Below, piece after piece: positions 1-64,000 of a stretch of 64,000 nt of DNA. The translations under genes were made by a program, and so were the position numbers. The DNA is from Cyanobacteriota bacterium SRBZ.bins.94.201705 (GTDB taxonomy: Bacteria > Cyanobacteriota > Cyanobacteriia > Cyanobacteriales > Cyanobacteriaceae), in assembly GCA_030549855.1 (NCBI GenBank), contig JAUQQP010000049.1, forward strand, positions 1-64,000. The letters run 5' to 3'. Numbering within the stretch: the first letter of the stretch is position 1; each line of letters begins with the position of its first letter. The notes below the pieces were generated by a model. That model did not search any database. It saw nothing but the letters and a program-made list of their open reading frames with translations, and was not told the DNA's origin.

Positions 1-103
1 TTATGGCTATAACAGGGGGTAATGCTGACAATTTGCTGACAAACTTATGTTTGATTTACTAGCCAGATAGCGGAGAGCATTGAGAATTAAACAGCAAACA
101 GGA

Positions 104-184
104 TGCGGATGGAGAGACTCGAACTCTCACGGACAAGCCACACGCCCCTCAAACGTGCGCGTCTACCAGTTCCGCCACATCCGC
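104..184 (-). tRNA. tRNA-Leu (anticodon GAG)
   Basis: On the minus strand the segment folds as a class II tRNA. It has a 7-bp acceptor stem (GCGGATG with CATCCGC), a D arm with AACTGGTAGAC, an anticodon stem CACGT/GCGTG around the loop TTGAGGG, a variable arm (TGGCTTGTCCGT), and a T arm GAGAG-TTCGAGT-CTCTC. The anticodon at loop positions 3-5 is GAG, so it reads CUC and CUU leucine codons. The discriminator base is A and CCA is not encoded. The long variable arm and D-arm sequence match bacterial tRNA-Leu. Confidence 0.95.
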
Positions 185-197
185 GTCCATCGAGTAT

Positions 198-226
198 ATT
201 ATAACAGATTTTGGGCGGGCAATCAA
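198..226 (-). promoter_or_regulatory. Sigma-70-type promoter of the tRNA-Leu gene
   Basis: Read on the minus strand, TTGATT (221-226) is followed after exactly 17 bases by a perfect TATAAT (198-203). The expected start of transcription is near 191, a few bases ahead of the mature tRNA 5' end at 184. Spacing and position make this a convincing promoter. Confidence 0.8.
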
Positions 227-379
227 GAAAAAATAGTTTTGGCCAATGGGAAAGGGGATTAGTTAGAATGGGACTAGGGGATGACCTCTCACGGGTTGCG
301 GATTATAAGTTATTATCATAAAGACTAAGAGATAAGAGGAAACTTTTGCTTTCGCACTAGCTAGGGCTATTAAGATATT

Positions 380-1348
380 ATGATAGATGTTAAGACTCGC
401 CTGAGGAACGAATTAATCAACACAGAGGTAATCACGAGGGATACGGGCAAAAAATTAGGGGTTGTCAAGGAAATACTAGTGGACATAGATAAAAGGGAAG
501 TAGTGGCACTGGGGTTGAGAAGTAGTCGTTTCGCCCTGTCAGGAATTCCCAAATACATGTACCTTGACAGTATTGCCCAAATGGGGGATGTTATCCTAGT
601 AGAAAATGAGGATGTGATAGAAGACATAGATATAGACCTGTATACCCCCCTGATAAACTCAGAGGTGGTGACGGAAACAGGTGAACCTTTAGGGAGAGTA
701 AGAGACTTCCAGTTTGATCCTCAAACGGGGGAATTGCACTCTCTGATTATTGCCGCCATTGGCTACCCGCAAATACCCGAACAGTTGATTAGTACCTATG
801 AAATCTCTGTAGATGAGATAGTCAGCAGTGGCCCCAATCGCATTATTGTATTCGAGGGGGCTCAGGAGCGTGTAACACAACTGACAGTGGGGATATTAGA
901 AAAACTGGGGATTGGTGGGCCTCCATGGGAAAAAGACGAGGAGGAAACCTACTATGCCCCTACTACACCCCCTGAAAATCAGTTACCCGCCCCCACGCCA
1001 GTAAGACCAGTGGTAAAACCTGCGGCCAAACCTGCTATAGAGGGGACAAAACGTCCTTCGCCAGTGGAAGAGAATTGGGAGGAGGAATGGGAAGAAGAAG
1101 AAATGGTCAGCCCACCCCCTCCCCGTCAGGTAGCTAGGGCCGTTTCCTACGAAGAAGAAACAGAAGAGGATAACTGGGGGGCAGAAAAAATAGAAAGGGA
1201 ATCCACCAGGGACTATGCCTCCCCACCGTCTCAGTCTCCTCCCAGAGACGATGACGACTACTCCTATGACTTGTGGGAGGAGGAATATCGTCCCGAAAAA
1301 GTGAACATCCCCCGGAAACAAAAAATGCCCGAATATGAGGAGGGTTAG
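380..1348 (+). CDS. PRC-barrel domain protein with acidic, tryptophan-containing tail
   Basis: The protein has 322 residues. Two PRC-barrel-like repeats occupy roughly residues 5-80 and 85-170; both carry the pattern 'R..LI/PLINSEVVT..TGE.LG.V', typical of the family first noted in photosynthetic reaction centre H subunits and in RimM. The rest is low-complexity: a Pro/Ala linker followed by Glu/Asp-rich clusters with regularly placed Trp (for example ENWEEEWEEEE and DLWEEEY). There is no signal peptide or membrane segment, so it is probably cytosolic or peripheral. Function is unknown; cyanobacteria commonly carry such proteins. ATG at 380 is the first start; an in-frame GTG or ATG slightly downstream cannot be excluded. 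The hydrolase gene follows 11 bases later on the same strand, so the two may be co-transcribed. Confidence 0.85.
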   Translation: MIDVKTRLRNELINTEVITRDTGKKLGVVKEILVDIDKREVVALGLRSSRFALSGIPKYMYLDSIAQMGDVILVENEDVIEDIDIDLYTPLINSEVVTETGEPLGRVRDFQFDPQTGELHSLIIAAIGYPQIPEQLISTYEISVDEIVSSGPNRIIVFEGAQERVTQLTVGILEKLGIGGPPWEKDEEETYYAPTTPPENQLPAPTPVRPVVKPAAKPAIEGTKRPSPVEENWEEEWEEEEMVSPPPPRQVARAVSYEEETEEDNWGAEKIERESTRDYASPPSQSPPRDDDDYSYDLWEEEYRPEKVNIPRKQKMPEYEEG

Positions 1349-1359
1349 GCTTAATAAAG

Positions 1360-2259
1360 ATGACGGCCAATCTTCCCACTTTCTCTTACTGTTGGCAGGG
1401 TTATAAGGTGGCCTATCGCTGTTGTCTTCCCCAAAACAGTGGGGCGGCAGTGGTTTTTGTGCACGGTTTTGGGGCCAATAGTGGTCATTGGCGTCATAAT
1501 CTTCCTGTAATAGGCCAGTACTATAACAGTTATGCCCTTGACCTTCTGGGATTTGGCGCCTCCGACAAGCCCAGTCCCCGTCTTGTCCCCTATACATTTG
1601 AAACTTGGGGTAAACAGGTAGGGGACTTCTGTAGGGAGGTGGTGCGACAGCCGGTAGTACTAGTAGCTAATTCCATAGGCTGTATAGTGGCCATGCAAAC
1701 GGCAGTATTCCACCCCCAACTGGTTTTGAATATTGCCGCCTTTAACTGTTCACTGCGTCTGTTGCATGAGCGTAAACGGTCAACCCTGCCCTGGTATAAG
1801 AATTGGGGTGCCTCTCTGCTACAGCGGCTGCTAAAAAACCGGTGGCTGGGGGCCTATTTTTACCATCAAATTGCCCGCAAAAAGGTCATTAGAAGACTCC
1901 TGCTACAAGCCTATCAGAGGAAGGAGGCGGTGGACGAGGAATTAGTGGACTTGATTTACCAACCCTCCCAATCCCCTGGCGCCATGGATGTGTTTCTGGC
2001 CTTTATTAACTATTCTACTGGCCCCCTCCCAGAGGAGCTCTTACCTATTTTACCCTGTCCCATTACCTTTTTTTGGGGTAGTTTAGATCCATGGGAGCCA
2101 TTGCAGTTGGGCAGAAAACTGGCAGAATACCCCTGTGTAAAGGATTTTATCCCCTTGGAGGGGTTGGGTCACTGTCCCCACGACGAAGCCCCCCACATTG
2201 TCAATCCCCTTTTATTAGAATGGTTAGCAAAAACAGTGGCCTGTGAGGAAGTGGAGTAA
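1360..2259 (+). CDS. Alpha/beta hydrolase
   Basis: The 299-residue protein has the alpha/beta hydrolase fold signatures. The oxyanion-hole strand VVFVHGFGAN lies near residue 30, then DLLGFGASDKP, then a nucleophile elbow ANSIGC around residue 108 (Ser as nucleophile). An acidic residue is present in the WGSLDPW segment, and the catalytic His is in GLGHCPHDE near the C terminus. Similar cyanobacterial proteins are annotated only as hydrolases; the substrate cannot be told from sequence. There is no signal peptide, so it is cytosolic. It follows the PRC-barrel gene closely and converges on minC, with about 50 bases between the stop codons. Confidence 0.88.
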   Translation: MTANLPTFSYCWQGYKVAYRCCLPQNSGAAVVFVHGFGANSGHWRHNLPVIGQYYNSYALDLLGFGASDKPSPRLVPYTFETWGKQVGDFCREVVRQPVVLVANSIGCIVAMQTAVFHPQLVLNIAAFNCSLRLLHERKRSTLPWYKNWGASLLQRLLKNRWLGAYFYHQIARKKVIRRLLLQAYQRKEAVDEELVDLIYQPSQSPGAMDVFLAFINYSTGPLPEELLPILPCPITFFWGSLDPWEPLQLGRKLAEYPCVKDFIPLEGLGHCPHDEAPHIVNPLLLEWLAKTVACEEVE

Positions 2260-2310
2260 TAGGCCCCACCGGCGGGTTTGTCTTGTCTCTATCCTGTGAC
2301 TTGTCTGTGC

Positions 2311-3141
2311 CTAGAAAACAGCCGGTTTTTCCTTGCCGGCTACCCAGTATTGAGAGGAAGAGAGATATTCATAGCTGCGATAGAATAATTCGGCGGCACA
2401 GATTCTTATGCCCTCCTCCCCTATATAAGCCACCTCTGGCACCGGTTGAGGGGGGGGATTTTCGGGAGCCCTGGCTAGTAAGTCTGCAATTCTCAACTGG
2501 GTGGGTTGCATTTTCAGTGCCATAATTACCGCCATTCTATTGCCGTTTGCCCCCGCATGGGCTATTCCCCGCAATGCCCCCCAAATTAAAACATCCCCTC
2601 CCGCTATAATTGTAGCACCCGGGTTTAAATCTCCTACCACTACCACACTCCCCCGATGGCAAATCTCCACTCCCGAACGAATGGTCGTTTTCAGGTATAA
2701 TGGTTCTGACAGTTCCTGATTAGTTTCTTTTGGTTTTTCTGTGATGTTCCTCGGTGTTTCCGACTCCTGTCTTACAGAATAGCCGCTACTTGCCGCCGCT
2801 ACTGCCGTTTGTCTCCTCCTGGTAATCACTAAGTCCAATTCCAGTCCCACCTGTTCTAGTATAGTCTTTAACTCATTCAACTGTCGGCTGTCCAGAAGAC
2901 GCCCTTGGGTTTGCAGTTGGGTTTTTGTCCCGGGTTGCCATGACTTTTCTATTTTTTGTAGTCTATACTTGAAGTCGTCTATTATTTTCTGCCACGTCTC
3001 GTTTTCTCCTCCTTCTGTTGCCGGCAGGGTTACTTCTACTATTTCCCCCCTTCTAGTCAGGTTTATTTGTTCCTTTATTGTCGTTTCAAGTTTTTCCTTT
3101 TTCTCCTCATTATTCTCCTGAGTATTTAGCCTATCCGTCAT
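2311..3141 (-). CDS. minC: Septum site-determining protein MinC
   Basis: MinC inhibits FtsZ polymerisation at the cell poles and is normally recruited to the membrane by MinD. The 276-residue protein has a variable N-terminal domain (about 1-110), a low-complexity linker (111-145), and the conserved right-handed beta-helix domain (about 150-250). That domain carries the diagnostic glycine-rich run SVVVVGDLNPGA, AGGDVLIWGALRGIAHAG and the ALKMQPTQLRIAD motif that contacts MinD. Length fits cyanobacterial MinC. In many cyanobacteria minD and minE follow minC directly. Here the next gene downstream is a hydrolase on the opposite strand, so minDE must be elsewhere or absent. Confidence 0.95.
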   Translation of the reverse strand: MTDRLNTQENNEEKKEKLETTIKEQINLTRRGEIVEVTLPATEGGENETWQKIIDDFKYRLQKIEKSWQPGTKTQLQTQGRLLDSRQLNELKTILEQVGLELDLVITRRRQTAVAAASSGYSVRQESETPRNITEKPKETNQELSEPLYLKTTIRSGVEICHRGSVVVVGDLNPGATIIAGGDVLIWGALRGIAHAGANGNRMAVIMALKMQPTQLRIADLLARAPENPPPQPVPEVAYIGEEGIRICAAELFYRSYEYLSSSQYWVAGKEKPAVF

Positions 3142-3232
3142 GATTTTTCTGTTAGGGTGAAATTTGCCTTGTCCGGGCCTATGGCAACGAGCCCCTTCTT
3201 ATATTATAATTCCCCTTGGCTATTGTTCTCTC

Positions 3233-3640
3233 CTAGTCAAACAAGTCCAGGGGGAAATGACCATAAGTGCCTACAATGGCCTCATTTGAACTGGAGAAAA
3301 TTGTTACCAAAACTCCTCGGTAATTCCCTATATACGATTCCAGATAATAGTTTTTTTTCTCCGTGCTAAACTTCAGGTATACCCCATTATCTATCTCCTT
3401 TTTGTCCTCAATTTTTACCTCAAAATCATTGCCAAAAGCCCTCAAATAAGAATTCAAACTCTTAACTGCTTCTTGGACGTTGTCGGCACAAATTCCCAAG
3501 TTTTGGGCCTCCGATAGACTTACAATTAGTCTTAGTGCCTCTTGCAATTGTCTTTTCTCTTCCGAGGTATTGACGACTTTAGGCCGAGAACAACTATAGG
3601 ATTTTAACAGGGATAGAGACTTTTTCAATGATTCTTCCAT
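3233..3640 (-). CDS. DUF1824 family protein
   Basis: A conserved cyanobacterial protein of about 135 residues and unknown function. The motifs LRLIVSLSEAQNLGICADN, YLKFSTEKKNYYLESY and the C-terminal GTYGHFPLDLF match what I remember of DUF1824. It is small, soluble and has no signal peptide. The reading frame extends upstream to a TTG at 3667, but the ATG at 3640 gives an N terminus closer to the family; neither has a good ribosome binding site. It lies upstream of minC on the same strand with a 91-base gap, and downstream of the helicase gene. Confidence 0.8.
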   Translation of the reverse strand: MEESLKKSLSLLKSYSCSRPKVVNTSEEKRQLQEALRLIVSLSEAQNLGICADNVQEAVKSLNSYLRAFGNDFEVKIEDKKEIDNGVYLKFSTEKKNYYLESYIGNYRGVLVTIFSSSNEAIVGTYGHFPLDLFD

Positions 3641-3753
3641 GGGATTGTTAGTAACAACGACAGACAAGTATTTTTACTTTCAGTTTCCCAAGATATTATA
3701 CATGTTGGAGAGGCACAGAAGGAAAAATTTATCCTCACATTATCGATTTTATT

Positions 3754-5256
3754 CTAGTCTTCCCCCTGGACAAGATTATATATTTTCTCCAGCATCCTGT
3801 AGGCCAAATGGGAGTTTTTCGCCAGAAAAGCAAATTCTACCAGCCTGGCTAATTCTCTTTTCAGTAAACTTCTTTCTATCAGCCAAATGTCCCTTTCCAT
3901 TGCTGGAGGCATGACTATCATATCAAAAATATTGGCTTCTTTTTTGCCAGGAAATGGGCGTAAAATTCTTCCTCTTCTCTGAATAAACTGACGGGGATTT
4001 GTGCTACTGGCGAGGATTACTGCATTGGCAATCATAGGGATGTCCACCCCTTCATCCAAACACCTGATAGCTACAATCCCGTCTAATTCCCCATTCACTA
4101 GTTGTTTTTTAATTCTCTCTCTTTCTTCTGTGGGGGTTTCAGCGGTATAGGTATTGATTTTGTAGTTTAACTCCTTCCCCAGAATTTGAGTTACTGCCTC
4201 TAGTTGTCTGGTATTTTGACTAACATTTCCATCCCCACAGTAAAAGAGAGTTGGTTTCATTTCCCTTCTCTCATTCATCAGGTTTCTTAAGGCTATTAAT
4301 TTGTTTTCTGCCACAGCTACTAGGCGCGCCCTTTGCAGCAACAAACTTCTCAAACGGGGACTATTTTCTATATCTTCTCCATCGGAAATAGCCCAGCATA
4401 TTTTCTGAGTTATTTTAGCATATTTTCTCGCCTCTTCCTCCGTCAATTCCACCAAGATTGGATAGTAATTATACCCTACAAGTGCTCCCTTTTTGATGGC
4501 ATCACCTATGGTAAATTCCGGTTGTATAACTTTACCAAAATAGTCTATCAGTAGTTCAGTCCCTCCATCATCAAAATGTCTTTCAGGGGTGGCACTTAAA
4601 GCAAGTCTTAAACCAATATTACTGGGCAAAGCAGAGAGAAAACGGGGGGTGCCCAAATTATGCGCCTCGTCGCCTACAATCAGTGTTTTAGGATGAAAAT
4701 AGGGAATCAGCGACTGAAATTTTTCAGTGATAAATGTGGAATTAGTAGCAATTATTGTAAGAAATTCCAGAGAGTTACTGTTAATTAAATACAGCTGTTG
4801 TGTGAGGAGATTCTGCCATTCGGAGGCACTTTCAAAAGCTAAAATAGGGGCTAGGTTGAATTTTTTGGCCTCTTGAGCCCACTGCAACACCAGATGACGG
4901 AATGGACAAATTATTAGCAGAATTTTCAGGCCAATTCTGTGATACAATTCAGTGGCAACAGCTAAGGCAGTAATAGTCTTACCACTACCAGTGGCCATTT
5001 TAAGTGTACCTCGGCCATGATTTTTAAACCAGTTGACTATCGCCTCCCGCTGGTAATCCCTTAAAACCAAATCCGGAGGAAATTGGGGAAATTTACCACC
5101 AGGAGAAAAAGAATATCTACCCTTTTTTTCTGCTAATCTGTTTCCCTTTTTTATTTGTGTTACTAAGGCTTCCCAGTCAATAGAAGAAAAAAACGTAGGG
5201 AGTGGGTTTATCTCTCTCCGGAGGGGGTTTAGGGGGGAAAGGGGTTGAGTCGACAT
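3754..5256 (-). CDS. Superfamily 2 DEAH-box helicase
   Basis: The 500-residue protein has all core SF2 helicase motifs: a Q-like RDYQREAI near residue 67, Walker A ATGSGKT (88-94), motif II DEAH (196-199), motif III SATPER (221-226), motif IV LFYCGDG, and motif VI QRRGRILR (426-433). The order and spacing resemble the XPB/type III restriction helicase group acting on double-stranded DNA. The closest recollection I have is the helicase-like 'restriction protein' that accompanies DNA phosphorothioation (dnd) genes, but no dnd gene is visible here, so a DNA repair or stand-alone role is equally possible. There is no nuclease motif. The ATG at 5256 is the natural start. It sits alone, 52 bases after the Crp-type regulator on the same strand. 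Confidence 0.85.
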   Translation of the reverse strand: MSTQPLSPLNPLRREINPLPTFFSSIDWEALVTQIKKGNRLAEKKGRYSFSPGGKFPQFPPDLVLRDYQREAIVNWFKNHGRGTLKMATGSGKTITALAVATELYHRIGLKILLIICPFRHLVLQWAQEAKKFNLAPILAFESASEWQNLLTQQLYLINSNSLEFLTIIATNSTFITEKFQSLIPYFHPKTLIVGDEAHNLGTPRFLSALPSNIGLRLALSATPERHFDDGGTELLIDYFGKVIQPEFTIGDAIKKGALVGYNYYPILVELTEEEARKYAKITQKICWAISDGEDIENSPRLRSLLLQRARLVAVAENKLIALRNLMNERREMKPTLFYCGDGNVSQNTRQLEAVTQILGKELNYKINTYTAETPTEERERIKKQLVNGELDGIVAIRCLDEGVDIPMIANAVILASSTNPRQFIQRRGRILRPFPGKKEANIFDMIVMPPAMERDIWLIERSLLKRELARLVEFAFLAKNSHLAYRMLEKIYNLVQGED

Positions 5257-5308
5257 CTATGGGCAGTGAGTAGACCAATTATTCTTAGTTTAATTCAATT
5301 GTGATGAC

Positions 5309-5947
5309 CTAACCCCGGAAATCTTGTATTTTCTCCTCAGCCTCTCCAACAGAAGGAGTGTTTAGAAGGGAGGGAAAAATTACAAGACAACGCTGGGAAT
5401 TAAAAGCCACCAATCCCCTTTTCTGTAATTCTCCCAACAGACGAGTAACAGTTACCCTAGTGGTACCAATGGCATTAGCCATCATCTGATGAGTAATTCT
5501 AACAGGGAGGACGATATTTGCCTCTTCTTTTTCCCCCAAATATTGGGCAAGTAGTTTTAACAGTTGTATGAGTTTATCTTCTACCCTTTTAAGACTGGCA
5601 ATAAACAAAAGTTGTTCAGATTGCCTAATTCTAGTGACGGTTTCTCGCAAAACCTGTTGACATAAATAAGGATTCTCCTCCAATTCCGGCTGGGAAAACC
5701 ATTGTAAGTAGACTTCAGAGAGGGCCTTTGCCTGTAAATTTTGTAGATTGGTAAACCAACTGCCGAAAAAGTTGCCCGGTTGTGCCCAACCTAATATAAT
5801 TTCTTCGCCCCGACTGTTGAAACTGGATAATTGGACTATACCGCGATTTACCTGCCAGACTCCCTGGGGGAGGAGAGGGATTTCTTCCGCCCTTTCGTAG
5901 AAGTGTAGTCTCTTGTTGGCCACTGGGAGGGGGTGGTTTAGTAGCAT
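5309..5947 (-). CDS. Crp/Fnr family transcriptional regulator
   Basis: A 212-residue two-domain regulator. The N-terminal half (about 10-100) is a cyclic-nucleotide-binding-like beta barrel with GEEIILGWAQPGNFFG. A dimerisation helix spans about 100-140, and a winged helix-turn-helix lies at about 150-178 with RITHQMMANAIGTTRVTVTRL. The recognition helix is close to that of NtcA (TRVTVTRLLG), suggesting a similar DNA site, but the effector domain is divergent and lacks the conserved cAMP-contact Arg-Ser pattern, so I do not call it NtcA or a cAMP receptor. The signal it senses is unknown. It is divergent from the small membrane protein gene at 6046, and the roughly 100 bases between them may hold both promoters. 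Confidence 0.87.
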   Translation of the reverse strand: MLLNHPLPVANKRLHFYERAEEIPLLPQGVWQVNRGIVQLSSFNSRGEEIILGWAQPGNFFGSWFTNLQNLQAKALSEVYLQWFSQPELEENPYLCQQVLRETVTRIRQSEQLLFIASLKRVEDKLIQLLKLLAQYLGEKEEANIVLPVRITHQMMANAIGTTRVTVTRLLGELQKRGLVAFNSQRCLVIFPSLLNTPSVGEAEEKIQDFRG

Positions 5948-6045
5948 AATAGTTATTGTGACTCTGGCGACTGTTCACCTCTTAGACTAGCGAAGAAAAG
6001 TTAAGAGGAGGTAATCTGCAGTTTAAATTTTGATAATTGGAGAGG

Positions 6046-6477
6046 ATGCTAGAGGGTATGGGAAAAAGAAATGGGGTAGGGGGGAATGGCTTATCCTCCC
6101 CCGAGGTGACAGAAGAGGTGACAGAGGTGGAGATAGAAAAATTACATAGGCTGACTGTCTACGGGAGATGGGTAGTGGTGATTATCTTGTGGTTGACGAT
6201 AATACCTCCCAGTCTGTGGCAGTTGAGGGAAACTATTGCCTTGTGTCTAGAATATTGTACCTGGTCAGCCATAAGGATAGGTCTGCAGTACCACCCTTGG
6301 GCAACAGTAGGCATCAGCTTTTGTGTGGGGATGCTGACAGCTACCTTAGTGTGGCAGAGTATGAATATTCTAAGGGGTGGTCTATCTCCAAGACAAAAGT
6401 TGTATCTAAAAAAACAAATTCTGAAAATCCGTCGCCGTGGTGGAAAATATTGGCTTTACCGGTACTTGTACAAATAG
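6046..6477 (+). CDS. Small two-helix membrane protein, function unknown
   Basis: A polypeptide of about 143 residues with an acidic N-terminal segment, two hydrophobic helices (WVVVIILWLTIIPPSLW and the segment around ATVGISFCVGMLTATLVW) and a strongly basic C terminus (KKQILKIRRRGGK). This pattern suggests an integral inner- or thylakoid-membrane protein with a cytosolic basic tail. I do not recognise the family. The start is uncertain: ATG codons at 6046 and 6058 and a TTG at 6037 are in frame, with only weak purine-rich sites ahead. It is followed 209 bases later by chlH and divergent from the Crp-type regulator. Confidence 0.6.
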   Translation: MLEGMGKRNGVGGNGLSSPEVTEEVTEVEIEKLHRLTVYGRWVVVIILWLTIIPPSLWQLRETIALCLEYCTWSAIRIGLQYHPWATVGISFCVGMLTATLVWQSMNILRGGLSPRQKLYLKKQILKIRRRGGKYWLYRYLYK

Positions 6478-6686
6478 GGAGAAATATAGAAAGATTGTGT
6501 AAAAAGGGGGGGTTGTCCTGTCCTAAACGGGGGATAACCGTACCGACGGGCGAATTTATAGGTAAAAGAGCCTATTTTCGTGGTACAAACTATGTAAAGG
6601 GAGGAATGGTTTTTTGGGGTTTTCCCTCCCCTCCCCAGCCATAATATAAACGTATTATTGGATAATAAAAGGAGAGATAGTAGTAA

Positions 6687-9600
6687 ATGTTTACTTTTGT
6701 CAAGTCGGCGGTAAGAAGGATAGTACCAGAAGACATACAAGGTCGTGCTTTAATGAGGGTGGTATATGTGGTGTTAGAGTCGCAATACCAAAGTGCCATA
6801 ACCACGGCGGTAAAATCCATCAACACCCATAACCCCAATTTGGCAGTAGAAGTAAGTGGGTATTTGATAGAGGAGTTGAGAAATCCGGAAAACTACGAAC
6901 AGTTCAAAAAAGATGTTTCCCAGGCTAATGTGTTTATTGCTTCTTTGATTTTCATAGAGGAGTTGGCACAGAAGGTAGTAGCGGCAGTACAACCCTATCG
7001 GGACAAAATAGACGTGATAGTGGTATTCCCCTCCATGCCAGAGGTAATGCGGCTGAATAAAATGGGCAGCTTTAGCATGTCTCAGTTGGGGCAAAGCAGA
7101 AGTGTCATCGGGGAATTCATGAAAAAGAGTAGACAGAAGGCGGGGGCTTCTTTTGAGGATGCGATGCTGAAGTTATTACGTACCTTGCCCACGGTATTGA
7201 AGTATCTGCCGGTGGAAAAAGCTCAAGACGCCCGCAATTTCATGTTAAGTTTTCAATACTGGTTGGGAGGATCACCGGAGAATCTGGAAAACTTCCTGTT
7301 GATGCTGGCAGACAAGTATGTCTTTACCGGGGAGAAGTCTTTGGTGAAAAAACTGGGCTATGCTGAGCCAATAGTATATCCTGACATGGGCATATGGCAT
7401 CCCCTGGCCCCCAAAATGTTTGAGAATATAAAAGAATACCTCCAATGGTACAACAGTAGGGATGATATCGATGATAGTCTAAAAGCTCCCTCAGCTCCTT
7501 GTATAGGCTTGGTACTACAAAGAACTCACCTGGTAACGGGGGATGATGCCCACTATGTGGCAATGGTACAAGAATTGGAATATAGGGGGGCAAGGGTAAT
7601 CCCGGTGTTTGCAGGGGGGTTGGACTTTTCTAAGCCGGTGGACGAGTATTTTTGGGATAAGCCGGTGCAAGGAGTGTCTCCTGTGCCTATTGTAGATGCG
7701 GTAGTATCTTTGACGGGGTTTGCCCTGGTGGGAGGGCCAGCCAGACAAGACCACCCGAAGGCAATAGAATCCCTGAAAAGACTGAATCGCCCCTACATGG
7801 TAGCTCTCCCCTTAGTATTCCAGACTACTGAGGAGTGGGAGGAAAGTGACTTGGGTTTACATCCCATCCAGGTGGCTTTGCAGATTGCTATTCCTGAGTT
7901 GGATGGTGCCATTGAGCCTATAGTATTGTCAGGGAGGGATGGTGCAACTGGCAGGGCTATTACCTTACAAGACAGGGTGGAGGCCATTGCCAAAAGGGCA
8001 CTAAAATGGGTTTCTTTGCGCAAAAAACCTAAGTGGGAGAAGAAAATAGCTATCACAGTGTTTAGCTTCCCGCCAGACAAGGGGAATGTAGGCACTGCCG
8101 CTTACCTAGATGTTTTTGGCTCAATCTATGAAGTATTAAAAGCCCTGAAGGAGAATGGCTATAATGTCCAAGACTTGCCCAATTCTCCTAAGGAGTTAAT
8201 GGAGATGATTATCCATGATCCGGAGGCGAAGTATGCAAGTCCACAGTTGAATATAGCCTACCGGATGAGTGTAGAGGAGTATGAGCGTCTGACGCCCTAC
8301 TCTCGCCGTCTGGAGGAAAATTGGGGGCCACCTCCAGGACAGTTAAACAGTGACGGGGAGAATCTGCTTATCTATGGCAGACACTTTGGCAATATCTTCA
8401 TTGGTGTCCAACCCACCTTCGGTTACGAGGGGGATCCAATGAGACTACTGTTTTCTCGCTCAGCCTCCCCTCACCACGGTTTTGCGGCCTATTACACCTA
8501 TCTGGAGAAGGTATGGGAAGCGGATGCGGTGTTGCACTTTGGCACCCATGGCTCGCTAGAATTTATGCCAGGGAAGCAGATGGGGATGTCAGGGGAATGT
8601 TATCCAGACAGTCTCATCGGCCATATACCCAACATATACTACTACGCCGCCAACAACCCCAGTGAGGCTACTATTGCTAAACGCCGTAGCTATGCGGCCA
8701 CTATATCCTATCTAACACCACCAGCGGAAAATGCGGGACTGTATAAGGGTTTAGAGGAGTTAAAGGACTTAATAGGCTCCTATCAGACGCTCAAAAGTGG
8801 TGGCAGAGGCATCCAAATTGTCAATACTATCATAGAAAAGGCGCGGCAGTGTAACCTGGACAAGGACATACCCGAGATAGGGGGAGAAATAGAGGCGGCT
8901 AATATATCGGAGGAGGAAAGAGACAGGATAGTAGGGGCAGTATACCGTAAATTGATGGAGATTGAATCCCGTCTGTTGCCCTGTGGGTTACATGTGATAG
9001 GCAAACCACCCACTGCCGAGGAGGCCGTTGCTACTCTGGTAAACATTGCCAGTGTGGACAGAGAGGAGGAGGGGATTGTCTCCCTACCTACCATCCTAGC
9101 CAGAAGCCTTGGCCGTGACATAGAGGAGATTTACCGGAATGCGGATAAGGGCATCTTAGCAGATGTGGAGTTGTTACAAAGGCTAACAGAGGCTACCAGG
9201 GAGGCGGTAAAAGCCCTTGTAGCAGAGAAAACCAATGAAGAGGGCAGGGTATCCTTAGTAGCCCGTTGGTTTGGGGGGAAAAAACCGGCACCCTTGGCCA
9301 AATTGGAGGAATTGGGCTACGCTGTGGACGAAAAGGCCCTTAAGCCTCTGTTAGAATATCTAGAATCCTGCCTAGAACTTCTCTGTGCGGACAATGAGTT
9401 ACAATCCCTCCTAAAAGCCCTAGATGGGGAATATGTATTACCTGGGCCTGGGGGCGACCCAATACGTAACCCGTCTGTATTACCAACAGGAAGGAATATT
9501 CATGCCTTAGACCCCCAAAAAATACCAACGCTAGCGGCAGTAAAATCGGCAAAAATAGTGGTAGACAGACTGTTAGAGCGTCAAAGACAGGAAAACGGCG

Positions 9601-10676
9601 GCAAATACCCAGAAACCATAGCCTGTGTCTTATGGGGGACTGACAATATCAAAACCTATGGAGAATCCTTGGCCCAAATCCTGTGGATGGTGGGGGTAAA
9701 ACCAGTGCCCGACGCCCTGGGAAGGGTTAACAAACTGGAATTAATACCCCTAGAGGAGTTGGGGAGACCCCGCATCGATGTAGTAGTAAACTGTTCAGGG
9801 GTATTTCGGGACCTGTTCCTCAACCAAATGGCCTTGTTAGACCAGGCTATCAAAATGGCTGCGGAAGCCGATGAGCCCCTAGAAATGAATTATGTCCGTA
9901 AACATGCCCTCGAAATGGCTGCTGAGTTGGGCGTGGATTTGCGTAAGGCAGCTACCCGTGTATTTTCAAATGCTTCGGGGTCCTATTCGGCCAACGTAAA
10001 CCTGGCGGTGGAAAACAGTAGCTGGGAAGACGAACAACAGTTGCGGGAGATGTACCTAAACCGTAAATCCTTCGCCTTCGATTCCGACAACCCCGGCATA
10101 ATGAAGGAAAACCGTGCCATCTTTGAAAAAGCCCTTGCCACTGCCTCCGTCACCTTCCAAAACCTAGACTCCTCTGAAATCAGTCTCACTGATGTCTCCC
10201 ATTACTTTGATGCTGACCCCACCAAGGTAGTGGCCTCTTTGCGAAAAGATGGCAAGAAACCAGCCGCCTACATCGCCGATACCACTACTGCTAACCCCCA
10301 AGTGCGCACTCTTGCCGAGACTGTCCGTCTCGATGCCCGCACCAAACTCCTCAATCCCAAGTGGTATGAAGGTATGCTTTCCCATGGCTATGAGGGGGTC
10401 AGGGAGTTGTCCAAACGTCTTGTCAACACCATGGGTTGGAGTGCCACTGCTGATGCTGTCGACAACTGGGTTTACGAGGAAACCAATGAGACTTTTATCA
10501 AAAACGAGCAAATGTGTAAACGTCTCATGGAATTGAATCCCCACTCCTTCCGTAAAATTGTCGGCACCCTCCTAGAAGTCCACGGCCGTGGCTACTGGCA
10601 AACCTCCCAGGACAACATCGAACGTCTCCAACAACTCTATCAGGATATTGAAGACCGTATCGAGGGTGTAGAATAA
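6687..10676 (+). CDS. chlH: Magnesium chelatase subunit H
   Basis: ChlH is the large porphyrin-binding subunit of magnesium chelatase. With ChlI and ChlD it inserts Mg2+ into protoporphyrin IX at the first committed step of chlorophyll synthesis. The 1329-residue length is the usual size. The N-terminal DUF3479-type domain begins with [19 protein letters not shown]; the CobN/Mg-chelatase domain follows, including [29 protein letters not shown], the [15 protein letters not shown] motif and a C-terminal [21 protein letters not shown]. Conserved His and Glu residues of the active cleft appear in these motifs. A GGAG sequence lies 12 bases before the ATG. About 250 bases without a gene follow; I see no clear terminator hairpin there. 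Confidence 0.97.
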
Positions 10677-10926
10677 TTCCCTCTGGGGGCTACGGGCTTT
10701 TCCCCCCGTCCCCCACCCCCCAAAAAAATTGCTATCTATTTGCAATAAAAAAATGCTCAGCCCAAATGTTTTGGCAGTCCCTTCGCCTGCCGCCTATTAC
10801 ATCCATCTTACCCCGGCCGCCCCCCTACCGTCAAGGGAAAAATGTAAATTTTTGTAAAAAAAAAGAAAATAATAATGTGAACTAGAGGAGGAAATAGTAG
10901 GCAAAAAAAAAAGAGAAAGGGGAAAA

Positions 10927-12525
10927 ATGTCACTGTCGCAGCTGATTGCCCTGATGGTGGGGCTAAGTATAGTTTTGGGGTTGGGGTTGTGGTTGGTAAC
11001 CAGTTTGGCAAGGCTTTATAGTGAGATAGCCTGGACAAGTCCACTGTTGGCAAATTTGTTGGTATTTGTGGTGATAATATTGCTGATAGGTATAGGGGGA
11101 ATAGTTATATACTATTTGGGGAGTGGAATAGGGAAAAAAGGGAAAAAAAGGAGACCAAAGAGGAGAAAACTGGGGGAAATAGGGAGGAAAGCAGGAGGGA
11201 AAAAGCAAATAGCAGAGGAGACATTGGCGGGGATAAAAAGACAATTAGCCCAAATACAAGATGAGGTGGCAAAAAGGGCGTTGTTGGCAAAACAACAGGC
11301 AATGGAGGCGAGTTTAAAACGTGGCAGCCTAAAAGTAGTGGTGTTTGGCACAGGCAGTGCGGGCAAAACGTCACTGGTGAATGCCTTAATGGGAGAAATA
11401 GTGGGAGAGGTAAGGGCAAGTATGGGCACCACTAAGGAGGAAATGTGTTATACCCTAAAACTGCCGAATGTAGACCGAGAAATTATACTGGTAGATACGC
11501 CGGGGATTCAAGAAATGGGGGTACCAGGGGATATTCGCGAACAATTGGCAAGAGAATTGGCAGTATCAGCGGATTTGTTGATATTTGTGTGCGATAACGA
11601 TGTGACGGCAACAGAATTCAAAATCCTAAAAGCGTTGGCAAGTATAGGGAAACGGACGGTGTTAGTATTCAACAAAATTGACCTATACTCGGAAGAGGAA
11701 CAGGAAACAATTATCAGGCAGCTAAAAGAGAGAGTAAAGGGGATAATACCGGCAGAAGATGTAATAAAAGCCTGTGCTAACCCCCAACCAGTAGAATTCT
11801 CAAAGGGGGAGACTGTTACGCCAGAAGTGGAAGTGACGGGTGTAGTAAGGCGACTGGCAGCAATCTGTCGCGCCGAGGGGGATGATTTGCTGGCAGACAA
11901 TATCCTGTTACAGTCAAAGCAGTTGGGAGAGGAGGCAAAAAGACTAATCAGTAAACAGCGAAACCGTCAGGCTGAACAGATTATAAACCGTTACCAGTGG
12001 ATAGGGGCAGGGGTAATCGTCTGTACACCACTACCAGTAATTGACATGTTGGCAGCGGCGGCAGTAAATGCCCAAATGGTAGTAGAAATAGGACAGGTGT
12101 ATGGTTGCCAGTTAAACCGGGAAACGGGAAGGGATTTGGCAGTGTCTCTGGGAAAAACCCTTGTGAGTCTGGGGATTGTCAAAGGGGTAGTAGAGATGGT
12201 GGCAAGAGCGCTACAAGCGACAGCGGCCACCTATCTGGTAGGCAAGGTAATTCAGGCCATCAGTGCCGCCTATCTCACCCGGATTGCAGGCAAGAGTTTC
12301 ATAGAATACTTCAGTCATGACCAGGATTGGGGGGATGGAGGGATTACAGAGGTAGTACAAAGACAATTTGAATTGAATCGCAAAGAGGAGTTTATCCGTG
12401 CCTTTGTCCAGGATGCCATAGAAAAGGTGATTGAGCCAATAAGGGAAACCCTAGATTTCCAGAAGGCAGAGGAGGTAGAAGAGGAGGAAGATTGGGAGGA
12501 AGAATGGGGGGATTGGTTGTCCTAG
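10927..12525 (+). CDS. Membrane-anchored GTPase with DUF697 domain
   Basis: The 532-residue protein starts with two transmembrane helices (about 5-27 and 41-65), then a very basic linker (KKGKKRRPKRRK) and a coiled-coil segment. An Era-like GTPase domain follows: P-loop GTGSAGKT (141-148), G3 DTPG (190-193), G4 NKID (249-252). A C-terminal DUF697/YcjF-like helical domain follows (about 325-500) with the hydrophobic GAGVIVCTPLPVIDMLAAAAV stretch. The extreme C terminus is acidic with tryptophans (DWEEEWGDW), like the PRC-barrel protein tail at 380-1348. Such proteins are found across cyanobacteria; their role is unknown and membrane remodelling or stress signalling are guesses. It is monocistronic by spacing, with GGGGAAAA before the ATG. 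Confidence 0.85.
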   Translation: MSLSQLIALMVGLSIVLGLGLWLVTSLARLYSEIAWTSPLLANLLVFVVIILLIGIGGIVIYYLGSGIGKKGKKRRPKRRKLGEIGRKAGGKKQIAEETLAGIKRQLAQIQDEVAKRALLAKQQAMEASLKRGSLKVVVFGTGSAGKTSLVNALMGEIVGEVRASMGTTKEEMCYTLKLPNVDREIILVDTPGIQEMGVPGDIREQLARELAVSADLLIFVCDNDVTATEFKILKALASIGKRTVLVFNKIDLYSEEEQETIIRQLKERVKGIIPAEDVIKACANPQPVEFSKGETVTPEVEVTGVVRRLAAICRAEGDDLLADNILLQSKQLGEEAKRLISKQRNRQAEQIINRYQWIGAGVIVCTPLPVIDMLAAAAVNAQMVVEIGQVYGCQLNRETGRDLAVSLGKTLVSLGIVKGVVEMVARALQATAATYLVGKVIQAISAAYLTRIAGKSFIEYFSHDQDWGDGGITEVVQRQFELNRKEEFIRAFVQDAIEKVIEPIRETLDFQKAEEVEEEEDWEEEWGDWLS

Positions 12526-12617
12526 CTTGGGGGGAGGTGTAGGGGGAATTGTGAAAAGATGGTAAGATTATTGTGGCTGTGAAAATTTACCAGTAGAGGA
12601 AAAGGAAGTATTGATAG

Positions 12618-13601
12618 ATGGCAGAAACCTTAATGTTTAATGCTTTGCGCCAGGCAATAGACGAGGAAATGGCCAGAGATGATAGAGTATTTGTGTTGGG
12701 GGAGGATGTGGGACATTACGGAGGGTCCTATAAGGTAACCAAGGGGTTGTATAAAAAATATGGGGAGTGGAGAGTATTGGATACACCCATTGCGGAAAAC
12801 AGCTTTACAGGGATGGCCATAGGGGCAGCTATAACCGGATTACGCCCCATAGTAGAGGGGATGAATATGGGGTTTTTGCTGTTAGCCTTTAACCAAATTG
12901 CCAATAATGCCGGGATGCTACGGTATACCTCTGGTGGAAATTTTAAAATACCAATAGTAATCCGTGGGCCAGGGGGGGTAGGCAGACAGCTTGGTGCCGA
13001 ACATTCCCAACGATTGGAAGCCTATTTTCAGGCAGTACCAGGTTTAAAAATTGTGGCCTGTTCTACTCCTTATAATGCCAAGGGGCTGCTAAAATCTGCC
13101 ATTAGAGACGACAATCCCGTAATCTTCTTTGAACACGTCCTCCTCTACAATTTAAAACAAAACATACCAGATTACGAATATACTTTACCTTTAGACAAGG
13201 CAGAGATAGTAAGAAGAGGGAAGGATGTAACCATATTGACCTACTCTAGAATGAGGCATCACTGTCTGGAGGCGGTAAAACAGCTAGAAAAGGAGGGATA
13301 TGATCCGGAGATAATAGACCTAATTTCCCTAAAACCCCTAGACATGGCAACCATTGGCGAATCGGTGCGGAAAACCCACAAGGTGGTGATAGTAGAGGAG
13401 TGTATGAAGACTGGGGGTATTGGGGCAGAGTTGATAGCCCTGATAAATGAACAACTCTTCGACGAATTGGACGCACCGGTGATTCGTCTTTCTTCTCAGG
13501 ATATTCCAACCCCCTACAATGGGACATTAGAAAGACTCACCATCGTCCAACCAGAGCAGATAGTAGAAGCAGTGCGTAAGATTGTCAACAACCAGATTTA
13601 A
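12618..13601 (+). CDS. pdhB: Pyruvate dehydrogenase E1 component, beta subunit
   Basis: This subunit forms the alpha2beta2 E1 enzyme that decarboxylates pyruvate with thiamine diphosphate and passes the acetyl group to lipoyl-E2, feeding acetyl-CoA to lipid synthesis. The 327-residue length is typical. Landmarks are [21 protein letters not shown] near residue 25, the [23 protein letters not shown] segment with the Glu that activates thiamine diphosphate, [15 protein letters not shown], and the C-terminal transketolase domain [17 protein letters not shown]. The alpha subunit gene is not nearby, as is common in cyanobacteria. It is followed 91 bases later by secD-secF, an arrangement I recall from other cyanobacteria. 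Confidence 0.96.
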
Positions 13602-13608
13602 TCTCACC

Positions 13609-13660
13609 CAGGCGTAGTGTGGGGGTTTATAATAGACCCTTAAAATCTGTCCTACGCCTG
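13609..13660 (+). promoter_or_regulatory. Nested inverted repeat between pdhB and secD
   Basis: CAGGCGTAG (13609-13617) and CTACGCCTG (13652-13660) form a perfect 9-bp inverted repeat around a 34-base interior. Inside it, 13623-13639 can form a second hairpin of 7 pairs (GGGTTTA with TAGACCC, one G-U) around a 3-base loop. That interior also contains TATAAT (13628-13633). In RNA this would be a two-tier hairpin shortly ahead of the secD start codon; there is no U-tract, so a simple terminator is unlikely. It may be a leader element, a processing site or a protein-binding palindrome. Confidence 0.5.
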
Positions 13661-13692
13661 TTAGTCGAGGCAATTATGGGAGAAGAGGCCGG

Positions 13693-15105
13693 ATGGAAAG
13701 ACAAAGGGCTTTAGTGTTATTGATTATAATCCTGGTGACAGCGGCGATTGTAACACTAGTAAAGTTGCCACTCCAGTTGGGGTTAGACTTAAGAGGAGGC
13801 TCACAGTTAACTATACAACTGAAGACTACGCCAGAAGTGCCCACTATAACCCCGGAGAAACTGGAGGGGGTGAAGACAGTAATCAGTAATAGGGTTAATG
13901 GGTTGGGGGTATCAGAGGCGGTAGTGCAGACGGTAGGCAATGATCGTATTCTAGTACAACTACCTGGCGTCAGTGACCCCCAAGAAGCAGAAAGGGTACT
14001 GGGGGGGACAGCTATGCTAGACTTCCGTCTAGAAACGGACAATCCCCAACTGAGGGCCCAATATCAGATAAAACAACAGGAATTAGCCAGTTTAATTATA
14101 GCCTCTCAGTCCTTGTCGGGGGAGGAGTTGGAAAAACAGGAGGAGAAGATAAAGGCAGTAAAAAGGGAGATTAAGGAGATACTAGACAGGTTGTACCAGA
14201 AAACGGGGTTAAACGGCGAAAAATTACAAACAGCCACCTATCAACCCAGTCCACAGGGGAATGCCTGGGAGGTGGTATTAGAATTTAACAGCGAGGGGGG
14301 GAAACTGTTTGCAGAATTGACCAAACAGCTGGCAGGTACTGGACGTACTTTGGGGATATTCCTGGATGACCAATTAATCAGTGCCCCTACAGTAGGTGCC
14401 GAGTATGCTAAAACGGGGATTATTGGCGGCAGGGCGACTATTTCTGGGGGGGGAGGCTTCACCTTGGAACAGGCGAGGGAATTAGCACTACAATTAGAGG
14501 GGGGAGCACTACCAGTACCGGTAGAAATAGTGGAAAATAGGACGGTAGGGGCGACTTTAGGACAGGATAGTATTCGTCGCAGTGTGGTAGCTGGGGTAGT
14601 GGGACTAGTGCTGGTGTTGGTATACATGGTAGTATACTATCGTCTACCGGGACTGATTGCCGACATTGCCCTGACAATATACGCCCTTTTAACACTAGCC
14701 TGTTTTTCCCTTGCCGGCGTCACCTTGACTTTGCCGGGGATAGCCGGGTTTATTCTAAGTATTGGTATGGCAGTAGACGCCAATGTGTTGATTTTTGAAA
14801 GGACTAGAGAGGAGTTAAGACAGGGGAAGACGCTGTATAGGGCGGTGGAGTCGGGATTTTATAGGGCCTTTTCTAGTATCCTAGATGGGAATGTGACCAC
14901 ACTGATTGCCTGTGCCGCCCTTTTCTGGTTAGGTTCAGGGTTAGTAAAGGGTTTTGCCCTGACACTGGCCATTGGGGTGTTGGTAAGTATGTTTACTGCC
15001 CTAACTTGTAGTCGTACCTTCATGTTGATAACGGTACTAGGTTTTCCTGCCATTCGTCAACGGCCTGAATTATTCTGTCCTAATATCAAACCTGCAGATA
15101 GTTAA
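13693..15105 (+). CDS. secD: Protein translocase subunit SecD
   Basis: SecD works with SecF in the cytoplasmic or thylakoid membrane and uses the proton gradient to help pull substrates through SecYEG. The 470-residue protein has an N-terminal membrane helix followed by [19 protein letters not shown], a periplasmic P1 domain (about 45-290) with a charged insert, and six C-terminal membrane helices. These include the hallmark [22 protein letters not shown] and [24 protein letters not shown]. Stop and secF start are separated by 14 bases with a GGAGG-type ribosome site, so secD-secF form an operon. Confidence 0.96.
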
Positions 15106-15119
15106 AAGAGGGAGGAAAG

Positions 15120-16088
15120 ATGTCCTTCAAAGTCATCAGGTGGCAAAGGGTATGCTGGTTGTTTTCTGCTATTTTTTGCCTTGGGAGTATTGCCGCCATG
15201 ATAATCTCTTATAACTCCCTGGGTGCTATTATTCGTCCCAGTTTGGACTTTGTGGGGGGTACTAGATTACAAATGGAGTTAGACTGTAGTGTAGCCAATA
15301 ATTGTGATCAACCTCTAACGGTAAACAGGGTAAGGAAGATTCTGGAAACCCAGGGATTGGCCAACAGTAGTATTCAGATAGTGGGGAAGGAACAAAAGAC
15401 TATCTCCATCCGCACTAAAAATCTAGATGTAGAGGCCAGGACAAGGCTACAGGAGGCTTTGACAAAGGGCATAGGTGTTTTCAAACCAGAAAGCATGCAA
15501 ATCGACACTGTAGGGCCTACTATTGGCCGGGAATTGTTTATTTCTGGTAGTATAGCCCTTTTAGTAGCCTTTATAGGGACGGTGGTATATCTAAGTGTAA
15601 GATTTCAGAAGGACTATGCCGTTTTAGCGATAGTAGCCCTTTTCCACGACGTGTTGATAACCTGTGGGGTATTTGCGGTGTTGGGTTTACTAGCGGGGGT
15701 AGAAGTGGACAGTCTGTTTCTGGTAGCCTTACTGACGATTATTGGTTACTCAGTGAATGACACAGTGGTGATTTACGACAGGGTAAGGGAGATTACCAAG
15801 ATGGGGGATAGTGACGATATTGAAGACATAGTCAACAGGGCAGTGGAACAGAGTCTAACACGTTCCCTTAATACTAGTTTAACCACACTTTTGCCCCTGG
15901 TGTCCATATTTTTGTTTGGGGGGGAAACCTTAAAATATTTTGCCCTTGCCCTAATTGTAGGTTTTGTGTGTGGGACTTATTCTAGTATCTTTATAGCCAG
16001 TACAATGCTAGCCTGGTGGCGAAAAAGAAATAACTGGCACAATCCCCAATTTAGGGCAGAAATGCAACAATCCCCCTCTCCCTCTTAA
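15120..16088 (+). CDS. secF: Protein translocase subunit SecF
   Basis: Partner of SecD in the SecDF complex. The 322-residue protein shows the family layout: a first membrane helix near residues 12-32, [14 protein letters not shown], a short periplasmic domain (about 45-140), then five membrane helices. These carry [16 protein letters not shown] and the C-terminal [24 protein letters not shown]. The conserved Asp/Arg of the D..V.YDR motif are present. Its stop codon overlaps the stop codon of the convergent sufR gene (shared TTAA), so the two 3' ends have no dedicated terminator between them. Confidence 0.96.
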
Positions 16089-16729
16089 TCCTGCCTATAG
16101 GCTATCAGATAACCACAGTGATGTTGCCCCTCATTAATCCAACTGGTCCTTTCTACCTTACAATCTGGGAAGAGGGAGGCAAACATTTCCAACTCATGAC
16201 TACACACCTGGGGGTAGGATTCGGCCACTTCTGCTATAGCACAATTGTGTTCAGAAATAAAAAACTCAGGCGGATTGTCTCGCAGCAGAAAAAGTTCAGC
16301 CATATACCCCTCTTTTCTTCTGATGGCCACTAGTTGGTTTAATCTTTCTGCCAAGGACTTTCCTGTCAGTAGACGACGATAATTTTCTGCTTTTTTCTGC
16401 CATTGTTTAGCCAACACCTGGGAAACCGCCTTTTCCCCCACCGTTTCCGTTAGAGTTTCCAAAAAAGACACAGCAAACTCCCCGTAGTTTTGGGGGAATA
16501 AGTCCCTTCCCTGACGAGATAAATAATACAAATGTAGTGGGCGGCCAGTCTTATTGTGTACCACCTCATATTCTACCAAACCCTGTTCGTGGAGGTCCTT
16601 GAGGTGGCGGCGAATGCCCTGGGGGCTAATCCTCATGGCTTTGGCAATGGCTTGCACCGACGCCCGATTCTCCTTCAGAAGGTATTGTAATATGGCCTCC
16701 TTACTAGCCTGTTGTGGGGAAGTAATCAT
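16085..16729 (-). CDS. sufR: Iron-sulfur cluster biosynthesis repressor SufR
   Basis: SufR is a cyanobacterial DeoR-like repressor that carries Fe-S clusters and represses sufBCDS when clusters are sufficient. The 214-residue protein has an N-terminal winged helix-turn-helix (about 10-60, [20 protein letters not shown]). At the C-terminal end are four cysteines at 163, 176, 190 and 205 spaced CX12CX13CX14C, which is exactly the SufR ligand pattern. A good ribosome site (AGGA) precedes the ATG. Unlike the textbook arrangement, sufBCDS is not divergent from it; the neighbour is a pseudopilin-like operon. A perfect SufR operator lies 41 bases ahead of the start codon, so autorepression is likely. 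Confidence 0.95.
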
Positions 16730-16770
16730 AATCTTCCTCGTATCCTGTCACCCTATTGCCCCTATTAAAA

Positions 16771-16784
16771 CAACAACTATGTTG
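16771..16784. promoter_or_regulatory. SufR operator (CAAC-N6-GTTG)
   Basis: The sequence CAAC, six bases (AACTAT), GTTG is a perfect inverted repeat. It equals the published Synechocystis SufR recognition sequence as I remember it. It lies 41 bases ahead of the sufR start codon and about 220 bases ahead of the divergent pseudopilin-like operon at 17002. The position suits repression of sufR itself. The pilin operon has its own candidate -10 (TATAAT, 16908-16913) further away and may not be affected. Confidence 0.75.
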
Positions 16785-17001
16785 CTTAACTCCTCAGTAT
16801 AGCATCCCTTAATGGCCCCTCTATGGCCCCAAATCCCTGGTAATTCCAGTAACAATCTCAGTGACAATTAAGTACAAATCCCATGGTCTGACGGCGAAAA
16901 TATCTAATATAATATAGGCAGCAGTAGCCTAGACGTGTTGTAGAGGAAAACATAAAGTTTCATTGAGAATTGATAATAAAAGTAAAAAAGGGGGGAAGAA
17001 A

Positions 17002-18528
17002 ATGAAAAATAAGGGGGTGGATGAATTAAGATTTTGGCTTTGGTGGCACCGGCTTCAATCTCAAAAAAAAGAGGCAGGCAATACCCTATTGGTGGCCATA
17101 GCATTGGGCTTGTTGTTAATGGTGGGGACAAGTATATCTCTGTTAAACTCTTCTAGGGCAAAAACCAATGCCAAATCCTCAGAATCCAGTCAACAAGCCA
17201 TGGCGGTAGCCGAATTGGGGGTAGCAAGAGTCCATGATTTTTTGGTGCGGAATCCTGTTTTAGCTACCCATAATTCGACAGAATGGGATAATCTGGCAGG
17301 TACTACCCAAATAGTAGGCACTTTTACTAACACCAGCAGTGGTACCTCCAGCTGTCAGAATATTGTCAACGCTAGTGGCTTTTCTCCCCTGACTACCACC
17401 ATAGAAAGGTTTAAAACCAGCGGAGACTTGGTGGAAGAAAACAACCCGCGCAAGGGAGGGATAAAGGTGGTAGACTACAGGTATGAGGAAATAATGCCCC
17501 AGGCAAATGCTAGTAACGGGCAAATATACGCCTATGGACACCTGACGGTAAAAGGCCAAATCAACCCCATTGCTAATAACGTCAGCGAAGTATTTGACAG
17601 GGATAATTCCTCTGTCTCCAAGGCACAAGTGAAGGTAAAAATCCCCCTCAGAAAAAACACTACCCCTTTTACCTTCCCCGGGGTTTGGATTAGTAACCAG
17701 GCAATCCAGTCTCCTACAAATAGTATTATCCAGGCTAACCTGCTAGTGCCCAGTTGTAATAACATGGGGCTGCAAATAGCCTCTGGGTATCAGGTGATCC
17801 TCTCTCCTATTGCCAATGAGTTTCCCCCCCTCCCCACTCCCCCAGCAGACAATAACCCGAGATACTACAACCTAGGCGATGTCACCAATTCTATCACACT
17901 TCCCAGAGCAACAGATGAACCCATTGAAACGGAAACAGTAGTCCATAACGGCAACACCTATCAGGTCAAAGTCTACAAGTACAAGGTAAACAGTATAAAC
18001 CTAAATGGTGGAGAGAAAATAACTATTATACCGGGGAGGAAGGTGGTATTGCACGTATACGGGAACATATCCCTCGGTGGTAGCCAGGTAATAGACAACA
18101 GATGTACTAGCGTCTCTGGGAGCTACACCTGTGATAATAATACCAAGATTGTAACCTACCAGGGCGGGGAACAAAGCGTTTTTCGGAGGGAGAATCTGGT
18201 AATTCTGGGTTACGCAAGAAATACGGGGCCTGCTACCAGCACTGAGCCTAGTATCTGTCTGGCGGGGGGGGCAGAGATATTTGGATTTGTATTCGCCCCG
18301 GATTATGCTGTAGGTGCAGCCGGCACTGGTAATGGCAATGGCTTTACGGGGGCGGTTTGGGCAAGACTGTTTAATCCCCCCAGCGTCTGTGGCTCTAATA
18401 CCGGTCAGGTAGTTGTAGTTCAAGATATTACCGATTGGGGCTTCCTAGAAGGGGTGGGCATAAGAATGGGTAATCTGCCACCTAAGGTGGATAAAATCAT
18501 CGAGTGGGAAAGAAAGGAGGCTAACTGA
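17002..18528 (+). CDS. PilX-like large minor-pilin protein, function unknown
   Basis: A secreted or membrane protein of about 508 residues. After a basic N terminus it has one hydrophobic helix (AGNTLLVAIALGLLLMVG, about residues 25-45) followed by SISLLNSSRAKTNAKSSESSQQAMAVAELG, the arrangement of PilX-type minor pilins, which lack the classic Glu5. The remainder is Asn/Thr/Ser/Gly-rich with paired cysteines (for example CTSVSGSYTC), typical of an exported beta-rich domain. The start is placed at the ATG at 17002, preceded by GGGGGAAG; the frame also extends to a TTG at 16963. Its TGA overlaps the ATG of the next gene, so the three genes are translationally coupled. It might belong to a type IV pilus or to the related hormogonium polysaccharide secretion (hps) group. 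Confidence 0.7.
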   Translation: MKNKGVDELRFWLWWHRLQSQKKEAGNTLLVAIALGLLLMVGTSISLLNSSRAKTNAKSSESSQQAMAVAELGVARVHDFLVRNPVLATHNSTEWDNLAGTTQIVGTFTNTSSGTSSCQNIVNASGFSPLTTTIERFKTSGDLVEENNPRKGGIKVVDYRYEEIMPQANASNGQIYAYGHLTVKGQINPIANNVSEVFDRDNSSVSKAQVKVKIPLRKNTTPFTFPGVWISNQAIQSPTNSIIQANLLVPSCNNMGLQIASGYQVILSPIANEFPPLPTPPADNNPRYYNLGDVTNSITLPRATDEPIETETVVHNGNTYQVKVYKYKVNSINLNGGEKITIIPGRKVVLHVYGNISLGGSQVIDNRCTSVSGSYTCDNNTKIVTYQGGEQSVFRRENLVILGYARNTGPATSTEPSICLAGGAEIFGFVFAPDYAVGAAGTGNGNGFTGAVWARLFNPPSVCGSNTGQVVVVQDITDWGFLEGVGIRMGNLPPKVDKIIEWERKEAN

Positions 18529-19076
18529 TGTGGATTCGCCTACTGCTAGCTAAATGGAAGTCTGACTCCAAGGAAGAGGAGGGTTTCTCCCTGTTGGAAG
18601 TGTTGGTAACCATCCTGGTGATTACCGGTTTCGTTTTGGGCGCACTTCAGGCTACCGTGTTGGCTACCCTCTTCCGCGTTACCGCCAGGGATAGGCAAGA
18701 GGCGGCTAACTGGATTCAACAGGATTTGGAATTAATCCGCTTTCATGCCTATTCTCGGCTAGACATGCCTACCCCCTCTAGTGGCTTTACTACTTCTGTC
18801 AATAATACCCAGGCCTGTACCAACAGACAATATGGTACCCGTTTAAGGGATTATCTGATAGCCCAGGGTTTTAATAACACGGGCACTGTTAACATTGACA
18901 ACAGAATTTACAGCATTTCCCGAAGCTACACCCCTGTCAATAACACCCTCAGAATAGAATACAGGGTGGAATATGCCACTAACCATCCCCGTTACAGTAG
19001 CAGTGGCAATAATCTGGTATCCCAGTTGACAACGGAGGTTTTACCCAATGCGGCTATCAACTGTCAGCAGCAATAA
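18528..19076 (+). CDS. Type IV pilin-like protein (class III signal peptide)
   Basis: A 182-residue prepilin-like protein. After a charged leader (MWIRLLLAKWKSDSKEEEG) comes the prepilin peptidase site G|FSLLEVLVTILVITGFVLG, with Glu at +5 of the mature protein and a hydrophobic helix. The exported remainder resembles minor pilins of the PilV/HpsB kind, with an N-terminal helix continuing through RDRQEAANWIQQDLELIRFHA and two cysteines. It would be processed by PilD and assembled in a pilus or pseudopilus. The start codon overlaps the preceding stop (TGATG), and the following gene overlaps its 3' end by 29 bases. Confidence 0.85.
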   Translation: MWIRLLLAKWKSDSKEEEGFSLLEVLVTILVITGFVLGALQATVLATLFRVTARDRQEAANWIQQDLELIRFHAYSRLDMPTPSSGFTTSVNNTQACTNRQYGTRLRDYLIAQGFNNTGTVNIDNRIYSISRSYTPVNNTLRIEYRVEYATNHPRYSSSGNNLVSQLTTEVLPNAAINCQQQ

Positions 19077-19602
19077 TCAATCCTCCCAGGATAGGGGTTT
19101 TACCCTGCTAGAAGTAGTGGTGGTAGCCGTTATCCTGTCAATAGCTAGTGCCTTGGCTGTGCCTAACTTGTTGGAGTCTCGGCGACAAGAAAGGGTAAGA
19201 CAAACCTTCAGTCGAATAAGAGGCGCACTCAGCGAAGCCCAAATCAATGCCATTCGCAGAAGTGGTAACTGTACCGTTACTATCAGCCACAACGGGGTTA
19301 CAGCCAGTCCCTCGGGGTGTATCCTAGAAGGGGTTAATATAGACAGTGGCGTGATAGATGTGTCTTCCACCAAGGGGAGTCTACCCCGTAATATCACTTT
19401 CAACTACCGGGGGGAGGTGACAGTAGACGACATTCAAACAATACATATAAGGCCTAAGAATTCTTCTGGTCAAGCCATGCCGGAAAGGGGTTATTGTATC
19501 GTCATTGCCAATACCCTAGGGATGATCAGAACCGGTATTTATAATCCTAGCACTCCCAACATCAACTGTAGTAATGTGGATAACCTCCGCTATCAACCCT
19601 AG
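19048..19602 (+). CDS. GspH/FimT-type pseudopilin
   Basis: A 184-residue prepilin-like protein with a short leader ending in DRG|FTLLEVVVVAVILSIASALAVPNLLESRRQERVRQTF, the classic class III signal with Glu5 and a long amphipathic N-terminal helix. The globular part has GspH/FimT character: a beta-rich fold and cysteine pairs such as CTVTISHNGVTASPSGC and YCIV...INC. It overlaps the preceding gene by 29 bases in another frame, so expression is probably coupled. With the two upstream genes it forms a minor-pilin set that may prime assembly or tune adhesion of type IV pili. HpsC-like proteins are an alternative reading. Confidence 0.85.
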   Translation: MRLSTVSSNNQSSQDRGFTLLEVVVVAVILSIASALAVPNLLESRRQERVRQTFSRIRGALSEAQINAIRRSGNCTVTISHNGVTASPSGCILEGVNIDSGVIDVSSTKGSLPRNITFNYRGEVTVDDIQTIHIRPKNSSGQAMPERGYCIVIANTLGMIRTGIYNPSTPNINCSNVDNLRYQP

Positions 19603-19613
19603 TCACTGCCACT

Positions 19614-19979
19614 CTATTTGAATTTAACTCGGTTGTGTAGCCAGTTAGTAACCCTTATAGGCAAATTCCTCCTTACCCAACGCCAGGCTATAATGCGAAA
19701 AAGGGGTTTGGGGGTGGATGCCAGTTTTTTTGCCAACTTGTTGAGGGGGGGATGGGGAATCTTCTTGTTGATCAAATTTATCACTCCTATGTCATAGAGA
19801 CAGTCAAGAATCAGTTTGATAGTAGTCTCCTCTTTTAGGGTGATATTCTCCAACAGTAAACAAATATCCCTAAGTCTCTGTTGTTGAAAACGCTTTTCCT
19901 CAGGGGTTAACTCTGGCAAAGGCACGACTTTTTGGTTGTCTTGAGGTTTAGCTGCAATCAGCCTGTTTGAAGACGTCAT
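19614..19979 (-). CDS. Conserved hypothetical protein downstream of secA
   Basis: A small basic protein of about 121 residues. A predicted helical segment (LTPEEKRFQQQRLRDICLLLENITLKEETTIKLILDCLYDIGVINLINKKI) is followed by a strongly basic, amphipathic C terminus with several Trp and Arg (RIIAWRWVRRNLPIRVTNWLHNRVKFK). This suggests RNA, membrane-surface or protein contact. I do not recognise the family. ATG at 19979 is preferred over the in-frame TTG at 20012. It lies downstream of secA on the same strand with about 90 bases between, and converges on the pseudopilin operon. Confidence 0.55.
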   Translation of the reverse strand: MTSSNRLIAAKPQDNQKVVPLPELTPEEKRFQQQRLRDICLLLENITLKEETTIKLILDCLYDIGVINLINKKIPHPPLNKLAKKLASTPKPLFRIIAWRWVRRNLPIRVTNWLHNRVKFK

Positions 19980-20071
19980 AGACAGAGATAATTGTACTGG
20001 GAGGGAAGGCAAAAAACACCTCCCTCTGTATCATAGTGCAAATTGCCACCAGAAAAAATCCCCCTGTTAAC

Positions 20072-22891
20072 CTACTTGTTGGCAGGCTGGGGTTGTATGC
20101 GGGGTTGGAATTGGAAGAGGGAATACACCACATTGCGACGAATTTCCGCCATCATCTCCAAAAACATCTCGTATCCCTCTTGTTTGTATTCTATAAGAGG
20201 ATCGCGCTGACCATAACCCCTTAAACCAATAGAATCCCTTAGGGCGTCCATTTTCTGCAAATGTTCCCGCCAGAGGGTGTCTATCTGCTGTAGAATGAAG
20301 AATCTCTCTGCCTGTCGCATCAAACCGGGCTGAATTTGTTCTATCTGACTTTCTTTAATATCGTAGGCTTTATGGACTTCTTCGTGGAGGAAGGCTTTTA
20401 TTTCTGACACTGTCATGTCTTGTAAATCCTCCACAGTGATGTCCTGCAACAGGTAAACAAACTCCTTAACCTTGTCTACCAAAGCCTGTAAATTCCACTC
20501 GTCGGGGGGTAAGTCGGGATTGACATAGGCATCTACAATCTCATCCATGGTCATGGTAGCATATTGCAGCACCTGCTCCTTCAAATCCTTACCCTCTAAA
20601 ACCCGACGACGCTCAGCATAAATGGCACGACGTTGATTGTTCATGACCTCGTCGTATTCTAACACATTCTTGCGGGCATCGTAATAGAAAATTTCCACCT
20701 TTCTCTGGGCATTTTCCAAGGCGCGGGTTAACATGGGTGACTCAATGGGCATGTCTTCTTCTACCCGGAAGGCATTCATGAGACTAGCTATCCTTTCACC
20801 CCCAAAAATTCGCAATAAATTGTCTTCTAGGCTCAAAAAGAAGCGAGTGGAGCCTGGGTCACCCTGTCTTCCCGCCCTTCCTCTCAATTGGTTGTCAATG
20901 CGCCTCGATTCGTGTCTTTCCGTCCCAATCACATGTAATCCGCCTTTTTGGACTACCAATTCATGTTCCCTCTTGGTATAGACTTCATATTCTTTTCGTA
21001 TAGCTTGGTAGGCTTCGCGTAATTTTTGGATTACAGGGTCATCAGTAGGGCCTTTTTCAGCGGCAATGGCCACCTTTTCCTCCGCTTCTAATTCTGACAG
21101 AGATTGTGGGCCATAGGTTTGGACGGCAAATTTGACAGCTTCTTTCAACAGCTTTTCCGTTTCGGGGGATAACTCACAGGGGAATAAATTAGAGGCTGGC
21201 TTCCAATTCTTCTTCCTCTTTCCATCACCAGCAAAACCCTGAGGCTTAACCCGCCTGTTTAAGTCAATCCCTGGGATGTTGGCTACCAACTGGTCATCTT
21301 CTGGTGCTACTAGTTGTGGCATAAAATATTCCCGCAGTTTAAGTCTGGCCATGTAGTCGGCGTTACCACCGAGAATTATGTCTGTACCACGACCAGCCAT
21401 ATTGGTGGCAATAGTAACTGCACCTAGTCTACCAGCCTGGGCAATAATTTCCGCTTCCCTTTCTACGTTTTCTGGCCTAGCATTGAGTACATTGTGAGGG
21501 ATACCCCTTTCTGTGAGCAAACGGGAGAGTAATTCAGACTTTTCTACACTAGTAGTACCAACAAGGACAGGGCGGCCAATTTTATGCATTTCTTCGCACT
21601 CATCGGCTACCGCCTTCCACTTGGCCCTCTCAGTCTTGTAAACTACATCAGGATAGTCTATACGTCGACAGGGGCGATTGGTGGGGATTACAGTGACTTC
21701 CAGATTGTAAACCTTCTCGAATTCCGTCTCTTCCGTTTTAGCAGTGCCTGTCATCCCCGACAATTTGGGGTATAACAGGAAGAAGTTTTGATAGGTGATG
21801 CTAGCAAGAGTCTGGGTTTCCTTTTGGATTTCTACCCCTTCCTTAGCTTCTATAGCCTGGTGTAACCCGTCACTCCATCTTCTGCCTGGCAATACCCTTC
21901 CGGTAAACTCGTCTACAATCACCACCTCGTTGTTACGCACAATATAATTCACATCCCGGATAAATAACTCCTTTGCCTTGAGGGCATTGATGATATAATG
22001 GGCCCACGGGTCTTCTGGGTCATACAAATCCTTAACTCCCAATAACTGCTCTACCTTAGCATAGCCTTCTTCTGTGAGAAACACATTCCTCATCTTCTCG
22101 TCTACCTCATAGTCTCCCCCGTCTCCCTCTTCCACACTCCTTTTCAACAATTGGGCTATTCTTGCTGCCTCGATGTATTTTTCCACTGGCCTTTCCACCT
22201 GACCTGATATAATCAAGGGGGTACGGGCTTCGTCTATCAGAATGGAGTCTACCTCGTCTATTATGCAGTAGTTGAAGGGTCTTTGTACTACTTCCGACAT
22301 ATCTGTTGCCATATTATCCCGGAGGTAGTCAAAGCCCAACTCACTGTTAGTGGCATAGGTTATATCGGCGTTATAATTCTTCTGTCTTTCAATGGTAGAC
22401 ATGCCACTTTGAATCAATCCCACCGTCAAGCCGAGGAAACGATGGACTTGCCCCATCCATTCCGCATCCCGGCGCGCCAGGTAATCGTTAACAGTTACAA
22501 TGTGTACTCCTTCACCGGTAAGGCCATTGAGGTAGGCTGGCAGGGTAGCCACCAGGGTTTTCCCCTCGCCGGTTTTCATTTCTGCTATCTGCCCCATGTG
22601 TAATACGATGCCCCCCAATAGCTGCACATCGAAGTGACGCATCCCCAACACTCTTACGCTGGCTTCCCTTACCAAGGCGAAGGCTTCTGGTAAAATCTTG
22701 TCTAACAGTGCTTCTTTTTCCTCCTTTGTCTTGGTTTTCGCCAGCATTTCCTTAAATTGTCTTGTTTTTGCCCTCATTTCCTCATCTGTCAGCTTTTTCA
22801 TCTCCTCTTCTAGGAGATTTATTTCTGCTACATAGGGTTGTAACTTCTTTATCTTACGAGCGTTGGGATCACCAAATAGTCTTTTTAACAT
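20072..22891 (-). CDS. secA: Preprotein translocase ATPase SecA
   Basis: SecA is the ATPase motor that pushes precursors through SecYEG at the plasma and thylakoid membranes. About 939 residues from the ATG at 22891; the frame extends to a TTG at 22936, but [13 protein letters not shown] is the usual N terminus. Landmarks are Walker A MKTGEGKT, the [19 protein letters not shown] box, [32 protein letters not shown] and the [17 protein letters not shown] arginine-finger region. A longer insert separates the two nucleotide-binding halves, as in other cyanobacteria. The C terminus ends in [11 protein letters not shown] and lacks the zinc-binding cysteine motif of E. coli SecA, as in other cyanobacterial SecA proteins. 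Confidence 0.97.
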
Positions 22892-22988
22892 AGCCCCTTT
22901 TTTATAACCTGTTAAAATGTCAGCACCTTTTATCAATCATATCATTTTTTGCCGTTTTTTTTGGAGAGAAATCCCTAACTTAGAAGGC

Positions 22989-24605
22989 TTATTTTTCCAC
23001 CAGCTGAGGAATTTTTTTCAGATTTTCCCCTTGGTATAGCTCAAAAATTCTGGTGGTTTGCCCCCCCCTTTTTAACGGGATTTCCGCTATTTTTCTCCAA
23101 CGAGCAAAGTATTCCTCCTCCAAGAGATTTGATTCTTCAGACTTAGTCGCCCTTTCAGTTACAAAAATCCCGTTTTTCCCCAGCAATTTTTCCAGAGGAT
23201 ACCAGTAATTAAAACCTCTACAATCCTCTCCCAAACACACTAATGGTTTTTTTTCTGCCTTGTCAAAAGAAGCCATTGCCATTGCCATGTAACCCCCCAA
23301 ATAAAACCTGTTGCTAAAGACAAAATCAGAAGACTTTAACCCCTGTTGGAATTCAGGAGATGATGCTAAAAGTTTACTCAGTTGGTGGGTGTCAACCAAT
23401 TGTGTGGATGGATCTTCTGCCGGGGGAATGATACCATCTATGAAGGGGATTTTATTTGGCTTTTGCAACAACCCTATATTCAAATGGAGAAGAATAACGG
23501 CAAAAATAGTTAAAATTACTCCCCCCGAAAAATATAACCATCGTCTTACCATTACCCGGTTATATTGATACCATTTGGCACTATAATCCCCTAAAATGAT
23601 GGTTAAACCCCAAAATCCGGGCATCGGCCATGTGGGTAAAATTTGTGTAAATCCCCCCAATAGAATAAACCCTACTGCTGTTGGTAAATTTGCCCATAAA
23701 ATTAAACTATAGGCATAGTCTTGTTTCTGTCTATTGCTACCATTGACCATTTGATTGTAGCAGCAGTGAGCCACCACCCAAAACAAGGGTAAACCAAAAG
23801 TAGGGAATAGATAACCACTGGCAACAAAAGCCGTTAATATGACTTTGAAGGGATTGAAGGTGGTTGGGGATTCAACCTCTGCCTCTGGTGACTGAAACCT
23901 TTTAGATAATTGAAAGCTAAAAGATGCCCAGTCGTGTTGCCAATTCCAGTATAACAACGGCAAAAGTACTATTAGGAATAGTATTATCCCCCACCACAAC
24001 CAGGGAGATGAAAATATCTTCCTATAGGGGGGGTTGCTAACACAAAATCCTACCAACCCCAATCCCAACAGAAAACCATGATACTTACTCAAGCAGGCTA
24101 ATCCCAGCCACAGGCAAATTATTACCAGACGATAAGTGGGTTGGTAAGGGGAAGTTTCTGGAAAAAACTCCTGACTACACCAGTATAATGTCAAACTCCA
24201 AAAAAAAATTAAAGGGGCATCTGGCAATGTCAATACCCCAAATCCTATTATGAATATGGGGATACAGGAGGCAATAATTAGAGACAATAACCCACTGTGG
24301 CAACCAAATAGCTTTTTCCCCGTCAAATAGAGTAGATGGAGACTGACAGTAAACAGTATTAAACTCCCTATCCTAATGGTAAACTGATTCACTACCCCTG
24401 TTAGCCATACCCCCAACCCTGTAGTTAAGGCTACCATGACGGGGTGGTCAAAATAACTCCAGTCTAAATTCTCACTGTAGACATAATAATAGGCCTCGTC
24501 GTATCCCGGATACAAAAAAAGGGCTATAACAACCCTTATCATTAATCCTACACCAATAATGGTCATCACTGCCGCCGGAGGGTAATATGCCTCTAGTTTC
24601 CTCAT
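22989..24605 (-). CDS. GT39/GT83-type membrane glycosyltransferase
   Basis: A 538-residue multipass protein of the dolichyl-phosphate-mannose mannosyltransferase/ArnT superfamily, which transfers sugars from polyprenyl-phosphate donors on the outer face of the membrane. The first periplasmic loop has the hallmark PGYDEAYYYVYSENLDWSYFDHP, with the acidic pair at residues 36-37 and the downstream Asp-His. About 10-12 hydrophobic helices follow, then a C-terminal soluble domain (about 400-538). The acceptor (lipid or protein) is unknown. It is divergent from the LptF/LptG-type gene, with only 32 bases between start codons; a shared role in envelope lipid modification is possible but not shown. 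Confidence 0.88.
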   Translation of the reverse strand: MRKLEAYYPPAAVMTIIGVGLMIRVVIALFLYPGYDEAYYYVYSENLDWSYFDHPVMVALTTGLGVWLTGVVNQFTIRIGSLILFTVSLHLLYLTGKKLFGCHSGLLSLIIASCIPIFIIGFGVLTLPDAPLIFFWSLTLYWCSQEFFPETSPYQPTYRLVIICLWLGLACLSKYHGFLLGLGLVGFCVSNPPYRKIFSSPWLWWGIILFLIVLLPLLYWNWQHDWASFSFQLSKRFQSPEAEVESPTTFNPFKVILTAFVASGYLFPTFGLPLFWVVAHCCYNQMVNGSNRQKQDYAYSLILWANLPTAVGFILLGGFTQILPTWPMPGFWGLTIILGDYSAKWYQYNRVMVRRWLYFSGGVILTIFAVILLHLNIGLLQKPNKIPFIDGIIPPAEDPSTQLVDTHQLSKLLASSPEFQQGLKSSDFVFSNRFYLGGYMAMAMASFDKAEKKPLVCLGEDCRGFNYWYPLEKLLGKNGIFVTERATKSEESNLLEEEYFARWRKIAEIPLKRGGQTTRIFELYQGENLKKIPQLVEK

Positions 24606-24637
24606 TTAAGCTAATAATTTGAGCTAATGGTTGTGTT

Positions 24638-25822
24638 ATGGCTTTCCTACTTAGGCACAGAGTCAGTTTAATTTTAAGTTGGATGGGCTCCTTTCGACTA
24701 TCTCTTTTAGATTCCTACCTGCTGCGTCAACTAATACCCCCTTTTGTCTTTAGTGTAGCCCTTTTTTCCTCTCTGGGGCTAACTGTAGCTTCCATTTCCG
24801 ATTTGAGTTATAAGGTTAACAATTTCGGCTTGCCTGTTGGAGATGCTATCAAAATTTTCTTCCTTAAAATTCCTGAATACGTTTCCTATTCTCTGCCTAT
24901 TTCCGTCTTGTTAACCACTTTAATTACCTATGGGCGTCTTAGTAAAGATGGGGAGTTGATTGCCCTTTACAACTGTGGTTTAAGTCTTTTTCGTCTTTTT
25001 CTCCCCGCACTGGTTTTTAGTTTTTTCATCACCGGTTTCACCTTTTTTCTCAACGAATCGGTAGTGCCTGCCGCTAATTTTCGCGCTTCTTCCCTTCTGG
25101 CAAATACAATCAATGAGGAGGGAAAATTTTTGTGGAAAAGAGATATTTTCTTTCCGGAATACAAGGAGGTTAGGGGGGAGGACAATCAAGAATTTAAGTA
25201 TCTAAAGACTCTGTTTTATGCCCAGAGATTCGAGAAAGGCGAAATGAGGTATATAACCATAATAGACACAGAAAATAGACAAATTGATAGGGTAATTATA
25301 TCGGAAAAAGGGGTTTGGAATAACCAAGACAAAGCCTGGGATTTATTTAATGGCTTCGTGTACAAAGTAGCCAAAAACGTTGCCCCATTCCAGGGGGAAT
25401 TCTTTGAAAGAATGCAGATTGGTCTCCCAAAAACCCCTCTGGAATTAGCAATGAAAAGTAGAGACCCCTATGATATGAATATAGCTCAGTCCCTGGAATA
25501 TATCAAGATGTTAAGGATATTGGGAGATGAGAAAAATGTACTCTTGTTTCAAGTGCGCACCGCCCAAAAAGTCTCTTTTCCCTTTGCCTGTGTGGTTTTG
25601 GCGGTGGTGGGAGTCTCCTTAGGTAGTCGCTCAAATAATGCCAGTAGGGCTACGAGTTTTGGTTTGTGTGTAGCAATAGTTTTTGCCTATTATTTGAGTA
25701 GTTTTCTAATAGGAAGTCTGGGGATAATAGGCATAATAACACCGGTAATAGCAGCGTGGATACCTAATTGGGTGGGGCTGATTATTGGGGGGTATTTATT
25801 GTGGCAAAATAATCAAAACTAG
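24638..25822 (+). CDS. LptF/LptG family permease (YjgP/YjgQ)
   Basis: A 394-residue protein of the LptF/LptG permease family, which with LptB extracts lipopolysaccharide from the inner membrane toward the Lpt bridge. It has about six transmembrane helices in two groups (about 30-130 and 300-390) flanking a periplasmic beta-jellyroll-like domain. The segment DSYLLRQLIPPFVFSVALFSSLGLTV and the loop PEYVSYSLPISVLLTTLITYGRLSKDGELIAL are typical. Cyanobacteria usually encode a single such protein instead of a separate F and G pair. ATG at 24638 is used; an internal ATG 45 bases later is possible. Confidence 0.9.
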   Translation: MAFLLRHRVSLILSWMGSFRLSLLDSYLLRQLIPPFVFSVALFSSLGLTVASISDLSYKVNNFGLPVGDAIKIFFLKIPEYVSYSLPISVLLTTLITYGRLSKDGELIALYNCGLSLFRLFLPALVFSFFITGFTFFLNESVVPAANFRASSLLANTINEEGKFLWKRDIFFPEYKEVRGEDNQEFKYLKTLFYAQRFEKGEMRYITIIDTENRQIDRVIISEKGVWNNQDKAWDLFNGFVYKVAKNVAPFQGEFFERMQIGLPKTPLELAMKSRDPYDMNIAQSLEYIKMLRILGDEKNVLLFQVRTAQKVSFPFACVVLAVVGVSLGSRSNNASRATSFGLCVAIVFAYYLSSFLIGSLGIIGIITPVIAAWIPNWVGLIIGGYLLWQNNQN

Positions 25823-25945
25823 ACAAAAAAAATAATAAACTAACCACCCCTAGGCAGGCCAAGAATTACCACCCGAAGAAAATTATAACCCGTGAGGGCA
25901 AAAGATAATGTGCCCCCCCAATCCCCCACAGGGGAGGTATAATTG

Positions 25946-26788
25946 TTATGAGCCCTGAGATAGGTTAAAGGTGACTTCCTTAACCTCCCCCAGTTTGCCC
26001 AATTGTTTCGCCTTTTCCTCATTGAGGCTAACTACCACTCCACCGGCATTACCGGTGCGAATTGTTAATTTTTCTTTAGCAGTTAGCTGTTTTTCTGTGC
26101 CTTGGTTGAGAATACCCTCAAAAGAGGTTTTGCCATCCACTACAATCCTAACCCAGGAATCTTGTTTTATGGTCAGCTTAACTGAAAGAGACTGGGGTGG
26201 AGAGGGAGGTGGTGACTGGGATTGTGACTTGTGTCGGTTTGTAACCGGTGTTTCCTTCCAGGGGGTGGTAGTGGCTTTTTCCTCCCCTAGTTTTTCCCGT
26301 GGTTGCAGGGGAATTCTACTCTGATTAAACTGAGAGGCTTGCAGCAGTTGGCTTAAACTATTTACGGAAAAGAAGACTATCAGAAAATAGGAAAAGTAGA
26401 GATACTTGGGAGACAAACGCCAGGTGAAATGGAATCCAAAAGGAGTTTTAGTCTTCTTCCCCTTGTCTGGTTTATTCCTTTCCAGGGGGAAATCCCTTAC
26501 TAACTCTTCCCCATTTAGTTTCAATGCCCTAGAATATTGTACCAGAAGTTGTCTGATGAAGAAAGGCTCGGGTAAATGGCCCAAATCCCCATTCTCTAAG
26601 GCTTGGATTGTGCTTTTGGGGATGTGTAATATCCGGCTGACTGTTTCCAAGTCGTAGTTAAACTCCCTGCGTTTTTCCCGCAAAATGTTGCCTATGGCAC
26701 TCAATTTTTCTCTTCTAATGGCATCATAGTCTATTATTGTGGCCGGCGGAGACTTAGGTTTGAATAAACTTAACCTATCCAACAACAT
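25946..26788 (-). CDS. RodZ-like protein (Xre-type HTH plus DUF4115)
   Basis: A 280-residue bitopic protein. An N-terminal Xre-type helix-turn-helix (about 30-95, IGNILREKRREFNYDLETVSRILHIPKSTIQALENGDLGHLPEP) is followed by a basic juxtamembrane stretch, one membrane helix (about 130-150, YLYFSYFLIVFFSVNSL), a Pro/Ser-rich linker and a C-terminal DUF4115 beta domain (about 200-280, WVRIVVDGKTSFEGILNQGTEKQLTA). This is the RodZ arrangement, where the cytosolic HTH binds MreB and the outer domain contacts the cell-wall machinery. It follows the pseudouridine synthase gene after a 19-base gap on the same strand and is probably co-transcribed with it. Confidence 0.85.
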   Translation of the reverse strand: MLLDRLSLFKPKSPPATIIDYDAIRREKLSAIGNILREKRREFNYDLETVSRILHIPKSTIQALENGDLGHLPEPFFIRQLLVQYSRALKLNGEELVRDFPLERNKPDKGKKTKTPFGFHFTWRLSPKYLYFSYFLIVFFSVNSLSQLLQASQFNQSRIPLQPREKLGEEKATTTPWKETPVTNRHKSQSQSPPPSPPQSLSVKLTIKQDSWVRIVVDGKTSFEGILNQGTEKQLTAKEKLTIRTGNAGGVVVSLNEEKAKQLGKLGEVKEVTFNLSQGS

Positions 26789-26807
26789 AATTCCTCACCT
26801 AATAGTG

Positions 26808-27554
26808 TCAACACTTAGAAGACAAACCAATAAGACTTCTAAGGGAAGAAACTTCCCAAGGCGTGAGATGACGATAACAACCAGAAGGGAGGGAATCAAG
26901 GGAAAGAAAAGCAATGGCCTTCCGGTGGAGACTAATAACAGGATAGCCGAATAGGTCAGCAATGCGACGAATTTGACGATTTCTCCCCTCCCTCAACACT
27001 ATTTCCATATCTGTTTTCCTATCATCCCGATGAATAATTTTAATGGTGGCGGGGAGAGTCTGTTTGCCTTCCCAAAGAAAACCCCTACGCCACTTTTCTA
27101 TCAATTCATCCGGGAAATAACCTCTTAGCCTAACAAGATAAGTTTTTGGCAAATGATAACGGGGGTGTGTCAAACCATTAGTCAAGGCCCCATCATTGGT
27201 TAAAATTAAAGCACCGGTGGTATCCCTATCCAGTCTTCCTACTGGGTGAATCCCATATCCCCTCTGTAGTTTTTTTGGCAGCAAATTTATTACAGTCTTT
27301 CTCCCCAGAGGATCACTACAACTACAAATGTAACCTCGAGGCTTATGAAGTAAGAGATAAACCAAAGAGGGGCGAGAGTTTAGAGTTAGGGGTTTACCAT
27401 CAACTTCTATTGTATCGTGGAGGGGGTCAGCGGTGGCGCCTAATTTGATTATTTCCCCATTTACTTTTACCCTTCCCTGACGAATCATCTCCTCTCCCTC
27501 TCGTCGGGAGGCTATTCCCCACTGACTCAGAATTTTTTGCACCCTTTCTGGCAT
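26808..27554 (-). CDS. Pseudouridine synthase, RluB/RsuA family
   Basis: A 248-residue enzyme that isomerises a specific uridine in ribosomal RNA. An N-terminal S4 RNA-binding domain (about 1-60: RVQKILSQWGIASRREGEEMIRQGRVKVNG) precedes the catalytic domain. That domain has VGRLDRDTTGALILTNDGALTNGLTHP (catalytic Asp within GRLD) and the C-terminal EGRNRQIRRIADLFGYPV motif typical of the RsuA/RluB/E/F group. Length fits RluB-like enzymes (23S target) or RsuA (16S target); I cannot separate these by eye. It is the first gene of a likely two-gene transcript with the RodZ-like gene. Confidence 0.92.
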   Translation of the reverse strand: MPERVQKILSQWGIASRREGEEMIRQGRVKVNGEIIKLGATADPLHDTIEVDGKPLTLNSRPSLVYLLLHKPRGYICSCSDPLGRKTVINLLPKKLQRGYGIHPVGRLDRDTTGALILTNDGALTNGLTHPRYHLPKTYLVRLRGYFPDELIEKWRRGFLWEGKQTLPATIKIIHRDDRKTDMEIVLREGRNRQIRRIADLFGYPVISLHRKAIAFLSLDSLPSGCYRHLTPWEVSSLRSLIGLSSKC

Positions 27555-27624
27555 AATTCCCCTTTGTAACCTCTCCTACTAAAATGTTAACCAATTTACC
27601 TCCTTCTATTTCCTTTTAACGCCA

Positions 27625-28326
27625 ATGATTAAACATAAATCCCAATTCATATCTCATATTCTTTCTCCTGCCATTCAACTGTGGTTACGCTCACAGCTAG
27701 CCAGTGTTGATAATATTAAACTAGACATACAGGCGGCAGACAAAGACATTTTAAGGGGGAGGATTGATAGAGTTTATCTATTAGCCGAGAAAGCCATTTA
27801 TAGAGGGATTTGTTTTCACAAAGCCTCGATAGTAGCCCAATCCATTGCTTTCAATTTGGGGGAGATTGTCAGGGGTAAGCCTTTTAGACTATTACATCCT
27901 CTTTTTATTGAGGGAGAAATTATACTACTTACTGCCGATTTACAACAATCTCTCTCTTCCCCACTTTTATCCCAGGGATTAGATGAATTGGTTTGTTTGT
28001 TGGCGGAAAGAATCTCCTGCTTCTCTTCTGGTTTTCCTTTACCTCTTCCTCCTTTTCGATGGCAACATCTTCAAATTTTCCCTGATAAATTCCTTCTAAC
28101 TGGCATCACTGGTAATAACTCTCCTCTTACTCTTACTGCTGGTATTCAGCTAAAAAACCCAAATACTCTCCTGTTTACTCCTCTAGAAATTTCCGGCATC
28201 ACTCCTACTTCTCCCCTCATTGTCAATGATTTTGAAATTTTCTTAGGCCAAGACGTTTTTATTGAATCTTTTCACCTAAATCCAAAACAAATTACCTGTC
28301 AAGGCAAAATTAAAATTCTCGTCTAA
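27625..28326 (+). CDS. DUF2993 domain protein
   Basis: A 233-residue protein of the DUF2993 family, widespread in cyanobacteria and actinobacteria (a mycobacterial member, LmeA, binds phosphoinositides). Recognised by the N-terminal LSPAIQLWLRSQLASVDNIKLDIQAADKDILRGRIDRVYLLAEKAIYRGICFHKASIVAQSIAFNLGEI pattern, although I quote it only from memory of the family. It has no convincing signal peptide or membrane helix. The function in cyanobacteria is unknown. It is divergent from the pseudouridine synthase gene, and a 1.6 kb gene-poor stretch follows. Confidence 0.82.
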   Translation: MIKHKSQFISHILSPAIQLWLRSQLASVDNIKLDIQAADKDILRGRIDRVYLLAEKAIYRGICFHKASIVAQSIAFNLGEIVRGKPFRLLHPLFIEGEIILLTADLQQSLSSPLLSQGLDELVCLLAERISCFSSGFPLPLPPFRWQHLQIFPDKFLLTGITGNNSPLTLTAGIQLKNPNTLLFTPLEISGITPTSPLIVNDFEIFLGQDVFIESFHLNPKQITCQGKIKILV

Positions 28327-29919
28327 CCCCTTTGCCCCTTTTTCCCTCTCCTCTTCCCCTTTTAGTAGAATGGCCCATTAATGGTAGTACCCCCACAAAT
28401 AAACACAAAAAAACCTATAACCAAGCGGGAGAAAACAATGAACAGCCCTAGTACGAGCGGATAGCTAATTCAAGTAATATCTGTTAGACTCTAAATTGAA
28501 GAAAATCGAAGGGGAAAATGTATCATATCATTCCCTCAGTAATTTTTTTTACAAATCCCTTAGCATATTTACCCTCCCCTCAAACACCAAAAGCCAAAAA
28601 GCCAAAAATATGAGTAGGCCTGTAATTTCAGATATTGTACCAGTGGATGAAGGATATCTACCCATAGTTATTTCAGCTGAGTTAAGAAGGGTTTACTGAT
28701 AGCAAAACAGACTGAGATAGAAAGAATTTACAGAAAAAAAAAACAGGGCGGAGTGTATAAAGGGAAATAACCGCATAGACGGCATTGTTTTCTCCTAGCG
28801 TTACCTATCTTATGAGAGAATCTCTACTTTGTCTATATTCAGGGGAAAAATGAATATTTAGAAAGGGAATTATAGTATAAGCGCAAGCCTTGGATAAAAT
28901 AACAATCTTTATGGGAGATAAATTTTTGACCAGGGATAGGGAGTTTAGCTATTAATAATCTTCCGGGTATCTAGAAAATATGGCAAAACTTGTGTAGATT
29001 AAACAGGGGAATAAAATCTCGTATAAGGCATATAATCAGTGGAGGAGAGGAGACGGTAGGCATTTCAGTAGCAAGAAAGGTAGAAATGGTATACTCCGAG
29101 TTTTGGTAATAAAGTAGAGGAGATACAAGGAAAAAAGATAAGGGGAATGTAGTAAGCCTAGGGGATAAGAAATAGTCATATTTGTCCCCACGCCTATTTG
29201 TTTGCATCTACACCCATTCAACAAGCAGATAAAGACACAGACATCTACGGCAGAGGGATTAACCATTAGGGTGTATCCCAGAAGAATATGTTGGAGAAAT
29301 AGATGGCCATGTTGGAGAATTCAACTTAGATAATGGGGGTTTTGATAGTAGGCACACAGTAATTTCTTCTTCTGACATAGTAATAGATAAGGGGTAGATG
29401 TTTTAGTGGCATTATTAGTTGTAGTTTGTCTTCAGTAATTTTCATTTTATTTTAAAGGTAAAAAAGGGACAGGTGAAAATATGACCTGAAAAAGCTTTTT
29501 AAGAAAGCTCTTAAACTAATTAACTCCTTGGAAAACAGCACTTCCAAAACCAATATAGCCAGGGCCATTTCCATCTTTTAACTACTTTTTTACCTTTCTC
29601 CCCTTGACAATTCTCTTTTTTTCTGTTAGCCTGGTGCTATAATGTGCCCCTCTCTGTGACCAAATTTCACTACCTGGCTTTTTGGTGACTGCTAGGATGC
29701 TTTCCCTCTAATGGTTTTAAGCAAAAATTTTTCTCATCTACAGGGAAAAACTGGTGCCTCTCCTTTGTTTTACCCCTCCGTTTAAATTGAAATTTTATAT
29801 CAAAAAGAATAAGTCCAGGGCAAGTGGCTGAGCAATTGCCGTTAAGGAAACCCCATTGCCCTTACACTATCCTAGCGCGCCCCGGGCAAAACTGTCAAGG
29901 GGGAGAGAAGAACATAGCC
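28327..29919. other. Gene-poor stretch with possible coding relics
   Basis: Nearly 1.6 kb without a convincing gene, unusual for this compact window. Two tiny open frames are coupled through ATGA: 28518-28613 (31 codons, GAAGGGGAAAA before the ATG) and 28610-28699 (29 codons). Further on, protein-like stretches without start codons occur: GEETVGISVARKVEMVYSEF near 29050-29110, HICPHAYLFASTPIQQADKD near 29177-29240, and EYVGEIDGHVGEFNLDNGGF near 29285-29345. They sit in two different frames, as expected of a decayed gene. Near 29818-29862, GGGCAA and TTGCCC could pair to form a 3' hairpin for the oxidoreductase gene on the minus strand. I see no tRNA, insertion sequence or CRISPR here. Confidence 0.45.
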
Positions 29920-31884
29920 TTAAAGCCAGTCGTCCTGGGGATTAAAGATGGAGGTGTTGGGGAAGCGGATGGGGTTGCCGTTGTTTTCAAGAAGGGTTTG
30001 TAATTGTCGCAGGTAGTGGTTGGTAAAGGCAAAACCGTCAAGAAACTGGTAGGGAAAAATGTTGAAATCAAGGGATAAAGAGGCAGTAGTGCCAGCGGCG
30101 GCGCCAGAAGCCCATTCAAAGGAATGCACCCGGTAGGCGGCGGCAGCTATGTGGCTGACGGCAATGGATTTGCCAGCTACAATCATATTGTCGATTTTCT
30201 GGGGAATCATGGCAGAGAGGGGGATTTGGAAGGGATAAGCCATACCCTCCCCCCTTCTTTCCCCTTCTCTTTCCCGGTTGCCAGGCTTTTCTGGGGGGGT
30301 TTCTGCCATACAGGGGTGAAAATCTATGGCATAATGGGCAATACCAACAGAATCGGGGAAAATAGTAGCCCGACGGCGTATCGGCGCTTTATCAGGGGCG
30401 ATGTTGCCAGCTAAAACCGAAAAACCCTCTAAACCGGCAATTATTGCCCTTAGACGGCGATACTGTTGGGGAGTAAGGGTATTACGATAGTAGTCGGAGG
30501 CGTAGTTGCGACGGGAAATGTCAATCTCGTTGATGACAAAGCCGTCAGGGTAGGCATAGTTGGGACGACCAATAATCCTCCTAGATTCCCTAATATAAGG
30601 ATACTTGGACAAACCGTGGGCAGTACCCAGGGGAGAATCAAAGCCTTTGAGAAGACGGTGATTGGGCGCGGGTTGTTTTACCCCTTCCCCCAGTTGAGAA
30701 TCAGTGGTGCCAGCCACCAGCCAATAGTAGAAAGCGAGGGCATGTTCTTCTGCTCTACGCAATGCTTCAACCCGTAGGCCACCAAGCCAACCGCCGGGTT
30801 TTAATTGTCCTAATTGTTGCAATTGTTCCCTGGTATAGATAAGATTGTCATAAGGGGTGCCAGGACGATAGTCATTGCCCCAAGTCCAATTCTGCAGAGA
30901 AATGTCGCCTGGGGTAGGTTTAGTCCAGGAAATGCCCCCAAAACTCTCTGTGTCGCTTTTAAGTGCCTTCCAAATGCGACGGTAGGTGAAAACTAGATTG
31001 AAATTGGCTAGTCTAGGCAACTCATAACTATAATAGGGCTCGTATTGCTTGTAAAAGGGGGGCTCAGATTGCTCTTGTGGTGTTTCTGTCATCTCCATGG
31101 CAAAGGTGTAGGTAAAACCCTGGGTACAATAGGGATAGGGGGTTTTACTGGAAGAAGAAGGCTCAAATTCGCTAAGGCTGTCAATTCCTAGCCTGTAGGG
31201 CACATCTGCTAGGGCAACTAATTCCCCAGTCTCAGTGGCTTCTATGACAACCCAGGGGATGAGACTAGATTTGTCGGTGGGAGGCACAAAACGGATAATT
31301 TTCTTCTTCAGCCTCCCAGAATCCTCATAGGTGTAGGCGTCTTCAAATATATGGGAGAGGGTTTCTGTATTCAGAGGAGGGGTATTGGGTTGAGGGGAGT
31401 GTTGGATGGCAGTGACGCTGGTGATTTGAACACTTTTGGTAGGGGATTTTAACTCCTCGATTGTAATATCTTTAACTACAGTATTGGGGAACCATTTAAA
31501 TTTACCCTTGCCCCTTTTAGCAGCATCTTGTAACTGTTGTAGGAGAATGGCGTGGGCATCTTTTGGGAGAAAACAAGAATCGCTCACCCAACACTGTCCC
31601 GGATTTAGTGTACCATAGAATTGTTCTATCCTGCGGCGAAATTCTAAATAGCCACGGGGGAAGAGCAACTCCTGTCTTTGTCTAGGACGTTCGTCTAAAG
31701 CAGAAGTGCCTTGGGAGGAAACTTGTCCTCCCAGCCAGTCGGTGATGTCAGTGAGACAGACGGTTTTCCCCAGCAACAACGCCTCTATAGCGGCTGCCAC
31801 TCCTGCCAATCCCCCCCCTACCACTAAAATCTCACACTCTACCGTGGCATCCACTCGAGGGGGATTACTGGCTACAACTGGCAT
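29920..31884 (-). CDS. FAD-dependent oxidoreductase
   Basis: A flavoprotein of about 654 residues. The N-terminal dinucleotide-binding motif is ILVVGGGLAGVAAAIEALLLG, followed by the family marker DWLGGQVSSQGTSALDE. The C-terminal FAD contact is MIPQKIDNMIVAGKSIAVSHIAAAAYR. This layout matches the large FAD_oxidored group found in cyanobacteria and other bacteria, sometimes compared with xanthan lyase-associated proteins. The substrate is unknown. No Tat or Sec signal is evident. ATG at 31884 is preferred over an in-frame TTG at 31938, which would overlap the DUF2839 gene. It follows DUF2839 by 31 bases. Confidence 0.85.
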   Translation of the reverse strand: MPVVASNPPRVDATVECEILVVGGGLAGVAAAIEALLLGKTVCLTDITDWLGGQVSSQGTSALDERPRQRQELLFPRGYLEFRRRIEQFYGTLNPGQCWVSDSCFLPKDAHAILLQQLQDAAKRGKGKFKWFPNTVVKDITIEELKSPTKSVQITSVTAIQHSPQPNTPPLNTETLSHIFEDAYTYEDSGRLKKKIIRFVPPTDKSSLIPWVVIEATETGELVALADVPYRLGIDSLSEFEPSSSSKTPYPYCTQGFTYTFAMEMTETPQEQSEPPFYKQYEPYYSYELPRLANFNLVFTYRRIWKALKSDTESFGGISWTKPTPGDISLQNWTWGNDYRPGTPYDNLIYTREQLQQLGQLKPGGWLGGLRVEALRRAEEHALAFYYWLVAGTTDSQLGEGVKQPAPNHRLLKGFDSPLGTAHGLSKYPYIRESRRIIGRPNYAYPDGFVINEIDISRRNYASDYYRNTLTPQQYRRLRAIIAGLEGFSVLAGNIAPDKAPIRRRATIFPDSVGIAHYAIDFHPCMAETPPEKPGNREREGERRGEGMAYPFQIPLSAMIPQKIDNMIVAGKSIAVSHIAAAAYRVHSFEWASGAAAGTTASLSLDFNIFPYQFLDGFAFTNHYLRQLQTLLENNGNPIRFPNTSIFNPQDDWL

Positions 31885-31915
31885 GGCAGACAACAAGCTG
31901 AGGGATTCTTCATGC

Positions 31916-32128
31916 CTATTGTACCGTCCACCAACCAAAAGCAGGCCCTATGAATCTAATAGTCACCCACACCACCACCAAGACGCCAATGCCAATCCAA
32001 GCGCCACGGGTGGTGAGGTTATATATTTTTTCCGCCTGACTCTTGGTGAGGGGCAGCCAGGGGAAAATGGGTTTTTCTTTCCCGTATTCCTCCCCCAGTG
32101 TCTGCTGTCTTCTCTTGGATTCTCCCAT
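31916..32128 (-). CDS. DUF2839 family small membrane protein
   Basis: A 70-residue protein found in cyanobacteria. The first half is soluble and basic (MGESKRRQQTLGEEYGKEK), then LPLTKSQAEKIYNLTTRGAW, then one membrane helix (IGIGVLVVVWVTIRFIGPAFGWW). I recognise this as DUF2839 from the conserved MGE.KRR..LGE.YGKE start and the GPAFGWW end. Function is unknown. It lies 8 bases after pepA and 31 bases before the FAD oxidoreductase gene, all on the minus strand, so the three are probably one operon. Confidence 0.88.
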   Translation of the reverse strand: MGESKRRQQTLGEEYGKEKPIFPWLPLTKSQAEKIYNLTTRGAWIGIGVLVVVWVTIRFIGPAFGWWTVQ

Positions 32129-32136
32129 AGGCCCAC

Positions 32137-33618
32137 CTACTGACTATTTAACACCCAGTTGACCAGAGTGCGAACCCCAAAACCTGTACCCCCTTCATTG
32201 TATAAGCTGGTGGGCTTTTCTGCCCAAACTGGCCCAGCGATGTCCAAATGAGCCCAAGGGGTGTCTTTGACAAATTGTTGCAAGAAGAGGGCAGCTGTAA
32301 TTGAACCGCCAGCGCGAGGACCTGTATTCTTCATGTCAGCAATAGTAGATTTCATTTGTTCAAAATACTTTTCCTCCAGGGGCATCTGCCAGATTTTTTC
32401 ACCGGCGGCGGCAGCAGCAGTCTTCAACTCATTGGCCAATTGTTCATTTTTGGTCCATAAACCGGCTATATCATTACCTAGGGCTATAATACAGGCCCCG
32501 GTGAGGGTGGCCAAGTCGACGATGGCATCTACGCCCAGTTTATCGGCATAGACGAGGGCATCGGCAAGGGTAAGACGCCCTTCCGCATCGGTGTTGTTAA
32601 CCTCGATAGTCTTGCCATTGGAGGCAGTAAGGATGTCGCCGGGATGCATCGCCCTACCACTAATCATATTCTCGGTAACGGCACTGATGAAATGCACTTC
32701 CACTGGGGGTTTTAACTGGGCGATGGCCTTAGCGGCACCGAAAATGGCGGCTGCGCCTCCCATATCCATCTTCATAGTTTCAATGCTACTACCAGGGCCT
32801 TTTAAATTCAAGCCGCCGGAGTCGAAAGTTAATCCTTTGCCCACAAAAGCTAGTTTCCGTTTTGCCTCCGTCTCGGGTTTGTATACTAGATGGATGAATT
32901 TGGGGGGTAAGTCAGAGGCTTTTGCCACGCCCAAAAACGCCCCCATCCCCAGTCTTTCACAGTCTTCTCTTTCCAGGATAGTCAACTGTAACCCATATTG
33001 TTGGGCAAGACTTTTTACTGTTTCTGCCAGGGTGACTGGATTGATAACATTAGCCGGTGCGTTGACTAACTCCCTAGCAAAAATCACACCGTCGCATATA
33101 ATTTTTGCCCTTTCGATGGCTTCCTCTTTGGCATTGGATTCTAACAACTCCACCGTTTCCAGGGTTACTGGTCTGTCTTGCACCTCAGACTTAAAACGGT
33201 TATCCTGATGGGAGGCGAGAATAACTCCTTCGGCAATTACCTGGGCAAGAGTGTTATCATCGTATTGGGGATGGGGAAGACAGATTCCTAGATGTTTTAC
33301 CCTTGCCTGGTTAGCCACTCTAGCGATAGAGGCGGCGGCTTTGCGGAAGGTGTCTACACTTACCTCTTCTTCTTTCCCCAAGCCAGTAATAATCACCTTT
33401 CTGATGGGGTTTTTCCCTCCCACCCTAGCTACTAGGGTAGTGTCTGGTTTCCCCTTGAATTCCGTTTCTGCTATTAACTCACTCAACACCCCATCTAATC
33501 TTTGATCTAAATCTGCTAATTCTCCTTCTAGGGTAATTGTATCCCGGGTAAAGAAACCAAGGGCTAATGCTTCTCCTTTCCAGTTTAATTTACTCTGGCT
33601 ATTGACTTTTATCTCCAT
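32137..33618 (-). CDS. pepA: Leucyl aminopeptidase
   Basis: A cytosolic M17 metallopeptidase that removes N-terminal residues from peptides and usually forms a hexamer with two divalent metals per subunit. The 493-residue length is standard. The catalytic domain (about 170-490) has [16 protein letters not shown] (metal-binding Lys and Asp), [17 protein letters not shown], the signature [14 protein letters not shown], and the late LDIAGPVW motif. The N-terminal macro-like domain is present. It heads a likely operon with DUF2839 and the FAD oxidoreductase and is divergent from ribF with about 150 bases between. Confidence 0.96.
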
Positions 33619-33770
33619 ACTTTTGCCAAAACAATTTTTAGTTCCCTTATTATTTTTTCTGCTTTTGGAATATTATAGTACCATTTGTACAATTTTCTCC
33701 CCACAACAGTTGACAATTTTTGAGGTCACAATAAAATAGTTAAAGATAAGTTTGGCCTTCGGTAGTTGTC

Positions 33771-34733
33771 GTGTTTACAATTATATCTTATCCCCAAATC
33801 TCCCCCAGTCAAAGGGCGATCGCCCTTGGAAATTTCGATGGCCTTCACCGGGGACATCAGTGTGTAATAGAGCCTATACTACGATATAGTTCAGAAAATT
33901 GGAAAACTGCGGTAGTGACTTTTATTCCCCATCCCCAAGAGTTTTTTACTGGTGAGAAGAAAAAATTGCTTACTCCCTTGGAGGAGAAGGCAAAAATTCT
34001 GGAGAATATGGGGGTACAAGAGTTGATTTTACTACCTTTTGACCGGGAATTGGCCACCTTAACCCCACAACAATTTGTTGCCGAGGTTTTACACAGAAAA
34101 ATTGGGGCGGTTTTTGTGAGTGTAGGCGAGGATTTTTGTTTTGGCTACCGAAGACAAGGCAAGGCAAAAGACCTAGAAAATCTTGGCAAGCCCCATCAAA
34201 TACGGGTTAGTATTACCCCTGAAAAATTTATAGTTTTGTCTGGGGAAAAAAGGCGTATTAGTAGTTCATTTATTAGGGAATGTTTGCTGGAGGGAAAGGT
34301 AGAAATAGCCAAAGAAATGTTGGGGAGGGAATATGAAATTCAGGGGAGGGTAATTGAGGGGAGAAAGTTAGGAAGAGAAATAGGGTTTCCTACGGCAAAT
34401 TTGGAAATCCCCCCCGATAAATTTCTACCTCGACATGGGGTTTATCAAGCCATAGTGGATTTACCTTTTCCCCTCTCTACCCAGAATAACAGCTTACCGG
34501 CTGTGGTGAATATTGGTAGACGCCCCACTGTGGATGGAGAAGGTGTCACAATAGAAGTACATATCTTGAATTGGCATGGAGATTTATATGGGCAAAATCT
34601 CAATGTGCGTCTTGTGCATTTTCTCCGCGATGAGAAGAAATTTACCTCCCTGGAAGAGTTAAAAAAACAGATTGCCAACGACTGTAAAACTGTACTGGAA
34701 AATTCTCAATGTTATTCCTTCAACTTCTACTAA
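33771..34733 (+). CDS. ribF: Bifunctional riboflavin kinase/FAD synthetase
   Basis: RibF phosphorylates riboflavin to FMN and adenylates FMN to FAD. The 320-residue protein has an N-terminal nucleotidyltransferase domain (about 1-170: IALGNFDGLHRGHQ, VGEDFCFGYRRQGKA, ISSSFIRECLLEG). A C-terminal riboflavin kinase domain follows (about 185-305) with GREIGFPTANLEIP, the catalytic Glu region VTIEVHILNW and FLRDEKKFTSLEELKKQI. The start is a GTG; I see no ATG that would give a complete N terminus and no strong ribosome site. A HIP1-like palindrome (GGGCGATCGCCC, near 33814) lies within the first codons. Confidence 0.95.
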   Translation: MFTIISYPQISPSQRAIALGNFDGLHRGHQCVIEPILRYSSENWKTAVVTFIPHPQEFFTGEKKKLLTPLEEKAKILENMGVQELILLPFDRELATLTPQQFVAEVLHRKIGAVFVSVGEDFCFGYRRQGKAKDLENLGKPHQIRVSITPEKFIVLSGEKRRISSSFIRECLLEGKVEIAKEMLGREYEIQGRVIEGRKLGREIGFPTANLEIPPDKFLPRHGVYQAIVDLPFPLSTQNNSLPAVVNIGRRPTVDGEGVTIEVHILNWHGDLYGQNLNVRLVHFLRDEKKFTSLEELKKQIANDCKTVLENSQCYSFNFY

Positions 34734-34740
34734 ATCTTTC

Positions 34741-35406
34741 CTAACCAGTTATCCGTTTTTGTTTCCGTGATTCTTTTTGTTTTGCCAGATATTCAAACAC
34801 AGATTTATCTCCTATATCTGAGGGAATATCCTGGGTATATTTGCGGAAAATAAAAATCAAAAACAGGAGACTCCAAACAGTAAGCAAGAAACCACCAAGA
34901 TTGGGAGTTAAAATTCCTATCATATAGGATAGTATGGTGATGGGCACAACAAAACTTAGGATTTTTGACTCCAGGCGGTTAAAACAAAATGCTTCCTTAA
35001 CAAAGATGCCATTTAGACTGACAAAAACAAAACCAATTCCAAGCAAACAGAGGGGGTGATTGGCGACATATGCTACCAGATTATAGTGGCTGATGACGAG
35101 GAAAACTAGTGTGAAAATCAACCCTATCATCCAACTTACCCTCAGTAGGCTACGGAGAATTTGAAGATAAATATGTATAGTTTCCAGACAAATCCCCAAC
35201 CCCAAGACAAACAAGAAAAATAGTACAGTCAAAACCAATTCGGTGGTGGGATTCAAACCCCTCCATAGGAATAAAATACTGCCAAGGGAAAAACTCAAAC
35301 CAGTAAGAGTCAAACCCAGACGATAAACAATCACTTCTAGTTTGTCTGCCGGCGTAATCTGATAGGGGCCGAACTGTCCTTGATATATTGGTAATTGTGG
35401 ATTCAT
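34741..35406 (-). CDS. DUF2301 integral membrane protein
   Basis: A 221-residue hydrophobic protein with six predicted membrane helices. I recognise it as DUF2301 from the N-terminal YQGQFGPYQITPADKLEVIVYRLGLTLTG, NHPLCLLGIGFVFVSLNGIFVKEAFCFNRLESK and the overall layout seen in cyanobacterial members. It is probably located in the plasma or thylakoid membrane; function is unknown. It lies 12 bases downstream of the SAM hydrolase family gene on the same strand, so it is the third gene of a run with DUF2062 and that enzyme, converging on ribF with 7 bases between. Confidence 0.82.
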   Translation of the reverse strand: MNPQLPIYQGQFGPYQITPADKLEVIVYRLGLTLTGLSFSLGSILFLWRGLNPTTELVLTVLFFLFVLGLGICLETIHIYLQILRSLLRVSWMIGLIFTLVFLVISHYNLVAYVANHPLCLLGIGFVFVSLNGIFVKEAFCFNRLESKILSFVVPITILSYMIGILTPNLGGFLLTVWSLLFLIFIFRKYTQDIPSDIGDKSVFEYLAKQKESRKQKRITG

Positions 35407-35418
35407 AGTCAGCCAATT

Positions 35419-36195
35419 TTAACTGTTAATTTTAACTGTAATGGTATCGCCATATTCCTTATTCAAGACCATTTTAGCACTCCCCTGATTGACGGCTATT
35501 TCGAGATACCCATGACTGCCAATCAATGCCACCAATTGGTTGACTCCGACACTGCTGTAGGTGGGATGGGGGTGGATTATTATTCCCTTGTCCGTCACAT
35601 ACCAGTTTTTATTTTCTAACAGTTTTGCTGGGATATTAGTCACTAAATTGCCATAGATGTCGATATACTGGATTGCACCGATTATTTCCGTAGGTGTTAC
35701 CTGTAGAGGAGGCAAGGGGAGTCCAACTAAATCCTCCTTTTTCAGCTGATTACCCAATTGTGCCATGGTAATTCCCTTGCTAAGATAGGCGGCTACAGGC
35801 GCAAAAATATCCCTCCCGTGGAAGGTATTGCTGGGATTAGGATTTAGCCAGTATTTTCTATTAGTTAATTCTCTAATTTCCTGGATTTCATAATTGTTGG
35901 TTACGCCGGTAAATATTCCATTGTTAGGGCCTACAAGTATTCCCCTTTCAAAGGAGATTGCCAGAGGCTTTCTGTCGCTGCCTACTCCTGGGTCTACTAC
36001 GGCTAAATATATGGTATTATCAGGGAAAAAAGGGACAGACTCTTGTAGGGCGAAACTGGCGGCGAGAATATTTTGTCGTGGAATTTCATGGGTTAAATCT
36101 ACTAAGGTAACAGAGGGATTAATAGTATAAATAACCCCCTTCATCACCCCTACATAAACATCTTGGAGTCCAAAATCAGTCAACAAAACAATCAT
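35419..36195 (-). CDS. SAM hydrolase family protein (SAM hydroxide adenosyltransferase, DUF62)
   Basis: A 258-residue member of the family that splits S-adenosylmethionine into adenosine and methionine, related to SAM-dependent chlorinases and fluorinases. Landmarks are LLTDFGLQDVYVGVMKGVI, LVDLTHEIPRQNI (active-site Asp/His), YLAVVDPGVGSDRKPLA, LVGPNNGIFTG and FHGRDIFAPVAAYL, followed by a C-terminal beta barrel domain (about 175-258). The halogenase-specific loop is absent by length, which favours hydrolysis. Its physiological use is not settled. Its ATG overlaps the TGA of the upstream DUF2062 gene (ATGA), indicating coupling. Confidence 0.92.
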   Translation of the reverse strand: MIVLLTDFGLQDVYVGVMKGVIYTINPSVTLVDLTHEIPRQNILAASFALQESVPFFPDNTIYLAVVDPGVGSDRKPLAISFERGILVGPNNGIFTGVTNNYEIQEIRELTNRKYWLNPNPSNTFHGRDIFAPVAAYLSKGITMAQLGNQLKKEDLVGLPLPPLQVTPTEIIGAIQYIDIYGNLVTNIPAKLLENKNWYVTDKGIIIHPHPTYSSVGVNQLVALIGSHGYLEIAVNQGSAKMVLNKEYGDTITVKINS

Positions 36196-36746
36196 GGATG
36201 TTGGGTGGATTTATACTGTCTACGCCAACGGGACAAAAGATAAAGTAGCCCATAATAGGCGATGATAGCAGAAAATAGACCAACCACCACCGAGCCGAAC
36301 AGAAGAGTAGCGGCTATTTCACTTCCTTCATTACGCCAATCATCTACAGAATTCCATTGAAAATCCAGTTGGTGATTATCTGCCAACAAACCAATCAAAA
36401 ATTTACCTACTTGGAAATTAAAAAGGAAGAGAGGGACGTAGGTAAAGGGATTACTAATAAAAGTGCCAGCCAAAGCGGAAAATTTATTGCCCCGAAAGAT
36501 AAATGCCAGGAAAATACTAATAGCAAATTGAAGTCCCATTAGGGGTAGACACCCGGCAAATACTCCCACAGCGAATCCCCTGGCTAGGCGATGAGGGTGT
36601 TCTCTTAGGCGCAACAACCGCCATTTAAAGTATCTTAGATAACGGACTATTGTTATGGGGTACTTGTTATTTTTTTTTATAAATTTATGCTTGGATTTTT
36701 GCCAAGGATTAGAATAAGAGAAGGAGGGGCGATAAGAGTATTTCAT
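36192..36746 (-). CDS. DUF2062 membrane protein
   Basis: A 184-residue protein with a very basic N terminus and about three hydrophobic helices. DUF2062 is indicated by LREHPHRLARGFAVGVFAGCLPLMGLQFAISIFLAFIFRGNKFSALAGTFISNPFTYVPLF, with the conserved P.ARGFA.G.F.G..P..G and N.FTYVPL pieces. Function is unknown; the family occurs broadly in bacteria and sometimes beside glycosyltransferases. It overlaps the SAM hydrolase family gene by 4 bases and is 22 bases downstream of the 170-residue protein gene. Confidence 0.85.
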   Translation of the reverse strand: MKYSYRPSFSYSNPWQKSKHKFIKKNNKYPITIVRYLRYFKWRLLRLREHPHRLARGFAVGVFAGCLPLMGLQFAISIFLAFIFRGNKFSALAGTFISNPFTYVPLFLFNFQVGKFLIGLLADNHQLDFQWNSVDDWRNEGSEIAATLLFGSVVVGLFSAIIAYYGLLYLLSRWRRQYKSTQHP

Positions 36747-36768
36747 AATACCAAATCATGCCAAAAGA

Positions 36769-37281
36769 TCAGGAATCAGTAGTTTCATAACCCTGTAAGT
36801 TTTCCGGGTTGAATTGACGGATAATTGCAGTAGCCTGGTTTTTGATATTATTATCCCCCTTAACTACTATAATGTATTTGCCGGCATTAAGACGGTTACG
36901 ATAGGAAAGGGCATCGCCACTACCAGAGGTGAATCCAATGCCACCGCCGACGAAAATACTACCCATCGCCCCACCAATGGCGCCTAGAAAGCCACCAATG
37001 ATATGATTCCAGGGTTCCCCAGCCCAAGAGAAAGTATCTATACTGGTAATAAGGTCAAAAGTATAACCAGCGAAAAAACCGAAGGGGATAAGCCATATTG
37101 CCATTCTAATAGCATTTTTCCTGGCTTGTAAAGAGGGGTCAATAAAACCAAATTCATCGGCGCCTTTGTAGCCCTTGCCTAGAATAGACATTTGTGTGGT
37201 AGGGATTCCTGCCTTTTCCAACGCCGTATATACCTCTTCTGCCTGAATTCTATCGGACAATACAGCTACTAGATACTTCAT
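36769..37281 (-). CDS. Conserved cyanobacterial protein with two hydrophobic segments
   Basis: A 170-residue protein. The first ~40 residues (MKYLVAVLSDRIQAEEVYTALEKAGIPTTQMSILGKGY) look like a small alpha-beta sensor half. Two hydrophobic, glycine-rich segments follow: WLIPFGFFAGYTF and the IIGGFLGAIGGAMGSIFVGGGIGF repeat. A second short alpha-beta unit ends the protein (GKYIIVVKGDNNIKNQATAIIRQFNPENLQGYE). The arrangement resembles general-stress-type proteins with a glycine-zipper membrane segment. I know similar cyanobacterial hypotheticals but no function. It heads the run DUF2062, SAM hydrolase, DUF2301. Confidence 0.75.
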   Translation of the reverse strand: MKYLVAVLSDRIQAEEVYTALEKAGIPTTQMSILGKGYKGADEFGFIDPSLQARKNAIRMAIWLIPFGFFAGYTFDLITSIDTFSWAGEPWNHIIGGFLGAIGGAMGSIFVGGGIGFTSGSGDALSYRNRLNAGKYIIVVKGDNNIKNQATAIIRQFNPENLQGYETTDS

Positions 37282-37409
37282 ATCTTTTGTACCTATAGCA
37301 TCACCTCATCCATATGTTTTTGATTTTAGCCTTTTAGGGTCAAGCCAAGATTATGAAATGTCTCCTCATTCAGTAAAATATGAAAAGATTATGAAAAGAG
37401 GAAAGAGAA

Positions 37410-38327
37410 ATGAAGCGATGGGTATGGTGTGTGTGTTTGCTGATACTGATAGGGGGGTGTGGGAGGGAAGCCAATAGACAGCAGGAAGAGGGGGGGAGAA
37501 TAAGGGTAGTTTCCACCAATACGATTATTGCCGACTTTACCCAGTTTGTAGGAGGGGATAGGGTATATCATACCAGCCTGTTGCAACCGGGAGACGATCC
37601 CCACGTATATGAGCCTGTAACCAAAGATAGTGTAGAATTAGAGAAGGCGGACATAGTATTTTATAATGGGCACAATTTGGAGGCCAATCTCATTAAACTG
37701 ATAAAGTCTACCAGTATAAGGGGCAAAGTGGTAGCTGTAGCGGAGACGGAAAGAATAAAATCCTTGCAAAGGGAATATGAAGGCAAAAGGCAAGTGGATC
37801 CCCATGTGTGGATGGATGTAAAAAATGCGATAATAATGGTAGAGACTATTAGGGACGAACTGATAAAAACTAGTCCCAAAGACGAGGCAATTTTCAGGGA
37901 GAATGCCGCCACACTGGTGCAACAGTTACAACAGTTAGATGACTGGATAAGACAGCAGATAGCCACCATCCCTGCCAGTAGGAGGAAGCTAGTAACCACC
38001 CACGATGCCTTTCAATATTACGGCAAGGCTTATGGGGTGCAAATATTGGGTACACTAATTGGGATTAGTACAGAAGAGCAACCTAGTGCCCAAACTGTGA
38101 GACAATTGGTGGAGAGAATCAAAAACAGTGGGGTAAGGACAATTTTTGTAGAAGCCACCATCAACCCAAGATTGATGGAAACAGTGGCTAGGGAGGCTGG
38201 GGTTAGACTTGCCTTGGAGAAACTCTATTCTGACTCTCTTGGGGGGGAGGGGAGTGAAGCAGACACTTATGTGAAGATGATGAGGTGGAATACCAATGTT
38301 ATTGTTAAAAATCTTAAGGGGGAGTAG
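37410..38327 (+). CDS. Manganese/zinc ABC transporter substrate-binding lipoprotein (MntC-like)
   Basis: A 305-residue cluster A-I metal-binding protein. The N terminus is a lipoprotein signal (LLILIGGC, Cys at residue 17), so it is anchored on the periplasmic side of the plasma membrane. Expected metal ligands are visible: His in GDDPHVYEP, His in VDPHVWMD, Glu in IFVEATINP and Asp in YSDSLGGEG. A His-rich loop, common in ZnuA, is lacking, which favours Mn2+ (MntC-like) over Zn2+. ATP-binding and permease genes are not adjacent, which is unusual for this family. GAGGAAAGAG precedes the ATG. Confidence 0.87.
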   Translation: MKRWVWCVCLLILIGGCGREANRQQEEGGRIRVVSTNTIIADFTQFVGGDRVYHTSLLQPGDDPHVYEPVTKDSVELEKADIVFYNGHNLEANLIKLIKSTSIRGKVVAVAETERIKSLQREYEGKRQVDPHVWMDVKNAIIMVETIRDELIKTSPKDEAIFRENAATLVQQLQQLDDWIRQQIATIPASRRKLVTTHDAFQYYGKAYGVQILGTLIGISTEEQPSAQTVRQLVERIKNSGVRTIFVEATINPRLMETVAREAGVRLALEKLYSDSLGGEGSEADTYVKMMRWNTNVIVKNLKGE

Positions 38328-38562
38328 AAGGGGGGATAGAACATTCAATAATACATTGAAGGGCACTGAAGGGAGTAGATTAGCTATATGCTATAGAATT
38401 TCCCCTAGACAAAGGCCAACCAATCTCTTCTTTCCCCAGGTAAACAAGACTGTTTGTCCTTTTTAGTCTACTTTCAAATTAAACCAGAGGATGTTTTTTA
38501 CAACACTAGTCCTGTGATGCTTTTTTACTTTTTTTACTGGCATACAGCCAAAGGGAGACAAG

Positions 38563-39006
38563 TCAAAGACACTGCAACTGGGAATGGAGATAACGTTTAC
38601 CGGCCCTGCTACTATAGAATAACAAATCTGTCAACACCTTAAGGGCGATGGAATTAATATTTTCTCCAAGACTGAGGGGGAGGAATTCTTCGGAGGAAGA
38701 CAACAGGGAAAATCGTTCAAGGTATTCCCTAACTATGCCATAATATTTTCTTTGTTGAGGTGGGATTTCCGCTTGTTGTTCTAAGAGGGAACATGCTCTT
38801 CTAATCAATTCTTCGTTGTTTTGCAACAGCATAGCCAGATAATCGATAACCAAATCCAACTCGGATTTACTAATAGGAATAATTCTGGATTCAAGGGGAA
38901 TACCTAAAGCCAAAATAGCCAAGTAAATAAGTCTAAGTTTGTTGGGGGTTTCGGAAACCTTTTGTGGATTTATAGAATTATCTAAGTCTTCTTGGGGTTG
39001 TGGCAT
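38563..39006 (-). CDS. DUF3038 family protein
   Basis: A 147-residue soluble helical protein. The run YLAILALGIPLESRIIPISKSELDLVIDYLAMLLQNNEELIRRACSLLEQQAEIPP fits the cyanobacterial family I remember as DUF3038. Function is unknown. The start codon at 39006 abuts the ATG of the divergent birA gene at 39007 (CATATG), so promoters of both must lie inside the neighbouring coding sequence. It converges with the MntC-like gene across about 235 bases in which I see no gene. Confidence 0.72.
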   Translation of the reverse strand: MPQPQEDLDNSINPQKVSETPNKLRLIYLAILALGIPLESRIIPISKSELDLVIDYLAMLLQNNEELIRRACSLLEQQAEIPPQQRKYYGIVREYLERFSLLSSSEEFLPLSLGENINSIALKVLTDLLFYSSRAGKRYLHSQLQCL

Positions 39007-39810
39007 ATGAGAAGAGAAGAATACTGGGAAGATATTGGCGAAAATGGGATAACAGTCTACTTATACGATAGCCTAGATTCTACCAATAACCAAGCCTGGA
39101 GACTAAGGGAGGAGGAAAATAAAGAATTCCCCCTAGTAGTAATAGCCGAAAGACAGTTAGCGGGAAAAGGACAAAGAGGCAAAAGATGGGAATCGGCGAG
39201 GGGGGGATTATACTTAAGTCTGGGGTTGAATTTAAATTTGCCCCTAGACGCCGTACCTCATCTTACAATTTTTAGTGCTGCTGCCATAGCGGAGACTTTG
39301 AATGAGCAGAATATTCCTGTAAGGATAAAATGGCTTAATGACCTGGTTTTAGGGGAGAAAAAATTGGGGGGAATTTTATGGGAGACAAAAACAGAAAATC
39401 GGTTAATTACAGCGGGGGTGGTAGGTGTGGGAATCAACTACGAAAATACACCTCCTTGGGGGGGGATTAGCCTAAAGTCTTACTTCCACAGCACAATTGC
39501 TCCACAGTTACCCCCAAGACAATTGTTAGCCCGGCAAGTTATTTACAGTTTGATTAAGGGCTATAATGATTATTTAAATTCGGGAATGGAAAGTATTATT
39601 AATACCTATAATAAGTTTCTTTTTCATCTTGACAAAGAGGTAAAATTGGGAGATAATAGAGGCAGAATTTTAGAAGTGGACAAGGGGGGGGATTTACTGG
39701 TAAAAATGGAGGGCAAAAATGCAAAAACAGTAGTAAGGCTTTCTCCGGAGGAGTATAAGCTAAGCTATGAAACAGAGGAAGGAACCTACCTAGTCCGGAG
39801 AAGAGAATAG
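39007..39810 (+). CDS. birA: Biotin-[acetyl-CoA carboxylase] ligase
   Basis: This enzyme attaches biotin through biotinyl-AMP to the carrier protein of acetyl-CoA carboxylase. The 267-residue protein is the short form without a DNA-binding domain. Visible motifs are DSLDSTNNQAW (22-31), the adenylate-binding GKGQRGKRW (53-61) and GGLYLSLGLN, then RIKWLNDLVLGEKKLGGIL with the catalytic Lys, and a C-terminal SH3-like domain (about 215-265). ATG 39007 is favoured; an upstream TTG at 38992 would overlap the divergent DUF3038 gene. Confidence 0.94.
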   Translation: MRREEYWEDIGENGITVYLYDSLDSTNNQAWRLREEENKEFPLVVIAERQLAGKGQRGKRWESARGGLYLSLGLNLNLPLDAVPHLTIFSAAAIAETLNEQNIPVRIKWLNDLVLGEKKLGGILWETKTENRLITAGVVGVGINYENTPPWGGISLKSYFHSTIAPQLPPRQLLARQVIYSLIKGYNDYLNSGMESIINTYNKFLFHLDKEVKLGDNRGRILEVDKGGDLLVKMEGKNAKTVVRLSPEEYKLSYETEEGTYLVRRRE

Positions 39811-40174
39811 CCAACAGGAGGTGTTAACTAGAAACAGAAAAAGGGTAAACTAGGAGTATAAGGAGGGGTAGAGAAAACAAAGGTGCGCCTAGCCCTACCG
39901 GAAGGAGCGGAAATCACACAACGGCCGCCCTGGCAGTGGTGGGGCAAAACTGTCATCATAGTAGATGAGACCCTCACCCTCTGGGTTTCAACCCGATTCT
40001 ATTGTAGCCCAGGGAGAGGTGAGAGGAAGGGAAAAATGAACTTTTGTAACAAAAATGCCGTCTAAGTGGAAGTAAAATAGAATCTATCGGTCTGGAAAAG
40101 CAGCCGTAGGGGGAAGGTAGCCCAGCCAACCCCGAAGAATTCTTTGAGCTGACAAAAAGGAGAAGAGAAGCCCT
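39811..40174. other. Leader region of the sigma factor gene
   Basis: A 364-base interval between birA and the sigma factor gene. It holds one short open frame (39883-40065, listed separately) and an untranslated stretch of about 110 bases before the sigma factor ATG. A GGAG ribosome site lies 15 bases before that ATG. I see no strong hairpin or textbook promoter; TAAAAT near 40075 could serve as a -10 but lacks a matching -35. Confidence 0.5.
39883..40065 (+). CDS. Possible 60-residue small protein, unknown
   Basis: An open frame starting with GTG, 14 bases after AGGAGGGG. The first 42 residues look protein-like, with LPEGAEITQRPPWQWWGKTV, then VDETLTLWVSTRFYCS; the last 18 are basic and less convincing. 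I do not recognise a family. It could be a genuine small gene upstream of the sigma factor, the 5' remnant of a longer gene, or chance. Homologues in other cyanobacteria upstream of group 2 sigma genes would decide. Confidence 0.3.
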   Translation: MRLALPEGAEITQRPPWQWWGKTVIIVDETLTLWVSTRFYCSPGRGERKGKMNFCNKNAV

Positions 40175-41179
40175 ATGTCCAACGCCAAAATGAACGCTAA
40201 CCTGGTAAAGGTAGGCGAATCAGATAAGAGAAGGACCAACACTGTAGATATGGTACGTACCTATCTACAGGAAATCGGGAAAGTTCCTCTTTTAAGCCAT
40301 GAACAGGAAATCCTGTTTGGCAAGCAGGTACAGCAGATGATGGCCATGTACAAGCTGAAAGAGGAACTGACCAAGGAATTAGGAAGGGAACCAACCCTGG
40401 AAGAATGGGCAGAAAAGGCCAATAAAACCCCCAAGGAGTTGCAGAAAATCCTGTATCAGGGCAAAAGGGCAAAACAGAAGATGATCGAGGCCAATCTGCG
40501 GCTGGTAGTGGCCATCGCCAAGAAGTACCAGAAACGTAACATGGAGTTTTTGGACCTAATTCAGGAGGGGAGTCTAGGATTAGAGAGAGGGGTAGAGAAA
40601 TTTGACCCCACCAAAGGGTTTAAATTCTCCACTTACGCCTACTGGTGGATTCGTCAGGCCATTACCAGGGCCATAGCCCAGCAGGGCAGGACTATCCGTC
40701 TTCCTATCCATATTACCGAAAAATTGAATAAAATCAAGAAGACCCAAAGGGAATTGTCGCAAAAACTGGGGCGTAGCCCAACCCCGGCAGAAATAGCAGA
40801 AGCCCTAGACCTAGATCCGGCGCAAATACGAGAATACTTCAGCATTGCCCGTCAGCCTATATCCCTAGACGTGAAGGTGGGGGATAATCAGGATACGGAG
40901 TTGTCAGAATTGTTGGAGGACGAAGGCGTATCCCCGGATAATTATATTACCCAAGAGTTGTTGCGTCAAGACCTACAAAAACTGTTGGGGGAATTGAATC
41001 CTCAACAACAACAGGTGGTAAAACTGAGATTTGGCCTAGAAGACGGGAAGGAATTATCCCTGGCCAAAATCGGACAGAGGATGAACATAAGTCGGGAAAG
41101 GGTACGTCAGTTGGAACAACAGGCTTTGGCCCACCTGCGCAAGAGAAGACATGCCGTCAAGGAGTATGTGGCGGGTTGA
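40175..41179 (+). CDS. Group 2 RNA polymerase sigma factor (RpoD/SigA-like)
   Basis: A 334-residue sigma-70 factor lacking the long region 1.1 of primary SigA. Region 1.2 is present (DMVRTYLQEIGKVPLLSHEQEI), then region 2 with the core-binding and -10 recognition helices (EANLRLVVAIAKKYQKRNMEFLDLIQEGSLGLERGVEKFDPTKGFKFSTYAYWWIRQAI). Region 3 follows (LPIHITEKLNKI), and region 4 with the -35 helix-turn-helix (LSLAKIGQRMNISRERVRQLEQQAL). The sequence resembles cyanobacterial SigB/SigC/SigD/SigE factors used in stress or light responses. By memory it looks nearest SigD or SigB, but I do not assign a letter. Confidence 0.93.
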   Translation: MSNAKMNANLVKVGESDKRRTNTVDMVRTYLQEIGKVPLLSHEQEILFGKQVQQMMAMYKLKEELTKELGREPTLEEWAEKANKTPKELQKILYQGKRAKQKMIEANLRLVVAIAKKYQKRNMEFLDLIQEGSLGLERGVEKFDPTKGFKFSTYAYWWIRQAITRAIAQQGRTIRLPIHITEKLNKIKKTQRELSQKLGRSPTPAEIAEALDLDPAQIREYFSIARQPISLDVKVGDNQDTELSELLEDEGVSPDNYITQELLRQDLQKLLGELNPQQQQVVKLRFGLEDGKELSLAKIGQRMNISRERVRQLEQQALAHLRKRRHAVKEYVAG

Positions 41180-41180
41180 T

Positions 41181-41206
41181 GACACCCCCCTGGGGGGGAT
41201 GGTGTC
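41181..41206. terminator. Hairpin between convergent sigma factor and proline catabolism genes
   Basis: GACACC and GGTGTC form a 6-bp stem, extended inward by C and G runs, immediately after the sigma factor stop codon and 7 bases before the stop of the convergent gene. The symmetric position suggests a bidirectional transcript end. There is no clear U-tract on either side, so efficiency is uncertain. Confidence 0.55.
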
Positions 41207-41213
41207 CGTCTGG

Positions 41214-44189
41214 TTAACTGTCTACTCCCCGGATGGGGGCAAAGCCATGACGCTGGACATTCTCAGTGACTACCTTGGGCTCTAGAAATTGTAGCAGATA
41301 ATCGGGGCCCCCAGCCTTGGAGCCAATGCCGGATAGTTTGAAACCCCCAAAGGGTTGTCTGGCAACAATGGCGCCGGTGATTCCCCGGTTGATGTAAAGA
41401 TTACCCACCTCAAACTCCACTGAAGCCCTTTGGATATGGGCGGGGGTGCGAGAATAAAGGCCACCAGTGAGGGCATAGTCGGTGCTATTGGCTATCTGGA
41501 GGGCCTGGTCGAAGTTTTCTGCCTTGATAACCCCTAAAACTGGCCCAAATATCTCTTCCTGGGCAATAGTGGCATTGGGAGACACATCCACAAAAACGGT
41601 GGGTGGGACAAAGTAGCCTTTAGTGGGAATGGGTAGTTGTAAAGCTAAAGAGGCTTCCTCCTTCCCTTTTTCTATGTATTCCAGGATTCTCTTTTGGGCT
41701 TTGGCATCAATTACAGGCCCTACTTTAGTACTGGGGAGGGTGGCGTCTCCCACATTTAGGGACTTTACTGCTTCTAGAAGACGTTCCAAAAATATATCAT
41801 AAATGCTGTTGAGGACAATGACACGGGAACAGGCGGAGCATTTTTGGCCACTATAACCGAAGGCGGAATGTACTACGCCCGAAATGGCCTGATCTAAATC
41901 GGCACTTTCGTCGATGATGATGGCATTTTTGCCCCCCATCTCCGCAATCACCCGTTTGAGGTGTTTTTGTTTAGGCTGGACTATAGCCGCCTGGGCGTAG
42001 ATTTGGCCACCTACCTCTCTAGAGCCAGTAAAGGCTATTATGTGTACATCTGGATGTTTTACTAGGTATTCTCCCACCTGAGAGCCTCTGCCGGGGATAA
42101 ATTGAAATACCCCCCTAGGAATACCGGCTTCTACCAGAATTTCTGCAATTAAAGCCCCAATCACACTACTGGTGGCAGCGGGTTTTAACAAGGCACAATT
42201 TCCCGTCACCAACGCCGCTACAGTCATACCAGTGGCAATGGCAAGGGGAAAATTCCAGGGGGAAATAATAACAGCAATACCACGGGGTTGATAGAAGTAG
42301 CGGTTAGTCTCCCCAGGCACATCATAATTATACCCCTGGGCCAGTCTTTCCATCTGCCAGGCATAGTAACGACAAAAATCTATGGCTTCTGTTACCTCGG
42401 CATCTGCCTCCCTTACTACCTTCCCCACCTCATAACACATCCAGGCGGTTAACTCATGGCGTCTCGCCTCCATAATATCAGCCGCCTTCCTCAGAATTTC
42501 TGCCCTCTTGCCCACTTCTGTCTTACTCCAACTCTTAAAAGCCTCTTTGGCACTAGCTATAGCCTCCTCTGCCTGGGAAAGAGAAATTAAACCCACTCTG
42601 CCTACCACCTCTTCTCCATTGGAGGGGTTGAGAGAGTCTATATAATCCTCCGTCTGCACATACTCCCCGTTGATGAGAGGCAGATAAGTTTTACCTAGTT
42701 GACTGTGAACTTTTGTTAAGGCCTCTTTTACACGACGAATATTAGCCTCCCGCCCAAAATCAGTGTCAGCGGCAGCACCATACTCATTCCTGTCAAGAGT
42801 AGAGAGGGAAATGGGTTGAGAAGAAACCACAGGGGGTTTTATCAATTCCTCCATAGGTTTCCCCTCCGCCTGTTGCCGTAAGAAGGAAGTGTTAGCGGTG
42901 TTTTCCAGGAGACGACGAATCAGGTAAGCCATTCCCGGTAACAGTTTACCATAAGGAGCATAAACCCTTACCCTATGTCCCCGTTTTGCTATTGCCCTGG
43001 CCAAATCCTCTCCCATACCATAGAGAATCTGACACTCAAGGGGGATACCAAGGGTTTCAGCAATGGCAATAGCCTTGGCTTGGCTGCGAATATTGTGGGA
43101 GGCGATTGCTGCATTTAAATACTGGTGATTTTCCAACAAAATAGCAGTAAGATTCTCATAATTTACGTCTGTCTCGGCCTTTTGGGTAAATACAGGGATT
43201 TCCCAGTGATTTTGTAAAGATTTAATCACCTCTTGATCCCAATAAGCCCCCTTCACCAAACGCACCGTAATTGGACTTCCCCTTTTTTTCGCCCATTCCA
43301 ACCACCGATACAAATCTTGCTGGGAGTCTCGTAAATAAGCCTGTAGTGTTACCCCTATATCAGTCCTCTGTCTAAACTCCTCCTCTAGCAACAAATCCTG
43401 TAAAATAGCAATGGTAACATCCTTGTAGGCATACTGTTCCATGTCAAAATGAACTGCTACCCCCTTCACAGAGGCATGTCTTAACAAAGTGCGCAAACGC
43501 CCACATACTCTTTGCTTGCTTCCTTCAAAATCGAGAGGATCAAACTGGGAGTAAAAGGCAGTCAGTTTAACAGACACCTGGACTTTGGGTAAAGGCTGGC
43601 CGTTGGCAAGGTCAATTTCTGGTATAGTAGGCCATGTAGTCGCTTGTGCCCCCAACTGAGAAATCAAATCCAGATAACCCTGTAAATAGGAATCCGCCTC
43701 TTTTTCCGTGATGACAGCCTCCCCCAACAAGTCGATGGAAAAAGTCATTTTCTCCCTGCGGATTTTTTCCACCACCTTGATAACATCTTTGACTGTCTCC
43801 CCGGAAATATACTTATAAGCCAGGGTTTCCACTGCCTTGACAATGGTGGCGGCGGCTAGGGTAGCTGGCACAGACTCGGGGGAGGTAAAATTAAGGAAGG
43901 CCTTTAATTCCCCCGGCAACTCTACTTCTTCTGCTGTCAAATACTGTTGCAGGTGTCGCATCACCTCCCCCTTACTCTTCAATGCCGGCAGAGTGTCTAT
44001 AAAACGAAACAATTGCACCCTTAATCCCGGATTGGCCATTGCCCACGCCATTAATTTTTCATCCAGTTGCAGTTGTTTTTGCCACTGCTGGAATATATTT
44101 TTTTCCTTCGTGGCTGCTATCAACTCCCTGGCCACTTGCTGGGTTTTTTCTTCGTATTTTGACCCTATCAATTCCCGGCTCTCTACCAT
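41214..44189 (-). CDS. putA: Bifunctional proline dehydrogenase/glutamate semialdehyde dehydrogenase
   Basis: This enzyme oxidises proline to glutamate in two steps with FAD and NAD+. The 991-residue protein has an N-terminal helical arm, a proline dehydrogenase barrel (about 150-450: VAVHFDMEQYAYKD, VRLVKGAYWDQEV, ASHNIRS, EFCQILYGMG-like and RVYAPYGKLLPGMAYLIRRLLENTANTSFL). An aldehyde dehydrogenase domain follows (about 500-980) with IISPWNFPLAI, AEMGGKNAIIID (catalytic Glu) and SGQKCSACSRVIV (catalytic Cys). It lacks the ribbon-helix-helix DNA-binding domain of E. coli PutA, as usual in cyanobacteria. ATG at 44189 is the natural start. Confidence 0.95.
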   Translation of the reverse strand: MVESRELIGSKYEEKTQQVARELIAATKEKNIFQQWQKQLQLDEKLMAWAMANPGLRVQLFRFIDTLPALKSKGEVMRHLQQYLTAEEVELPGELKAFLNFTSPESVPATLAAATIVKAVETLAYKYISGETVKDVIKVVEKIRREKMTFSIDLLGEAVITEKEADSYLQGYLDLISQLGAQATTWPTIPEIDLANGQPLPKVQVSVKLTAFYSQFDPLDFEGSKQRVCGRLRTLLRHASVKGVAVHFDMEQYAYKDVTIAILQDLLLEEEFRQRTDIGVTLQAYLRDSQQDLYRWLEWAKKRGSPITVRLVKGAYWDQEVIKSLQNHWEIPVFTQKAETDVNYENLTAILLENHQYLNAAIASHNIRSQAKAIAIAETLGIPLECQILYGMGEDLARAIAKRGHRVRVYAPYGKLLPGMAYLIRRLLENTANTSFLRQQAEGKPMEELIKPPVVSSQPISLSTLDRNEYGAAADTDFGREANIRRVKEALTKVHSQLGKTYLPLINGEYVQTEDYIDSLNPSNGEEVVGRVGLISLSQAEEAIASAKEAFKSWSKTEVGKRAEILRKAADIMEARRHELTAWMCYEVGKVVREADAEVTEAIDFCRYYAWQMERLAQGYNYDVPGETNRYFYQPRGIAVIISPWNFPLAIATGMTVAALVTGNCALLKPAATSSVIGALIAEILVEAGIPRGVFQFIPGRGSQVGEYLVKHPDVHIIAFTGSREVGGQIYAQAAIVQPKQKHLKRVIAEMGGKNAIIIDESADLDQAISGVVHSAFGYSGQKCSACSRVIVLNSIYDIFLERLLEAVKSLNVGDATLPSTKVGPVIDAKAQKRILEYIEKGKEEASLALQLPIPTKGYFVPPTVFVDVSPNATIAQEEIFGPVLGVIKAENFDQALQIANSTDYALTGGLYSRTPAHIQRASVEFEVGNLYINRGITGAIVARQPFGGFKLSGIGSKAGGPDYLLQFLEPKVVTENVQRHGFAPIRGVDS

Positions 44190-44306
44190 AGTTTGTCTCT
44201 AATTTTTGTAACTATATATACTCTTTCTTCGGGAAATTCTCTTAAAAAAAGCCAAAATTGTATGGCCTTATTTCCCTTATGAATCCTTGGATTATAGCAT
44301 GGTTTT

Positions 44307-45620
44307 TTAGGTCTTAGACTCTAAGGAGACTCTTTTTTGGGCTTCCTCTAGCGCCTGTTTAGCAGACATTTTCCCCAGCAAAACCGACTCTATTGCTCTG
44401 CCCAAATTTTCGGAAATCAGGGGATAATTAGCTATAATAGGACGAGATTTGGCATATTTCATCTGTTCTAGGAATACCTTTATCACTGGTTTTTCTGTCA
44501 AGAATTGTTGATATTCTGGACTTTTCTGTGCCTTGATATTAATAGGAAGATAGCCGGTAGATATAGCCCATTTCTTTTGGAAATCCTCACTCAGAATATA
44601 CTGGAGAAATTTAAGGGCTGCCTTTTCTCTTTCGGGTGTGGTTTTAAAGACAAATAGACTCTCTCCCCCCAAAACAGTGGCGGGTTTTTCAATCACTGGC
44701 AGAGGGAAAACATCGTAGTCAATACCACTCTGATTTAATTGTGCCAAAGTCCAGGGCCCTGTGATTTGCATTGCTACCTTACCGGCGATAAAATTGTCCA
44801 ACTCATAACCCCTATCTGGTGCTGACAAAAGTGCCACCTTTTCTTCTACTAATTCTCTTCCCAAAGATAAGGCTTTTTCTACACCTGGATTAGTCAAAGT
44901 GGGTTGATTATTAGCATTAACAATTTCCCCATTAGCGCTGAAGATAAAAGGCAGCCATACAAACACTGTAAATTCTCCCTTGCCTACTGCCAAAAGTACC
45001 CCATTTTGTTCAGCTATGCCATCATTGTTAGTATCTTTAGTTAGCTGTTTTGCTACTTGCTTAAATTCCTCCCAACTGGTGGGCAATTTTGTTATACCAG
45101 CCTCCTTGAACAGACTAGGACGATAGAAAACGGCAGTGTTATTAGTGGCGAAGGGGACTGACCAAATATTTCCTTCCAATTCCATAGTAGGTAGCATGAC
45201 AGGGTCAATCTCATCTTTTATGGGTGAATTATTCCACCAATCCTGGAGAGGTTTTATAGCCTGTAACTCTACTAGTTTTCCCGTCAGTTGAGGTACATAC
45301 CAAAGAATATCTGGCGGTTGATTTCCCACAATAGCAGCAATTATTTTTGGCAGTTGCTCATCCGGTTGCCCGATGTATAATGCCTCTACCTCTATTTCGG
45401 GATTTGCCTGATTAAATTCTGCCAGTAACCTGTTGAATATTTCCCTATTCTCTGGAGGGTTAATACCATGCCATAAAACTATCTTAGTCACGCCTTTATT
45501 CCCCTCGGCGTTTGGACTAGTCCCAGCGCATCCTCCCAGAATAATAAGACAACAAAACAAGGGAATAATTCTTTTAAAAATCAGAATTTTAATCCCTTCT
45601 AATCTCTCTATAAACTTCAT
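44307..45620 (-). CDS. Carbohydrate ABC transporter substrate-binding lipoprotein
   Basis: A 437-residue extracellular solute-binding protein of family 1 (MalE/UgpB-like). The N terminus is basic and hydrophobic and ends in a lipobox (LIILGGC). The mature part has the class motifs KIVLWHGINPPENREIFNRLLAEFNQANPEIEVEALY, PPDILWYVP, and IAGKVAMQITGPWTLAQL, typical of sugar or glycerol-phosphate binding. The start is ATG 45620 with AAGGA 5 bases ahead; the open frame extends 100 codons further upstream without support. No permease or ATPase gene is beside it, so it must work with components encoded elsewhere. The sugar is not deducible. Confidence 0.9.
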   Translation of the reverse strand: MKFIERLEGIKILIFKRIIPLFCCLIILGGCAGTSPNAEGNKGVTKIVLWHGINPPENREIFNRLLAEFNQANPEIEVEALYIGQPDEQLPKIIAAIVGNQPPDILWYVPQLTGKLVELQAIKPLQDWWNNSPIKDEIDPVMLPTMELEGNIWSVPFATNNTAVFYRPSLFKEAGITKLPTSWEEFKQVAKQLTKDTNNDGIAEQNGVLLAVGKGEFTVFVWLPFIFSANGEIVNANNQPTLTNPGVEKALSLGRELVEEKVALLSAPDRGYELDNFIAGKVAMQITGPWTLAQLNQSGIDYDVFPLPVIEKPATVLGGESLFVFKTTPEREKAALKFLQYILSEDFQKKWAISTGYLPINIKAQKSPEYQQFLTEKPVIKVFLEQMKYAKSRPIIANYPLISENLGRAIESVLLGKMSAKQALEEAQKRVSLESKT

Positions 45621-45788
45621 AGTAATCCTTTGATTATTGTTAAAGATAAATCCCAGTATATCGTAGCATAAAATTGCTCCGGCTGGCCTACCAAAAAATA
45701 ACAAAAAAATGAGGGCAAGAGGAGGCGAGAAAAAAAACAGACTTGACAGAAGTGAAAAAAGCTGATAGAAACCATTGGTGGATATTAG

Positions 45789-46148
<360 letters not shown>

Positions 46149-46250
46149 AGCTACTTTTAGGGTATGTGCCAGTGGAAAATCTATCCTATGGGATAATAAC
46201 AGGAAAATAGGGGGAAATATAAGATAAAAAAAACAGATTCTGGGAAACCT

Positions 46251-48176
46251 ATGAATATGAATAAGTCAATTACCCCTGATTATTTTTCCCTTAATTATCT
46301 TGGAAAAATGTGGGATTTATTGCCCGAATATGCGGGGAAAACCCTGGCAGTATGGGCACCACATCTTCAACCGGAAGTAAAATTAAACTACCACCAACTG
46401 GCAGAAAAGATAAAACAATTTGCCGCCGCCTTACAATCTCTAGGGGTTGCCGCAGGGGAAAAGGTTGCCCTGATAGCGGATAATAGTCCTCGCTGGTTAA
46501 TAGCAGATCAGGGGATAATTGTCAACGGCAGTGTAGATGCAGTACGTTCATCCCAGGCAGAAAGAGAGGAGTTGTTGTATATAATAGAGCATAGTGACAG
46601 TGTGGCCTTAGTGGTAGAAGACGAGGCAACCCTGAATAAACTGCGTCCGGAGATAGAAAAATACCCCCTGAAGTTTGTAGTAACTCTGTTTGGGGAAAAG
46701 CCGGAATATGAAGCCCAGCCGGTATATAGTTTTGAGGAATTTTTGCAAATGGGGGGAAGCCATCAGTTTAACCCCCCAGATGTATCCAAAGACAGTCTGG
46801 CAACTCTAATATACACCTCGGGCACCACGGGGAAGCCGAAGGGGGTAATGTTGTCCCACCGTAATCTTTTACACCAGGTATGCTATCTAGACCACATTAT
46901 AAAACCTAACGTAGGAGACAGGGTACTGACGCTTTTGCCTAGTTGGCATTCTTATGAAAGGGCGGCAGAGTATTTTCTATTTTCTAGGGGATGTACTCTA
47001 ATATATACTAGCATTCGCCACTTTAAACAGGACCTGAAACAGTATAAACCCCATCATATGGTGGGTGTACCCCGTTTGTGGGAATCTATATACGATGGTA
47101 TACAAAAACAATTCAAAGAAAAGAGCCCCCTACAACAAAAGATAATAAACTTCTTCTTGGGGGTGTCGGAAAAATACCACCAGGGGAAACGTTTGGCAAA
47201 AGGGTTAGATTTACAAAATTTACAACCAACCCCCCTAGAAAGACTGAAGGGGAATTTACAGGCACTGTTATACTATCCTCTTCACAAACTGGGAGACAGG
47301 TTGGTGTATAGTAAGATAAGGGAAGGAGTGGGAGGATGTGTTAAAACGTGGGTAAGCGGAGGGGGGTCGTTGGCTGTACATATAGATAATTTTTTCCAGT
47401 TAGTGGGAATACCCCTAATTGTAGGTTACGGCTTAACAGAAACTTCCCCCGTTACCAATGCCCGTCGTCTCCAGCGTAACATAGTGGGGTCTGCTGGACA
47501 ACCATTGCCAGAAACGGAAATAAAAATAGTCCACCCTGAAACCCATCAACCCCTTCCTCCTGGGGAGAAAGGCTTAATCTGGATTAGAGGCACCCAAGTA
47601 ATGCAAGGGTACTATAAAAATCCTACGGCCACTGCCAAGGCAATTAATGAGGAAGGGTGGTTTGACAGTGGGGATTTAGGGTGGATAACGCCGATGAATG
47701 ACTTGGTGATAACGGGGAGAGCCAAGGATACAATAGTACTAAGTAATGGGGAAAATATTGAACCTCAGCCGTTAGAGGATGCTTGTATGCGTAGCCCCTA
47801 TATACACCAGATAATGGTAGTGGGACAGGATCAAAAGTATCTAGGGGCACTAATAGTACCAGACTTGGAGGCAATTAAACAGTGGGCAAAATCCCAGAAT
47901 TTGAGTCTCAACCTGCCTTCCCCCAACGCCACCAGGGAAGAAGTACTCAACAGCGACTTGTATAGTACACCCGTATTAAATCTGTTTAAACAGGAGTTGA
48001 ATCGGGAAATCAAAAATCGTCCAGGATACCGTCCAGATGACCGTATTGCTGTATTTGAGTTTATTGTAGAGCCTTTTTCGGTGGCCAATGGCATGATGAC
48101 ACAAACCTTAAAGATTAAACGGGCTGTTATAACTAGTCACTATCAGGATATTATTGATTCCATGTTTAACAGATAA
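46251..48176 (+). CDS. Long-chain acyl-ACP/acyl-CoA synthetase (AMP-forming)
   Basis: A 641-residue ANL-superfamily adenylating enzyme that activates free fatty acids with ATP for transfer to ACP or CoA. In cyanobacteria the single such enzyme (Aas) recycles fatty acids released from membranes. Motifs are LIYTSGTTGKPKGVMLSHRNL (P-loop-like adenylate binding), LTLLPSWHSYERAAEY, VGYGLTETSPVTNAR, and the hinge segment GWFDSGDLGWITPMNDLVITGRAKDTIVLSNGENIEP. It is slightly shorter than some homologues (about 690), mainly in linker regions. YlqD follows within 5 bases. Confidence 0.92.
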   Translation: MNMNKSITPDYFSLNYLGKMWDLLPEYAGKTLAVWAPHLQPEVKLNYHQLAEKIKQFAAALQSLGVAAGEKVALIADNSPRWLIADQGIIVNGSVDAVRSSQAEREELLYIIEHSDSVALVVEDEATLNKLRPEIEKYPLKFVVTLFGEKPEYEAQPVYSFEEFLQMGGSHQFNPPDVSKDSLATLIYTSGTTGKPKGVMLSHRNLLHQVCYLDHIIKPNVGDRVLTLLPSWHSYERAAEYFLFSRGCTLIYTSIRHFKQDLKQYKPHHMVGVPRLWESIYDGIQKQFKEKSPLQQKIINFFLGVSEKYHQGKRLAKGLDLQNLQPTPLERLKGNLQALLYYPLHKLGDRLVYSKIREGVGGCVKTWVSGGGSLAVHIDNFFQLVGIPLIVGYGLTETSPVTNARRLQRNIVGSAGQPLPETEIKIVHPETHQPLPPGEKGLIWIRGTQVMQGYYKNPTATAKAINEEGWFDSGDLGWITPMNDLVITGRAKDTIVLSNGENIEPQPLEDACMRSPYIHQIMVVGQDQKYLGALIVPDLEAIKQWAKSQNLSLNLPSPNATREEVLNSDLYSTPVLNLFKQELNREIKNRPGYRPDDRIAVFEFIVEPFSVANGMMTQTLKIKRAVITSHYQDIIDSMFNR

Positions 48177-48180
48177 AGTC

Positions 48181-48627
48181 ATGGTAGTTTCCCAGATGGA
48201 CTTGAAAAAGTTAATTCTAAAACGCCCAGTAAATATCAAGGTGATTGTTACCCCAGCCTGGCAAGAGGAAGTCCAACGGCAAATCCAGGCTCAAATCCAA
48301 CAGATTGATGACAATCTGGTACAATTAGACCAACAGGCGCAACAGGCTATTGCTGAAATCAGAAGACAGGCTACTCTGCAAGCCCCACAACAGATAGAAA
48401 ATATCCAGGCACAAGTAAATCAACGAAAAGCCGAATTACTGCAACAAAAAAACCAACTTTTGCAACAAATGCAACAGGTACAAATGTTGGAAATAGGACA
48501 GGAGGTAATACAGGGGCAATTCGAGAGCCTGTTTGAAATACAGGTCGGCGACAATATAGTGGAAAAACTAAATGTGGAAATAGTGGTAAGAGATGGGATT
48601 GTGGAGGAAATTAGAGGCACCATCTGA
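48181..48627 (+). CDS. YlqD family coiled-coil protein
   Basis: A protein of about 148 residues. It starts with a small beta segment (LKKLILKRPVNIKVIVTPAWQEEVQ), continues as a long Gln-rich coiled coil (QAQIQQIDDNLVQLDQQAQ onward to about residue 105), and ends with a beta-rich unit (ESLFEIQVGDNIVEKLNVEIVVRDGIVEEIRG). This matches YlqD, a conserved protein of unknown function. The start is uncertain: ATG 48181 or 48196; a frame from 48154 would overlap the synthetase gene. It is probably cotranscribed with the synthetase. Confidence 0.82.
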   Translation: MVVSQMDLKKLILKRPVNIKVIVTPAWQEEVQRQIQAQIQQIDDNLVQLDQQAQQAIAEIRRQATLQAPQQIENIQAQVNQRKAELLQQKNQLLQQMQQVQMLEIGQEVIQGQFESLFEIQVGDNIVEKLNVEIVVRDGIVEEIRGTI

Positions 48628-48704
48628 GGGAATGTGTTTTACCCCCAAAACCCCACCGGCTAAGACAAAATTCTCCCACTAGCCTAGTTTTTAGGCCAAA
48701 AATC

Positions 48705-49483
48705 ATGGTTTTACCGCCCCCGGAGCTGTCTATAATTGTACCTTGTTACAATGAGGCAGAAAATCTCCCCCTTCTTTTTTCCCGCCTCACAGAGAGAGAT
48801 GTTAACCTCCCTCCCTGTTACTCATGAGATTATATGTGTCCATGATGGCCGTAGGGACAATATCCTGCAACTATTGATTGAATACCACAGAAAGGACCCT
48901 CCCATCAAGGTAATAAATCTATCTCGTAACTTTGGCAAGGAAATTGCCATGACTGCCGGGTTAGATTATGCCACTGGTAAGGCAGTAATACCCATTGACG
49001 CAGATTTGCAAGACCCCCCAGAATTGATTGTACCATTGGTGGCCAAGTGGCGGGAGGGCTATGATATAGTCAATGCTACCCCCAAATCCGGAAAGGGGGA
49101 GTCTTGGTGGCAACGGAAAACGGCAGAGTGGTTTCATGCCGTCCCCATTCAGTAGATGCGGTTTATTTTGAGCGTCTACCCCGTCGTGGGGGAAAAACTA
49201 GCTTCAACGGGTGGAAACTGTGGAATTTTGCCCTCGAATGTATTAATTTTTTTATTTCAGCTACTCTTAAAATATGGTATTATTTCTGGTTATTTATATC
49301 CTTAATTTCTCTGTTGTATGGCTTATTTATAGCAGTAAAAACTATTGTTTCCGGCATAGATATACCGGGATACGCCTCGACAATTGTTGTCATCCTATTT
49401 CCGGGGGGATTCAACTAATTTCTCTGGGGGTAATAGGGGAATACTTGGCAACAATCTACGAAGAAGTACAGTTACGGTTTTGA
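48705..49483 (+). pseudogene. Broken GT2 glycosyltransferase (DPM1/GtrB-like)
   Basis: Pieces of one glycosyltransferase lie in successive frames. Frame one starts at ATG 48705 with MVLPPPELSIIVPCYNEAENLPLLFSRLT and stops at TGA near 48831. Frame two continues with HEIICVHDGRRDN, NLSRNFGKEIAMTAGLDYATGKAVIPIDADLQDPPELI and WWQRKTAEWF, stopping near 49155. Frame three gives VDAVYFERLPRRGGKTSFNGWKLWNFAL and two membrane helices. Frame four ends with LISLGVIGEYLATIYEEVQ. The DXD-like DADLQDP and the GEYLATIYEE tail identify a polyprenyl-phosphate sugar synthase. The middle (about 80-100 residues between WWQRKTAEWF and VDAVYFERLPRR) is missing. At least three frame changes plus a deletion mean it is not functional. 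Confidence 0.88.
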
Positions 49484-49496
49484 TGAAAAAAGATTA

Positions 49497-49537
49497 TTTA
49501 ACCAAGATTTAACCTATATTTAACTTTTATTTAATAT
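49497..49537 (+). promoter_or_regulatory. Pho box: four direct repeats with 11-base period
   Basis: Octamers at 49497 (TTTAACCA), 49508 (TTTAACCT), 49519 (TTTAACTT) and 49530 (TTTAATAT) repeat with exact 11-base spacing, separated by 3 bases. The first three fit the cyanobacterial SphR/PhoB consensus PyTTAAPyPy(T/A); the fourth is a partial match. Located about 90 bases ahead of the pstS start codon, they mark phosphate-starvation control of the whole operon by the SphS-SphR two-component system. Confidence 0.9.
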
Positions 49538-49625
49538 AGACAAGATAGACTCGGTTGGGGAACAAAAAATAGGACAACAACAGTCCTACCAAACGGAAAA
49601 AACATATAAGCAAAAAGGAGTGGCT

Positions 49626-50621
49626 ATGAAGACCAAACACAAAGTAATGGGAGTTGTGGCGGCTACCGCGACTGCAGCTGCCTTGACATTAGGGGTAATA
49701 CAGAAAGAAGCAGAATCTCAGGGGGCAAAGACCATTAAAATAGATGGTTCCAGTACCGTATTCCCCATCACCGAGGCAGTAGCGGAAGAATTCCAAAAAC
49801 AGAAAAAAGGTAGCGTTAGGGTAACCGTAGGTATTTCTGGCACTGGGGGTGGTTTTGAGAAATTCTGCAGCAGTAACCCCAGTTTAAGGACAGATATTTC
49901 TAACGCCTCTCGTCCCATTAAGAAGGAAGAAATAGAGGCTTGTAAAAAATCTGGGGTAGAATTCATTGAATTGCCCGTAGCCTACGACGCCCTGACAGTA
50001 GTGGTAAACAAAAACAATAAGGCTATCAATTCCATCACTGTGGAAGAGTTGAAAACTATTTGGAGTAAGGAAAGTCAACAAAAGGGTATTAAAAGATGGA
50101 ATCAGGTTAACCCGAAATGGCCCAATGCAGAGTTTAAACTCTATGGCCCCGGTTTGGATTCTGGCACTTATGATTACTTTAAAGAAGCCATCCTGGGTAA
50201 AAACAATGACATAAGAAGCGACTTTACCCCCAGTGAAGATGATAACGTATTGGTACAGGGGGTAGCCAGAGACCCCAACGGGATGGGTTATTTCGGCTTT
50301 GCTTACTATGAAGAAAACACTGACAAACTGAAAGCCCTAGCCATCGTAAACCCAGAAACCAAGAAGCCGGTAATGCCCAGTGCCCAAAACGTACTAAACG
50401 GCAGCTACAAGCCTCTGTCTCGCCCTCTGTATATCTACGTAAACAAAGCCTCTGCTAACAAGCCAGAAGTGAAAGAATTTGTAAACTTCTACCTCCGAAA
50501 CGCGGCTAAACTGTCTAAACAAGTAGGGTATGTGCCCCTGCCAGCAGACGACTACAAGAAGGCCGAAGCCCGTTTCCAAAAAGGGGAAGTAGGCAGGATT
50601 CCTCTGAGGGCAGGTCTATAG
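49626..50621 (+). CDS. pstS: Phosphate ABC transporter substrate-binding protein PstS
   Basis: The periplasmic phosphate-binding component of the high-affinity Pst transporter. A basic N terminus and hydrophobic stretch ([19 protein letters not shown]) form the signal. The mature protein has [47 protein letters not shown] and [12 protein letters not shown], the strands and loops that bind phosphate. About 331 residues. The start is ATG 49626, six bases after AAGGAG; the frame also offers a GTG at 49620. Its promoter region carries the Pho box. A GC hairpin between it and pstC may keep its mRNA more abundant than the rest. Confidence 0.96.
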
Positions 50622-50637
50622 TAGGATTATAATCAAC

Positions 50638-50653
50638 GGGGGGTCGTCCCCCC
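50638..50653 (+). other. G6/C6 hairpin between pstS and pstC
   Basis: Six G and six C bases pair around the loop TCGT directly downstream of pstS, followed by TTT and a mixed stretch. It resembles a weak intrinsic terminator or an RNA stabiliser. In many binding-protein-dependent transporters such a hairpin lets the binding protein gene be expressed above the membrane components; that role here is inferred. Confidence 0.55.
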
Positions 50654-50709
50654 TTTAGTCTCAGTTGTTTCAGGTTTTGGGTTTCATTGACGGTCTCCCA
50701 TAATAGACA

Positions 50710-51639
50710 ATGGCAAAATCGGAAGCTGTATTCTCGTTTACTAAAGTCTCGGCCAGCAGAAGAATCAGAGATATAAAAGAGAAGGCCATAGAGGTAGTAC
50801 TGTTTTTAGCGGCCAGTGTCTCGGTTTTGACCACTGTTGGCATTATCTTCCTCTTGATAGAAGAGTCGGTATTATTCTTTCAAAAGGTGTCCTTTTGGGA
50901 ATTTATAACGGGCACAGAGTGGACACCTCTTTTCGCTGAACCTAGTTACGGCATTTGGGCTTTGTTGTCGGGCACCATCACCACTTCCGCCATTGCCCTA
51001 GTGGTGTCAATTCCCATGGGCACCATAATAGCCATCTATTTGAGTGAATTTGCCTCCCCAAAACTAAGAGAAATCTGTAAACCAATACTGGAGTTGTTGG
51101 CGGCAATTCCTACTGTTGTTTATGGTTATTTTGCCCTTTTGTTTGTAACTCCTTTGTTGCAAAAAATATTTCCAGAACTGCCAGGGTTTAATATGCTAAG
51201 TGCGGGGATAGTAATGGGGTTAATGATTGTCCCCTTGGTAAGTTCCCTCAGCGAAGACGCCATGAGGGCAGTACCGGTATCCCTGAGAGAAGGATCTATG
51301 GCTATGGGGGCCACAAAACTACAAACAGCCATCAGAGTGGTATTCCCTGCCGCCATATCGGGTATTATTGCTTCCTACATACTGGCAGCATCCCGGGCAG
51401 TGGGAGAGACAATGATCGTGGCAGTAGCGGCTGGGTTGCAGCCCAACTTCACCTTTAACCCCCTCAAGTCAGCGGCCACCGTCACCGCCTATATAGTCCA
51501 GGTATCCTTGGGAGACTTGCCCCGTGGTACCCTAGAATACCAAACTATCTTTGCCGCGGGCTTGGCCCTGTTTGTGATGACTCTGATTTTGAACATTATA
51601 GGCTACCTGTTAGCCAAACGCTATCGTGAAATTTACTAG
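50710..51639 (+). CDS. pstC: Phosphate ABC transporter permease PstC
   Basis: One of the two membrane subunits of the Pst transporter. The 309-residue protein has six membrane helices, the family's LLIEESVLFFQKVSFWEFITGTEW periplasmic segment, and the ATPase-coupling EAA loop SLREGSMAMGATKLQTAIRVVFPAAISGI. ASRAVGETMIVAVAAG is conserved in PstC. It is 88 bases after pstS and 43 bases before pstB. Confidence 0.96.
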   Translation: MAKSEAVFSFTKVSASRRIRDIKEKAIEVVLFLAASVSVLTTVGIIFLLIEESVLFFQKVSFWEFITGTEWTPLFAEPSYGIWALLSGTITTSAIALVVSIPMGTIIAIYLSEFASPKLREICKPILELLAAIPTVVYGYFALLFVTPLLQKIFPELPGFNMLSAGIVMGLMIVPLVSSLSEDAMRAVPVSLREGSMAMGATKLQTAIRVVFPAAISGIIASYILAASRAVGETMIVAVAAGLQPNFTFNPLKSAATVTAYIVQVSLGDLPRGTLEYQTIFAAGLALFVMTLILNIIGYLLAKRYREIY

Positions 51640-51682
51640 TACACTATAAATAGTGCCCTATTATACCAGGAGATAGGCAAAA

Positions 51683-52480
51683 ATGGTAGAACAAGAACAA
51701 TCCCAATCCATGGTGTCCGAAAGGCCTCCTGTAGTGGCAGAGGTAGTAGACCTAAATTTCTTTTATGGCGACTTTCATGCCCTGAAGAATATTAATTTTT
51801 ACATCCCCGCCAACAAAGTCACTGCCCTCATTGGCCCTTCTGGTTGTGGCAAGACCACATTACTTAGATGTTTCAACCGAATGCACGACCTCTACCCGGG
51901 CAACCGCTACGAGGGGGGTATCCTAGTCAATGGTGAGAATATCATCTCCCCCAAGGTGGACCCCATAGAGGTAAGAATGCGTATTTCAATGGTATTTCAG
52001 AAACCGAACCCATTCCCTAAGTCTATATACGAGAATGTGGCCTATGGGTTAAGGGTAAGGGGGATTAGAGATAAAAGTCTCATTGACCAAAAAGTAGAAG
52101 AAGCATTGAGGGGTGCAGCCTTGTGGGATGAGGTGAAAGACAGACTGCACGAGTCGGCCTATGCCCTGTCCGGTGGACAACAGCAACGTCTGTGTATCGC
52201 TAGAGCTATAGTAACAGATCCGGACATCGTCTTGTTTGATGAACCCACCTCGGCGTTGGATCCCATTGCCACCAGAAGCATCGAGGAATTAATGGTCTCT
52301 CTGAAGGAAAGGGTGACTATTATTATAGTAACCCACAGTATGCAACAGGCAGCCCGTTTCTCCGACTATACGGCCTTTATGTATATGGGGGAATTGATCG
52401 AATTCAACGACACCAAGACTGTCTTTAACAATGCCTCTCACCCCCAAACCCAAGAATACATCAGTGGCAAAATAGGCTAA
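51683..52480 (+). CDS. pstB: Phosphate ABC transporter ATP-binding protein PstB
   Basis: The ATPase that powers phosphate uptake. The 265-residue protein has Walker [10 protein letters not shown], the Q-loop [20 protein letters not shown], the ABC signature LSGGQQQR, Walker [13 protein letters not shown], and the switch His in [30 protein letters not shown] is typical of PstB. It is placed between pstC and the two pstA genes, instead of after the permeases as in E. coli. Confidence 0.97.
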
Positions 52481-52487
52481 AGCGGGT

Positions 52488-53411
52488 ATGACAAATTGGA
52501 GTATAGAAGAACTCAGAGAGAATATCAAACGCCGTCAGATAGTTAGTCAGATTTTTGCCATACTGGGGCTGTTGTTAATTTTCTTCGCCCTGTTTACCCT
52601 CTTGGCACTGACGGTGAAAATGTTTATAGACGGCCTACCCCGTCTCAGTTGGAAGTTTTTTTTCAGCTTCCCCAGTCGTAAGCCAGAAGAAGCCGGGATT
52701 TTTGCTGCCTGGGTGGGTACTGCTGTGGTGATGATGATGACTGCCGTATTCGCCATACCCATCGGGGTGGCCTCTGGTATATACCTAGAGGAGTACGGCA
52801 AAAAGGGCTGGTTGGCGGCACTGATTGAAGTCAACATCAGTAACCTGGCGGGGGTGCCTTCTATTATCTACGGGCTTTTGGCCTTGGGGTTATTCGTCCA
52901 GGATTGGAATCTGGGGGAAAGTATCCTAACAGCGGGGTTGACTCTCTCCCTCTTGATTCTACCAGTAATAGTGGTGGCCACCAGAGAGGCTATTAGGGCC
53001 ATCCCCAACAGTTTGCGAGAGGCAGCCTACGCCTTGGGCGCTAGCAAATGGCAGGTAATTTGGGACCACCTCCTCCCCTATTCTTTAGGTAGTATCCTAA
53101 CTGGGATAATAGTGGCCCTATCCCGTGCCATTGGCGAGACTGCACCCCTCATCACCATCGGTGCCTTGACTTTCATCGCCTTCCTGCCTGATCCTCCCTT
53201 TACCTCCCAATTCCCCTATATCTCTTTTGCCTGGCTCAAATCCCCCTTCACCGTGATGCCTATACAAATGTTTAACTGGGTATCACGACCTCAAGCGGCC
53301 TTCCAGGCTAATGCGGCAGCAGCAGGGGCAGTCTTGGTAGTCATGACTCTTCTAATGAATGGCCTCGCTATTTATCTCCGTTACAGGCTCAGAAAAGGCC
53401 TTAAGTGGTAA
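52488..53411 (+). CDS. pstA: Phosphate ABC transporter permease PstA (first copy)
   Basis: The second membrane subunit of the Pst transporter. The 307-residue protein has six membrane helices and the PstA motifs GVASGIYLEEYGKKGWLAALIEVNISNLAGVPSIIYGLLALGLF. The EAA loop is SLREAAYALGASKWQVIWDHLLPYSLGSILTG, then ALSRAIGETAPLITIGAL. It starts 7 bases after pstB and its stop lies about 40 bases before the ATG of a closely similar second copy. Both copies look intact. Confidence 0.95.
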   Translation: MTNWSIEELRENIKRRQIVSQIFAILGLLLIFFALFTLLALTVKMFIDGLPRLSWKFFFSFPSRKPEEAGIFAAWVGTAVVMMMTAVFAIPIGVASGIYLEEYGKKGWLAALIEVNISNLAGVPSIIYGLLALGLFVQDWNLGESILTAGLTLSLLILPVIVVATREAIRAIPNSLREAAYALGASKWQVIWDHLLPYSLGSILTGIIVALSRAIGETAPLITIGALTFIAFLPDPPFTSQFPYISFAWLKSPFTVMPIQMFNWVSRPQAAFQANAAAAGAVLVVMTLLMNGLAIYLRYRLRKGLKW

Positions 53412-53449
53412 TAATTCTAAAAACCATTGTAAAGACAGGGGGTGGGGAA

Positions 53450-54355
53450 ATGCAAGGCAGAGACAATCTCCTACACCGAAGGCGGCTGGAAAAGGTCTTC
53501 GTCGCAGTGGCGTTGGTGTTGATTGTATCCGCCCTCTTGGTGCTTTTGAGCCTCACGGCAGAAATGTTTATCGATGGGCTGCCCAGGCTTAATTGGAAAT
53601 TTTTTACCAGTTTCCCCAGTCGTCATGCCTCCGATGCGGGACTTTTGTCGGCTTGGGTGGGTACAGTGTTAGTAATATCCCTGGCGGCCATTTTTTCCAT
53701 CCCCCTGGGCATAGCGGCAGGAGTCTACCTGGAAGAGTATGGCCGGGATAGCTGGTTGGCCGCTATAATCGAAATCAACGTGACTAATCTGGCCGCAGTA
53801 CCCCCTATCATCTATGGCCTTGTGGCCTTGGGGATTTTTGTCCAATCCTGGAATTTGGGAGAGACTGTCCTCACAGGGGGTTTGACCATTGCCCTGTTGA
53901 TGTTGCCTACAGTGGTAGTAGTCTCCAGGGAGGCCATTAGGGCTATCCCCGCCAGTTTGAAAGAGGCAGCCTACGCCGTTGGTGCCAGCAAGTGGCAGGT
54001 AATTTGGGACCACGTTTTGCCTTACTCTTTAGGTAGTATCCTGACTGGTGTGATAGTAGCAGTCTCCCGGGCTATAGGCGAAACTGCCCCCCTGATTACT
54101 GTTGGCGCCCTTACCTATATTGCCTTTTTGCCCGAATCTCCCTTTACCTCTAAATTCCCCTATGTCTCCTTCGCCTGGCTACAAGCCCCTTTTACCGTAG
54201 TGCCTATTCAAATGTTTAACTGGATTTCCCGTGCGGGCACTGATTTTCAGGCAAATGCTGCCGCCGCCGGTGCCGTCTTGGTAATACTTACCCTGTTGAT
54301 GAATGGGGTGGCTATTTATTTGCGTTACAGACTCAGAAAAGCAGTCCAGTGGTAA
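53450..54355 (+). CDS. Phosphate ABC transporter permease PstA (second copy)
   Basis: A 301-residue paralogue of the preceding PstA, the last gene of the pst operon. The segments IFSIPLGIAAGVYLEEYGRDSWLAAIIEINVTNLAAVPPIIYGLVALGIF, EAAYAVGASKWQVIWDHVLPYSLGSILTG and AVSRAIGETAPLITVGALTYIAFLPE are nearly collinear with copy one, with differences spread along the length. This indicates an old tandem duplication and not a recent one. The start is ATG 53450; the frame extends back to a GTG at 53405 overlapping the first copy. Each PstA could pair with PstC, or one could partner another permease. Confidence 0.92.
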   Translation: MQGRDNLLHRRRLEKVFVAVALVLIVSALLVLLSLTAEMFIDGLPRLNWKFFTSFPSRHASDAGLLSAWVGTVLVISLAAIFSIPLGIAAGVYLEEYGRDSWLAAIIEINVTNLAAVPPIIYGLVALGIFVQSWNLGETVLTGGLTIALLMLPTVVVVSREAIRAIPASLKEAAYAVGASKWQVIWDHVLPYSLGSILTGVIVAVSRAIGETAPLITVGALTYIAFLPESPFTSKFPYVSFAWLQAPFTVVPIQMFNWISRAGTDFQANAAAAGAVLVILTLLMNGVAIYLRYRLRKAVQW

Positions 54356-54392
54356 AATCAGGGGATGCTAGCATTCGTTTCCAGTCGAGGGC

Positions 54393-55640
54393 ATGTGGCT
54401 TGCTAATCTGTTGGGCTTTCTGTTATCCCTGTTTTCTCCCCAGTCTCCCCCACCAGTAATACCCTGGCACCAAGCAGAGATATTTCAACTAGATACTACC
54501 CCCGACAGACGAGTACAGCGGGTTTTACAAGAATACCTAGCCACCCTCTCTCATCAAGGATTGTCCCCCTCCCAACAGGGTGTGTGGGTGCAGTCAGACT
54601 GGGCCATCCACGCCAACCACAGAGGAAAAATACCAGCCCCAGCCGCCTCCCTCACCAAAATTGCCACTACCATCGCCGCCTTGAAAACCTGGGGTTTGGA
54701 ACATCGTTTTACTACCCGTCTCTACACCACTGGCACTATCCAAGAGGGAGTAGTTAGGGGGGATTTAGTGGTAGAAGCGGGGGGTGATCCTCTTTTCGTT
54801 TGGGAAGAAGCCATTGCCCTTGCCAACCGTCTGGAAAAATTAGGCCTAAAACGCATAGAAGGAGATTTAGTAATTGTGGGCAACTGGCAAATGAACTTCC
54901 AAGATAACCCCCTTCGTAGCGGCGAAATGTTAAAACAGGCCCTAAACTCCCAAAATTGGTCCTATAGCATCGAAAAACAATACCAGGAAATCCAAAACTC
55001 CTTCCCCCGCCCCAAAATCATTATAACAGGTACAGTGAAGACCCGTGCCCAAAAACCTAGCAATGCCCAACTAATCCTAAGCCACCATTCCCTAACCCTC
55101 AGAGAAATACTCCGTCTGATGAATGTCTATAGCAACAACAAAATAGCAGAAAGCCTCGCCAGACAAATAGGAGGAGGGCCATCCATAGCCTCCATAGCCG
55201 CCACCGTAGCTAAAGTCCCACCGGAAGAAATTATCCTAGTAAATGGCTCAGGATTAGGAGAAGGTAACCGCATTTCCCCCCGCGCCGCCGCTAGAATGTT
55301 AATGGCCCTTGACATGATGCTGGAAGGCATTAATTACAACCTAGGAGATTTATTTCCTGTAGCGGGAATAGACTATAAGGGAACTATAGAACACCGCCAC
55401 ATACCAAGGGGCATTGTCTGTAAAACAGGCACTTTAGCCGTAGTTAGTGCCTTGGCAGGAGTTATACCCACCGCAGAAAAGGGCAAGGTCTATTTTGCTA
55501 TTATAAACTACGGCAACGGCCTAGATAACCTCAGAAAACAACAAGATACCTTCCTCCAAAACCTACAATTCTGGACTATTCAACCCATTATTCCCTATGG
55601 CCCCATTGAGGTTAAATTTGGTGCCCGTACCCCCAGTTGA
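54393..55640 (+). CDS. D-alanyl-D-alanine carboxypeptidase, PBP4 type (S13)
   Basis: A 415-residue penicillin-binding protein that trims or cleaves peptidoglycan peptides in the periplasm. A short hydrophobic N-terminal segment (LANLLGFLLSLFS) may be the signal or anchor. Catalytic motifs are SLTK (within PAASLTKIATTIAAL), YSNN as the SxN motif, and KTGTL (within IVCKTGTLAVVSALAGV). The segment LVVEAGGDPLFVWEEAIALANRLEKLGLKRIEGDLVI is typical of the DacB family. It is somewhat shorter than E. coli PBP4. It follows the pst operon by 37 bases and may be read through from it. Confidence 0.9.
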   Translation: MWLANLLGFLLSLFSPQSPPPVIPWHQAEIFQLDTTPDRRVQRVLQEYLATLSHQGLSPSQQGVWVQSDWAIHANHRGKIPAPAASLTKIATTIAALKTWGLEHRFTTRLYTTGTIQEGVVRGDLVVEAGGDPLFVWEEAIALANRLEKLGLKRIEGDLVIVGNWQMNFQDNPLRSGEMLKQALNSQNWSYSIEKQYQEIQNSFPRPKIIITGTVKTRAQKPSNAQLILSHHSLTLREILRLMNVYSNNKIAESLARQIGGGPSIASIAATVAKVPPEEIILVNGSGLGEGNRISPRAAARMLMALDMMLEGINYNLGDLFPVAGIDYKGTIEHRHIPRGIVCKTGTLAVVSALAGVIPTAEKGKVYFAIINYGNGLDNLRKQQDTFLQNLQFWTIQPIIPYGPIEVKFGARTPS

Positions 55641-55666
55641 CATCCGTCAGAATTTGGAAGTATAAT
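55637..55666 (+). promoter_or_regulatory. Promoter of rplU-rpmA
   Basis: A perfect TTGACA (55637-55642) and a perfect TATAAT (55661-55666) separated by 18 bases. Transcription would start near 55673, giving an rplU leader of about 95 bases that includes the hairpin at 55697-55734. The -35 box overlaps the stop codon of the carboxypeptidase gene. Confidence 0.88.
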
Positions 55667-55696
55667 CGAAGATTGTGTCAATTAATCTGCTCGGAC

Positions 55697-55734
55697 CAGG
55701 TAAATAAAAGGCAGTGCCACCCCACTGCTACCTG
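55697..55734 (+). promoter_or_regulatory. Structured rplU leader, possible autoregulatory site
   Basis: In the leader, GCAGTG (55711-55716) pairs with CACTGC (55723-55728) around the loop CCACCC. CAGGTA (55697-55702) pairs with TACCTG (55729-55734). The two stems stack on the 3' side, leaving an 8-base asymmetric bulge (AATAAAAG) on the 5' side. Twelve perfect pairs make this well supported as a fold. Ribosomal protein leaders of this kind often bind the encoded protein (here L21) to limit synthesis; that role is inferred. Confidence 0.65.
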
Positions 55735-55766
55735 TACGGCAGTAAACAAGAGGAATGGAAGGATAT

Positions 55767-56132
55767 ATGACCTACGCTATAATCGAACTGTGCGGGAAAC
55801 AACTGAAAGTCGAAGCCGGGAGATACTACGAGGTAGACAGAATCCATCAAGAAGTCAATAGCGAAATCACTATCGATAAAGTACTTCTCATAAACCACGA
55901 AGATAATATACACGTAGGACGGCCCTACATCGAGAATGCTACAGTAAAAGGAACCATCCTCAGTCACTACCGCGGGAAAAAAGTCATAGTATACAAAATG
56001 AGGCCAAAGAAGAAAACCCGCAAAAAAAGAGGACATCGACAAGAATTAACCCGCGTCATGATAGACTCTATCAGTCTCGATGGCAATGTCCTGGCTACTA
56101 AACCCCACCAGGCCCAAACTCAAGCAGCTTAA
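55767..56132 (+). CDS. rplU: 50S ribosomal protein L21
   Basis: A 23S rRNA-binding protein of the large ribosomal subunit. 121 residues from ATG 55767, five bases after AAGGA; an upstream in-frame ATG at 55755 would add four residues and lacks such a site. The N-terminal MTYAIIELCGKQLKVEAGRYYEVDRI and C-terminal VIVYKMRPKKKTRKKRGHRQELTRVMID match the family, including the very basic loop. Co-transcribed with rpmA. Confidence 0.96.
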   Translation: MTYAIIELCGKQLKVEAGRYYEVDRIHQEVNSEITIDKVLLINHEDNIHVGRPYIENATVKGTILSHYRGKKVIVYKMRPKKKTRKKRGHRQELTRVMIDSISLDGNVLATKPHQAQTQAA

Positions 56133-56174
56133 GGTATTATACAATACAAACAGGACGGTTATAGGAGTGAGGCT

Positions 56175-56441
56175 ATGGCACATAAGAAAGGTACCGGTAG
56201 TACTAGAAACGGCAGAGACTCCCAGTCTAAACGTCTAGGTGTCAAACGCTTTGGCGGTGAATTAGTTAAAGCTGGTAACATCTTGGTACGTCAGCGTGGC
56301 ACCAAATTCTACCCCGGCCAAAACGTCGGTAGAGGCAAGGATGACACCCTCTTTGCCCTCATCGACGGTGTTGTTAAATTCGAGTACAGAAGAGGTAAGC
56401 GTCAACAAGTAAGTGTTTATCCTGTAGAAAAAACCGCCTAA
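56175..56441 (+). CDS. rpmA: 50S ribosomal protein L27
   Basis: A protein of the peptidyl transferase region of the large subunit. The 88-residue length and [62 protein letters not shown] pattern are diagnostic. There is no N-terminal extension of the kind cleaved in Firmicutes. A GGAG site precedes the ATG. It is 42 bases after rplU. Confidence 0.97.
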
Positions 56442-56467
56442 GTCTAATCACGTAGGCATAATTACTA

Positions 56468-57913
56468 ATGAATGACCAGTATATGCCTCTCGTAGCCAGG
56501 TTAGCAGAAGTAGCCGGGAGACGGGAGGCAGTTTTTTGTACACCCGGGCATAAAAAAGGCAAGGGAGTTAATCCCATTTTCCAACAATTGTTGGGAGAAG
56601 CAGTTTTCCGTCACGACCTACCAGAATTACCTGAATTAGACAACCTCTTCCATCCCAGCGGGGTGATACAACAAGCCCAACAACTGGCGGCAGAAACCTT
56701 TGGGGCGTCCTACACCTGGTTTTTGGCTAATGGCACTACCTGTGGGATTATTGCCGCTATTATGGCTACCTGTGGCGAGGGGGAAAAAATCATTCTCCCT
56801 AGAAATGTCCATCAGTCGGCTATTTTCGGCTTAATCCTCTCTGGTGCCACCCCCGTATTCCTAACCCCTACCTACGATGCCGATTTCGACTTGTGTTATA
56901 ATCTCTCCCCAAGACAAATAGCCAATGCCCTTGCCGCTAACCCCGACGCCAGTGCGGTGTTGCTTGTCTCTCCCACCTACCATGGCATTTGCGCCAATTT
57001 GACGGCAATAGCCCATTCTGTACACCATTATAACATACCTTTGATAGTAGATGAAGCCCACGGGGCACATTTTGCTTTCCACCCCTCTTTGCCCAAAAGT
57101 GCCCTAGCTTGCGGCGCAGACATAGTTGTCCAGTCCACCCACAAGGTATTAGGGGCAATGACTCAGGCGGCTATGCTTCACCTCCAGGGAAATATCGTTA
57201 ATCCTGAGTCTATCACTGCTTCCCTACAGTTAGTTCAATCCTCCAGCCCTAATTATCTATTGCTAGCCTCCCTGGATGCCGCCAGAAGCCAAATGGCCGC
57301 CGAGGGAGAGGCTTTAATGGCAAAAACCCTACAGCTGGCTTCCCTTGCCCGTAATAGTCTTAGGCAACTGGATTATCTCTCAGTATTGGAGTTAAGGCAA
57401 ACAAGAGATGACTTCTTCCATTTAGACTCCACCCGTCTGACGGTAAAAGTGGCTTCTTTGGGATTGACAGGCTACCAGGCAGATGATATACTTCGCAGTC
57501 TAGGGGTAGTCTGTGAGTTGCCCGCCTTAAAAACTCTTACCTTCATCATCTCCCTGGGTAACAGTCATCAGGATATTGAAATTTTAGTCAATAGCCTTAG
57601 ACAACTGACCCAATACCAACAGACAACAAAACCATCCTACTTGCCACCCCCCATACCCAACCCCCACCTGGTAATGACTCCCCGCCAAGCCTTCTTTGCC
57701 AAGAAGAAAACTAGAGTAAAACTCTCAGAAGCCGTTAACCATGTAAGCTGCGAGACTATCTGTCCCTACCCCCCCGGCATACCCCTAATTTTACCAGGAG
57801 AATTGATATCCCAGGACACCATCTCTTACCTGCAAGAAATAATCCATCAGGGAGGCACAATTACTGGCATTACAGATACAACCCTCCAAACCCTCCTGGT
57901 GGTGGCACAATAA
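56468..57913 (+). CDS. Orn/Lys/Arg decarboxylase family PLP enzyme
   Basis: A 481-residue fold-type I PLP enzyme of the small lysine/ornithine/arginine decarboxylase branch found in cyanobacteria and Firmicutes. Motifs are CTPGHKKGKG (24-33), HDLPELPELDNLFHPSG, ANGTTCGI, LPRNVHQS, DEAHGAHF (195-202), and STHKVLGAMTQ with the PLP-binding Lys at 226. A smaller C-terminal domain follows. It lacks the N-terminal wing domain of the inducible E. coli enzymes. Which amino acid is used is not clear; polyamine synthesis is the likely purpose. The gene starts 27 bases after rpmA, so it may share the rplU promoter. Confidence 0.9.
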   Translation: MNDQYMPLVARLAEVAGRREAVFCTPGHKKGKGVNPIFQQLLGEAVFRHDLPELPELDNLFHPSGVIQQAQQLAAETFGASYTWFLANGTTCGIIAAIMATCGEGEKIILPRNVHQSAIFGLILSGATPVFLTPTYDADFDLCYNLSPRQIANALAANPDASAVLLVSPTYHGICANLTAIAHSVHHYNIPLIVDEAHGAHFAFHPSLPKSALACGADIVVQSTHKVLGAMTQAAMLHLQGNIVNPESITASLQLVQSSSPNYLLLASLDAARSQMAAEGEALMAKTLQLASLARNSLRQLDYLSVLELRQTRDDFFHLDSTRLTVKVASLGLTGYQADDILRSLGVVCELPALKTLTFIISLGNSHQDIEILVNSLRQLTQYQQTTKPSYLPPPIPNPHLVMTPRQAFFAKKKTRVKLSEAVNHVSCETICPYPPGIPLILPGELISQDTISYLQEIIHQGGTITGITDTTLQTLLVVAQ

Positions 57914-58045
57914 CCAGAGAGGCACTATAATGGCTTGATGAAAACTGCCTAGAGATGGTGTGAAATTGTTGTTAATTTTGGTGGCGACGGGGGGTATCTG
58001 AGTTAAGCTAAAGGTGTCCAGTTAGGGATAGAGAAGATAATTACT

Positions 58046-60751
58046 ATGCTAAAGGATAAATCCCATGACGTGATGCGCTACCATCACAACCCCCTCAGTT
58101 TTATGTTTGCCCCTTCCTCGGTAGCCTTGATTGGGGCGTCGGAAAAAGAAGGAAGTGTGGGGAAAACTCTTCTTTGGAATCTCATCAGTAACCCCTTCGG
58201 TGGCACCGTATATCCCGTCAACCCCAAACGGAAAAATGTCATGGGCATTAAAGCCTATCCTACCATAAAAGACGTACCAGAGCCCGTAGAATTAGCAGTT
58301 ATTGCCACTCCGGCGGCTACTGTACCAGATATTGTCAGGCAATGTGTAGAAGTAGGAGTAAAAGGGGCAATTATTATCTCCGCCGGTTTTAAGGAAATAG
58401 GCCCCAGTGGCTTACAATTAGAACAAGAAATTCTAAAAGAAGCTAGAAAGGGTAACCTTAGAATTATAGGCCCTAATTGTCTCGGTTTGATTTGTCCTCC
58501 CACCGGCTTAAATGCCAGTTTTGCCAGTCGCACCCCCCTCAAAGGGAATGTAGCCTTTATCAGTCAAAGTGGCGCCTTTTGTACAGCTATCCTAGACTGG
58601 AGTTTAAGGGAAAATCTGGGATTTAGTGCCTTTATCTCCATAGGTTCTATGTTAGACGTTGGCTGGGGGGATTTGATCTACTATTTCGGCGATGATCCCC
58701 TCACCCAAAGTATAGTAATATATATGGAATCAGTAGGAGATGCCCGCTCATTCATCTCCGCCGCAAGAGAGGTAGCCCTATCTAAGCCTATTATAGTAAT
58801 CAAGGGAGGACGCACTCAAGAGGCTGCTAAAGCCGCGGCTTCCCACACTGGCGCCATGAGTAGTAGTGATAGAGTCTTGGCGGCTGCCTTTCGTCGTTGT
58901 GGTGTACTACAAGTAGATACGGTAAAAGAAATATTTAACATGGCAGACTTGTTAGCCAAGCAGCCTCGCCCCAAAGGTAATCGTCTGACTATTGTAACAA
59001 ATGCCGGCGGCCCTGGAGTACTAGCTACAGACGCCCTCACCTGGGGAAAAGGCAAGTTAGCTGAGTTGAGTGATACCACCATGGCTGCCCTCAATGAGAT
59101 TTTACCCCCCCATTGGAGTCATGGCAACCCCATTGATATTCTAGGCGATGCTACCCCAGACCGTTATGCTAAAACCTTGGAAATAGTATCTCAAGATCCC
59201 AATACTGATGGCTTTTTAGTTATTCTAACACCCCAAGACATGACTGACCCCACCGGCACTGCCATTGCCTTAACCAAAGCCGCTGAAAAAGTCAAAGACA
59301 AACCTATTCTTGCCAGTTGGATGGGGGGTGACAGTGTCGCCGAGGGGGTAGAAATCCTAAATAGGGCTAACATTTATACTCAACCCTATCCCGATGATGC
59401 CGCCCGTTTATTTAACCTCATGTGGCGGTATAGTTATAATCTAAAGGGACTATATGAAACCCCCAGTTTATCAGAATCCTCCCTGGTATATAACAGCCTC
59501 CCTCGAACTGAAGTCAATAATATCATCCAAAAAGCACACAGTCAAAATCGTACCCTGTTAACAGAATACGAGTCAAAACGTCTTCTTAGTATCTATGGCA
59601 TCCCCACTGTAGAAACCCACATTGCCACCACCAGGGAGGAAGCTATTAGCCTTGCTGAGAAAATAGGATACCCAGTAGTTTTGAAACTCCATTCGGAAAC
59701 CATTACTCACAAAACCGATGTAGGCGGTGTTAAACTAAACCTCACCAAGCCAGAAGAGGTAGCAGAAGCCTTTAATGACATCAAAACAAGAGTATCTGCA
59801 TCTGACTTCTTGGGTGTTACTGTCCAGAAAATGGTAATTCTCAGGGGGTATGAGGTAATTATAGGTAGTACTGTTGACCCCCAATTCGGCCCCGTGATAC
59901 TATTTGGCACAGGAGGACAACTAGTAGAAGTATATCAGGATCAGGCCATTGCCCTCCCTCCCCTCAATACCACCCTTGCCCGAAGATTAATGGAGCAAAC
60001 TAAAATCTATACAGCCTTAAAAGGAGTAAGAGGAAGAAAAGCAGTAGATTTAAACAAACTAGAGGAGATTTTGGTAATATTCAGCCAACTAGTCCTAGAA
60101 AACCCCCTCATTAAGGAAATAGACATAAATCCCCTGTTAGTATCCCCCGAGGAAATGATAGCACTAGATGCCAGGGTCTTACTATACCCCCCCAATACCA
60201 AACCAGAAGAAATTATACCCCCTGCCATCCGCCCCTATCCCAGTCAATATATCACTCCCCACTCCCTCTCCAGTGGCTTGACTATTACCATTCGCCCCAT
60301 TCGTCCAGAAGATGAACCCCTTGTGGTACAATTCTTCCGGGAGTTGTCTCAAGAGAGTGTTTATCTGCGTTACTTCCACTCCATCAGTCATCAATCCCTA
60401 ATCTCCCATGAAAGACTTGCCAGAATTTGCTTTGTGGATTATGATAGGGAGATAGCACTAGTGGCCGAGTCTCCCCAAAAAGAAATCATGGCCATTGCCC
60501 GTCTGAGTAAAGTGCATGGGGAAGAGGAAAAGGCCGAGTTAGGTATTCTTGTTAAAGATAAATATCAAAAACAGGGACTAGGTACACTTATTTGTCGACA
60601 ATTGATAGATATAGCTGGCAAAGAGGGAATCAGGGAGATTATTGCCGAAATGTTGCCCGAAAATTTGGGTATGCAAAACCTCTGTCGCCGACTCGGTTTT
60701 CATATGGAAAAACAAGAAGACATCGTCAAGGCTACCCTTACTGTCGCCTAG
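58046..60751 (+). CDS. NDP-forming acyl-CoA synthetase/GNAT acetyltransferase fusion
   Basis: A 901-residue multidomain protein. CoA-binding and succinyl-CoA-synthetase-like domains fill about residues 10-450 ([79 protein letters not shown]). An ATP-grasp domain follows at about 490-720 ([39 protein letters not shown]). A GNAT domain occupies about 745-895 ([56 protein letters not shown]). This is the layout of PatZ/Pat protein lysine acetyltransferases. The SHTGA histidine, which carries phosphate in active NDP-forming synthetases, is present, so synthetase activity may be kept. Confidence 0.9.
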
Positions 60752-60839
60752 TACTATTTTGTCATCACACTATTTCGTCATAATAGTCCAGTTGGGTATT
60801 TTTCTTTGCCCAGCTTTTTTTCTCTCCCACCTTTCTTTT

Positions 60840-63002
60840 CTAACCAGACATGGCAATTAATTTTTTCACCTCAGCAATCTCTTTAGCCAGATTTTTCTCT
60901 CTTTCCTTTAACACATCTAAATTGGCTTGAATCACTACCTGTTTTTTCTCCACTTCCTTCAGGTATTCTTCATAGGTTTCCCCGACAACTTCCAGAGAAT
61001 TCTCCAGTCTACTTGCCTCATAATCTAGGGCAATATTTATGTCTTGGATAATTTTTTCCACCAGGTTTTTACTTAAAGATTGGTAGTAACTGCTCACCTC
61101 TTTGCGTAATTTTTCTGCCGCCTCTTCTAATTTTAAATTGTTGTCTTGGTTGTAGGAGGTTATTAGGAAAAAAATCAGGGCGAAAACAGCTAGGCCCAAC
61201 AAAAAAGGAAAACGTTTAAAGACAAGAGAGACTTGGGCAAACATTTCATTTTTACCTACTTTAAGGCCCAAAAGTGCAAAGAGTAAAGTGGCCATCATCA
61301 TAATCTGCATTAAATTGGAGCGAATGGATTTCATAACAAAGGCAGGCAGGGAATCCTGTTTGTGACGCACCTCGCTTTCAATAGTCATAAAAGAAACCAA
61401 AAAATTCCCCCTAATGTCTAAATCAGCCGGGGGATTGAAGGGAGAATGTGGAAACAAGTCGGGGAGAAAATTTATGTAATCATAACAGCGATTCAGCAAG
61501 CCAATTAAACCCCCATTTCCGTAGAGGTGTAAAACTTTTTCCCACTCCTTATTAGCCCAAGTTTCCAGGTTTTCAACAATAAAATTAATAAGAATTTCAT
61601 TGACGTCACCGGTATCATGAGAATCAATAGCAAGTTTAACGTGAGGTTGGCCTTCCTTTTTAAACACAACTGGTTTTAAATTATCTACAAAATTCTGGAC
61701 TTGACCGACGATACTTTTTCTGCTAAAATTGTCCAGGAGGGCGGCTTTAGCTTGGTTTAAATCCCACCTAACTTGTTTAAAGAATTTTTCCTTGTCCTCC
61801 TTGACTTGCGCCAGGGCATTCTTGATTAATTCTTTCCAGTTTTTGCCAACAAGACTTTGTTTTTCATTCTGAAGGTTAGTAATTTTTTGTCTTAATTCGT
61901 CATATTCTTCCTGTAGGATTTTCTCGAGAGGCAAAATCAAGGAAGCCAGTTTGACACTCAGCCGTTTGGCTAAAAGATTTTCCGGTTGTCGTTTGGTGAT
62001 GTTGCCGAAAGCCTTGACAAATTTATCATATCTTTTTTGCATTGACTTGGAGAGAAAATCCAGGGGGAAGTCTTCTTGATAGTAGGGAGTCAGGGTGAGG
62101 GGATAAAATTCGACTTTGTATGGCAGACTGAGAGACTCCAACCAGGCTTCCCACTGGCTAATTGTGGCTTCTAATGATTTCTCCTCCTCTGTGACAGGCA
62201 AATCCAATAACAGGAAATACTTAGAAATCTTTTCCCCATTCAAGGTTTTAAGGAATGAGGTGAGTTTTTCCCACTGATAACCCTTGTAATCGGCAACCAG
62301 TAACAAGACATCACAGTCGATTACATCATAATAGGGGTGATTTTCGTCTATGGTGGGAGTAACCGCCTCTTGTTGAAAATACCAACAGGCAATCCCCTCC
62401 TTGTAGGAAGGATAAGCCAAAGTGATTATATCCCTGTCTTGGAGGATGACACTGCCATTGATTCTTTCCCCGTTAACAAAAACACCATTACGACTATTTA
62501 AATCCTCAACAACCCACTTTTTTTCCCCCCCGCTGACTGTTGTCTTAATTGCCGCATGTTGCCAGGAAACTCCCCTATAAACACTACCATCCAGAAACAG
62601 ATTCAGTTGGGGATTCCTTCCCATAACATACTCATTATCTTCCTGGAGGAGGTATTCCTGGTCAACGACAATATTATCTTGAAGGAATCTGACTAACTTC
62701 AACCTAGTAACAGACTGGTTTTGATTTCCATTGGCTACAGGGAATTCTGGCAGTAAGTCATATTTTATGTCATAGGCTTGCTGGGAATCTGGTATCTGTG
62801 TGAGTAAATCAAATCCGGCTTGACCTAGTTTCTCCTCCTCGGCTACTATTTGAAGTGTGAGTTTCTTAGACTGGAGGGAGGCTTCTATTTTGTTGATTTG
62901 AACAAGAATACCCCCTAACTCTGGGTATTCGGCCAATTGACGATTACAAAGAGTTTTAACAGTCTCAATAATCTGTTGCAACTTATCAGCTTTTGGAGGC
63001 AT
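60840..63002 (-). CDS. FHA domain protein with dynamin-like membrane topology, no P-loop
   Basis: A 720-residue protein. The first 100 residues are helical; an FHA domain (about 103-210) has GRN (128-130), SWQH (146-149) and NSRNGVFVNG (169-178), the phosphothreonine-binding loops. Residues 225-275 (CDVLLLVADYKGYQ and KYFLLLDLP) resemble the second half of a GTPase fold, but no P-loop or DxxG precedes them. A long helical region (340-560), two membrane helices (about 565-582 and 599-616) and a C-terminal coiled coil (625-720) follow, as in bacterial dynamin-like proteins. I do not recognise a named family. It follows the protease gene by 30 bases on the same strand, so the two are likely one operon. 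Confidence 0.75.
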   Translation of the reverse strand: MPPKADKLQQIIETVKTLCNRQLAEYPELGGILVQINKIEASLQSKKLTLQIVAEEEKLGQAGFDLLTQIPDSQQAYDIKYDLLPEFPVANGNQNQSVTRLKLVRFLQDNIVVDQEYLLQEDNEYVMGRNPQLNLFLDGSVYRGVSWQHAAIKTTVSGGEKKWVVEDLNSRNGVFVNGERINGSVILQDRDIITLAYPSYKEGIACWYFQQEAVTPTIDENHPYYDVIDCDVLLLVADYKGYQWEKLTSFLKTLNGEKISKYFLLLDLPVTEEEKSLEATISQWEAWLESLSLPYKVEFYPLTLTPYYQEDFPLDFLSKSMQKRYDKFVKAFGNITKRQPENLLAKRLSVKLASLILPLEKILQEEYDELRQKITNLQNEKQSLVGKNWKELIKNALAQVKEDKEKFFKQVRWDLNQAKAALLDNFSRKSIVGQVQNFVDNLKPVVFKKEGQPHVKLAIDSHDTGDVNEILINFIVENLETWANKEWEKVLHLYGNGGLIGLLNRCYDYINFLPDLFPHSPFNPPADLDIRGNFLVSFMTIESEVRHKQDSLPAFVMKSIRSNLMQIMMMATLLFALLGLKVGKNEMFAQVSLVFKRFPFLLGLAVFALIFFLITSYNQDNNLKLEEAAEKLRKEVSSYYQSLSKNLVEKIIQDINIALDYEASRLENSLEVVGETYEEYLKEVEKKQVVIQANLDVLKEREKNLAKEIAEVKKLIAMSG

Positions 63003-63032
63003 TTTGACAACCTCTTGCCACGGTGTCAGGTG

Positions 63033-63836
63033 TCACTGGGATTGGTTTAAAAACTGTTGAATTGTGGTGACGGGTATTCCCCAACTCAACTGACTGAAGT
63101 CTTGTATTTCTTTTTCATCCACCTGTTTACCATCCTGATAAACATAGGGGTTACCGAGGGGAGGAAATTTCCCCAAGCCATTAATGCCAATCAATTCCCC
63201 CCTACGGTTTAGTATAGCACCACCACTCATCCCAGTGTGGATCAAATTAGTGTATCCCAACTGATAGCCTCCTACTAGGGGTTTGTCTAGGATTTTAGCC
63301 AATATTCCCCTGGTGTGGGTGATTTGCATTGACTGTTTTAGATTTTGTTGGAAGGGGAAGCCAGTGGCAAAAACAGACTCATTCTCCCTGGGAAGATTTT
63401 CGCTAAACTTGATGGTAGGGTATTTATCTTGGGAAGCAAATCTTAGCAAAGCCAAATCGTAGTAATCCTTGCTAGAGGTGACAGTATTTTTTTTGACGAT
63501 TTCAGCGGGGTAGATTTTTCCATCATAGACGGCAATTTTGTAGGGATAATTCTCCCCCTCAACTACATGATGGCAAGTAATAACATAATAGTTACCCTCC
63601 TGGTGGTAAATTATAACCCCTGATCCCCCAGTATCTCCTCCTAGGGATGAGAAAATTCTTACGGTGATTTTAGCAGCAATATCTCTTATTCCCCCCTCAG
63701 ATAAAACAACGTCTGGAGGGCGTTTTTTTTTAATATCCTTGGTGAGAAAACGATTAAACCAAAATCTATTAAGAGAGAATAAAGCAACAGACAAGGCTAT
63801 TATCAGCAATAAGTGTGTTTTTCGGAGATAAGACAT
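63033..63836 (-). CDS. Membrane-anchored trypsin-like serine protease
   Basis: A protein of about 267 residues. One N-terminal membrane helix (about 7-27, THLLLIIALSVALFSLNRFWF) is followed by a basic stretch and an S1-type protease domain (about 50-265). The catalytic triad is visible: His90 in TCHHVVEG, Asp127 in YYDLALLRF and Ser204 in HTGMSGGAIL. The oxyanion motif GxSGG is intact. There is no PDZ domain, unlike HtrA/Deg. The active site would face the periplasm or lumen. The start is uncertain (63836 or 63857; the frame extends to 63953); I see no good ribosome site. It is the first gene of a pair with the FHA protein. Confidence 0.85.
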   Translation of the reverse strand: MSYLRKTHLLLIIALSVALFSLNRFWFNRFLTKDIKKKRPPDVVLSEGGIRDIAAKITVRIFSSLGGDTGGSGVIIYHQEGNYYVITCHHVVEGENYPYKIAVYDGKIYPAEIVKKNTVTSSKDYYDLALLRFASQDKYPTIKFSENLPRENESVFATGFPFQQNLKQSMQITHTRGILAKILDKPLVGGYQLGYTNLIHTGMSGGAILNRRGELIGINGLGKFPPLGNPYVYQDGKQVDEKEIQDFSQLSWGIPVTTIQQFLNQSQ

Positions 63837-64000
63837 AAGAGAAAAAGCTAAATCCATGTTATAATCACTGTACCTGTCAAGAAACACCAGGGGAAGCTGG
63901 CAATAGCCAATCACTGGTAAGGTAAAGCTAAACCAGCTACCAGTGACTAGCATTGGTAGATAACCAACAAAACAAGTAGAATCGTTTTGGTCAGCTTATG

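Follow-up and report, generated by a model that had tools for sequence, protein, structure and literature searches.

Dynamins are membrane-shaping machines that use GTP, and the family is defined by GTP-driven membrane work. The nearest described relatives of the protein analyzed here, designated MEM, are the bacterial dynamin-like proteins (BDLPs), including Nostoc BDLP (2J68/2J69), Campylobacter DLP1/DLP2 (5OWV), IniA (6J72) and SynDLP (7ZW6). Their match to MEM is colinear, running from the final portion of the G domain through the stalk to the C-terminal helix, and they share with MEM a membrane hairpin where the tip is located. Unlike them, MEM has no P-loop and no NKxD motif, carries an FHA domain instead of the nucleotide core and is clustered with kinases and coiled-coil proteins and not with a second dynamin. 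The P-loop GxxxxGK[S/T] (G1) is listed for all BDLPs (PMC5827413).

The remaining parts of the locus also have described counterparts. GarA/OdhI, FhaB and Rv1747 share with MEM a canonical FHA domain with conserved phosphothreonine-binding residues and a location near Ser/Thr kinases, and MEM differs from them in that its FHA domain is built into a membrane protein derived from dynamin. The protease encoded next to MEM resembles HtrA/DegS in combining an N-terminal anchor with an H/D/S protease domain, but a PDZ domain was not found with Pfam and its NCBIfam scores against HtrA/DegS are far under the cut-off (best 61 bits versus 416). Trypsin, FHA and NTPase-type modules are combined in cyanobacterial NTP-dependent conflict systems (Kaur et al. 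2020, PMC7159879); the MoxR, vWA, VMAP and DO-GTPase components of those systems were not recognized in the MEM cluster, and the word dynamin is absent from the text of that article. No description of a protein combining FHA and dynamin parts was found in a literature search that had most subscription journals and all preprints outside its range, and the literature checked on cyanobacterial and bacterial dynamins does not mention FHA domains. The MEM family and its gene cluster are apparently undescribed.

The window analyzed here is a stretch of 64,000 bases, corresponding to bases 1-64000 of the 66,230-base contig C47 from a 2.87-Mb draft genome (G000). The COP23 proteins encoded nearby and a close relationship to the other genomes analyzed suggest that the source is a cyanobacterium. 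Both genes of interest, and all of their features listed below, are on the minus strand. MEM, an FHA-containing dynamin relative without a P-loop, is a 720-aa protein encoded at 60840..63002, and its FHA domain (residues 125-195, 62418..62630) is identified by Pfam with E=2.1e-15. Upstream of MEM is the gene for a membrane-anchored trypsin-like protease with an S1/HtrA-type domain (63033..63836, 267 aa). The protease reading frame remains open to 63953, giving 306 aa for 63033-63953, and a start at Met40 yields the 267-aa form ending at 63836. The FHA protein and the 30-base spacing between the two genes reported in the first-pass annotation agree with these ORF coordinates. MEM is not a chance ORF: an orthologue in another genome shares 81% of its residues, and those in further genomes share 50-60%.

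Several additional features were observed around these genes and in related genomes. A gene for a CoA-binding/ATP-grasp ligase fused to a GNAT acetyltransferase domain (58046-60751, plus strand) is convergent with MEM in the window, with 88 bases between the two; in genome G001 (locus L040, 1-11173), urea-transport-like and urease genes separate the CoA-ligase gene from MEM. A row of three large FHA proteins, all on the same strand and with open frames of 723-886 aa, is present at G000:C16:34732-40266. The MEM gene of G002 (L045, 1279-3444) has an in-frame stop and the protease of that genome is interrupted too, and the MEM gene of G397 (L205, 6056-8234) is split into two frames. These interruptions may reflect either decay or sequencing error.

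For the profile analysis, MEM homologues were gathered from whole genomes, the FHA domain was cut out and 38 members were aligned into a profile. The comparison profiles consisted of cyanobacterial dynamins from relatives in groups A, B and C, where group B contains six proteins, groups A and B combined contain 12 cyanobacterial dynamins and group C consists of proteins the size of SynDLP. Profile-profile comparison of MEM with groups A+B gives P=1e-11 (score 105, 432 columns) and with group B alone P=1.1e-8 (433 columns), where each P-value refers to a single comparison with a small dynamin alignment. For calibration on the same scale, group A matches group C with P=2.5e-9 and group B matches group C with P=2.7e-10; the MEM family thus matches the dynamins approximately as well as accepted dynamin groups match one another. 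Group C itself shows no direct match to the MEM profile. When the dynamin profiles are reversed or column-shuffled, the score with MEM does not rise above 25, against 79, and kinase and coiled-coil profiles likewise do not exceed 25. MEM is homologous to the dynamin superfamily. The Der, Era, MnmE-like and Obg GTPases were also considered as closer relatives of MEM and were rejected (scores of at most 30, P>=0.007).

The alignment begins in the final portion of the G domain, at the strand formed by residues ~228-236, and from there follows the stalk, membrane hairpin and C-terminal helix in colinear order. The MEM segments involved are a G-domain remnant with a beta-alpha-beta-alpha-beta pattern (residues 228-335, 61998..62321), the first long stalk helices (residues 343-428, 61719..61976; AlphaFold2, weak model), a two-helix membrane hairpin at the position of the dynamin paddle or tip (residues 562-616, 61155..61319) and a C-terminal long helix or coiled coil that aligns with the C-terminal dynamin stalk helix (residues 619-718, 60849..61148). 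The hairpin consists of two hydrophobic segments at 562-582 and 598-616, and the membrane hairpin, long helices and coiled coil proposed earlier are recovered, the helices by a weak AlphaFold2 model. Judged from the profile alignment and this hydrophobic pair, with models that are weak, MEM has a helical trunk with a membrane-binding tip between the trunk helices. When tested alone, the G remnant scores 30 and the stalk part 49, and both are above the reversed, kinase and coiled-coil controls for the same part.

Direct searches of Pfam, NCBIfam and PDB sequences with MEM recognize the FHA domain alone. Structure prediction was performed with AlphaFold2 using alignments of two sequences, which resulted in a pLDDT of 46 for full-length MEM and a pLDDT of 54 with a pTM of 0.41 for residues 205-720. 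These weak models contain a beta-alpha-beta-alpha-beta arrangement at ~232-302 followed by long helices that extend to the C-terminus. With either model, the Campylobacter DLP pair (5owv/5oxf) leads the Foldseek results against the PDB (E=4e-5 and 5.5e-5), closely followed by S-OPA1, BDLP, IniA and SynDLP. Because the models are weak and the TM-scores are low (0.1-0.2), these ranks rest on local similarity and are not proof of the fold. The comparison of a predicted structure with dynamin folds, which had been suggested as a check, places bacterial dynamins at the head of the PDB list by local agreement of weak models, and the earlier pseudo-dynamin proposal draws its support from the controlled profile-profile match together with these Foldseek results.

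The dynamin likeness could alternatively reflect long helices and a membrane hairpin only, in which case MEM would be an unrelated FHA scaffold. The weak models, a sequence identity to dynamins of about 14% and an N-terminal part that is not significant when taken alone are what would be expected under that explanation. It is nevertheless very unlikely, since no match is obtained with the kinase, coiled-coil, reversed and shuffled controls, the G remnant exceeds its controls when taken alone, the alignment is colinear over 430 columns and the PDB lists are led by dynamins.

The nucleotide-binding motifs of dynamins are missing from this homologous framework. None of 46 MEM family members contains the P-loop GxxxxGK[ST], and inspection of the aligned MEM block by eye revealed no NKxD, including in the G-domain remnant. 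MEM likewise lacks the G3 DxxG and the G4 N/TxxD or RD motifs that mark catalytic BDLPs. The FHA insert stands in place of the G3 region, and the FHA domain as a whole occupies the position that G1-G3, and switch I to switch II, would have in a dynamin G domain. The absence of a P-loop observed in the first reading of the sequence holds for all 46 members. Within the N-terminal region (residues 1-112, 62667..63002), residues ~32-57 can be placed, as to register only, opposite the helix and beta-1 strand ahead of the dynamin P-loop. This region alone does not match dynamins significantly (P 0.06-0.22), and its best local matches to dynA, dynB and dynAB are in each case to the helix and strand that immediately precede the P-loop. 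A forced global alignment places AEEEKLGQA opposite the P-loop.

In the FHA domain, which has the expected fold with its GR, SxxH and N residues, the phosphothreonine-binding positions G128, R129, S146, H149 and N172 are invariant among 13 aligned members. The absence of the P-loop and the conservation of the FHA pocket indicate that the nucleotide site was lost and a phosphopeptide site was kept. Phosphopeptide reading by an FHA domain is not universal in the family, because forms of MEM without FHA occur on two separate branches of the tree and the GR motif of the FHA domain is lost in the Pegethrix protein. The first FHA-less branch comprises L181, L189, L207 and L208 and the second L197 and L209, with lengths of 541-549 aa and 605-611 aa; members of the second are still located beside a kinase and coiled-coil array.

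Because the catalytic dynamin motifs are missing, MEM is called a dynamin-derived pseudo-GTPase and not a bacterial dynamin. That MEM still binds nucleotide in an unusual way and acts as a conventional dynamin is highly improbable: part of the G fold is retained and migrated motifs exist in some GTPases, but P-loop and NKxD are both missing and the place of G1-G3 is taken by the FHA domain.

The protease is matched by Pfam Trypsin_2 with E=2.7e-21 and has the His/Asp/Ser triad with GxSGG of S1 proteases. The triad given in the first-pass annotation (His90, Asp127 and Ser204) is right for the 267-aa numbering and corresponds to H129/D166/S243 in the 306-aa form, and the single N-terminal hydrophobic helix accounts for the membrane anchor. 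Gene neighborhoods were scanned for 47 MEM loci. The protease adjoins MEM on the same strand in seven of them (G000, G001, G002, G008, G012, G595 and G440), which span three families, with gaps of 28-66 bases in G000 and five others and 511 bases in G440. In six of these seven loci a two-partner secretion (TPS) exoprotein gene is divergent from the protease, and in the seventh (G002) the contig ends first. For the window's own genome this TPS gene begins about 70 bases past the end of the window (L039).

The short and recurrent same-strand spacing across three families, and the divergent TPS gene wherever the contig extends that far, would suit a two-gene system made up of these genes only, with the protease either cleaving the FHA protein or being under its regulation. 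The wider distribution makes such a system unlikely. Protease homologues are present in all 15 genomes of the window's family and MEM in seven, leaving eight with the protease and without MEM. In G004 and G007 the two genes are both present and far apart, and in G005 the protease lies beside TPS, kinase and COP23 genes without MEM; protease and COP23 genes also occur together in several further loci. Judging by topology, the protease domain would lie in the periplasm and the FHA/G-like part of MEM in the cytosol, a prediction that puts them on opposite sides of the membrane. The idea that the protease is the defining partner of MEM, and with it the expected conservation of the pair across relatives, is not supported by these counts. 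The pairing is accordingly downgraded to a local arrangement inside a larger cluster and is the weaker part of the account. The protease appears best placed with a TPS/COP23 module outside the cytoplasm, where it may process the TPS exoprotein or COP23.

The steadier partners of MEM are Ser/Thr kinases, an FHA-WD40 protein, a glutamate-receptor-like channel and a coiled-coil array. Of the 47 loci, 26 have a Ser/Thr kinase within 7 kb of MEM, often as its immediate neighbor, and HRD and DFG are present in most of these kinases. This gene order is in line with the kinase link drawn in the earlier annotation. Kinase-like proteins without HRD and DFG were also observed beside the glutamate-receptor-like channel (L257, 5904-7622; L041, 12366-14099; L042, 3488-5143; L186, 1636-3306).

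The strongest association of MEM is with the array, which consists of four to eight coiled-coil proteins of ~300-330 aa with apolipoprotein-like amphipathic helices. MEM is present, in a patchy distribution, in 55 of 391 genomes searched in the order, and the array marker (profile A5, a ~330-aa protein) is present in 27 of the 391, all of which are among the 55 MEM genomes. The naive hypergeometric P for this co-occurrence is about 1e-26, and because of shared ancestry the true probability is above that value. Within the window's family the array is present where MEM is present, also within one genus that shows both states, and the lone exception is G002, which is 67% complete. In the tree, array-linked MEM members fall in one clade (SH-aLRT 99), save for a second copy in G039. 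Arrays reach up to eight genes in fixed order in several genomes (L257 (G000:C17), 9061-17571; L258-L262; L266), one array gene encodes 525-553 aa and the C-terminus of the ~330-aa member is hydrophobic.

An anti-phage or conflict system with MEM as a membrane-disrupting effector, akin to the role in conflict with mobile elements raised in the first reading, is another way to view the patchy distribution, and the kinases and proteases do resemble PADLOC models. Those matches are generic to kinase and trypsin folds, however; the 720-aa MEM has no PADLOC model match, no plasmid match was found, and the presence of adhesin-type TPS, channel and COP23 genes suggests a task in the envelope or at the cell surface. 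Such a system is considered quite unlikely, and the mobile-element idea was not upheld. An FHA-motif scan of contigs returned one full-length MEM homologue, in Pegethrix (L053), and no MEM relative was found in viral contigs.

In the window's genome the array is located on contig C17 together with TpsB, COP23, FHA-WD40, the glutamate-receptor-like channel and a kinase-like protein without HRD and DFG; the lack of these motifs next to the array counts against the reading favored below. Contig C17 begins, and C47 terminates, within a TPS gene. Over the initial 172 residues the C17 sequence matches the terminal part of the C47 TPS protein at 82%, and the assembly of a second genome also breaks in this gene. 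For these reasons the C47 and C17 loci probably form a single cluster that an assembly gap has divided. In G440 the genes of both loci are contiguous.

The reading judged moderately probable is that MEM is a diverged dynamin-family protein that has ceased to bind nucleotide, bears an FHA domain where the nucleotide core would be and serves as a phosphothreonine-controlled membrane scaffold, with the protease belonging to a second module. What computation shows is the homology to dynamins, the missing P-loop, the conserved FHA pocket, the gene order and the co-occurrence; phospho-switching, scaffolding, the partners and the role are inferred. MEM, in which the last part of the G fold is retained along with the helical stalk and its tip hairpin, would form a membrane-attached scaffold. 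The adjacent Ser/Thr kinases would phosphorylate partner proteins on threonine, and binding of these partners by the FHA domain would control MEM assembly instead of GTP. The main partners of MEM are probably the ~300-aa coiled-coil array proteins, the FHA-WD40 protein and the channel, of which the coiled-coil proteins may be the partner that is assembled. The protease would act in an envelope-side module with the TPS exoprotein, its TpsB transporter and COP23, which is joined to MEM at this locus. An extension of this proposal, offered tentatively and with more doubt than conviction, is a phospho-controlled membrane cytoskeleton in which FHA replaces the nucleotide switch and kinases drive assembly of the coiled-coil array, linked to the glutamate-receptor-like channel and the secreted TPS exoprotein.

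If the favored reading is true, MEM represents a conserved family that keeps the dynamin stalk and membrane tip with the nucleotide core swapped for a phosphothreonine reader, and it would mean that a scaffold of this kind can run on signaling alone. Given how tightly MEM co-occurs with the coiled-coil array, the idea of a phospho-regulated membrane skeleton in bacteria can be put to the test.
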